Origin: an uncultured Planctomycetaceae bacterium
GTDB taxonomy: Bacteria; Planctomycetota; Planctomycetia; Pirellulales; UBA1268
Direction of reading: 5' to 3'
NCBI GenBank assembly: GCA_903917235.1
Contig: CAIWZS010000382.1
Location: 1 to 40,474, forward strand
DNA length: 40,474 nucleotides
In this document: positions 1 to 40,474 of the stretch, in pieces
How positions within the stretch are numbered: the first letter of the stretch is position 1
Layout: every line of letters begins with the position of its first letter
Made by a program: the position numbers and the translations under genes
Notes under the pieces: model-generated
What the model saw: only the letters and a program-made list of their open reading frames with translations
The model's database searches: none
Told to the model about the DNA's origin: nothing

Positions 1-1466
1 CGACGCGTGAGCTCCCGCCACGTCCGTCCGAGCCACGCGTCGTCCCGGGCGAACGTCGTGGCCCGTTCGACGGCGAGGATGCAGTGCTCGTCCACCGTGT
101 ACTTGTGGTAGTTGTTGAACTGCAGCAGGTGGCGGGCGTGGGCGAACCCGGGCACGAAGATCTCGAGGACGCCCACGTCGTGGAGCTGCCGCAGCGCGTC
201 TCCGAGGCCGTCGGTGCGCTCGAAGAGCCCGAGAAACGCCGCGACCGCCGGAGCGTCGGGCTCCGTGGGCAGGTCGGGCACGGCCTCGCGCACGGCCTCC
301 CACACGACCGGATCGATCGGCAGCGCGTGGAGCATCGACAGCTCCACCAGGCGGATGATCGCGCTGGTGCTGGACACGATCCGCGAGACGGCGCCCGACA
401 CCGCGCCCACGTGGAAGGGGCCGACGCGATACAGGCCGTCGACCACGTTGCCGAGCACGCCCGATGCGATCCGCCGCAGCGGTCCCGGCCCGCGCAGCCC
501 GCGGAGCATGGCGTCGCGCACCTGCGCGACCCGCCGCGTGTGGCCGAAATACTCGCGCATGAACCGCTCCACGCCGAGCAGGCCGTCCTGGCTCGGCACG
601 GCGCGGCCCTGGGCGATCCGCAGCTGCTCCGCCCGCGTGAGGTCGTCGTTGGCCTTGCCCGCCGCGAGGTGCAGGTCGATGCGCACGCGGGTGAGGAACT
701 CCGCCGCATCGCGCAGGCTTTCCGCGTCGCGGGGGGACAGGCCGCCGAGCAGCGCGAGGTCGGCCGGCGATTCGGCGCCGTGCGTCACGCGCCCCAGCCA
801 GCGCACGAGCTGGATGTCACGCAGGCCGCCCGGCGAGCGTTTGACGTTCGGCTGCAGGAGCGACACCGTGTGGCCGAACCGGTCCGCCTCCTCCTCACGG
901 GCCGCCGCGAGCCGCTCGACCGTGGCCCGCTGCTGCCTGCGCATCAGCGAGCGCAGCCGCACGTCGAGGCCGGCGACCAGGTCGGCGCGGCCGGCGAGCC
1001 GCCGCATGTCGAAGAGCGCGGACAGGATCGTCGCGTCCTCGCGGGCGAGCCGCGCCGCCTCGGACGGCGTGCGGACGCTCTGGCCCACCTCGAGCCCGCA
1101 GTCGTAGAGGTCCCGCAGGATCGCCGATGCCATCCGCGACACGGCGACCGGTGCGGACGCGTCGTGCAGCAGCATGAGATCGATGTCGGAATAGGGCGCC
1201 ATCTCGCGGCGACCGAAGCCTCCCACGGCGACGAGCGCCACGGAGCGGCGCACGCCGGCGGCCGTCTCGTCCCCGAGGTCGTCGAGCGCGGCGGACCAGA
1301 TGTCGAGCACCACCCGCTCGAACAGCTCCGTCGCGAGGCCGCCCGTGGCCATGCCGGGCGCACCGGCCGCGTGCTGGGCGGCGACGCGCGTGCGCAGGGC
1401 CGCCACGCCCGCCGCCGCCGCCGAGACGGCGGGACGGACCGTCGCCGCCCCGGCCAGCCCGTTCAT
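1..1466 (-). CDS. glnD: [Protein-PII] uridylyltransferase GlnD, partial (runs off left edge)
   Basis: Minus-strand translation from ATG at 1466: MNGLAGAATVRPAV...VALVAVGGFGRREMAPYSDIDLMLLHDAS...SLLQPNVKRSPGGLRDIQLVRWLGRV...FVPGFAHARHLLQFNNYHKYTVDEHCILAVE. Contains the GlnD nucleotidyltransferase motif (GGxGRxE...SDIDL), the K.SPGGLRDI block and the H(K)YTVDEH HD-domain segment. Not in the ORF track because it has no stop inside the window. Confidence 0.93.
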   Translation of the reverse strand, partial: MNGLAGAATVRPAVSAAAAGVAALRTRVAAQHAAGAPGMATGGLATELFERVVLDIWSAALDDLGDETAAGVRRSVALVAVGGFGRREMAPYSDIDLMLLHDASAPVAVSRMASAILRDLYDCGLEVGQSVRTPSEAARLAREDATILSALFDMRRLAGRADLVAGLDVRLRSLMRRQQRATVERLAAAREEEADRFGHTVSLLQPNVKRSPGGLRDIQLVRWLGRVTHGAESPADLALLGGLSPRDAESLRDAAEFLTRVRIDLHLAAGKANDDLTRAEQLRIAQGRAVPSQDGLLGVERFMREYFGHTRRVAQVRDAMLRGLRGPGPLRRIASGVLGNVVDGLYRVGPFHVGAVSGAVSRIVSSTSAIIRLVELSMLHALPIDPVVWEAVREAVPDLPTEPDAPAVAAFLGLFERTDGLGDALRQLHDVGVLEIFVPGFAHARHLLQFNNYHKYTVDEHCILAVERATTFARDDAWLGRTWRELTR

Positions 1467-2026
1467 GTCGGTATCCACTGGTCGTCGGCCACGCCGCCGC
1501 GGTGGTTCGCCACGCGGGCGAGCACGAAGAGCAGATCGCCGAGCCGATTGAGGTATTCGATGGCGTTCGCCGGGATCGTGTCGCCGACCTCGGCGGCGAG
1601 CGTCACCACGCGACGCTCCGCGCGCCTGCAGACCGTGCGCGCGACGTGGAGCGCCGCGGCGAGCGCGGTGCCTGCCGGCAGGATGAAGTGCGTCAGCGGC
1701 GCGAGCTCCGCTTCGAGCGCGTCGATCTCCGCCTCGAGGACGGTCACGTGCGCCGCCGTGATCCGCTCGTCCACGGATCGCCCGGGCGCGGGAGGCGTCG
1801 CGAGCTGCGCACCGAGTTCGAAGAGATCGGCCTGGACGCGGCGCAGGAGCGGATCGAACGCGGCGGCCACGGCCAGCGAGCGGGCGACGCCGAGCTGGCT
1901 GTTGAGCTCGTCCACCGTGCCGAAGGCTTCGATGCGGGCGTGGTCCTTGCGCACCCGTGGCCCACCGAAGAGCCCGGTCTCTCCCGCGTCCCCCGTCTTC
2001 GTGTAGATCTTCATCAGGGTGTTCAT
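1463..2026 (-). CDS. Cob(I)alamin adenosyltransferase, PduO/MMAB type
   Basis: MNTLMKIYTKTGDAGETGLFGGPRVRKDHARIEAFGTVDELNSQLG...FILPAGTALAAALHVARTVCRRAERRVVTL...YLNRLGDLLFVLARVANH. Start assigned at 2026 (or 2014, MKIYTKTGD) rather than the ORF-track start 2353. Stop overlaps the glnD start as ATGA. Confidence 0.93.
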   Translation of the reverse strand: MNTLMKIYTKTGDAGETGLFGGPRVRKDHARIEAFGTVDELNSQLGVARSLAVAAAFDPLLRRVQADLFELGAQLATPPAPGRSVDERITAAHVTVLEAEIDALEAELAPLTHFILPAGTALAAALHVARTVCRRAERRVVTLAAEVGDTIPANAIEYLNRLGDLLFVLARVANHRGGVADDQWIPT

Positions 2027-2072
2027 CTCCTCGGACCGCCGGTGGACGCCGCCGCGGGCTATACTCCGCGGC

Positions 2073-3404
2073 ATGAGGAATTCCTGCAAGCCGCGCCGCG
2101 CGCGTCGGTCGCGTCGCGAAGAAGCCGCATCCGCCCGCCGCGTCGTGGGCCGCGATTCCCACGGTGGAATCCGCACGGCATGCCGGACCGCGATCCTCGT
2201 CGCGGCGGCGTGGCCCATCGACTGCGGCACGGACCGCGGCAGCCTCCGCGCGGCCGACATCCCGGGCGTGTCCGCCGCGTCCCCGGCTGCCGAGACGCTC
2301 TCGCCAGCGGAGGCACGGTTCCTCGCGCCCCCGGTGCAGGTCACCGCCGGCATGCCGAAGGCGGGCGAGGGCTATTTTCGTCCCGATGCCCGACAGATCT
2401 GCTTTCAGGCCGTGCCGAGCGGCTATCCCTTCTATCAGATCTTCGTGCAGGGCTTCGACCCGTCCGCGTTCGACGCGAACGTGAACGCCGCGGGAACGCG
2501 ATCCGCGGAGCCCCTGCGCATCAGTCCCGGCCGTGGCCGCACGACCTGCGCCTGGTTCTCGCCGGACGGCGGCCGGCTCCTCTTCGCATCGAGCCACCTC
2601 GATCCCGATCTCGCAGGAACGGAGGAGGCCGCGAGACGGCAGGCCGAGGAGGACGCCCGAAGCGGTCGACGCCGGCGCTATCAGTGGGACTTCGACCCTC
2701 ACATGGAGCTCTTTGCCGCCGACGTGCGTGGCGACGGCATGCTGACACGACTGACGGACAGCCCCGGGTACGACGCCGAATGCTCGTACGCACCGGACGG
2801 GACGACGATCCTCTTCGTGAGTGATCGCGACGGCGACCCGGACATCTACGTGATGAACGCGGATGGATCCGGCGTGCGCCAGCTCGGCAATCAGCCCGGC
2901 TACGACGGTGGGCCTTTCTTCTCCCCCGACGGCGGCTGGATCACGTATCGCACCGATCGCGTGGAAAAGGACCTGCTGCAGATCCACGTGATGCGGGCCG
3001 ACGGCAGTGGCGACACGGCGGTCACGGCCGGTGCCGGCGTGCGCTGGGCGCCGTACTGGCACCCGACCCGGCCGTGGCTGATCTGGACCGGAGCCGATCA
3101 CTCCGACCCCGCGAAGAGGCCGAACTACGACCTGTGGATCATCCGGTACGACACGTCGGAGGAGCAGCTGCGGTGGTCGAAGCCGCTGCGGCTCACCGAT
3201 CATGCCTCGGCGGACGTGCTGCCGGTGTTCTCGCCCGACGGGCGGATTCTCATGTGGACGTCGGGCCGCGGTGCGGACGGCGGCGGGCGAGGTGGCGCGA
3301 GCCAGCTGTGGGCGAGCCGCGTCGACATCGACCGTCTCGCGGCGGCACTCGACGCCCTGCCGCTGGGCACTCGACCCGTGGGCGAGACCACCGATGCGCC
3401 CTGA
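2073..3404 (+). CDS. TolB-like/PD40 beta-propeller protein, secreted
   Basis: Repeated WD40-like PD40 motifs: YDAECSYAPDGTTILFVSDRDGDPDIYVMNADGSGVRQL, YDGGPFFSPDGGWITYRTDR, DVLPVFSPDGRILMWTSGR. Hydrophobic N-terminal segment. Start chosen at ATG 2073. Confidence 0.85.
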   Translation: MRNSCKPRRARRSRREEAASARRVVGRDSHGGIRTACRTAILVAAAWPIDCGTDRGSLRAADIPGVSAASPAAETLSPAEARFLAPPVQVTAGMPKAGEGYFRPDARQICFQAVPSGYPFYQIFVQGFDPSAFDANVNAAGTRSAEPLRISPGRGRTTCAWFSPDGGRLLFASSHLDPDLAGTEEAARRQAEEDARSGRRRRYQWDFDPHMELFAADVRGDGMLTRLTDSPGYDAECSYAPDGTTILFVSDRDGDPDIYVMNADGSGVRQLGNQPGYDGGPFFSPDGGWITYRTDRVEKDLLQIHVMRADGSGDTAVTAGAGVRWAPYWHPTRPWLIWTGADHSDPAKRPNYDLWIIRYDTSEEQLRWSKPLRLTDHASADVLPVFSPDGRILMWTSGRGADGGGRGGASQLWASRVDIDRLAAALDALPLGTRPVGETTDAP

Positions 3405-4287
3405 CGCGCCCGCTGCGGGAGCGGGGCCCGGGGACGCGCCCCCGCCGGAACCGGGGGACTCCTGCGGCCCCATCGCGATGATCGGTGGCGGCCGGATGGC
3501 CCTGGCGCTCGCGGAGGGCTTTTGTCGGACGGGACGGACGACCGGCGACCGCATGACCGTGTGCGACCCCGATGCCGTCGCCCGCGAACGGCTCGCGGCG
3601 GCCGTGCCGGGCGTCCGGTTCGTGCCGACACCGGCGGCGGCCGCCGCAGCGGCCCGCATCGTCTTCCTCGCCGTCAAGCCGCAGCAGGCCGCGGAGGCGT
3701 GTGGTGACGCAAGGCTCGGACTGCGGGCCGACGCGACGATCGTCTCGATCGTCGCCGGCCTGACGACCGATTCACTCGGCGCGCTGCTCGGCTCCCGTCG
3801 GATCATCCGCGTCATGCCGAACACGCCGTGCCTCGTCGGACAGGGGGTCTCGGCCTGGTGCGCGACGCCGGAGGTACCGGCTGCGGATCGTCACGAGATC
3901 GTGCGGCTGCTGACCTCCGTCGGCCACGTGCACGAGGTCGACGAGTCGCTCATGGATGCGGTCACAGGACTCTCCGGGTCGGGCCCCGGCTTCGTCGCAC
4001 GCTTCGTCGAGGCGCTGACGGCAGGCGGGGTCGCAGCCGGGCTGCCGCCACCGTTGGCGCTTGCTCTGGCCGTGCAGACCGTCGCGGGCACCGGCGCCCT
4101 GCTCGAGCGCACCGGAGAGGACCCGGCCGTGGTCCGCGGACGCGTGACCAGTCCCGGAGGCACCACGCTGGCAGGCTTGGCGCTGATGGAGGCTCGCGGG
4201 GTGCCCGAGGCGATCACCGCGGCGGTCGTGGCGGCCGCCACCCGTGCGCGCGAACTCGGTGCCGCGCCTCGTCACGCCACGGCGTGA
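3394..4287 (+). CDS. proC: Pyrroline-5-carboxylate reductase
   Basis: IAMIGGGRMALALAEGFCR (Rossmann), VFLAVKPQQ, RIIRVMPNTPCLVGQGVSAW, MDAVTGLSGSGPGFVARFVEAL, TVAGTGALL, RGRVTSPGGTTLAGLALME: diagnostic ProC motifs. Start at ATG 3394 overlaps the upstream gene by 11 bp. Confidence 0.95.
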   Translation: MRPDAPAAGAGPGDAPPPEPGDSCGPIAMIGGGRMALALAEGFCRTGRTTGDRMTVCDPDAVARERLAAAVPGVRFVPTPAAAAAAARIVFLAVKPQQAAEACGDARLGLRADATIVSIVAGLTTDSLGALLGSRRIIRVMPNTPCLVGQGVSAWCATPEVPAADRHEIVRLLTSVGHVHEVDESLMDAVTGLSGSGPGFVARFVEALTAGGVAAGLPPPLALALAVQTVAGTGALLERTGEDPAVVRGRVTSPGGTTLAGLALMEARGVPEAITAAVVAAATRARELGAAPRHATA

Positions 4288-4351
4288 CGACCCGCGCCGG
4301 CCCCGCGCTGCACGCGAGGCCGGGGCGACACGAGCGGCGTGTGCCGCCGGT

Positions 4352-4573
4352 TCAACGCGCGCCGGCCCTCTTTCCCTTCTTCGCCTTCTTCGCCGGGCCG
4401 GCCTTCGCCTGTTTCGCGACGGCCGAAGCCGCCTTCTTCGCCTTGCCGGCCTTGGCTTTCGGCTTCGATGCGGCCGTCCCCGCGGACGACTTCTTCCCCC
4501 GCCTGCTGCCGCCGAAGATGAGTTCCCACCCATCGGCGTACTGCTTGTTGCTTCCGATGCGAATGACCGACAT
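4352..4573 (-). CDS. Small protein with a Lys/Ala-rich basic C-terminal tail
   Basis: MSVIRIGSNKQYADGWELIFGGSRRGKKSSAGTAASKPKAKAGKAKKAASAVAKQAKAGPAKKAKKGKRAGAR from ATG at 4573. Compact N-terminal domain followed by a histone-H1-like KA-rich tail. Confidence 0.72.
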   Translation of the reverse strand: MSVIRIGSNKQYADGWELIFGGSRRGKKSSAGTAASKPKAKAGKAKKAASAVAKQAKAGPAKKAKKGKRAGAR

Positions 4574-4659
4574 GGCGTGCACTCCGATTCGGTGCCACGG
4601 ACACGTCGCATCGACCCGTCGACGCGACGCCGCAGCCCCAACGGCGGTGGTACCGATGT

Positions 4660-5109
4660 TCAACGCCGCGTGTCAAGCGACGCATCGCGATCGACGTCGG
4701 CATCGATCTCGAGCAGGACCCGTGCGGCGATCGCTGCCGGAAGCGTCCGGCGCGTCCTCCCGTCGCCGATGAACGCGTCACCCGCCACGCCGGCCGAGGG
4801 CTTCCGGGCGAGCACGCCGGGAGCCCCGATGATGAGCGTGTTGCGAGAGGCCACGATGCCGGTGATCTCCCAGCGCAGCGTCGGCCGGCGACCGTCTCCT
4901 GCCGCGTCGTCGGCGTGGACGCTCGCCTGCGGCAGCGGGCGGTCGTTGAGGATCGCGGTGACGCGCGGGTCGGCATCCTCGATCGCGAGCCAGAGCCGGT
5001 GGGCGGCGGTGACGCCGCTCGGGCCACCGAATCGCCTGATCCAGCCGGCCGTCCGATCCCCTGCCGGCTCCCACGCGGCCGTCAGATTGATGACGTGGGA
5101 TGGTGTCAT
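4660..5109 (-). CDS. Conserved hypothetical protein
   Basis: 149-aa ORF (MTPSHVINLTAAWEPAGDRTAGWIRRFGGPSGVTAAHRLWLAIEDADPRVTAILNDRPL...); amino-acid composition looks coding and it lies divergent to trxA. Confidence 0.65.
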   Translation of the reverse strand: MTPSHVINLTAAWEPAGDRTAGWIRRFGGPSGVTAAHRLWLAIEDADPRVTAILNDRPLPQASVHADDAAGDGRRPTLRWEITGIVASRNTLIIGAPGVLARKPSAGVAGDAFIGDGRTRRTLPAAIAARVLLEIDADVDRDASLDTRR

Positions 5110-5200
5110 CGTCGCCTCGCGGCCGCAGCCGGGATGTCACAGGCTGCTATACTCGGTGCTCCCACGAAATGATCGGACATCCTCAGGAGACCACGAGACG

Positions 5201-5530
5201 ATGGGACGCGCCCTCGAATTCACCGACGCCAACTTTCAGAGCGAAGTGCTCGACTCCCCCGTGCCGGTGCTCGTCGACTTTTGGGCGCCGTGGTGCGGCC
5301 CATGCCGCATGATCGGACCGACGATCGAGGAGTTGTCCGCGGAGAATGCGGGGACGTTCCGCGTCGGCAAGGTGAACGTGGACGAGAACAACCGGCTCGC
5401 GATGACGTACAACGTCGCGAGCATTCCCACCATCATGATCTTCAGCGGCGGGCAGCTCGTCCAGCAATTCATGGGCGTCCAGCCGAAGACGCGGCTCCAG
5501 CAGGCGCTCGACGAGGCCAAGCAGGCCTGA
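5201..5530 (+). CDS. trxA: Thioredoxin
   Basis: MGRALEFTDANFQSEVLDSPVPVLVDFWAPWCGPCRMIGPTIEELSAENAGTFRVGKVNVDENNRLAMTYNVASIPTIMIFSGGQ: canonical WCGPC active site and cis-Pro SIPT. The 428-aa ORF-track entry is an upstream read-through; ATG at 5201 is preceded by CAGGAGA. Confidence 0.97.
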   Translation: MGRALEFTDANFQSEVLDSPVPVLVDFWAPWCGPCRMIGPTIEELSAENAGTFRVGKVNVDENNRLAMTYNVASIPTIMIFSGGQLVQQFMGVQPKTRLQQALDEAKQA

Positions 5531-5533
5531 CGC

Positions 5534-5573
5534 GTGTGGACGGGGCCGGTCGAGCGACCGGCCCCGTCCACAC
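5534..5573. terminator. Perfect inverted repeat between convergent trxA and rpoD; probable bidirectional terminator
   Basis: GTGTGGACGGGGCCGGTCG (5534-5552) - AG - CGACCGGCCCCGTCCACAC (5555-5573): two perfectly complementary 19-nt arms. No U-tract on either side. Confidence 0.75.
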
Positions 5574-5588
5574 CGCACCGCAGGGCGA

Positions 5589-7151
5589 TCAGACGGGCAC
5601 GACCAGCTCCTCGGTCACCTGCCAGCGTTCGGCGAGATCGACGTCGAGGTGGCTCGTGAGGTCGATGTCGGCACCGGGCTGCCGTAGTTTCTCGACAGCC
5701 TTCGCCTCGATCTGCCGCACCCGCTCCCGGGTGACGTCGAAGATCGTCCCCACCTCCTCGAGCGTGTAGGCGTAGCCGTCCGCCAACCCGAACCTCAGGC
5801 GGATGATCTCGCGCTCGCGATAGGAGAGCGTATCGAGAGCCCGCGAGAGCGAGGCGCGGAGTGACTGGCGGTTGAGGTCCTGGAGGGGATCCTCCTCGCG
5901 GCGATCGCAGACGAATTCACCCACCGATCCGTCCTCGGTCTCGCCGAGGGGCTGATCGAGCGAGGCCGGCCGTCGCGACATCCGCCAGATGCACTCGGCC
6001 TCGTCCACCGCGAGGCCGGAACGCGCCGCCAGTTCCTCGACCGTCGCCTCCCGACCGTGCTGCTGGAGCAGGTCGCGGGCGGCATTCCGCATCTTGGTGA
6101 GCATGTCGACCATGTGCACCGGCATGCGGATCGTGCGACTCTGGTCTGCGATCGCGCGGGTGATGGCCTGGCGGATCCACCACGTCGCGTACGTCGAGAA
6201 CTTGAAGCCGCGGGCATGCTCGAACTTGTCGACGGCCCGCATGAGGCCGGAGTTGCCTTCCTGGATCAGGTCGAGGAACGACAGACCACGGTTCCGGTAC
6301 CGCTTCGCGATCGAGATCACCAGTCGCAGGTTGCCCTCCGCAAGATCGCGCTTCGCCGCGTCGTAACGCTGCTGGAGATCCTCGAGTCGGGCGAGCCGTC
6401 GCGCGAGCGTGCGGCGGCTCTCACGGACGCCGAGCAGGATGCGCCGCTGCTCGAGCGCCGCCGTGGCGGGATCGATGGTGCCGCCGACGCGGTCGCCGAG
6501 CGTGGCGAGCCGGTCGGCCTTGGCTCGCAGCTCCTTGAGGAGCGGATAGAGCCGCTGGATCCGCAGGTGCATCTCTTCGACGAGTCGCACCGACTTGTTG
6601 CGCTGCCGCACGAGACGCCGCCACGCCGCCCGACGCTCCTCGGGGGCCGCGGCCCGCGAGGTGGCGATCCGAAAGAGGCGCCGCTTCTCCTGCTCGAGGC
6701 GACGCAGCGTCACGAGATTCGGCTCGAGCCGACGCAGGATCCGCTTCTTCTCCCCCGTGTTGGTGACCGACACCTCGATGGTCCGGTCGAGACGCACCGT
6801 CCCCGCCTGCACCCGCTCGAGGAGCTGGAGCGCGCCGGCGAGCACGAAGTCGTTCGCGAGCAGCGTGCGGCGGAACTTGCGCCGCCAGTGCTCGATCCGC
6901 CGGGCGCTGTCCACCTCGGTCTGTCGCGAGAGGAGCGGCATGCCACCCATCTGGAGCAGGTAGAGCCGCACCGGGTCGTCGATCACCGCGAGCGGCCGGC
7001 GGGCGCGGGCGGGTTTCGGGGAGCCGGCTTTGCCCACCGGGCGCTCGCCGGCACGCACCCCCTTGCCCCGAGGCAGCGGGGCGACCGGTGCGCTGGCGAC
7101 CGATGGTGCGGCGATCGGGTGGAGGGGGATCGGGGGGGCGCGACGTTGCAT
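5589..7151 (-). CDS. rpoD: RNA polymerase sigma factor, RpoD/SigA family
   Basis: [76 protein letters not shown] (regions 2.1-2.4) and [49 protein letters not shown] (region 4). [22 protein letters not shown] near the N-terminus resembles region 1.2. Start at ATG 7151. Confidence 0.95.
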
Positions 7152-7533
7152 GGAGGTGACCCTGCTGGACGTGAAAGAGCCGTGTCGCGGTCGGCGGCTG
7201 GATCCCCGCCGCTCGGGCGACACTGCGGGTCAGGGAAGCAATTCGGGTGCCGCTCGGTCGCAGCCCCGCCCGCGGACCATGCCCGGACGCCGAATTCCCC
7301 GGGAAAATTCGAGGAAACGGGGCCGTGGACCCGCCACGCGTTGGAAATGGTCGTGTCGCATCCCGTCGACACGCGGGCGCCGCGCGTCGCCCGGTTGCAA
7401 CGCGTCGGGGGTGTCGATTCAAGTACCGGCCCCGTCCCACACGAAGTCACGGTGACGGAGGGGTGGCGATAGAATCAGGGGGCTCGCGAGCGGGGCCGCC
7501 AGCGCCGCACCCCGCGCCCCCGGAAGGTGCCTC

Positions 7534-9069
7534 ATGGAGATCGCCGTTCTCGCCGCGATCGGCCTGCTCCTTCTCGGCGGTATCGTCGCGTTCGCCGTCG
7601 GCAACCGTGGCTGGAGCATCGGCACGGTCGTGGCCGCACTGCTCGTGCTCCTGGCGACAGGAGGATTCCTCTACCTCGGCGCGAGGCTGGCGGCGCGGGA
7701 TGCCGCGTGGGCGAAGGCCGTCAGCGATCTGGAGCAGCGGCTCGCGAGGGCCCGAGACGGCCTGGGCCCCACCGCGGACGGTCGGCTCGAACCGCTGCCC
7801 GACATGAAATCGGTGGCGATGCTCCGCGAGGAGCGCGATCGGTGGAGCCGCGCTGCGGCCACCGTCGATACGTGGCGGAATCGCTACTGGTCGAATGCCT
7901 CGTACGAACCGGACGGGGGAGACGGCCCGAGAATCGGGGCTCGCATCGTCGTGCCGAGGCCGCCGCGGCCTCCGGCGCCGGCCGCCGCGGGGGCCGATCC
8001 AAACCAGCCTGCCCCGGCCCCTCAACCGCCCCTCCTCGCAGCCGGCGCGATGATCTTCCTGTTCGACGAGTCCCCGCTCGCCGAGGGTGGACGGTACCTC
8101 GGCGCATTCACTGTCCGCGAAGCGGCATTCGATGCCGGCATCGACAGTCAGGTGCTCACGGCTACCTTCGTGGGGGAGCCGAATGAGCGCGAGCGCAAGG
8201 TGCTGTCCGAGCCGCACGGACCCGTCACGATCTACGACGAACTGCCGGTCGATCGCTGGATCGCCTTTTTCCGCCTGAATCCGGCGACCGACGCGGCGAA
8301 TGCGAACGGGGTGACCGCCCGAGACGACGTCGCAGCCCAGTTCGACGGCATCGACGACGATGACGTGCGGGCTCTCGTCCAGGCCTTCGTCGAACGATTC
8401 GAACAGCACGAGAGCGAGGTTTCGGAGGCAGAGTGGCCCGCCGCGGTGCAGCAGCTTTCCGAGGGTGCGGTCGTGCCGGGGAGTTTTTGGGCGACCGTCG
8501 AGTTCACGAAGAGTCACACGTTCGCGGGCGCGGCTGGGTCCGCGTCGCGAGAGTTCACGGCGGGCGACAAGGCCGAGTTCGACCTGGCGACCGCGCTGGA
8601 ACTGCGTGATCGCGATCTCGTGAAGGTGCGGCGGGTCGTCAGGCGACGCCCGCTCTCCGATGCCCTCGCGGCGATCTACGGCACGCAGGTCGGCCCAGTC
8701 GCCGAGCAGGGGGATGGAGGATCGCAGCGAGCCGACGGAGCGATCGCGCTTTTGCGGCAGCTGCGTTCGGAACTCGTGGTGATCGACACGGCCGCACAGC
8801 GACTCGACCAGGCACTGGCGGCCACGACCGCCAACACGGAGGCCACGACGGTGGTCGTGCAGGAGTTGACGGAAGACCTCGGCTCCTGGGAGCGAGACGC
8901 CACAGCGGCCACCGGCGTGGCGGATGCCTTCGCCACGTCGATCGACACGACGACGCGGCAGCGCGAACAGGCTGATCAGGCCGTCGTCACCCTCGGCAGG
9001 GAACTGGCCGCGATGCTGGCGCGGCTCACGGGGGAGATCGACCGCGTCGCGCCGGCCCCGGGACGCTGA
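7534..9069 (+). CDS. Conserved hypothetical membrane-anchored protein with coiled-coil C-terminus
   Basis: 511-aa ORF. N-terminal hydrophobic segments MEIAVLAAIGLLLLGGIVAFAVG and IGTVVAALLVLLATGGFLYLGA, then a soluble domain and a Glu/Ala/Thr-rich C-terminal helix. Possible -10 TAGAAT at 7470. Confidence 0.75.
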   Translation: MEIAVLAAIGLLLLGGIVAFAVGNRGWSIGTVVAALLVLLATGGFLYLGARLAARDAAWAKAVSDLEQRLARARDGLGPTADGRLEPLPDMKSVAMLREERDRWSRAAATVDTWRNRYWSNASYEPDGGDGPRIGARIVVPRPPRPPAPAAAGADPNQPAPAPQPPLLAAGAMIFLFDESPLAEGGRYLGAFTVREAAFDAGIDSQVLTATFVGEPNERERKVLSEPHGPVTIYDELPVDRWIAFFRLNPATDAANANGVTARDDVAAQFDGIDDDDVRALVQAFVERFEQHESEVSEAEWPAAVQQLSEGAVVPGSFWATVEFTKSHTFAGAAGSASREFTAGDKAEFDLATALELRDRDLVKVRRVVRRRPLSDALAAIYGTQVGPVAEQGDGGSQRADGAIALLRQLRSELVVIDTAAQRLDQALAATTANTEATTVVVQELTEDLGSWERDATAATGVADAFATSIDTTTRQREQADQAVVTLGRELAAMLARLTGEIDRVAPAPGR

Positions 9070-9308
9070 TCGCCGCGGGCACGCGCCCGTCGGAACGGCC
9101 GCATTCCCCGTCGCACGGCGTGCCGGGCCGACGACGCCCGATGTCTGCTAAACTCCGGGTCGCCGTCGCAGGTCGGTCAATTGGTCGGATCGCGGGATTG
9201 GCCGCTGGGGAGTGCCCGACCGGCAGCGACGCGCCCGAGCCCTCGTCGCGCGGGTCGTCCCGCGTGATGCATGCCGTCCGCCGCCCTCGAGAGCGCCGTC
9301 ATTCCATC

Positions 9309-10595
9309 ATGAAGAGCATCGCCACCGGCCCTGGCAACACGCAGCGTCTCAAGAAAGCGGTCCACCACCATCGCCTCGCGACCAAGCGGGGTGTCCTCGA
9401 GCGGATGTTCACGCTCTGGTTTCGTGGCTTCGTCTACAACCAGATCTGGGAGGACCCGCGGGTCGACGCCGCGGCGCTCCAGCTCGGACCGCAGTCGCGC
9501 GTGCTGACGATCTCGAGCGGCGGATGCAACGTCCTCAACTACCTCGTGCATCGCCCGGCACGCATCGTCGCCGTCGACCTGAACGCGAATCACATGTGCC
9601 TCACGCGGCTCAAGCTCGCCGCGATCAAGCACCTGCCGGACTACGAATCGTTCTACCGGTTTTTCGGCTACGGCGCGCACGCCGACAACATCACCGCGTA
9701 CCGCCGGCACATCCGTGACGCGCTCGACCCGCAGACCCGCGACTTCTGGGAATCGAGCGACTGGCCGGGCCGGAAGGTCGGCCCTCGGCGGATCGGGTAC
9801 TTCGAGCGGGGCCTCTACGAGCGGGCGAAGCTCGGCCAGTTCTTCCGTGTCGTGCACGGCCTCGCGAGGAAGATGCGGCGCGACCCGGCTCGGCTCCTGT
9901 CGGCCCGCACGCTCGCCGAACAGGAGCAGATCTTCGACCGCGAATTCGCGCCGCTGTTCGACAATCGGCTCGTGCGGTGGATGGGCCGGCAGCCGGTGGC
10001 GGTCTACAGCCTCGGAATCCCGCCGAGCCAGCACGCGGCGATGCTCGAGGAGCAGCAGGGGGACGGCCGCAAGCTCTTCGACATGTACCGCGAGCGGGTG
10101 CGCCGGCTCGCCTGCGGCTTCCCGCTCGAGGACAACTACTTCGCGTGGCAGGCATTCGGGCGGCGGTACGACCACGAGGGACGGCGGGCACTGCCCGACT
10201 ACCTGAAGCCGGAGCACTACGACACGATCCGGTCGATGGTCGACCGCGTCGAGACGCACGTCGCGTCGCTCGCCGACCACCTGCGCACCGAGGCCCCCGG
10301 CGCACTCGATTCCTTCGTGCTCCTCGACAGCCAGGATTGGATGCCGCCGCACGTGATCGCGGAGCTGTGGGGTGAGATCGCCCGCGTCGGAGCGCCCGGC
10401 ACGCGAGTCATCTTCCGCACGGCGGGCGAACGCTCGCCCATCGACAAGGCCCTGCCGCGCGACCTGCTCGACCGCTTCACCTACCACGAGGAGCGTGCCC
10501 GCGAGCTGCACCGCCAGGACCGCTCGGCCATCTACGGCATGTTCCACCTGTACGAGATGGCCGGGGCGGCTCCCGCGGCCGCGACATCCACGTGA
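9309..10595 (+). CDS. btaA: S-adenosylmethionine:diacylglycerol 3-amino-3-carboxypropyl transferase (BtaA family, DUF3419)
   Basis: MFTLWFRGFVYNQIWEDPRVDAAALQLGPQSRVLTISSGGCNVLNYLVHRPARIVAVDLNANHMCLTRLKLAAIKHL...FYRFFGYG...YNQIWEDP/ISSGGCN/VDLNxxH signature of BtaA. ORF-track start 9120 lies upstream of a putative -10 (TAAACT, 9149); ATG 9309 (MKSIATGPGN) or 9267 preferred. Confidence 0.9.
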   Translation: MKSIATGPGNTQRLKKAVHHHRLATKRGVLERMFTLWFRGFVYNQIWEDPRVDAAALQLGPQSRVLTISSGGCNVLNYLVHRPARIVAVDLNANHMCLTRLKLAAIKHLPDYESFYRFFGYGAHADNITAYRRHIRDALDPQTRDFWESSDWPGRKVGPRRIGYFERGLYERAKLGQFFRVVHGLARKMRRDPARLLSARTLAEQEQIFDREFAPLFDNRLVRWMGRQPVAVYSLGIPPSQHAAMLEEQQGDGRKLFDMYRERVRRLACGFPLEDNYFAWQAFGRRYDHEGRRALPDYLKPEHYDTIRSMVDRVETHVASLADHLRTEAPGALDSFVLLDSQDWMPPHVIAELWGEIARVGAPGTRVIFRTAGERSPIDKALPRDLLDRFTYHEERARELHRQDRSAIYGMFHLYEMAGAAPAAATST

Positions 10596-11350
10596 GCGAC
10601 AGACCCATCACGGATCCGGCGGGCAGGGTGGACGTCGCGACAGCGACGGGCGTGCCGGGCGGGCCCGTCTCGTCGTCCACCCAGCGGCGCGAGATCGACG
10701 GCCAGGCGCAGGCGATGGACCGGATGTATCGGCTGACCCGGCACGTCTACGACGTCACCCGCCGCTACTACCTGCTCGGACGCGATCGCCTCCTCACGAA
10801 GGTCGTCACCACGGCCAGTTCCGCCACGCTCGAGGTGGGCTGCGGCACCGCGCGGAATCTCGTGAAGCTCGCCCGCCGGCCGGAGCCGGGCACGCTCTAC
10901 GGCCTCGACGCCTCGCACGAGATGCTGGAAACGGCCGCGGCGAGCATCGCCCGGCATCACGTGCCGGCGAGCGGTCACCCGCCGATCGTCCTGCGTCAGG
11001 GCCTCGCCGAGCAGCTCGACCCGCGACGGATGTTCGGCCGGGACGCGCCGTTCGACACGATCTTCTTTTCCTATTGCCTCTCGATGGTCCCGACGTGGCC
11101 GGGGGCGATCGAGGCGGCGATTGCGAGCCTGCGGCCGGGCGGCACGCTGCTCATCGTCGATTTCTGGGACCAGAAGGAGCTGCCGCGACCGTTCGCCGCC
11201 GCCCTCAAGCGGTGGCTGTCGCTCTTTCACGTCCACTATCGCCCGGAGGTCCACGAGGCGCTGACCGAATTGGGCCGGTCGGGTCGGGCGGACGTGTCGT
11301 TCGAGTCGGTCGCCCGCCGCTACGCCTACATCGCGACCGTGCGGGTGTGA
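10592..11350 (+). CDS. btaB: SAM-dependent methyltransferase, BtaB-like (diacylglycerylhomoserine N-methyltransferase)
   Basis: Class I methyltransferase motifs ATLEVGCGTARNLVKLARRPEPGTLYGLDASHEML, FDTIFFSYCLSMVPTW, LRPGGTLLIVDFWDQ. GTG start overlaps the btaA stop (GTGA), indicating translational coupling. Confidence 0.88.
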   Translation: MSDRPITDPAGRVDVATATGVPGGPVSSSTQRREIDGQAQAMDRMYRLTRHVYDVTRRYYLLGRDRLLTKVVTTASSATLEVGCGTARNLVKLARRPEPGTLYGLDASHEMLETAAASIARHHVPASGHPPIVLRQGLAEQLDPRRMFGRDAPFDTIFFSYCLSMVPTWPGAIEAAIASLRPGGTLLIVDFWDQKELPRPFAAALKRWLSLFHVHYRPEVHEALTELGRSGRADVSFESVARRYAYIATVRV

Positions 11351-11449
11351 CGCGATTCCTCACCGGCGGATCGGACCCGCAGGGCGTGAGCCGGCCCGGG
11401 CCGCTCGCGCGTCGCTCGGGGACCACCCGCGCTCGTCACGAGCCGTCGG

Positions 11450-12148
11450 TCACGGCAGCACGAAGATGAACCCGGTGATCGTGGCGGCCTCCATCGCGAA
11501 GCCGCGGGCGCTGATCGGCACCGCCGGGACGGTCCACGGCGCACAGCTGCCGGGTCGGTAGTACCCGAGCGGATAGACGCACTCCCAGGGCAGCTCGACA
11601 CCGACCTTGTACGGCAGCACCGGCAGCGTGACGAAGAAGTGCGCCGCCGACACGAACGGATCCACCAGGGTGCCATGCGAGTGGCCGTAGCGCTCGAGCG
11701 CCCAGTCCTCGAAGTAGAGCGGCTTGTGGCAGTAGCCGGCCGCCTTCCACGTGAACGTCGTCGCGGCGAACTGCCGTGGTCGGTAGGTCTCCCCCTCCAG
11801 CCGGCACTCGCAGGGATAGTCGTTGCCGGGCTGCCCGTTGACGCGGATGTCGAGTTCGACCCGATCGAGCGTGTCGGCCCGCAGGAGCTCGAGCGCCTTG
11901 CGGCAGTCCTTGTCCTCGTTCTCGCAGCGCGGCGTGCCCTCCGACGATGCCGCGACCAGCCGCACCGGAGGCGTCAGGGAGCCGCGTTCGTGGACGGCGG
12001 CTGCCGCGGCGGGCGTGGCATCCGCCTTCGGCAGGAACGACCGCCAGCCCGCGGCATCGGCGGCGGGACAGCACGCCAGCCAGACGAGGACCGCGACCGA
12101 CGACGGGCGCCAGGCGGGTGCGTGGAGGCTCGGGGAACGCGGAAACAT
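11450..12148 (-). CDS. Secreted hypothetical protein, probably planctomycete-specific
   Basis: Signal peptide-like N-terminus (SSVAVLVWLACCPAADA), then CHKPLYFEDWALERYGHSHGTLVDPFVSAAHFFVTLPVLPYKVGVELPWECVYPLGYYRPGSCAPW: Cys/aromatic-rich conserved-looking domain. Confidence 0.8.
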   Translation of the reverse strand: MFPRSPSLHAPAWRPSSVAVLVWLACCPAADAAGWRSFLPKADATPAAAAAVHERGSLTPPVRLVAASSEGTPRCENEDKDCRKALELLRADTLDRVELDIRVNGQPGNDYPCECRLEGETYRPRQFAATTFTWKAAGYCHKPLYFEDWALERYGHSHGTLVDPFVSAAHFFVTLPVLPYKVGVELPWECVYPLGYYRPGSCAPWTVPAVPISARGFAMEAATITGFIFVLP

Positions 12149-12460
12149 GCGATGGCGACTCCGGGCGCGTGACGACTCCCTCGTGGCTACCCATCGACCG
12201 GAACGACCGGCAACCTTTCGCCAACGTCACCGTAGGTGCCCGATGGGTGCCGCAGACGAGGCCGCGCGATCCCCTGCGCCCCCCAGTCGCCCCGCCTTGA
12301 CTCGCGGGCCGTGCCCGCCGGCTTCGCCCCAGGTCGAGCGGTTCCGAATGCATCCGGCGCTCAGCCGGCGCTCACCCGGCCCCGACGGGGCGTTGACGAG
12401 GCAGGGCGGGGAAACGAGGACAGGAATGCGGCGGACGCTCCCGAACGAGCGCGAACCGTC

Positions 12461-13939
12461 TCAGCCCTCCCCCTGGGCGTGCTCGACGGTGTAATTCGGC
12501 GATTCCTGCGTGATCGCGATGTCGTGCGGATGGCTCTCGCGCACGGCCGCAGCCGACACCTTGATGAATCGCGCGTCGCGGCGGAGCTCCTCGATCGACG
12601 TGGTCCCGCAATACCCCATGCCGGCGCGCAGGCCGCCGACGAGCTGGTAGACGAACGCGCTGAGCGGTCCCTTGAAGGGCACGCGTCCCTCGACCCCCTC
12701 GGGCACGAGCTTGTCGCGCCCGCGGCCCGTGGCGGACTGACGGTACCGCTCGCTCGAGCCCTGCACCATCGCGCCGAGCGATCCCATGCCGCGGTAGGCC
12801 TTGAACGTGCGGCCCTGGAAGAGCACGGTCTGCCCCGGGCTCTCGGCCACGCCGGCGAGCAGGCCGCCGATCATGACGCAATGCGCGCCGGCGGCGATCG
12901 CCTTGGTGATGTCCCCCGAGTAACGGATGCCGCCGTCGGCGATCACCGGCACCCCGCTCGCCGCGGCCTCGGCGGCGGCCTCGGACACGGCCGTGATCTG
13001 CGGCACGCCCACGCCCGAAATCACGCGCGTCGTGCAGATGGAGCCCGGCCCGATGCCGACCTTCACCCCGTCCACGCCGGCGGCGATGAGGTCGCGACAG
13101 CCTTCGCGCGTCGCGACGTTGCCCGCGACCACCTCGATGTTCCACCGCTTCTTGATCGCGGCGACGGTCTCGATCACGTTCGCGGAATGGCCATGGGCGC
13201 TGTCGACCACGAGCATGTCCACCCCCTTGGCGATCAGGCTGGCGGCACGCTCGAAGTCGAAGACCCCCACGGCCCCGCCCACCCGCAGCCGCCCCTGGCG
13301 GTCTTTGCAGGCGTTCGGAAACCGCTTCATCATGTCGATGTCCTTGATCGTGATGAGGCCGGTCAGCAGCCCATTCCCGTCGACGAGCAGGAGCTTTTCG
13401 ACCTTGTTGGCCATGAGGATCGTCTCGGCCTCGTCCAGCGTCACGGTGCCGGTGGCCGTGACGAGACCCGACTTCGTCATGATCTCCGCGACCGGCGTCT
13501 CGCCGCTTTCGAGGAAGCGGAGATCGCGGCGGGTGATGATCCCGACCAGCCGACGGCCGTCCACGGTGATCGGCACGCCCGAGATGTTGTGCTGATCCAT
13601 GACGTCGCGGGCGCGGGCCACCGTGGCGGACGGCGGCAGCGTGACCGGGTCGGCGATGATGCCGTTGGCGCTCCGCTTCACCTTGTCGACCTCCTCGGCC
13701 TGGCGATCGACCGGGAGGTTCTTGTGGATCACGCCCAGACCACCCTCCTGCGCGAGGGCGATCGCCATCTCGCTCTCCGTGACGGTGTCCATCGGGGAGC
13801 TGACGATCGGGATGTTCAGGCGGATGCCCCGGGTGAGGAGGGTGCCCACGTCCACGTCGGCGGGCACGACCGTCGAAAACCGGGGCAGAAGCAGGACGTC
13901 GTCGAAGGTGATGCCGGTGGCAACGATTTTCCCATCCAT
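12461..13939 (-). CDS. guaB: Inosine-5'-monophosphate dehydrogenase
   Basis: [26 protein letters not shown] domains ([24 protein letters not shown]), [71 protein letters not shown]: diagnostic IMPDH. Confidence 0.98.
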
Positions 13940-14117
13940 GCGAGCCGTGCGTCCTCGGGGGAAAAGCGCGGATTATGGACCGCGGGGCGTCCCGACGGCA
14001 ACGAGCGGCTCGCGTGGTCCGATCCGCACGGCGCGCAGGCGTGTCCTACGTTTGAGCAGCCGGGCGGCGATCGCCTCCCGGGCGGCCCTGTTCCTCCCCG
14101 GCGACAGCGAGTCCCTC

Positions 14118-14798
14118 ATGCGTTTCTTCGACGAGCACCCCGCCCTGACGACCCCGGCCCTCAGGGCCGTCCCAGCCCCGGCGCCGCGGTCCGCGCGTCC
14201 GGATGATGCGACGCTCGCGGCCCACATGGCCCGCACACGCTACGGCCAGTTCACGCTCACCGACGCCATTCGCCCGGGCTGGCAGCTCGACATCGTCCCG
14301 CGGGCGGGCTACCGACACGACGCCTGGGTCGATCCGCAGGGCGGGGGCAGGCTTCCCGCCCTCGTCGCCGCCGCATCGCGTGAGGATCTCTTCGAGACGT
14401 TCCTCGACCTCCTCGCACCCCTCGGCGACACGGTGGACGTGGTGCTCGAGTCCTCCCACGCCGAGGGCGTCGACCGCGTCGAGCATGTCCGCGACGGCAT
14501 CGAGCGGCTCGTGCTGGAGAGCGTCCTCTGGGAGTACGAGGATCTCCTGCTGCACGACGGGTGCACCGGCATCGCGGTGATGCATCCCGAACTCTCGATG
14601 GAGGTGCAGCTCGACGAGCACAAGCTCATCGTGGCCTACGCCCCGTCCCGCGTGCCCTTCGAGCGCGTGCTGCGTGAACGCGGGCTCGAGCGAGACGACC
14701 GCCTGCGGTTCATTTCCCAGGCGGAGCACCTCCACACGTCCCACGAGCGATTCACGCGGCTCTTCGCCGATCTGGCGGGACGGATCGGCGCGGGCTGA
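14118..14798 (+). CDS. Conserved hypothetical protein
   Basis: MRFFDEHPALTTPALRAVPAPAPRSARPDDATLAAHMARTRYGQFTLTDAIRPGWQLDIVPRAGYRHDAWVDPQGGGRLPALVAAASREDLFETFLDLLAPLGDTVDVVLESSH...; start at ATG 14118 rather than 13599. Confidence 0.75.
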   Translation: MRFFDEHPALTTPALRAVPAPAPRSARPDDATLAAHMARTRYGQFTLTDAIRPGWQLDIVPRAGYRHDAWVDPQGGGRLPALVAAASREDLFETFLDLLAPLGDTVDVVLESSHAEGVDRVEHVRDGIERLVLESVLWEYEDLLLHDGCTGIAVMHPELSMEVQLDEHKLIVAYAPSRVPFERVLRERGLERDDRLRFISQAEHLHTSHERFTRLFADLAGRIGAG

Positions 14799-14890
14799 CG
14801 GCCCCGAGCGCGGATCCGCACTCAGGTGGAGCACCGTCTCCGGGGGCACTCGTCTCCACGCCCCGGCCGCCGCGGCGGTATGCTCCGGGC

Positions 14891-16291
14891 ATGGCCGTTC
14901 CTTCCCGACCCGCCGTCCCCCCGTGCCATCCCCGTGCTCGCCGTGCGGTGCGGCGGTCGTGGCGCGCCGCGACGATCGCCCTCTCTGCGGTACTGCCCAT
15001 GGCTGCCCACGCCGCCCCGCCTCTTCCGGCTCCGAACTACGACGAGTCGGCCGTGGGGGAGGTGGTCCTGCCGGACCCGCTCCGCGGTCCGGATGGAACG
15101 GTGGTCACGACCGCCGACGCCTGGCGCCGCGTGGCACGGCCGCATCAACTGGCACTCCTCGAGACACACGTCTACGGTCGTCGGCTCCCGCCGCGGCCTG
15201 TCACCGTGGCCGACGGCGGCGTCGAAGAGGTCGCGGTGTCGCTCGCCGGCGGACTCCCTGCCACGCGCGTGCAGGCCCGGCTGCGGCTCGGCGATGGCCC
15301 GAACGCCCGCCTCGTGGACGTGCTGCTGTACCTGCCCCGCGGTGCGACACGAGCCGCGTCCCCGGGCCCGGCCGGCGGAGGCCCAGGCCGTGTTCCGGTG
15401 TTTCTCGAGCTCAACTTCCGCGGCAACCATGCCCAGCACGGCGACCCCGGCATCCGCCTCTCGACATCCTGGATGCCGAAGGACGACGCCGCAGGCATCG
15501 TCGACCATCGGGCCACGGAAGCCTCGCGCGGCGTCAACGCCCGACGCTGGCCCGTCGAGGCGCTCGTCGGGCGCGGTTTCGGGATGGCGACGGCGTACTG
15601 TGGTGACATCTTCCCGGACCGGGCCGACGGCCGCCCCGACAGTGTGCTCGTGTCGCTCGGTCGGCCCGTGGATGGAGCGCTGCCGCCGGACGAGCCGGGG
15701 GCGATCGGCGCGTGGGCGTGGGGGTTGTCGCGGATCCTCGACTGGCTCGTCACGCTGCCGGAGGTCGATCCGGCGCGCGTCGCCGTGGTGGGGCATTCAC
15801 GGCTGGGCAAGACGGCCCTCTGGGCGGGTGCCTGCGACGAGCGTTTCGCGATGGTCGTCTCGAACAACTCGGGCTGCGGCGGTGCCGCCCTCTCGCGGCG
15901 GAACTTCGGGGAGACGGTCGCCGTGATCACCGAGCGGTTCCCACACTGGTTCTGTCCCGCGTTCGCCGGCTATGCGGGTCGGGAGCGCGAGCTTCCGTGC
16001 GACCAGCACACGCTCCTGGCGATGGCGGCCCCGCGTCCGCTGTATGTCTCGAGCGCGACCGAGGATCTCTGGGCGGATCCGCGGGGTGAGTTCCTCGCCG
16101 CGGTCGCCGCGAGTCCGGCGTGGAGGCTGTTCGGCCTCGAGGGACTCGATGCGGCCGTGCCACCGCGACCGGACGAGTCGATCGGGGATCGAGTGGGATA
16201 TCACACCCGCACCGGTGCGCACGACATCCTGCTCGAGGATTGGACCTTCTTCACCGACTTCGCCACGCGCACGATCCCGGCCGCGCGGTGA
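14891..16291 (+). CDS. Secreted glucuronoyl esterase-like alpha/beta hydrolase (CE15 family)
   Basis: N-terminal signal peptide; VFLELNFRGNHAQHGDPGIRLSTSWMP, MATAYCGDIFPD, AWAWGLSRILDWL, VDPARVAVVGHSRLGKTALWAGACDERFAMVVSNNSGCGGAALSRRNFGE, HWFCPAF. The GxSRxGK nucleophile elbow is typical of CE15. Confidence 0.85.
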   Translation: MAVPSRPAVPPCHPRARRAVRRSWRAATIALSAVLPMAAHAAPPLPAPNYDESAVGEVVLPDPLRGPDGTVVTTADAWRRVARPHQLALLETHVYGRRLPPRPVTVADGGVEEVAVSLAGGLPATRVQARLRLGDGPNARLVDVLLYLPRGATRAASPGPAGGGPGRVPVFLELNFRGNHAQHGDPGIRLSTSWMPKDDAAGIVDHRATEASRGVNARRWPVEALVGRGFGMATAYCGDIFPDRADGRPDSVLVSLGRPVDGALPPDEPGAIGAWAWGLSRILDWLVTLPEVDPARVAVVGHSRLGKTALWAGACDERFAMVVSNNSGCGGAALSRRNFGETVAVITERFPHWFCPAFAGYAGRERELPCDQHTLLAMAAPRPLYVSSATEDLWADPRGEFLAAVAASPAWRLFGLEGLDAAVPPRPDESIGDRVGYHTRTGAHDILLEDWTFFTDFATRTIPAAR

Positions 16292-16471
16292 CGGACCGAG
16301 TGGGCGGATGCCCGGGAGCGTCGCCCAGGAGATGCTCCGGCCCGGTCGGGGCCTCGCACCGGGGCGGCCGGACCCGCCCAAAAAGGCTCCGGAACTGGCC
16401 TTGAGTCGGCCGCATGCATCGCGGACCATCCCCGTCCCCGTCGTACGGCCGAGGTTCACGCGGAACGACCG

Positions 16472-17470
16472 ATGCCGCGATCCCTGTCACGTGTTCGTCG
16501 TCTCCAGCTCGCCGTGCTCGTCGGCACGATCGGCCTGGCGTCCATCGCGAGGTGCCAGGAACTGCTCCCCGCGCCGCCCGGAGCCGTGCTGACGCCACCC
16601 GCACCGGCCATGGGACCACCGAACCCCTTCACGCCGCTGCCCGACGGCGCGATGGTCGGTCCCGGCGGGCCGATGGTCGCGCCGGGTGGACCGGGGATGG
16701 CGGGTCCGCCCCAGGCGCCGCGCAACGCGGTGGTCATCCCTCCGCTCGACGCCGAGTTCGTCTGGACGAAGCTCGTGGACGTGACCGACGACTATTTCAA
16801 GATCCACTCGGAGCAGCGCGTCGTCTTCGCCGGCGGTGTGCCGACGGAGGGACGGATCGAGACGTTCCCCCAAACCGGCGCGACGCTGCTCGAGCCGTGG
16901 CGGGCCGACTCGGTCGGCTTCCGCGAGCGGCTCGAGGCGACGCTCCAGTCGATCCGCCGCATCGGCGCGGTGCGGATGATCCCGGACCCCAACGGATGGC
17001 GGATCGAGGTCACGGTGGACAAGGAGCTCGAGTACCTCTCACGACCGATGCGCGCGACCACCGGCGGCGCGTCGTTTCGCAACGACGACTCGCTCTACCG
17101 GTACGGCACGCCGCTGCCCACGCTCGGACAGCAGGTCGGCGATCAGCCCAGGCCGGTGGCGGCACCGACGCCCAACCTCGGCTGGATCCCGCTGGGGCGT
17201 GATTCGCTCCTCGAGCAGCGCATCCTCTCACGCGTGCTCGCCAAACTCGGCGTCACGCCCGTCCCGCAGCCCGAGCCCTACTACCAGCCGCCTCAGGCCG
17301 ACGGCTCGCTCGTGCTGCCGCCGGCCACCGGACCGGTCCCCTCGCAGCCCGGCCCGGCGCCGTCAGGGCCGATCTACGGCACCCCGATTCCATCGGAACA
17401 GCTCCCACCCGGGGCGGTCATCGCGCCGGGGCCACCGGTGCCGATCGAATCCCTTCCGATGCCGCGCTGA
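16472..17470 (+). CDS. Secreted Pro-rich hypothetical protein
   Basis: Signal peptide-like N-terminus (LQLAVLVGTIGLASIARC), Pro/Gly-rich linkers, central domain DAEFVWTKLVDVTDDYFKIHSEQRVVFAGGVPTEGRIETFPQTGATLLEPW... Confidence 0.75.
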   Translation: MPRSLSRVRRLQLAVLVGTIGLASIARCQELLPAPPGAVLTPPAPAMGPPNPFTPLPDGAMVGPGGPMVAPGGPGMAGPPQAPRNAVVIPPLDAEFVWTKLVDVTDDYFKIHSEQRVVFAGGVPTEGRIETFPQTGATLLEPWRADSVGFRERLEATLQSIRRIGAVRMIPDPNGWRIEVTVDKELEYLSRPMRATTGGASFRNDDSLYRYGTPLPTLGQQVGDQPRPVAAPTPNLGWIPLGRDSLLEQRILSRVLAKLGVTPVPQPEPYYQPPQADGSLVLPPATGPVPSQPGPAPSGPIYGTPIPSEQLPPGAVIAPGPPVPIESLPMPR

Positions 17471-17615
17471 CGGTGGCCCTGAGCCTGCCGAGCCCGGTGC
17501 GGCCGCGGCGCCTCCCGGGTGTGTCGCGTGGAAAAACGTCCTGTCCGCCGCCATACTCATCGTGTCCGAGGGCGGCACGACGGGCGGCGACCGCCGGACC
17601 AGACGAGGAGACGGC

Positions 17616-19022
17616 ATGATGGCCAGCGAGCATGACGGGACGACGACGGCCGGCGGTGAGGTGAACCGTCGTACTTTTCTCGCCTCCACGGGGCGGGCGG
17701 CCGCCCTCGGGGCCGCCGGCGGTCTGCTCGTCGGCCCGGGCATGCGGAACGTCCACGCGGCGGGCTCCGACACGATCAATGTCGCCCTCGTCGGCTGCGG
17801 CGGCCGCGGCGGCGGCGCGGCGGTCGACGCGCTCTCCGTGCCCGGCGGACAGACGCGGATCGTCGCGATGGCCGACGTCTTCCGCGATCGCATCGACATC
17901 GTGAAGCGGTCGCTCGACGAGCAGTTCAAGGAGCGGGTGGACGTGCCGGAGGACCGGAAGTTCGTCGGCTTCGACGGCTTCCGGCAGGCGATCGACTGCC
18001 TCAAGCCGGGCGACATCGCCCTCTTCGCCACGCCCGTGGCGTTCCGGGCACCGCACTTCGCGGCCTGCATCGAGAAGGGCGTGAACGTGTTCATGGAGAA
18101 GCCGATCTCCATCGACGGTCCGAGCACGCGCCGCATGATCGAACTCGCGGCGCAGGCCGACGCGAAGGGGATCAAGGTGGGTGTCGGCCTCATGTGCCGC
18201 CACTGCGATCGGCGACGGGAACTGGAGGAGCGGCTGCGGGCCGGGGAGGCGGGCGACCTCATCGCCTTCCGCGGCTATCGGATGCACAACCCGCCGCACA
18301 ACCTCGATCTCGCCCCCGGCCCGGGCACCACGAGCGAGCTGCTCTGGCAGATCAAGCGCTTCCACAACTTCCTCTGGGCCAGCGGCGGCATCTTCAGCGA
18401 CTACTGCGTGCACCACGTGGACGAGGTCGGCTGGATGAAGGGCTCGTGGCCGGTGAAGGCCGAGGCGACGGGCGGCCGCCACTTCAAGGGAAAGATCGAC
18501 GACCAGAACTTCGACAACTACGCGATCGAGTACACGTTCGACGACGGCACGAAGTTCTTCTACGGCTGCCGGGTCATCAAGGACACGGAAAGCAAGTTCG
18601 GGGTGTTCGGGCAGGGCTCGAAGGGCGCCTTCACGATCTCGGAGCGGGGCCACTCGCCCGCGAAGTCGAAGATCTACCGGGGCCAGGCGATGACCGATGC
18701 CGCCGTGGCCTGGGCCGCCGAGCAGCCGGAGGCCAACCCCTACCGGCGCGAGTGGGAGCACCTCGTGGCGGCGATCACCGCGGGGGAACGCTACAACGAG
18801 GTGGTGCGCAGTGCCGAGGCGAGCCTCGTGACCGCGATGGGGCGCTTCGCGGCGCACACCGGCCAGCCGGTGACGTACCAGGAAATGCTCGACTCGCCCG
18901 ACGACCTCACGGCCGGTGTCGACAGCCTCACGATGGATTCGCCCGCGCCGCTCGTGGCGAACGCCGACGGCACCTACCCGGTCCCCAATCCCGGCCGCAC
19001 CAAGTTCGAGTACCGCAGCTGA
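17616..19022 (+). CDS. Gfo/Idh/MocA-family oxidoreductase with Tat signal
   Basis: NRRTFLASTGRAAALGAAGGLL (twin-arginine signal), INVALVGCGGRGGGAAVDAL (Rossmann), GVNVFMEKPISIDGPSTRRMIEL (EKP motif), CVHHVDEVGWMKGSWPVKAEATGGR. Confidence 0.93.
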   Translation: MMASEHDGTTTAGGEVNRRTFLASTGRAAALGAAGGLLVGPGMRNVHAAGSDTINVALVGCGGRGGGAAVDALSVPGGQTRIVAMADVFRDRIDIVKRSLDEQFKERVDVPEDRKFVGFDGFRQAIDCLKPGDIALFATPVAFRAPHFAACIEKGVNVFMEKPISIDGPSTRRMIELAAQADAKGIKVGVGLMCRHCDRRRELEERLRAGEAGDLIAFRGYRMHNPPHNLDLAPGPGTTSELLWQIKRFHNFLWASGGIFSDYCVHHVDEVGWMKGSWPVKAEATGGRHFKGKIDDQNFDNYAIEYTFDDGTKFFYGCRVIKDTESKFGVFGQGSKGAFTISERGHSPAKSKIYRGQAMTDAAVAWAAEQPEANPYRREWEHLVAAITAGERYNEVVRSAEASLVTAMGRFAAHTGQPVTYQEMLDSPDDLTAGVDSLTMDSPAPLVANADGTYPVPNPGRTKFEYRS

Positions 19023-19034
19023 GGGCCGGCGATG

Positions 19035-21020
19035 TCACGGCGGCGCCGGACGCCGCCGCGGGTTGGGCAGGAAGTAGAACCGGCCATCCTCCGCACCCCC
19101 GAGAAAATCGGGGATGCCGGAGCCGGTGAAGTCGACGACCGTGGGGCTCACGTCGTGCCCCTCGATGCTGCCCTCGGCCAGACTGCCGGCCCGCATGAAC
19201 CGCCACCCGCCGTCGCCGTGCCCGACCTGACGCAGCAGGTCGGCGTTGCGGGAATTGACGAGCAGGTCGAACCTGCCGTCCCCGTCCCAGTCGGTGACCG
19301 CGAGCTTGCGCCGGCCACTCTGCCCGGCCATGCCCGTCGCCAGACGCAGCGGCCGACCGGCCTCGTCGAGGAACGCCCGCTCCGGCGGCAGCAGCACGAG
19401 GGCCTCACCCCGCTGCGCGCGGCGAAACCATGCGAGATAGCCCTCGTGATCGAGTATCGCCAGATCAGCCAGACCGTCGGCATCGAAGTCGTGCACCACC
19501 GGCGTCGTGCGCCACTGGGTCAGCAGGGCCTTGCCGGAGGGGGTGCGCCAGCCCCAGGCGAGCCGCGGCTGGCCGGCATCCCACTCCACCTCGATCGCGT
19601 GCGGCGGCGCGAAGGCGGGTGCGGCGCGCGGCCCCTCGTTGCGCAGCCACACGACCTCGCCAAGGATGCTGTTGAGGACGATGTCGGGCAGCGCGTCGCC
19701 GTCCCAATCAGACACGCTGCAGGTGGTGTAGCCCCACTTCGCCTCGGCCGGCCCCTGGATGCTGCCGGCGGGCCCGGCCATCACGCGGAATGGGCGGCCC
19801 TCGACGACGAGCCGTCGCGGCGCGGCCCACGTGGGCGTGGCGACGGCCGGGCCGCTCGTGTTCTCGAACCACTCGATGAAACCCGCCGTGTTGCCGGAGA
19901 CGATGTCGGTGTCACCGTCGCCGTCAAAATCCACGCCGACGGGCGTGGCGAGGGCGCCGCACTTGAGCGTGTCGGCCCGCTGCCGGAAGACGCGCGGCTG
20001 GCGGAACACCGGGGCCCCGTCGGCGTCCGTGCGTCCGGTGTGCTCGACGAACGCGACACGACCGTCCTCGTCGCCGACCACGAGATCAGGATGGCCGTCA
20101 CGGTTCCAGTCGAAGGCGACCGGCACGATCATCTGCAGCTCCATCCGCAGCGGCCCGCCGTCCTCCGCGACGAGATCACGGCCCGCGGCGTAGCGGGGGG
20201 CCGTGCGGGAGCCGACGTTCTCGAAGTACGTGAAGCGGTCGAGGAACGACCCGCACAGGAGGTCGAGATCGCCGTCGCCGTCGAAGTCGGCGAGATTGGG
20301 TGACGGGCAGCCGTAGACGTCGATCACCCCGTCCGCCGCCTCGAGCTGCACCGGGTCGCCGAAGCCGCCCGCCGCGGTGCCCGGGAGCACGAAGACGAAC
20401 CCGTGGAGCGGGCCGTTGGTCCAGCGCCCCGCCGCGTCGTAGGCGTCGTCCCAGCCGTAGAAGCTCCAGTCCTCGATGCCGCACACGAGATCGAGCCGCC
20501 CGTCCCCGTCGTAATCCACGAGCCGCCACTGGTTGTGCCGCACCTTCGGCCCCTTCGGCTGTTCGCCGCGTGGCACGTACCACCGCGCCGGCACCGGCAG
20601 TCGCTCGGGGTGTCCGGTGCCGACCGTGGCGAAGTCGCGGTATTCGATCCCGGGTGCGAGCACGCGCAGCCGGCCGTCGACGTAGCTTGGCATGACGTAG
20701 TGCACCGTCGCGGAGAGCCTGCGGGCCGGTGCGAACACCGGCATGGCGGCATCGCGCGTGTCACCCGTGTCGTTCTCGAAGAGCCACACCCCGTTCGACG
20801 GCTTGTCCGGACACGACACGAGGAGGTCGAAGTCGCCGTCCCCATCGGCATCACACGGCACGGGCCATGCCCACAGTCCGACGCCAAGATCGACCACGAG
20901 GTCGGGGTCGTTGTAGGGCAGGGGACGCAGCTCCGTCGCCACGGCCAGCCCCCCCATGACGCACGCGAGCAGGCTCAGCAGACCGGCAACACGAACCAGG
21001 ATTCCCCTGCGGAGGCCCAT
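19035..21020 (-). CDS. Secreted FG-GAP/VCBS repeat beta-propeller protein
   Basis: Multiple DxDxDG repeats: PCDADGDGDFDLLVS, DYDGDGRLDLVCG, DFDGDGDLDLLCGSF, DWNRDGHPDLVVGDEDG, DFDGDGDTDIVSGN, DWDGDALPDIVLN, DFDADGLADLAILD, DWDGDGRFDLLVN. Signal peptide at N-terminus from ATG 21020. Confidence 0.9.
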   Translation of the reverse strand: MGLRRGILVRVAGLLSLLACVMGGLAVATELRPLPYNDPDLVVDLGVGLWAWPVPCDADGDGDFDLLVSCPDKPSNGVWLFENDTGDTRDAAMPVFAPARRLSATVHYVMPSYVDGRLRVLAPGIEYRDFATVGTGHPERLPVPARWYVPRGEQPKGPKVRHNQWRLVDYDGDGRLDLVCGIEDWSFYGWDDAYDAAGRWTNGPLHGFVFVLPGTAAGGFGDPVQLEAADGVIDVYGCPSPNLADFDGDGDLDLLCGSFLDRFTYFENVGSRTAPRYAAGRDLVAEDGGPLRMELQMIVPVAFDWNRDGHPDLVVGDEDGRVAFVEHTGRTDADGAPVFRQPRVFRQRADTLKCGALATPVGVDFDGDGDTDIVSGNTAGFIEWFENTSGPAVATPTWAAPRRLVVEGRPFRVMAGPAGSIQGPAEAKWGYTTCSVSDWDGDALPDIVLNSILGEVVWLRNEGPRAAPAFAPPHAIEVEWDAGQPRLAWGWRTPSGKALLTQWRTTPVVHDFDADGLADLAILDHEGYLAWFRRAQRGEALVLLPPERAFLDEAGRPLRLATGMAGQSGRRKLAVTDWDGDGRFDLLVNSRNADLLRQVGHGDGGWRFMRAGSLAEGSIEGHDVSPTVVDFTGSGIPDFLGGAEDGRFYFLPNPRRRPAPP

Positions 21021-21053
21021 GACCCGCGATGTCCTTTCCCGACGACGCCACAC

Positions 21054-22781
21054 TCACTCGTCGGTGACGCAGCCGCTCGACGCGGGGGCCACGCAACGGA
21101 TGTACTTGGCGAGGATGCCTCGCGTGGCCTTCGGTGGCGGCGCCCGCCAGGCATCGCGGCGGCGGCGCACCTCGTCGTCCGCCACCTCCATGTCGATCGT
21201 CGCCGCATTCGCGTCGATCACCACCATGTCACCGTCCCGCACGAGCGCGATCGGCCCTCCCTCCTGGGCCTCGGGCACGACGTGCCCGACGATGAATCCA
21301 TGGGATCCACCGGAGAAACGGCCGTCGGTGATGAGGGCGACGTCGGCGGCCAGGCCGGCCCCCACGAGCGCCGAGGTGGGCGTGAGCATCTCGGGCATCC
21401 CCGGCCCGCCCTTCGGTCCCTCGTAGCGGATGATGACGACGTCCCCGCGCTGGATGCCGCCCCGCTCGAGCGTGGCGAGCATCGCCTCCTCGCTGTCGAA
21501 AACCCGCGCGGGACCACGGAAGCGGGCGCCCTCCTTGCCGGTGATCTTCGCGACGGCGCTGCCCGGGGCGAGGTTGCCGTGGAGGATCGTGATGTGACCG
21601 GTGGGCTTGATCGGCTGATCCACCGGATGGATCACCTTCTGGCCCGGCCGCAGTCCCGGGCTGGAGGCTAGGTTCTCCGCGAGCGTCTTGCCGGTGACCG
21701 TCAGGCAGTCGCCGTCGAGCAGGCCCCGGTCGAGCAGGTACTTCATGAATCCGCTCGTGCCTCCCGCGGAATGCAGGTCCTCCTGGACGAACCGTCCGCT
21801 GGGCTTGAGGTCGGCGAGGTAGGGCACGCGGCGGGAGACGGCCTGGAAGTCGGCGGGCCCGAGCGGCACCTCCACCGCGCGGGCCATGGCGATCAGGTGG
21901 AGCACCGCGTTCGTCGAGCCGCCGAGCGCCATGATGACGACCATGGCGTTTTCGAAGGCCCGCCGCGTCATGATGTCGCGGGGCTTGAGATCACGCTCGA
22001 GCAGCCCGCGGATCGCGGCTGCCGCCCGAAGACACTCGTCGAGCTTGCCGGGGTGCTCGGCCGGGATCGACGCCGTGTCCGGAAGCGCCATGCCGAGCGC
22101 CTCGATCGCGGTCGCCATCGTGTTGGCGGTGTACATGCCGCCGCAGGCGCCCGCCCCGGGGCAGGCATGCCGCACGATGTCGGCCCGACGGGCGTCGTCG
22201 ATCCGCCCGGCCACGTACTCGCCGTAACACTGGAACGCCGAGACGATGTCGAGCGGGGCGCCGTCGGCCGCATGGCCCGGCTTGATCGTCCCGCCATACA
22301 CCATGAGCGCCGGTCGATTGAGTCGCCCCATGGCGATGAGGCAGCCGGGCATGTTCTTGTCGCACCCCGGGATCGCCACGAGCGCGTCGTACCACTGCGC
22401 GTGCATCACCGTCTCGATCGAATCGGCGATGATGTCCCGTGAGGGGAGGGAGTAGCTCATTCCCTCCGTGCCCATCGACATGCCGTCGCTGACGCCGATC
22501 GTGTTGAAACGCATCCCGACGAGACCCGCGGCCACCGCCCCCTCGCGCACTCGCGCCGCGAGCCGGTCGAGGTGCATGTTGCAGGGGTTCCCCTCGTACC
22601 ACATGCTCGCGATCCCGACCTGGGGCTTGTCGAGGTCGGCGGGCTGGAGGCCCGTCGCGTACAGCATCGCCTGGGATCCGCCCTGCGAACGGGGCTGCGT
22701 GATGCGTGACGAGTAGCGATTGAGAACAGTCGTGGTCGAGGGCGTCATGGGGCCGGCCGGTGGGGTGGAGTCGGACGTCAC
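21054..22781 (-). CDS. ilvD: Dihydroxy-acid dehydratase
   Basis: [109 protein letters not shown]: diagnostic IlvD. True start may be 22748 ([14 protein letters not shown]). Confidence 0.97.
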
Positions 22782-22936
22782 GACCCGCGTCGGGCCGTGG
22801 GGAAGCAGGATAGTATGCTGTGCCGCTCGTGGAAAACCCGCGGGCTGCCCGGCGTGTTCCGCCCCACGCGCCAGCCGGCGACGTGCCGCCAGCGGGGCGA
22901 CGCGGACCGCGGTTCGTCAACGTCACGGCTCACGGC

Positions 22937-23557
22937 ATGGTTCCCCAGTTCGTCTACTTCGATCTCGGCAACGTGATCTGTTCGTTCGATCGCGAGCGCG
23001 CCATCCGGCAGATGGCGGCGCTGACCGGCACGACTCCCGACCGGGTGCGGTCGGAGGTCATCGACGGCGGGCTGCAGGCGGCGCTCGAACGGGGCGCGAT
23101 CGACTGGCTCGAATTCCATGAACGGTTCTCCGAGCGCACGGGCACGTCGTCCGACGCGGAGGCGCTCGCCACCGCCGCGAGCGACATGTTCGCGCTCAAC
23201 GTCGACCTGCTGCCGGTGATCGCCGGACTCGAGCGCGCAGGCTGCCGGGCCGGAATCCTGTCGAACACCTGCGACGCACACTGGCGGCATCTGGTGGCCA
23301 GCGGCTACGCGATCCTGCCAGGGGGGTTCGCACCCATCGTGCTCAGTCACGAGGTCGGTGCCGTCAAGCCGGACCCGGCGATCTTCGCCTCCGCAGCCGC
23401 CCGTGCCGGCGTGCCACCCGACCGCATCTTTTTCTGCGACGACATCGAGGAACACGTCGCCGCGGCCCGCCGCGCGGGGTGGGACTCCGAGCCGTACGTC
23501 TCGGCCTCCAGGCTCGTCGATGACCTCGCCCGCCGCGGGCTCGAGCTCGGCCTGTGA
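22937..23557 (+). CDS. HAD-superfamily hydrolase (IA-like)
   Basis: FVYFDLGNVICSFD (DxG variant of motif I), AGILSNTCDAHW (motif II), KPDPAIFASAAARAGVPPDRIFFCDDIEEHVAAARRAGW (motifs III/IV). Start 22937 or alternative GTG at 22820. Confidence 0.88.
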   Translation: MVPQFVYFDLGNVICSFDRERAIRQMAALTGTTPDRVRSEVIDGGLQAALERGAIDWLEFHERFSERTGTSSDAEALATAASDMFALNVDLLPVIAGLERAGCRAGILSNTCDAHWRHLVASGYAILPGGFAPIVLSHEVGAVKPDPAIFASAAARAGVPPDRIFFCDDIEEHVAAARRAGWDSEPYVSASRLVDDLARRGLELGL

Positions 23558-23588
23558 GCGGTGTCGGTCTGGTACCCTGAATGGAACG

Positions 23589-25430
23589 ATGAGCGACGCC
23601 GTCTCCCTCACGATCGACCAGTTTCTTGCCGTGGTCCGCAAGAGCGGGCTGGTGGAGGACGACGACCGGCTCGAGGAGGCTGCGTCCGCCTGGCCGGACC
23701 GCACCCTGCCGCTGCCAGACGACCTCGTCGCGCACCTCGTCGAGCGGGAGCTGCTCACGCAGTGGCAGGCCGATCAGCTGCGTCGCGGCCGGCACAAGGG
23801 CTTCATGCTCGGGAAATACCGGCTGCTGCGGCTCCTCGGCAAGGGGGGCATGAGCAGCGTCTATCTCGCCGAACACACGGCGCTCAACAACAAGGTCGCG
23901 ATCAAGGTGCTGCCACGCCATCGTGTCGACCAGACGTCGTACCTCGCCCGATTCGAGCGCGAGGCCCGCACCTCCGCCCGGCTGAACCATCCGAACATCG
24001 TCCGGGCGTTCGACCTCGACACCTCCGGCGAGATCCATTTCATCGCGATGGAGTACGTCGCCGGAACCAACCTCCATGCGAAGGTCAAGGAGGCCGGCAC
24101 GCTCCCGCTCCGCGACGCACTCGACTACGTGCGGCAGACGGCGCTCGGGCTCCAGCATGCGCACGAGGAGGGGCTCGTGCATCGCGACATCAAGCCCGCG
24201 AACCTGATCCTCGACACCCGCGGCACGGTCAAGATCCTCGACCTCGGTCTCGCGCTCGCCCAGGAAGAGGACGACACGTCGCTCACGAAGACCCACGACG
24301 AGAAGGTGCTCGGCACGGCCGACTACCTCTCGCCCGAGCAGGCCCGCGACAGCCACACGGCCGACGCCCGCTCCGACATCTATTCGCTCGGCTGCACGCT
24401 CTACTACCTGCTGACGGGAAGCCCTCCGTTCGCCGAGGGCAAGCTTGCGCAGCGCATCCAGGCCCACCTCAAGTCGCCGCCACCGAATCTCCTCGATCGT
24501 CGGCCCGACGTGCCGCCGGCGATCGTGGAGCTGGCCTTTCGCATGCTCGAAAAGCATCCGGACGCACGGCCGCAGACGGCCCGCGAGGTTGCCGACACGC
24601 TGGCTGCGTGGCTCGCCCAGTCGAGCGGCCCCACGACCGGCCCGACGGGGCCGCGGACACCACCCCGACGTTCACCGCCGCGTCGGACGGCACCCGCGGG
24701 CGCCGCCGACACAGGCTCAGCCGGCACGACGACCGCGCCGGGCGTATCGCCACCGCCATCCAGCCAGCCGTCTCCGGAACGGACCGAACCGCAACGGGCC
24801 GGTCCGGCCACACCTCCCTCGTCTCGGGAGAGGCCGCCATCGGTCATCCTCGCGCCGTCGCGTGTCGGCCCTCCATCGGCCGTGATCCCATCGTCCGACG
24901 TCGGCCCGCCGTCGGTCGTCGTGTCGTCGTCGAACGTCGGCCTACCGACGGGAAGGTCGAGCATCCCTCCGGCAGCCGGCTCGGCCGTCGATCCGGACGT
25001 GTTCACATTCGCGCCCCCCTCGCAGGACGCGGCACCGATCGTGACGATCGCTCCGCGTCAGTCCGCCCGATCGACCGCGCCGCGGTCCGCGACACCGGCG
25101 AAGACGTCGGCGCCCGAAGTCCTTCTCGAACCGGCCCAGACAGGATTCGCACGCTGGCTACCCAGAGGCGTGCCCAGAATGGCATGGGTCGCCGTTGCAG
25201 GCGGTGCGGTGCTCGTCATTCTCGCCGCGGCTCTCTGGTTCGCCATGAACCGAGGCCCGGCCGGGGACGCGGATCCCGATGGCAAGGCGGCGCGGCGCGA
25301 GTCGGCAGCGGATGCGGACGTGCCGGCGAAGAAGTCCGCGCCCGTCCCGAAGGCGCAGAAGCCAAAGCCACAGCCGCCGAAGCGGGAGCGCGGCCCGCTC
25401 GATGCTCTCAATGCGCAGCCTGAGTCTTGA
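23589..25430 (+). CDS. Membrane-anchored serine/threonine protein kinase
   Basis: YRLLRLLGKGGMSSVYLAEHTALNNKVAIKVL (P-loop, VAIK), GLVHRDIKPANLILDTRGTVKILDLGLA, GTADYLSPEQARDSHTADARSDIYSLGCTLYYLLTGSPPF; N-terminal planctomycete-type accessory domain; C-terminal TM segment MAWVAVAGGAVLVILAAALWFAM. Confidence 0.95.
   Translation: MSDAVSLTIDQFLAVVRKSGLVEDDDRLEEAASAWPDRTLPLPDDLVAHLVERELLTQWQADQLRRGRHKGFMLGKYRLLRLLGKGGMSSVYLAEHTALNNKVAIKVLPRHRVDQTSYLARFEREARTSARLNHPNIVRAFDLDTSGEIHFIAMEYVAGTNLHAKVKEAGTLPLRDALDYVRQTALGLQHAHEEGLVHRDIKPANLILDTRGTVKILDLGLALAQEEDDTSLTKTHDEKVLGTADYLSPEQARDSHTADARSDIYSLGCTLYYLLTGSPPFAEGKLAQRIQAHLKSPPPNLLDRRPDVPPAIVELAFRMLEKHPDARPQTAREVADTLAAWLAQSSGPTTGPTGPRTPPRRSPPRRTAPAGAADTGSAGTTTAPGVSPPPSSQPSPERTEPQRAGPATPPSSRERPPSVILAPSRVGPPSAVIPSSDVGPPSVVVSSSNVGLPTGRSSIPPAAGSAVDPDVFTFAPPSQDAAPIVTIAPRQSARSTAPRSATPAKTSAPEVLLEPAQTGFARWLPRGVPRMAWVAVAGGAVLVILAAALWFAMNRGPAGDADPDGKAARRESAADADVPAKKSAPVPKAQKPKPQPPKRERGPLDALNAQPES
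24838..24945 (+). repeat. Three degenerate 36-bp (12-aa) tandem repeats in the kinase juxtamembrane linker
   Basis: PPSVILAPSRVG / PPSAVIPSSDVG / PPSVVVSSSNVG, then a truncated LPTG copy. Confidence 0.8.
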
Positions 25431-25436
25431 TGCTCC

Positions 25437-25568
25437 GGGGAGTGACCTGCCACGGCTCCGGACGTTCGCTGCGGCCGTCCCGGCCTCCGCTCACTGCATG
25501 TCCGCGGCGCTCCGGCATCCGTGCCTCCGCTTGCTTCCATAGCCCGGATCCATGGCAGGTCACCCCCC
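25437..25568. repeat. ~132-bp element bounded by 25-bp imperfect terminal inverted repeats (MITE/REP-like candidate)
   Basis: Left GGGGAGTGACCTGCCACGGCTCCGG (25437-25461); right CCGGATCCATGGCAGGTCACCCCCC (25544-25568). The reverse complement of the right end differs from the left at 3 of 25 positions. Intergenic between the kinase and surE. Confidence 0.65.
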
Positions 25569-25631
25569 CTCGTGATCGCTGGTGCGCATCAGTCATTACG
25601 ACAAGCGCATTACGACACGCGTCTCACTGCC

Positions 25632-25657
25632 GGAAAAGGCCATGGATAGCCTTTTCC
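25632..25657. terminator. Hairpin at the convergent kinase/surE junction
   Basis: GGAAAAGGC (25632-25640) - CATGGATA - GCCTTTTCC (25649-25657), perfect 9-bp stem just before the surE stop. Confidence 0.6.
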
Positions 25658-25664
25658 AAGCACA

Positions 25665-26432
25665 TCAGCGTCCGGCGATCGTCCAGTTGCCGGCGGCGAG
25701 CATCTCGATGGCGGCACGATGGGTGAGGTCGTAATCGAGCGGCGTGAGCGTCACGGCACCTGACTTGAGGGCGGTGACGTCCGACTCCTGCGGGTGCGCC
25801 GACGGGGGCGGGTCGTTGGCGGCCCACCAGTAGGCGCGTCCCCTCGGATCGGTCCGCCGTTCGAACGACTCCCCGTAGCGGACGATGCTCATGGGCACCA
25901 CGCGGAGCTCCGGCGACCCGTGCAGCGCCCGGGTCGGAATGTTGACGTTGAAGAGACTGCCCTTCGCGGGGCGACGGTCGAGCACCTGACGAATCACGTC
26001 GAGGCCGATCTCGGCCGCCCGCGCGTAGTCCGGATGGTCGTCCCACTCGAGCGACACGGCGATGCTCGTGATCCCGAAGAACGCCCCCTCGATCGCGGCC
26101 GCGACCGTGCCAGAGTAGAGGACGTTGATGCCCGCGTTGAGGCCGCTGTTGATGCCGCTCACGACGAGGTCGGGGCGCGCCGGACAGAATTCCGCGATCG
26201 CGAGCTTCACGGCGTCCGCCGGACTGCCGTCGACCGCCCAGCCGCGATGCCGCTCCCCCTCGAACACCTCCTTCGCCGTCAGCGGCGTCAGGAACGTGAT
26301 CGCGTGGCCGACGCCGCTCTGCTCGGTCGACGGGGCCGCGACCTGCACCTCGCCGAGTCGGCCCAGCGCGCGCTCCATCGCGGCGAGGCCGGGGGCGAAG
26401 ATGCCGTCGTCGTTCGTGAGCAGGATCCGCAT
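25665..26432 (-). CDS. surE: 5'/3'-nucleotidase SurE
   Basis: [87 protein letters not shown]: diagnostic SurE. Start at ATG 26432. Confidence 0.97.
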
Positions 26433-26557
26433 GGAGGCGACACTATAGCAGTGCCGCTCCGAACGGGCCGCCTCGCCGGCCACGGCCGCGAAGCGTCGCA
26501 CATGGCGACCGCCGCGCGTATACTCCGGGCTTTTTCCGCACCGTCCGCGCCGCGTCC

Positions 26558-28180
26558 ATGGCCGATCCGGCCGTCGCCGACGGGCCGGTGCATTCGAGCC
26601 CGCCTCCCCGCATGCCCACCGCCGCCTCCGCCAGCCCGCAGCAGACCGAGCGGGTGCTCGTCCTCGATTTCGGGTCGCAGTACGCCCAGCTCATCGCCCG
26701 CCGCGTGCGCGAGCAGAACGTCTACTGCGAGATCGTGCGGCACGACCTCGCCGCCGCCCGCATCCGCGAGCTCGCGCCGCGTGGCATCATCCTCTCCGGA
26801 GGCCCGGCGAGCGTGTACGAGACGGGTGCCCCGCGTTGCGACGCGGAGCTCTTCCGGCTCGGAATCCCGGTGCTGGGCATCTGCTACGGCATGCAGCTGG
26901 CCTGCGATGCGCTCGGCGGAAGCGTCCGCGGCGCGCCCTCGCGGGAGTATGGTCGCGCGGAGTGCGAGATCCTCGAGGCCGACACGCTCTTCGCGGGCGT
27001 CACCTCGCCCGCCGAGGTGTGGATGAGCCACGGCGACCGCGTCGACGCCGTGTCGGCGGGCTTCGTGCCGCTCGCCCGCACGCCGGCCTGCCCGCTCGCC
27101 GCCGTGCGTCACCGCGACCTGCCGGTGTTCGGTCTGCAGTTTCATCCGGAGGTGACCCACACGCCGGCCGGCGGGGCGATCCTCGCGAACTTCCTGCGCG
27201 GTGCCTGCGGCTGCTCGGGTGCGTGGCGGCTCGACGACTTCGCGCGGACGACGATCGACCGTCTGCGCGCGACGATCGGCGACGACCGTGTCATCTGCGG
27301 GCTCTCGGGCGGCGTGGACTCGGCCGTCGTCGCCGCACTTCTCTCTCGGGCGATCGGGGATCGCCTCTCCTGCATCCTGGTGGACAACGGCCTGCTGCGG
27401 CGACACGAGGCGACGGCCGTCATCGAGGAGTTCACCACCCACTTCCGGACCGACCTGCACGTGGTCCGGGCGGAGGACAGGTTTCTCGACGAGCTCGCCG
27501 GCGTCACCGAGCCACAGGAGAAGCGTCGCCGCATCGGGCGCGCGTTCGTGGAGTGCTTCACGGAGGAGGCGGCGAAGATCGCGGGTGCGCGATTCCTCGC
27601 CCAGGGCACGCTCTATCCCGACGTCATCGAGAGCGGTGCAGCGGCGGACGGTCCCGCAGCGACGATCAAGCTCCACCACAACGTCGGAGGCCTTCCGGAC
27701 GACCTGAAGTTCGAGCTGGTCGAGCCGCTCCGCGACCTGTTCAAGGACGAGGTGCGCACGCTCGGACTGCAGCTCGGACTGCCGGAGCGCATCGTCTGGC
27801 GGCATCCGTTCCCCGGACCGGGGCTCGCCGTCCGCTGCCTCGGCGAGGTCACGAAGGCACGGCTCGATCGCCTGCGTGACGCCGATGCGATCGTGCTCGA
27901 GGAGCTCGAGACCGCGGGACTCATGCGGAAGGTCGCTCAGGCGTTCGCCGTGCTGCTGCCGGTGCAGAGCGTCGGCGTGATGGGTGACGCGCGGACCTAC
28001 GACGACGTGCTCGCCGTCCGCGCGGTGGAGACGGAGGACTTCATGACGGCCGACTGGAGCCACCTCCCCCACGAGGTGCTCGCCCGCATGTCGACCCGCA
28101 TCATCAACGAGGTCCGCGGGATCAACCGCGTCGTCTACGACATCTCGTCGAAGCCGCCCGCGACGATCGAGTGGGAGTGA
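26558..28180 (+). CDS. guaA: GMP synthase (glutamine-hydrolysing)
   Basis: [150 protein letters not shown]. Confidence 0.98.
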
Positions 28181-28376
28181 CCGTCGGCTCCACGACCACT
28201 TCCGTGAGAATTGGATGAGGGTCGCCGGGCCGCTTGTGAGCCCGCGGGGGGGACCCTAGCCTGACGGTCGACCTGGGCCGATGACGGCGCGCCGTGCCGG
28301 CCGCGTCACACCCTTCCGTTTCGGGGCCGTCGGGCCCGCTCCATCCGATCCGCACCGAGCACAGGACGCAGCCGCC

Positions 28377-29972
28377 ATGGAATTCTTCGACGCGCTCTCG
28401 ACCCTCGGACCGGGCCAGGTGCTCCTCCTCATCACGGCGCTCGTGATCGCCTTCGGCTTCGAATGCGTCAACGGGTTCCACGACACCGCGAACGCGGTGG
28501 CGACGGTCATCTATACGAAGAGCCTCAAGCCGACCCCGGCCGTCGTCTGGTCCGGCCTCTGGAACTTCATCGGCGTGCATGCCGGTGGCATCGGCGTGGC
28601 CTTCAGCGTCGTCCACCTGCTGCCCGTCGACCTGCTCGTCAACATCAAGACGGGACGCGGCCTCGCGATGGTCCTGGCCCTCCTCCTCGCCGCCATCATC
28701 TGGAATTTCGCGACCTGGTACCGCGGCCTGCCGGCATCGAGCTCGCACGCGCTCATCGGGTCGATCATGGGCGTCGGGATGATGAACGCCTGGATGGAGC
28801 ACGGGTCGCTCTTCAAGGGCGTCAACTGGCACAAGGCGACGGAAGTGGCGATGGCGCTCCTGCTGTCGCCGCTCATCGGGTTCGGGCTCGCCGCGGGCCT
28901 GCTGCTCCTTGGGAAGCGACTCATCCCGTCGCAGAAGCTCTACGAGGCGCCGAGCGAGACCGAGCCGCCTCCCATGTGGATCCGCGCGATCCTCATCGGC
29001 ACCTGCACGGGTGTCAGCTTCGCGCACGGGTCGAACGACGGTCAGAAGGGGATGGGACTCATCATGCTCGTGCTCATCGGGATCGTGCCCGCGACGTACG
29101 CGCTCAACATGGGCACCTCGCAGGCGGACATCACGGCCGTCGTCGAGGCCGCGCGCGACCTGCACGACGAGCTGCAGGCGCCGGAGATCGCCGGGCTCAT
29201 GGATGCGCTCAAGCAGGAGTACATGGCGAGCACCCGCGTCGAGAAGCTGCGCCGCAGCGAGGCCCTGGCGGCGACGATCGAGCCCTACGGCAATTTCGAC
29301 GACGACGTGCACGGCTTTGAATTCCGCAGTCCGGGCCTCGCGAGCGACCTCATTGACCCGTACCCGCGGGCTGACGCCGTGCTCGCGACGCTCGACCCGC
29401 TGCCGATCGCGAAGGATTTGATGAGTGCGCTCGATGGCAAGACGAGCTTCGAGGATCTCGGCTCGGAGGAGCGGTGGCAGGTCAGGACGCACCTCGTCGA
29501 GCTCGGGGCGTCGGTGCGGACGCTCGTGCGCACGTTCGGCGACAAGATGGCCGAGGATCGCCGGAAGGTGCTGATGAGCCTCGCGGGCAAGCTGTCCAAG
29601 CCGGTGGAGTACGTGCCGGAGTGGGTGAAGATGGGCGTGGCACTCTGTCTCGGCCTGGGCACGATGGTCGGCTGGAAGCGGATCGTCGTCACCGTGGGCG
29701 AGAAGATCGGCAAGACGCACCTCACCTACGCGCAGGGTGCGTCGGCCGAGCTCGTCGCCGCCGCCACGATCGGCCTCGCCGATGGCTTCGGCATGCCGGT
29801 CAGCACGACCCACGTGCTCTCGAGCGGTGTGGCGGGGACGATGTGGGCCAACAAGTCGGGCATCCAGGCCGAAACGGTGCGGGACATCGCCCTCGCGTGG
29901 ATCCTGACGCTGCCGGCGGTGATCTTCCTCTCCGGACTCATTTACTGGATCGCCACGCTGTTCGTCGGGTGA
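28377..29972 (+). CDS. pit: Inorganic phosphate transporter, PiT family
   Basis: GFECVNGFHDTANAVATVIYTKSLKP, WYRGLPASSSHALIGSIMGVG, GTCTGVSFAHGSNDGQKGMGLIMLVLIGI, GFGMPVSTTHVLSSGVAGTMWA: both PiT signature halves. Confidence 0.96.
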   Translation: MEFFDALSTLGPGQVLLLITALVIAFGFECVNGFHDTANAVATVIYTKSLKPTPAVVWSGLWNFIGVHAGGIGVAFSVVHLLPVDLLVNIKTGRGLAMVLALLLAAIIWNFATWYRGLPASSSHALIGSIMGVGMMNAWMEHGSLFKGVNWHKATEVAMALLLSPLIGFGLAAGLLLLGKRLIPSQKLYEAPSETEPPPMWIRAILIGTCTGVSFAHGSNDGQKGMGLIMLVLIGIVPATYALNMGTSQADITAVVEAARDLHDELQAPEIAGLMDALKQEYMASTRVEKLRRSEALAATIEPYGNFDDDVHGFEFRSPGLASDLIDPYPRADAVLATLDPLPIAKDLMSALDGKTSFEDLGSEERWQVRTHLVELGASVRTLVRTFGDKMAEDRRKVLMSLAGKLSKPVEYVPEWVKMGVALCLGLGTMVGWKRIVVTVGEKIGKTHLTYAQGASAELVAAATIGLADGFGMPVSTTHVLSSGVAGTMWANKSGIQAETVRDIALAWILTLPAVIFLSGLIYWIATLFVG

Positions 29973-30180
29973 GGCGGCTCCCCGCCGGGGGCTCCGGTCA
30001 GCGAGGCCGCCGCGTCGGCAGTCTCTTCCCAGTTTGCCGGCGCGCACCACGTGGCACCCGTTGTGCAGTCTGCCCGACGGGACGTTTCGGCATGTCCGTT
30101 CCTTCCGGCGCACTCGGCTGACGATTCTCACGATCGGACCCCACCATGATGGCTGGGGGCGACGTACCGGGAACGACGAG

Positions 30181-31893
30181 ATGCACGGACGATCCGGTTG
30201 CACCGGTCGGATCGCCTCGATCGTGGTGATCATCCTCGTCGAGATGCTGTCCGGTCACGCTCTTGTCCGCGACGGGACGTGGCGGGGCAGCGCGTCCGGC
30301 GCCGAGCCGTTCGGCATCGCCAGTCCGTCGGCGTCGCTCGGGGACATCGCGCCGGGCGGGACGGACCCACCGGCGGATGACACGGCGCTCGACGAGCTTC
30401 CGCCGGACGAGTCGATGCCCGTCGACCGATCCGCGGCGACGGCCATCCCGGACCGGGCCGCGGCCGGGCCCACACCCGCCGACGAGGATCCACCGATCCA
30501 CGACGTCGTCAACGGTCTCCCGCTGACCGTCCATTGGCATCACGGCCTCGCGCTCGAATCGCCGTCACGGGACTTCGCCATCAAGGTGGGCGGCCGCGTG
30601 CAGATCGACACGTCGGCGTACACGGAGGGCGCAGGGCCGGCCGCGCCACCCGCCTTCGGCGGCTTGAACCCGCCGCTCAACGGCGCCACGAACGTTCGTC
30701 GGGCCCGCATCCGCGTCGAGGGACGGATGTACGAGGTCTATGACTGGGCGATGGAGTACGACTTCGCCAATCAGCTCGACGTGAACAACGAGGCCTTTCC
30801 CACCGAGCGGGACATCGGCCCGCTGCCGGCCATCACCGACGCCTGGGTGCAGATCCGCGAGCTCCCGATCCTCGGGATCGTGCGCATCGGCAACCAGAAG
30901 GACCCCTTCGGCTACGAGCACCTCACGAGCAGCCGCTGGCTCAACTTCATGGAGCGGTCGTTCACGATGGACGCCTTCGTGGGGCCGTTCAACAACGGCT
31001 TTCAGCCCGGCATCAAGATCCTGAACGCATCCGATGACGGCCGCGTCATCTGGCAGGTCGGCGAGTTCAAGAACACGAGCAACGTCTTCGGTGCGAGCGC
31101 CACCGACGGCGGCAGCCAGACCGTGGGACGGCTCGTGGTGCTGCCCGTGTTCGAGGGGGAAGGGGAGCGGCTGGTGCACCTCGGCGTGGCGGGCAGAACG
31201 ATGGGACTCAAGCTCCTGCAGACCGAATTCGATCCCGCGACCGGGCTGCCGACGGGGCCGGAAGTGCCCGCCGTCCGCTTCCGCAGTCGTGGCGACGTGC
31301 GGAACGGGCCGCCCGGCCCGGTCAATTCGATCTACGCGGATGCCGGGCTGCTCGAGGGCTCGTGGCAGAACATGATCGGCCTCGAGTTCGTCGGCAACGA
31401 CGGGCCGCTCTCCTGGCAGGCCGAATACATCGGCTCGTGGCTTTATGACGCGGTGACCACTGGCAACGACCCGATCAATGCCGGCCGCCAGCCGCCGGCG
31501 GGCACGAAGGTCGGCACGGTCTTCTACCAGGGCGGCTACGTCGAGGTGCTCTACTTCCTCACCGGTGAGACCCGCACCTACTCGCGGCTGGAAGGCGTCT
31601 TCGATCGTCCGATCCCGAGGAACACGTTCTACGTGCTGCGGGGCGCCCGCCGACTGCTTTCGAGTCCCGGGGCACAGGTGGGCGCCCGCTACAACTGCCT
31701 GTCGCTCAACGACGGCGAGGTGAACGGCGGCGTGCTCAACGCAGTCACGCTCGGGCTGAACTGGCTGTGGACCCCGAATGCCCGCGTCTACTTCAACTAC
31801 GACTTCACCTACCGCGACTTCGTCAACCTCGCCGGGTTCAACGGCAGCGGCGGCATCCACGCCTTCGGCACGCGCCTGGCCTTCGACTTCTGA
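30181..31893 (+). CDS. Porin, OprO/OprP family
   Basis: Signal peptide-like N-terminus; GLALESPSRDFAIKVGGRVQIDTSAY, RARIRVEGRMYEVYDWAMEYDF, RIGNQKDPFGYEHLTSSRWLNFMERSFTMDAF, ends with ...GGIHAFGTRLAFDF (C-terminal Phe of outer-membrane beta-barrels). Confidence 0.88.
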   Translation: MHGRSGCTGRIASIVVIILVEMLSGHALVRDGTWRGSASGAEPFGIASPSASLGDIAPGGTDPPADDTALDELPPDESMPVDRSAATAIPDRAAAGPTPADEDPPIHDVVNGLPLTVHWHHGLALESPSRDFAIKVGGRVQIDTSAYTEGAGPAAPPAFGGLNPPLNGATNVRRARIRVEGRMYEVYDWAMEYDFANQLDVNNEAFPTERDIGPLPAITDAWVQIRELPILGIVRIGNQKDPFGYEHLTSSRWLNFMERSFTMDAFVGPFNNGFQPGIKILNASDDGRVIWQVGEFKNTSNVFGASATDGGSQTVGRLVVLPVFEGEGERLVHLGVAGRTMGLKLLQTEFDPATGLPTGPEVPAVRFRSRGDVRNGPPGPVNSIYADAGLLEGSWQNMIGLEFVGNDGPLSWQAEYIGSWLYDAVTTGNDPINAGRQPPAGTKVGTVFYQGGYVEVLYFLTGETRTYSRLEGVFDRPIPRNTFYVLRGARRLLSSPGAQVGARYNCLSLNDGEVNGGVLNAVTLGLNWLWTPNARVYFNYDFTYRDFVNLAGFNGSGGIHAFGTRLAFDF

Positions 31894-31948
31894 AGGGCCG
31901 AGCTTCCGTCCCGTCCGAGATCTTGTACCGTCCGGACCGCCGCGACCG

Positions 31949-34900
31949 TCAGCGGATCGTGACGTTCGTCACGCCGGTGGGCAGCGTGGGATTCACGAAG
32001 AATTCCGCCGTGAAGGCTCCCGACGCGGAATCGAGAACGTGCTGGTCAATCGTCTTCAGTCCGAGGGAGCCGCCCGTCGCGTCGTACAGGTAGGCGAAGG
32101 CGGCGAAGAGGGCGCGACCCGTGTTGAAGAACTGGCCGGAGGCCGGCGGCGCGTTCTGTGAATAGGCCCCCGGCAGGGGCGAGAATGACTCGACCGACGA
32201 AGGATTGAGCGGGTTGGCCGGATCGAGCGTGGTCGTGCCGGGCAGCGTGTCGACGACGTACGAAACACGTCCTCCCGAATTCAGGAACTGCACCCCCAGA
32301 CGGCCCTTGAACGATTGGCCCTGCGAGCGTCCCGGCAGCGTGAGGATCGAGAAGGGGATACCCATGTCGATCACGATCGGGCCCGTCGCCGCCGGCGTGC
32401 CGTCGAACGTGAGCGTGCCCATGGCCGGCTGCCAATCGGGCGGACTCGTCGCACCCGGCGCGAGGCCGGTGGGGGCGAGACGCGTGTAGGCGAAGCCGCT
32501 CTGGGCCGCGTCGAGTCCGAGCGTGACCCCGTCCGGGGTGATGACGTAGCCGGCCCGCATCGAGCCGTCCCGCATCTCGTCGATGTTGAGGAAGGCGTTG
32601 TACGACTGGTTGAGCGCGGCGGTCGTGGGGAACGTGCCGAGGCCACTGCGGTCGAAGCCGACACCGAAGTTGGAGACGGGCGACAGGATCGACGCCCCGT
32701 CGCGGCGGTTGTCGGCGTACGACGCCCACCATCCCCCGGGGATCGTGACGGTGCCCAGCGGGCCGCCCGGCCGGGGCGCCGGCACCGGGATGATCGGCGC
32801 CGACGACCGCCGGCTGCCGTCGGTGATCGTCACGCTGCCGGTCGCGAACATCGTGCCGAACGTGGTGCTCGCCGCGACGCTGCCTGGGGGTGGCACGCTC
32901 GAGGCACCCACGGCCGAGACCACGAGCACGGGCACGGTCGCCACCGCAGGCCGTGCGACCGGCGTCGATGAGCCGGGCGGGGTGAACGTGGAATCGACGA
33001 ACGTGACCCGCTGCGTGGACCACGTCCCGAAGTAGAGGCGGTTGCTGCTGTTGAGGTAGACGTACCCGCGCGGCCCGTCGAGCACGATGTCGGGATCGAG
33101 TTGGAGGGCGTCGAAGTAGAGTCCGCGCGATCCCGTGTCGAGGTTCACCTCGAGCCGCCGCGCGCCGATCCGCATCGCGACCTTCGGATCGGCGGAGTCG
33201 GCACCGATGAAGTCAGGCGGCGAGGTATAGGGCACGAGGTACCGGCCCGTGTCGGCGACGTAGCCGTCGAGCGGGTTGCCTCCGGGGGCTGGAGGCAGGA
33301 CGCCGGCACCGAGCGAGACGTCGGTGAGCCCGTTGCGCACGATCGAGTTCGCCGTGAAGACGGTGCCGCTGAAGTCACCCGTGACGAGGTCGATTCCGTA
33401 GAAGCCGTTGTCGGCAAGAAGGTTGCCCCGGACGAGGAGCCCGGTCACGCCGGCCGGTGCCATCAGCCCTGCACGGGCGTTCGCACGGATGCGGTTGTCC
33501 GCGATGACCGTCCCGGAGAAGTCGCCCGGCGCCACCACGATGCCATGGGTGTTCGGGCCTCCCGAGACGAGCCCCCACGGATTCGCGCGGCCCCGCCGCC
33601 CGATCGTGTTGCGTGTGAGCGAGAGACCCCTCACGGAACCGGCCAGCTCGATCCCGAACGTGGCATTGGCCACGATCGTATTGCGGGCCAGCACCGTTCC
33701 CGTGAAGTCGCCCCCCGCGAAGCTCACGCCGCTGCCTACGTTGCCGCTGATCGTGAAGCCGGTGAGTGACGACCCACGTGAACGCCCGCTGAACGAGACG
33801 CCGCTGCCGACGAAGTTCCGCACGGCTCCCCCGCCGCGCATCGCGAGGACGGCCCCGTCGGCTACCGCGATGCCCGTCGCCGCCGCGGTGGACGCGGATC
33901 CGTCGAGGGTCACCGTCGCCCGCGCGGCCACCTCGGCCGGCGACGTGAATGCGAGGCCGGCCAACGGCGTGCGTCGCCCGATGGCTCCACCGAAGCGGAT
34001 CGCGCCCGCGGGCCGTTCAGCTCCGTCGCCGGAAAAGATCGACAGCGGAAACCCGCCGTCGAGGGTGCCGGCGAACGCCACGGGCGTTCCCTCCGTCTCC
34101 ACCCACGTCTGGCTCGCGAGTCGGGCCGGACCACCGACGGCGAAGCGGCCTCGACCCGTGACGAACGTGCCCGCCAGCGTCGTCCGATCGGCATACACCT
34201 GGTCGTGAGCCGTGGCGGCTCCGGCCACCGCCGTCGAACCGGCCGCGTCCGTCGTCACGCCCGCGAGCGGCACCGTCGGACCGATCGGACGGACGAACCT
34301 CGTGGCGGCACCGGACCGGACGGAAAGTCCCTCGCCGCCGGGCGTCGTGCCGTCGATCGCGCCGGTGAACGTGACCGCGCCGGCTGCCGCCCGCACGAGC
34401 GTGTCGGCGGCGAGCGTTGTCGCACCGGACACGGAGAACGCCCGGCCGTTCGTGCGGTAGGTCCCGCCGAGGACGGCGTTCTGGCCGTAGGACTGTGGAC
34501 CGAGCGTCGTGACCGAGCCGAGGACGACTTTCGCGGAGCCACCGTTGGGCCGCAGCCGCAGAAGGCCCGCCTCGACGTCGAACATGACGTCGAACATGTC
34601 GTAGAGGTTGAGCCCGGTGTTCACGTTGTTGCCGGTGGTCGCCTTCCCGCTGGACGACGAGTAGCCGACCTGGTTGACGGAGCCGTCGTTTCCCGCGATG
34701 AATGACCACGCGAGCGGCGGCGTGCCGGGAGCCGGTGGGAAGTCGACGGTCAGCCTCGTGCCGGGATCGACCGCGTCGCCACCGGAGGAAAACGGGTACG
34801 GCTCATCGGCCGGCCACTCGGGCAGCCGCACGCTCATCGACGGCGCTCCCGAATCGATGAGCGTCTGGAGTGGACCGAGCGTCCGGCTGCGATCCCCCAT

Positions 34901-36313
34901 CGAGAGCGTGTAGGTGGGGGCGAAGGCCAGCTGGTCGAACACCTGCCGACCCGATGTCGGGTAGGAGACGTCGTCGATCCGATCGAGCGTCACCGCGTAG
35001 GGGAACTGCGCCCGCAGCTCGGGCGTGAGCCCGACCGTGAGCCGAGCCGGTCCGCCGATCGGCCCGAGTTCGACCACGAAGCCACTCGAGAGGTTGCCAG
35101 GCAGCTGCAGCAGCACGTTCGTGACCGCGACACCCGGCTCGGTCCCGCGATTGATGCCGAACGACGCGCCAAAGTCACCGAAGAAACTCCCCTCGACGGG
35201 CGGCGTCGTGCCGAGGAAGTCGAAGGATGCGCCCGTGTTGACGTTGCCCCCCGACAGGATCGCACCGATCTGCACGGGCACGGCCGTGGAGACGGCCGCG
35301 GCACCACGGCCGAGCGTCACGACCGCGTCCACGGCGACCGCGTCGTAGAAGTTGCCCGACGTGTAGTTCGCGTCGACCGGCGGCCCGCTCGGATCGATCC
35401 CGGGCCACACGGCCGGGTCATAGCCCGCCATGAACCCCGTGCCGCCGGTGTCGAACTCGTACATCCGCACCGGCCCACCACCGATCGACACCTCGATTCC
35501 ATACTTGTCCTGGACGGTGCCGCCCGACGTCGTGTAGGGCAGATAGTGCAACGGGATCGAACGGCTGGCGGCCGACTGCGGCACCACGAGCGGATCGACC
35601 GCGCGCGTCGCGAGCGACCGCAGCGGCACGCGGCCACCCACCGGGCCGTCGAAGGTCGTCGCGACCGGGCTCGTGACCGAAAGCGACTGCCGACCCGGAC
35701 GGCTTCCGTCGACCGGACCGGTGAACGTCACGGCGCCGGCGCCGCCCGCGATCGACACGTCGGCCGTAAGCGTCGTCGGGCCTTCGATCCGCACATCAGT
35801 GGCCGCGCGCCACGTGCCCGCCAGCTCGAGACGGGACGCAGCCAGCGTGATGCGTCCGCCCGTCGAGACGATGTTCGTCGCGGTCAGAGTCGCCGCGGGC
35901 AGACGCATCTCGACATCGCCCGCGAAGGCTGCGGCCGCCCCGAACTCGACCCGCTCGACCGCCTCCACCAGCAGCGAGGCTCCGATGTCGCCCGCGGCGA
36001 CGACGAGGCGTTGCGACCCCGCGGTGCCGGTGACGATCACCCGCGAGATCGTCGCGTCCGAGACGCTGAACGCGCTCTCGAAGCGCGGGTTCGCAGCCAC
36101 CTCGACGAGGCCGGCCGCCTGACGCACGTAGGCCGTGTCGAGCCGCGCGGACGAGTCGACCGCGATGACAAGGTCCGATCCGACGACCGTGGGGCTGACG
36201 GCGAGCAGGGTCCGGCGCTCGAGCCGCTCGGGGGCCGCCACCCCGGGCCACGTGCCGCCGCCGCCGCGCACCCGCAGTGCGAGACGAAGCGTCGTCGTTC
36301 GATCTCGCTTCAT
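31949..36313 (-). CDS. Large modular surface protein: LEPR-XLL-like N-terminus, repeats, parallel beta-helix, two aspartic-protease-like modules
   Basis: 1454-aa ORF. N-term APERLERRTLLAVSPT; VRMYEFDTGGTGF...GPLQTLIDSGAPSMSVRLP; beta-helix ARNTIVANATFGIELAGSVRGLSLTRNTIG...VIADNRIRANARAGL...LLVRGNLLADNGFYGIDL; second LEVNLDTGSRGLYF...GPIVIDMGIPFSILTLP. Confidence 0.9.
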   Translation of the reverse strand: MKRDRTTTLRLALRVRGGGGTWPGVAAPERLERRTLLAVSPTVVGSDLVIAVDSSARLDTAYVRQAAGLVEVAANPRFESAFSVSDATISRVIVTGTAGSQRLVVAAGDIGASLLVEAVERVEFGAAAAFAGDVEMRLPAATLTATNIVSTGGRITLAASRLELAGTWRAATDVRIEGPTTLTADVSIAGGAGAVTFTGPVDGSRPGRQSLSVTSPVATTFDGPVGGRVPLRSLATRAVDPLVVPQSAASRSIPLHYLPYTTSGGTVQDKYGIEVSIGGGPVRMYEFDTGGTGFMAGYDPAVWPGIDPSGPPVDANYTSGNFYDAVAVDAVVTLGRGAAAVSTAVPVQIGAILSGGNVNTGASFDFLGTTPPVEGSFFGDFGASFGINRGTEPGVAVTNVLLQLPGNLSSGFVVELGPIGGPARLTVGLTPELRAQFPYAVTLDRIDDVSYPTSGRQVFDQLAFAPTYTLSMGDRSRTLGPLQTLIDSGAPSMSVRLPEWPADEPYPFSSGGDAVDPGTRLTVDFPPAPGTPPLAWSFIAGNDGSVNQVGYSSSSGKATTGNNVNTGLNLYDMFDVMFDVEAGLLRLRPNGGSAKVVLGSVTTLGPQSYGQNAVLGGTYRTNGRAFSVSGATTLAADTLVRAAAGAVTFTGAIDGTTPGGEGLSVRSGAATRFVRPIGPTVPLAGVTTDAAGSTAVAGAATAHDQVYADRTTLAGTFVTGRGRFAVGGPARLASQTWVETEGTPVAFAGTLDGGFPLSIFSGDGAERPAGAIRFGGAIGRRTPLAGLAFTSPAEVAARATVTLDGSASTAAATGIAVADGAVLAMRGGGAVRNFVGSGVSFSGRSRGSSLTGFTISGNVGSGVSFAGGDFTGTVLARNTIVANATFGIELAGSVRGLSLTRNTIGRRGRANPWGLVSGGPNTHGIVVAPGDFSGTVIADNRIRANARAGLMAPAGVTGLLVRGNLLADNGFYGIDLVTGDFSGTVFTANSIVRNGLTDVSLGAGVLPPAPGGNPLDGYVADTGRYLVPYTSPPDFIGADSADPKVAMRIGARRLEVNLDTGSRGLYFDALQLDPDIVLDGPRGYVYLNSSNRLYFGTWSTQRVTFVDSTFTPPGSSTPVARPAVATVPVLVVSAVGASSVPPPGSVAASTTFGTMFATGSVTITDGSRRSSAPIIPVPAPRPGGPLGTVTIPGGWWASYADNRRDGASILSPVSNFGVGFDRSGLGTFPTTAALNQSYNAFLNIDEMRDGSMRAGYVITPDGVTLGLDAAQSGFAYTRLAPTGLAPGATSPPDWQPAMGTLTFDGTPAATGPIVIDMGIPFSILTLPGRSQGQSFKGRLGVQFLNSGGRVSYVVDTLPGTTTLDPANPLNPSSVESFSPLPGAYSQNAPPASGQFFNTGRALFAAFAYLYDATGGSLGLKTIDQHVLDSASGAFTAEFFVNPTLPTGVTNVTIR

Positions 36314-36511
36314 GTCACCCGTCTGATTCGCCCGGGGCCCCCGTCTCGAGCGTATTCGAGATCGGTGCGTCGCCGGCTCACTTCACGTACCGGACGTGGT
36401 CTGACACGTCGTCGCCTGACCCATTCAAAACGTGCCGCAACGCATTGGAGCGATGCCGTGGAGGTTCGGGCAAGGGGCGGCAACAGGGAAGGATCGTGGG
36501 CCTCAGGAGCG

Positions 36512-36541
36512 ACCGACACCCCCCACCATGGAGGTGTCGGT
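36512..36541. promoter_or_regulatory. Hairpin in the divergent intergenic region upstream of the second porin
   Basis: ACCGACACC (36512-36520) - 12 nt - GGTGTCGGT (36533-36541), perfect 9-bp arms. Confidence 0.45.
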
Positions 36542-36739
36542 GGGCAAACTGGGCGGACGTGAACGAAAAAGTTGAGATTGCGGCCGTTTCTCATAAAAGC
36601 AGCAACGGGGGTGATTCGATGAACTGTTCCGTAAGGGTTGACCGTGACGGTCGCAGTGGTTGCGGCCGGCGGGTCGATCCTTCCGGTTACCGCGAGCCTG
36701 ACGCCGCGACCGGTGCTTCGCAACGGACGCCACCACACC

Positions 36740-38572
36740 ATGACTCCGCACCATCGCCTGGCCCGTTCCGTCGGCCCCCCCGGACGCCTCGTGGGCGTTG
36801 CCTCGTGGTGGCACACCCTCGCCCACCTCGCCCTCGTCGGCTGGCTCGGCCTCGTCTTCTGCCCGGCGCGATCCTGGGCCGAAGCCGATGATCCCCAGCC
36901 CGCTGCCCCCGAGACTGCCGCGAAGGCCGCGCGCACCGCGGCACCGGTACCGCGTGTGGAGTCGCCACCCCGGGTACCGCCCGTCCGCGTGGCCCAGCAG
37001 CCGACCGACGCCGAGCGGCTCTCGCAGGGTGAGTCGTCGCTCACCGACGACGCGCTCTCCGACTCCGCCGGCCCGATGGCACCCGAGGGCCGGGAACTCG
37101 GCGCGGAGGGGGTGGAGAACCTCGGAGAGACCGAGGATGAGCAGCTCTCGCAGGGCGAGTCGTCGCTCACCGACGACGCGCTCACGGTGGGTGCCGACGT
37201 GAAGATGCTGCCGGAGTGGAACAACGGCCTCGAACTCTTCTCCACCAACCGCGAGTTTCGCATCCACATCGGTGGCCGGCTCCAGTACGACACGACGGCG
37301 TTCACGGCCGGCGACGGACCCAATCGCAACTTCAACGACGGCGGCCTCGACCCGAGGCTCGCCGGCGGCACCAACCCCCGCCGCGGCCGCCTCCGGGTGG
37401 ACGGCCAGATGTACGAGAACTACGAGTTCTTGAACGAGTGGGAGTTCGTGCAAGAAAGCTTCCTCTTCACGAACCAGCAGAACATCTCGGACGTCGCCGA
37501 CGGCCCGCTGCCCGCGCCGACCGAGGTCTGGCTCGGCATCTCGAAGCTGCCGTGGATCGGCAACGTCCGCATCGGCAACCAGAACACGCTCACCGGCCTC
37601 GAGCACATCACGAGCGACCGCTTCACGAATTTCATGGAGCGTTCGTACCTGGCCGACGCCTTCACGATGCCGTTCAACAACGCCTACTCCCCCGGCATCC
37701 TCATCTTCAACAACGCGCTCGAGAACGACCGCATGTGGTGGGGCATCGGGGCCTACAAGAACAACTACGACATCTACGGCTTCTCCAACACGGCGGCGGC
37801 CAATTCACTCCAGGGACGCGTGACGGGCCTGCTCATCGACGAGCCGGAACTCAACCGCTGGATGCACGTCGGCTTCTGCACCACGTACAACCAGCAGGCC
37901 AATCCCATCCTGCAGAAGAACTCCTCGGGGGCCGTGACCCAGCAGGGCGGCCTGCGGTACCGCGTCCGCGGCAACCTGCGGAACGGCCCGCCTGGTTCCT
38001 TCAACTCGATCTACGCCGACACCGGCATCCTCAACGGCAGCTACTTCACGCTCATGACGGCCGAGTACGCCGCGAACTTCGGCCCGCTCTCGATGCAGGC
38101 GGAGTGGACCTGCCACGTCGTGCCCAAGGTGCGGACGGCCCTCTCGACCAACGGCACATATGGCCAGCAGCCGGTGAACACCGTGATCGACAACCTCTTT
38201 TACCAGGGTGCCTACTGCGAGGTGATGTACGCCCTCACCGGCGAGGGACGAGCCTACAACAAGCGGCTCGCCATCCTCGACCGCTACGTGCCCCGCAGCA
38301 ACTTCTATCTCACCGAGGGGCGTCGAGGCTGGATCTCGAGCCCGGGTGCCTGGCAGATCGGGGCCCGCTACGACTGGGTGAATCTCAATGACAAGGGGCT
38401 CAACGGCGGCATGCTCAACGGCGTCACGCTCGGCCTCAACTGGATCTTGAACCCGAACGTCCGGGCCTACTTCAACTACGACTTCTGCTACCGCGACTTC
38501 GTGAACATGAACAACCAGAACGGCAGCGGCGGCATCAACGGCTTCGGCGCCCGGATGGCGATGGACTTCTGA
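36740..38572 (+). CDS. Porin, OprO/OprP family (paralogue of 30181-31893)
   Basis: Signal peptide from MTPHHRLARS...; GLELFSTNREFRIHIGGRLQYDTTAF, RIGNQNTLTGLEHITSDRFTNFMERSYLADAF, GNLRNGPPGSFNSIYADTGILNGSYF, C-term GGINGFGARMAMDF. Confidence 0.9.
   Translation: MTPHHRLARSVGPPGRLVGVASWWHTLAHLALVGWLGLVFCPARSWAEADDPQPAAPETAAKAARTAAPVPRVESPPRVPPVRVAQQPTDAERLSQGESSLTDDALSDSAGPMAPEGRELGAEGVENLGETEDEQLSQGESSLTDDALTVGADVKMLPEWNNGLELFSTNREFRIHIGGRLQYDTTAFTAGDGPNRNFNDGGLDPRLAGGTNPRRGRLRVDGQMYENYEFLNEWEFVQESFLFTNQQNISDVADGPLPAPTEVWLGISKLPWIGNVRIGNQNTLTGLEHITSDRFTNFMERSYLADAFTMPFNNAYSPGILIFNNALENDRMWWGIGAYKNNYDIYGFSNTAAANSLQGRVTGLLIDEPELNRWMHVGFCTTYNQQANPILQKNSSGAVTQQGGLRYRVRGNLRNGPPGSFNSIYADTGILNGSYFTLMTAEYAANFGPLSMQAEWTCHVVPKVRTALSTNGTYGQQPVNTVIDNLFYQGAYCEVMYALTGEGRAYNKRLAILDRYVPRSNFYLTEGRRGWISSPGAWQIGARYDWVNLNDKGLNGGMLNGVTLGLNWILNPNVRAYFNYDFCYRDFVNMNNQNGSGGINGFGARMAMDF
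37019..37186 (+). repeat. Near-identical ~40-bp direct repeat in the porin N-terminal linker, 126-bp period
   Basis: CTCTCGCAGGG(T/C)GAGTCGTCGCTCACCGACGACGCGCTC at 37019 and 37145, encoding LSQGESSLTDDAL twice. Confidence 0.88.
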
Positions 38573-38659
38573 AACGGCCTCCCGGCGACCATGTCACACA
38601 CTCACGAACCCCACGCCACCGAGACGATGATCCTCGGAACGTTCATCGGAGACTGCACC

Positions 38660-39514
38660 ATGCTCAGCAACCGAACCCGCATACCGACGACGCCGCGTAC
38701 GACACGCACCGCCCTCCGGTTCGCCCGGCTCACCCGGCTTGTCCGGCTCACCCTGATCGCCTCCGTCGCCGTGACGGGCGAGCGGGCCATCTCCCAGGAC
38801 GTCCTCCTCGACCTGCCGGCACCACGGAGCGTGCCGGTGAAGCCCCTCACCGATCCTCCCGTACCGCCGGAGCCGTTGACGCCCCCGCCCGCGACGGACG
38901 CCGTTTCCGAAGCCGCGCCCGCCACGACGGACGCGGAGATGCTCACCGACGACGAGGCCGCACCGTCGGCCGGTCCGGCGAAGGTGCAAACGACCAGAAC
39001 CGACAGGACGACGGACAAGGCCAGGAATGACACGGCCACGAATGACAAGACCGGGAAGGATGCCGCCAAGACCGATCGGGCGAAGGGTGACGCCAAGAGC
39101 GACAAAAAAGAGGGGAAGAAAAAAGAGGAGACGAACGACTGCTGCGGACGGCCCGGCATGATTCCCGTCTGCCGCTGCGTGCCCGTCACGAAGAAGAAGA
39201 GCCACACGGAATATGAGACGAAGTGCGAGCTCGTGTGCGTGCCCGGCTGTGGATTGCTCCACGGCCACTGTCTCGGCGGGCACGGCGCCGGGCATGCACC
39301 CGGCTGCTGCGACGACGGCTGCCCGTCATGCGCCGATGTCCGCATCCGGCAGCGAAAAACGCTCCAGAAACGCGTGACTGAGAAGGAATACGACTCCTAC
39401 GAGTTCAAGATCGAATGGGTGCCGGCCCGCTGTGCCTTCGGCGGATGCACCGCGTGCGGGGATGGCCGCCACGGCCACGGCGGCTTCTTCGACTGGCTCC
39501 TGTCCCATGAATAG
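38660..39514 (+). CDS. Secreted Cys/His-rich protein with a Lys/Asp/Thr-rich linker
   Basis: Hydrophobic N-terminus; low-complexity DRTTDKARNDTATNDKTGKDAAKTDRAKGDAKSDKKEGKKKEE; C-terminal CCGRPGMIPVCRCVPVTKKK...KCELVCVPGCGLLHGHCLGGHGAGHAPGCCDDGCPSCADVRIRQRKTLQKRVTEKEYDSYEFKIEWVPARC. Start 38660 or 38591. Confidence 0.82.
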   Translation: MLSNRTRIPTTPRTTRTALRFARLTRLVRLTLIASVAVTGERAISQDVLLDLPAPRSVPVKPLTDPPVPPEPLTPPPATDAVSEAAPATTDAEMLTDDEAAPSAGPAKVQTTRTDRTTDKARNDTATNDKTGKDAAKTDRAKGDAKSDKKEGKKKEETNDCCGRPGMIPVCRCVPVTKKKSHTEYETKCELVCVPGCGLLHGHCLGGHGAGHAPGCCDDGCPSCADVRIRQRKTLQKRVTEKEYDSYEFKIEWVPARCAFGGCTACGDGRHGHGGFFDWLLSHE

Positions 39515-39546
39515 ACACCGGCCTGCGGCGTGCCCATGATCAGGGC

Positions 39547-40344
39547 ATGGGCCAGGGCATGATCGACCGCGTCGACGTCGCCATCATCTTCGCGCTCGAA
39601 CTCGAGGCGGCGCCCCTTCGCGACCGCCTGGAGGATGCGGTGAGGCTGCAGGCACGGGACACCGCGGTGACGACGGGGCGGCTCGGTGACCGCACGGTGG
39701 CGATCGCGGTCGCCGGCATGGGGATGGTGGCGGCACGGGCGACGCGGCAGGTGATCGACGGGCACCGGCCCGGGTCGGTGATCGCCGCCGGGCTCTGCGG
39801 CGGACTCTCCCCCGACCTCGACCGCGGCGCCCTCGTCGTCGCCGACCGGGTCGCCCACGTCGCAGCGGCACGGCCGCCAGCCCCGGCCGGCAACGGCGGG
39901 GAGATGATTGACCTGCGTTCCGCAGGCCCCGTCGCGCTCACCGCTCCCGATGCATCGGCGCTCGAGCGACTGTCGGGCCGCGTCTGGCGGGGGCTGGTCG
40001 TGACGGCGGACGCGGTGGTCGCGACGCCGGACGCGAAACGCCGACTCGCGGACGAGACCGGAGCGGTGTGCGTCGACATGGAATCGTGGTGGATCGTCGA
40101 CGAGGCGATCCGCGCCGGGCGGCCTGCCGGCGTGGTGCGGGCCGTGAGTGACACCGTCGCCGAGGCGATTCCCGCGGACATCGCCCGGCTGGCGGGCATG
40201 CCGCACGCGATGAGGCGGGTCGGCGCGGCAATGCGGCTCCTGTGGCGTCGCCCCGGGGCGATCGTCGAACTCGCCGAACTCCGCGACCAGGCGCACCGAG
40301 TCGCGGACGGCCTGGCCGTCCGCCTGGTGGAACTCCTCGCCTGA
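39547..40344 (+). CDS. Nucleoside phosphorylase/nucleosidase-family protein (MTA/SAH nucleosidase-like or HpnG-like)
   Basis: VDVAIIFALELEAAPLRDRL, VAIAVAGMGMVAARATRQVIDGHRPGSVIAAGLCGGLSPDLDRGALVVADRV, AVCVDMESWWIVDEA: PNP_UDP superfamily motifs including the DMES catalytic segment. Confidence 0.85.
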   Translation: MGQGMIDRVDVAIIFALELEAAPLRDRLEDAVRLQARDTAVTTGRLGDRTVAIAVAGMGMVAARATRQVIDGHRPGSVIAAGLCGGLSPDLDRGALVVADRVAHVAAARPPAPAGNGGEMIDLRSAGPVALTAPDASALERLSGRVWRGLVVTADAVVATPDAKRRLADETGAVCVDMESWWIVDEAIRAGRPAGVVRAVSDTVAEAIPADIARLAGMPHAMRRVGAAMRLLWRRPGAIVELAELRDQAHRVADGLAVRLVELLA

Positions 40345-40474
40345 TCACGTTTCCTGCCCGCCGACGAGAAGCCGCACGAGACGAGACCGCGGCAGGTCGG
40401 GAACCGGCGGCGGGGCCGGCCGCCCCAGCCGGGCCGCCACCGCGGCCGCCGCGATGCGTCCGCTGCGCACGGCC
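40345..40474 (-). CDS. C-terminus of an unidentified gene running off the right edge
   Basis: Open minus-strand frame ending TGA at 40345-40347: ...AVRSGRIAAAAVAARLGRPAPPPVPDLPRSRLVRLLVGGQET*. 'AVRSGRIAA' resembles C-termini of FAD-dependent oxidoreductases, but it is too short to assign. Confidence 0.45.
   Translation of the reverse strand, partial: AVRSGRIAAAAVAARLGRPAPPPVPDLPRSRLVRLLVGGQET

Follow-up and report, generated by a model that had tools for sequence, protein, structure and literature searches.

A predicted pepsin-fold aspartic protease module and a divergent second module in a repeat-rich surface-type protein of an uncultured planctomycete

Pepsin-like proteases are rare in bacteria; the first ones described were predicted to be cytoplasmic (PMC2761423), and PecA is a surface exception among them (PMC6819658). 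The window analyzed here, the whole 40,474-nucleotide stretch of DNA from an uncultured Planctomycetaceae bacterium, raises the question of whether a surface-type protein of planctomycetes also carries such a protease. An ORF of 1454 aa on its minus strand (31949-36313) encodes this protein, in which a preliminary description had recognized a single bilobal aspartic protease module of the pepsin type. We examined the fold, motifs and relatives of this module.

Fold and active-site motifs of module 1

Module 1 (residues 250-602; 34508-35566, minus strand) was delimited by a profile match, an AlphaFold2 model and Foldseek. The model of residues 248-609 reached a pLDDT of 89.7 and a pTM of 0.89, and 523 PDB chains matched it at E <= 0.001. 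The 50 matches listed among these are all pepsin-type aspartic proteases aligned across both lobes, and the top target-normalised TM-score among the matches listed was 0.68, for PE_PGRS16 of M. tuberculosis (4EHC). Thus, the two-lobed all-beta pepsin fold (clan AA) that had been proposed, and whose absence would have spoken against the proposal, was found in the high-confidence predicted model and in the PDB fold search with its pepsin-only listed matches. Superposition over both lobes implies that the two Asp residues would face each other across one water. The predicted structure confirms that module 1 is a true aspartic protease domain of the pepsin fold, and both members of its predicted catalytic pair are in place.

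The putative catalytic residues are D288 (FDTGG; 35450-35452, minus strand) and D487 (IDSGA; 34853-34855, minus strand). Conservation was counted in a set of 31 homologues of the domain, drawn from Planctomycetota, Actinomycetota, Pseudomonadota and Verrucomicrobiota, in which D288 (30/30) and D487 (31/31) are invariant. The following residue is Ser or Thr in 31/31 domains after D487 and in 29/30 after D288; the homologue L055 has DAG in place of DTG. This conservation shows that the DTG/DSG pairing is more than a chance co-occurrence of short motifs. All ORF and motif coordinates given previously agreed with our recheck, and the segment GDFGAS reported between the motifs is present, starting at residue 379. 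The reported spacing of 199 is correct as the separation of D288 and D487 in positions, with 198 residues, not 199, lying in between.

The N-lobe psi-loop segment GDFGASFGINRG (residues 379-390; 35144-35179, minus strand), with G379 and G382 in 31/31 domains, is preceded by FF, giving the hydrophobic-hydrophobic-Gly motif FFG. The C-lobe psi-loop VNTGLNLYDMFDVMFDVEAGLLRL (residues 564-587; 34553-34624, minus strand) aligned by eye with pepsin without gaps, and its motif is NTG, not the second hydrophobic-hydrophobic-Gly expected of family A1; NTG is invariant both in PE-PGRS_C sequences and in module 2. Similarly, the A1 motif hydrophobic-hydrophobic-Asp-(S/T)-Gly-(S/T) does not occur twice in full: Asp, Ser/Thr and Gly are kept, and the last position is Gly at the first site and Ala at the second. 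Ala at this position is also found in renin and bacterial pepsins (PMC2761423). Y317 (35363-35365, minus strand; Y/F in 30/30) lies in YTSGN, which fits YxSG compared with YGTG of pepsin, and is a candidate flap residue. Ala490 and Leu568 correspond to pepsin positions 218 and 303.

Kinship with PE-PGRS_C and PecA

No Pfam or NCBIfam model reached threshold for module 1: PE-PGRS_C (PF20729) scored 11.8 bits against a cut-off of 33 bits (E = 0.15), and there was no PF00026 match over the cut-off. Neither the full-length protein nor the profiles of modules 1 and 2 gave relevant hits in PDB sequence searches, and therefore the family link rests on the fold and on intermediate sequences. The module 1 profile reached L066 and L067 at E of about 1e-16 with both Asp aligned, L066 matched PF20729 (6.9e-16) and the PecA model (3.7e-11), and PF20729 sequences matched 4EHC (4.4e-75). 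Within this chain, hhalign of alignments A1 and A3 aligned both motifs (E=9e-4). The intermediates, with both Asp aligned and NTG in common, show that module 1 is homologous to PE-PGRS_C/PecA. The pepsin kinship proposed in the preliminary description is thus upheld by the fold, and the closest curated family is not PF00026 but the bacterial PE-PGRS_C/PecA, neither reaching its cut-off.

The C-terminal domain of PecA/PE_PGRS35 and PE_PGRS16 (PF20729, NF038019, 4EHC) resembles module 1 in its bilobal bacterial fold, DTG/DSG dyad and C-lobe NTG, and it is likewise borne on repeat-rich surface proteins, if the planctomycete protein is exported as we suppose. On the other hand, module 1 has Gly at the fourth motif position, is longer (about 350 residues versus 265), lies internally within repeats rather than at the C-terminus and is followed by a second module; Pfam and NCBIfam scans of the 1454-aa protein found no PE domain, which sets it apart from PecA (NF038019), a protein with a PE domain that is secreted by the type VII route and cleaves PE proteins. 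The shewasins and other bacterial A1 pepsins (PF00026) share with module 1 the two lobes, Ala at 218 and Leu at 303 (Shewanella/Colwellia enzymes) and predicted neutral-pH activity. Shewasins are without signal peptides and predicted to be cytoplasmic (PMC2761423), whereas module 1, without a PF00026 match, belongs to a surface-type protein. Eukaryotic pepsins (MEROPS A1) have in common with it the fold, the predicted catalytic dyad, the N-lobe psi motif and the ungapped C-lobe psi-loop, and Y317 may match their flap tyrosine, but structural alignments gave only 11-17% sequence identity, and NTG and the lack of a PF00026 match distinguish module 1.

The whole protein was found in only three planctomycete genomes, and our literature search found no publication describing a planctomycete protein of this kind. 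PF20729 was found in 0/248 planctomycete genomes searched and PF00026 in 1/248, that one a somewhat contaminated MAG; module 1 had no match among 72,556 plasmids. Mycobacterial and planctomycete homologues are 47-49% identical to the whole protein over residues 31/47-1453, and its occurrence in environmental mycobacteria is patchy; with these close relatives it therefore makes up a previously unrecorded family among the bacterial relatives of pepsin, with PecA, the surface protease of mycobacteria, as its kin. In environmental mycobacteria, the long beta-helix proteins of an unnamed family (L019, L023, L024 and others) have the same architecture, with 47-48% identity across about 1450 residues for L019 and L023, and at least five such loci have both modules. 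They differ in another N-terminus, extra C-terminal repeats and, often, two tandem copies.

The carrier protein and its second module

Near the N-terminus, PERLERRTLLA (residues 28-38; 36200-36232, minus strand) had no NCBIfam match; we take it to resemble the planctomycete LEPRxLL-type motif. No recognized export signal model matched the 1454-aa protein. Embedding in a repeat/beta-helix protein, as previously described, was borne out by a right-handed beta-helix region at residues 837-989 (33347-33805, minus strand; Pfam PF13229, Beta_helix, E=5.3e-10). Related genomes also encode these repeats in the absence of the protease. Purifying selection acts on the protein: between the window and a 95%-identical relative, dN/dS was 0.13 in module 1, 0.14 in module 2, 0.32 in the N-terminal region and 0.19 in the repeat region, so that amino-acid constraint is stronger in module 1 than in the repeats.

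Module 1 bears out the aspartic protease reported previously, but the ORF carries a further module that had escaped notice. Module 2 (residues 1023-1453; 31955-33247, minus strand) was recognized from alignments A2 and A4, a genome-wide profile search and a link to PF20729 via L045 and L047, and has D1059 in LDTGSRG (33137-33139, minus strand), conserved without exception among module 2 sequences (8/8) and stand-alone relatives (2/2), and D1316 in IDMG (32366-32368, minus strand), invariant in 10/10. Its profile matched L045 and L047 at E of about 1e-19, and these exceed the PF20729 cut-off; in the whole genome it matched only module 2 itself and the C-lobe of module 1. Judged by sequence, module 2 is homologous to module 1 and pepsin-related, with greater divergence. 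The residue after the second Asp is Met in module 2, Thr in L045/L047 and Ile in L050, and activity of module 2 is doubtful because its DMG lacks the usual Thr/Ser. The AlphaFold2 model of module 2 was of unusably low quality (pLDDT 41), and the retropepsin matches that it gave, each to a single lobe and with a best E of 7.7e-3, were not taken as proof.

Proposed function and alternative readings

We consider it rather likely that this is a repeat/beta-helix surface protein with a predicted active module 1 of pepsin ancestry and a diverged module 2, perhaps processing surface proteins. The protein would be exported and display both modules of clan AA ancestry on its repeat-rich beta-helix. In module 1, the catalytic water would be bound by D288 and D487 where the two lobes meet, and Y317 would belong to the flap. 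Ala218 and Leu303 are the basis for neutral-pH prediction (PMC2761423); Ala490 and Leu568 accordingly predict a near-neutral optimum, as for renin, HIV protease and shewasins, and module 1 is probably an active, neutral-pH pepsin-like protease. Module 2, as a diverged DTGS/DMG copy, may retain weak activity, or it may lack catalysis and serve in binding or regulation. PecA cleaves itself, depending on the DTG Asp (PMC6819658), and other surface proteins as well; by analogy, the likeliest job would be processing of the own chain or neighbouring surface proteins, perhaps including self-processing. A more tentative idea, which we think improbable as a whole, is that module 2 is a paralogous DMG pseudo-protease controlling, or presenting substrate to, the active neutral-pH module 1 at the opposite end of a repeat/beta-helix stalk. 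A single polypeptide would then make up a complete surface processing machine, and planctomycetes and mycobacteria would have exchanged it as a cassette.

Plant xylanase inhibitors have the pepsin fold and are non-catalytic, and module 1 might similarly have only a binding or structural role. The first motif DTGG without Ser/Thr at position four and the DAG of L055 would agree with such a loss, as does the solved relative PE_PGRS16, for which one study observed no proteolysis (PMC6819658). However, the two Asp and the next Thr/Ser are retained almost throughout four phyla, dN/dS in module 1 is low, and in family A1 the relatives known to be inactive have not kept the active-site Asp (PMC2761423), so that we regard the loss of catalysis as unlikely. 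Far less credible is a beta-rich adhesin domain resembling DTG/DSG by chance: for module 1 all Pfam and NCBIfam models are below threshold, which would suit it, but the high-confidence fold with pepsin-only listed matches refutes it in practice, and the sequence chain reaches PE-PGRS_C.

Pepsins are mostly eukaryotic, which would suit a recently acquired eukaryotic gene, yet the nearest sequences are bacterial, PF00026 gives no match and the C-lobe NTG is common to module 1 and PE-PGRS_C, leaving this origin very improbable. Contamination or a chimera with a mycobacterial gene might be suspected, since, two planctomycete MAGs apart, it is mycobacteria that supply the closest relatives with a name. 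However, a second member of the genus has the gene at 95% identity, and the order of the flanking genes (IlvD, kinase, GuaA, porin, PNP) is kept in same-genus genomes lacking it; the locus therefore shows lineage-wise gain or loss, and an artefact is scarcely plausible. In the tree, the sequences from planctomycetes do not group within the clade of mycobacteria, which also argues against contamination and leaves direct transfer from mycobacteria unsupported.

Under the favoured reading as a surface protease, the family broadens the surface class past mycobacterial PE proteins to Planctomycetota, Pseudomonadota and Verrucomicrobiota, with two pepsin-derived modules in one chain. The finding suggests extending Pfam PE-PGRS_C or adding a clan mate, and stand-alone and intermediate members should be useful for asking how the two-lobed fold spread. 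Beside this gene, the ORFs at 28122-30233 and 30565-31860 (both minus strand) were discarded because the PHO4 and porin genes lie opposite them on the other strand.

Pepsin-like module 1 of the window protein

The window protein (1454 aa, minus-strand ORF 31949-36313) gave a beta-helix at residues 837-989 as the sole match in a Pfam scan, and no matches to NCBIfam or, by sequence, to the PDB. Its PERLERRTLLA N-terminus and repeat/beta-helix build suggest that it is exported. The two Asp residues of module 1 (residues 250-602) lie where the preliminary description had placed them, D288 in the first motif FDTGG (codon 35452-35450, minus strand) and D487 in the second motif IDSGA (codon 34855-34853, minus strand), 199 positions apart, with GDFGAS beginning at residue 379 between them. 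Among 31 distinct homologous domains, D288 was kept in 30/30 and D487 in 31/31, the Gly of both DxG motifs was invariant, and S/T directly followed D487 in 31/31 and D288 in 29/30.

The model of module 1 predicted from alignment A1 (20 sequences) reached pLDDT 89.7 and pTM 0.89. Foldseek of this model against the PDB returned 523 matches at E<=0.001, and the 50 listed were all pepsin-type, with mucorpepsin, plasmepsins, chymosin, BACE and penicillopepsin among them. The highest target-normalised TM-score among the matches listed was 0.68, for the M. tuberculosis PE_PGRS16 domain (4EHC). The rmsd over the whole length was 5.5-7.4 A, which suggests another lobe angle or loop differences in the modelled module 1. 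The predicted fold, the pepsin-type PDB matches and the kept Asp pair bear out and strengthen the assignment of module 1 as a pepsin-like protease domain.

The C-terminal segment VNTGLNLYDMFDVMFDVEAGLLRL was aligned by eye without gaps to its counterpart in a pepsin sequence checked against the PDB. In renin and HIV protease, Ala218 is associated with activity at neutral pH; most bacterial pepsins have it, together with Leu303 in those of Shewanella and Colwellia (PMC2761423). A near-neutral pH optimum is predicted for module 1, because in this by-eye alignment its Ala490 and Leu568 sit at the positions of pepsin Thr218 and Asp303.

Second module and links to PE-PGRS_C

The pepsin-like kind itself was already known; what is new here is two modules in a single protein, where one had been described. 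Module 2 (residues 1023-1453) carries DTGS (D1059) and DMG (D1316), both Asp being invariant in 8/8 sequences, and ends in an NTG...YDA..G..GL segment. When its profile (A4) was searched across the whole window genome and its relatives, the only matches in the window genome were module 2 itself (8.5e-208) and the module 1 C-lobe (6.8e-5), in agreement with hhalign of module 2 against module 1 (E=1.1e-7); by this sequence similarity the modules are paralogous. The pepsin-related fold of module 2 is proposed from homology only, since its AlphaFold2 model was unusable (pLDDT 41), and its catalysis is doubtful because the second motif is D-Met-G. The profile also matched, at about 1e-19, two stand-alone mycobacterial putative lipoproteins with DTG/DTG (L045 and L047), which, at 33.3 and 34.3 bits, lie barely above the 33-bit cut-off of PF20729. 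L045:1393-2373 and L047:1204-2367 may be single-domain proteases related to module 2.

PE-PGRS_C (PF20729) was the only sensible Pfam match for module 1, far under threshold (E=0.15). The module 1 profile matched L066 and L067, secreted-type proteins of 364-369 aa from the bacterial order of Acidisoma, at about 1e-16, and both Asp lined up in these matches. L066 matched PF20729 (6.9e-16); its match to the PecA model (3.7e-11) stayed under that model's cut-off. Mycobacterial PF20729 sequences matched 4EHC at 4.4e-75. These intermediates bridge module 1 to PE-PGRS_C at the sequence level; direct profile-profile comparison aligned both motifs (E=9e-4). Moreover, both modules and PE-PGRS_C have NTG in the C-lobe psi-loop, whereas pepsins have hydrophobic-hydrophobic-Gly. 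PecA, a mycobacterial surface aspartic protease, cuts itself and other surface proteins and depends on the first Asp of its active site (PMC6819658). The likeliest role of the window protein, on this analogy, would be to process itself or its surface neighbours.

Distribution and genomic context

Across a collection of 85,462 species (one genome each), 19 loci with relatives were found: two planctomycete (one 95% identical; one 55%, in a MAG labelled Kuenenia), many from environmental mycobacteria and actinobacterial MAGs (46-52%), two of Rhodospirillales/Acetobacterales type (31-33%) and one from Verrucomicrobiota (28%). The long mycobacterial and planctomycete proteins were 47-49% identical to the window protein over almost the full length. 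The family is multi-phylum and absent from the family libraries searched, which, with the two modules, makes the protein more interesting than first described. The MAG of L018 (G029), deposited as Candidatus Kuenenia stuttgartiensis, was placed in the window genome's family, so its name looks wrong.

Module 1 was present in 3/60 relatives including the window genome (two further matches were repeats without it), in 1/393 genomes from throughout the phylum, namely the window genome, in 9/149 sampled within the M. litorale F4 genus and in 5/150 of the order of Acidisoma. In the tree, whose deeper joins are unreliable owing to long branches, mycobacterial/actinobacterial sequences formed a single clade (100/100) with the planctomycete ones outside. 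Transfer of the gene between the phyla, in one direction or the other, is likely.

The protease gene is flanked by two phosphate-selective porin genes, with PHO4, GuaA, kinase and IlvD nearby; the PHO4 transporter and both porins surround it within 28281-40344. Three genomes of the same genus (G008, G013, G014) kept the order IlvD (where covered), kinase, GuaA, porin, PNP, and had none of the protease gene, porin 2 and the Cys-rich gene (38591-39514) between porin 1 and PNP. Because this order matches without the protease gene, the window is native, and the gene was either gained specifically in this lineage or lost elsewhere. Against the 95%-identical relative, dN/dS was 0.13 for module 1, 0.14 for module 2, 0.32 for the N-terminal region and 0.19 for the repeats, with amino-acid identities of 96% and 92% for the modules and 88-89% for the N-terminal and repeat regions. 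Elsewhere in the window, 14891-16291 holds a Glucuronyl esterase-like (GCE_fung) gene.

Variants in other loci

Three Pseudomonadota loci (L033, L034, L070) combine a long repeat stalk, the pepsin-like protease domain and then a Hint-type, self-processing-type domain on a single protein; L034 has AIDA repeats in the stalk and Hint_2 by Pfam, and the Hint-type domain of L033 and L070 was assigned by eye. Four mycobacterial/actinobacterial loci (L020, L023, L024, L025) carry the protease module twice, in what look like tandem genes, with about 5 kb between the copies, and five short mycobacterial variants of 547-674 aa (L056, L057, L058, L059, L064) have a C-terminal protease domain without beta-helix. 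The stand-alone Verrucomicrobiota protein (L035:5908-7188) has a signal-like stretch at its N-terminus and, at its C-terminus, a weak PEP-CTERM sorting motif. In M. litorale F4 (L031), the module 1 frame stops at 7002 and similarity resumes in another frame from 6999, which suggests a frameshift or sequencing error at about 7000.
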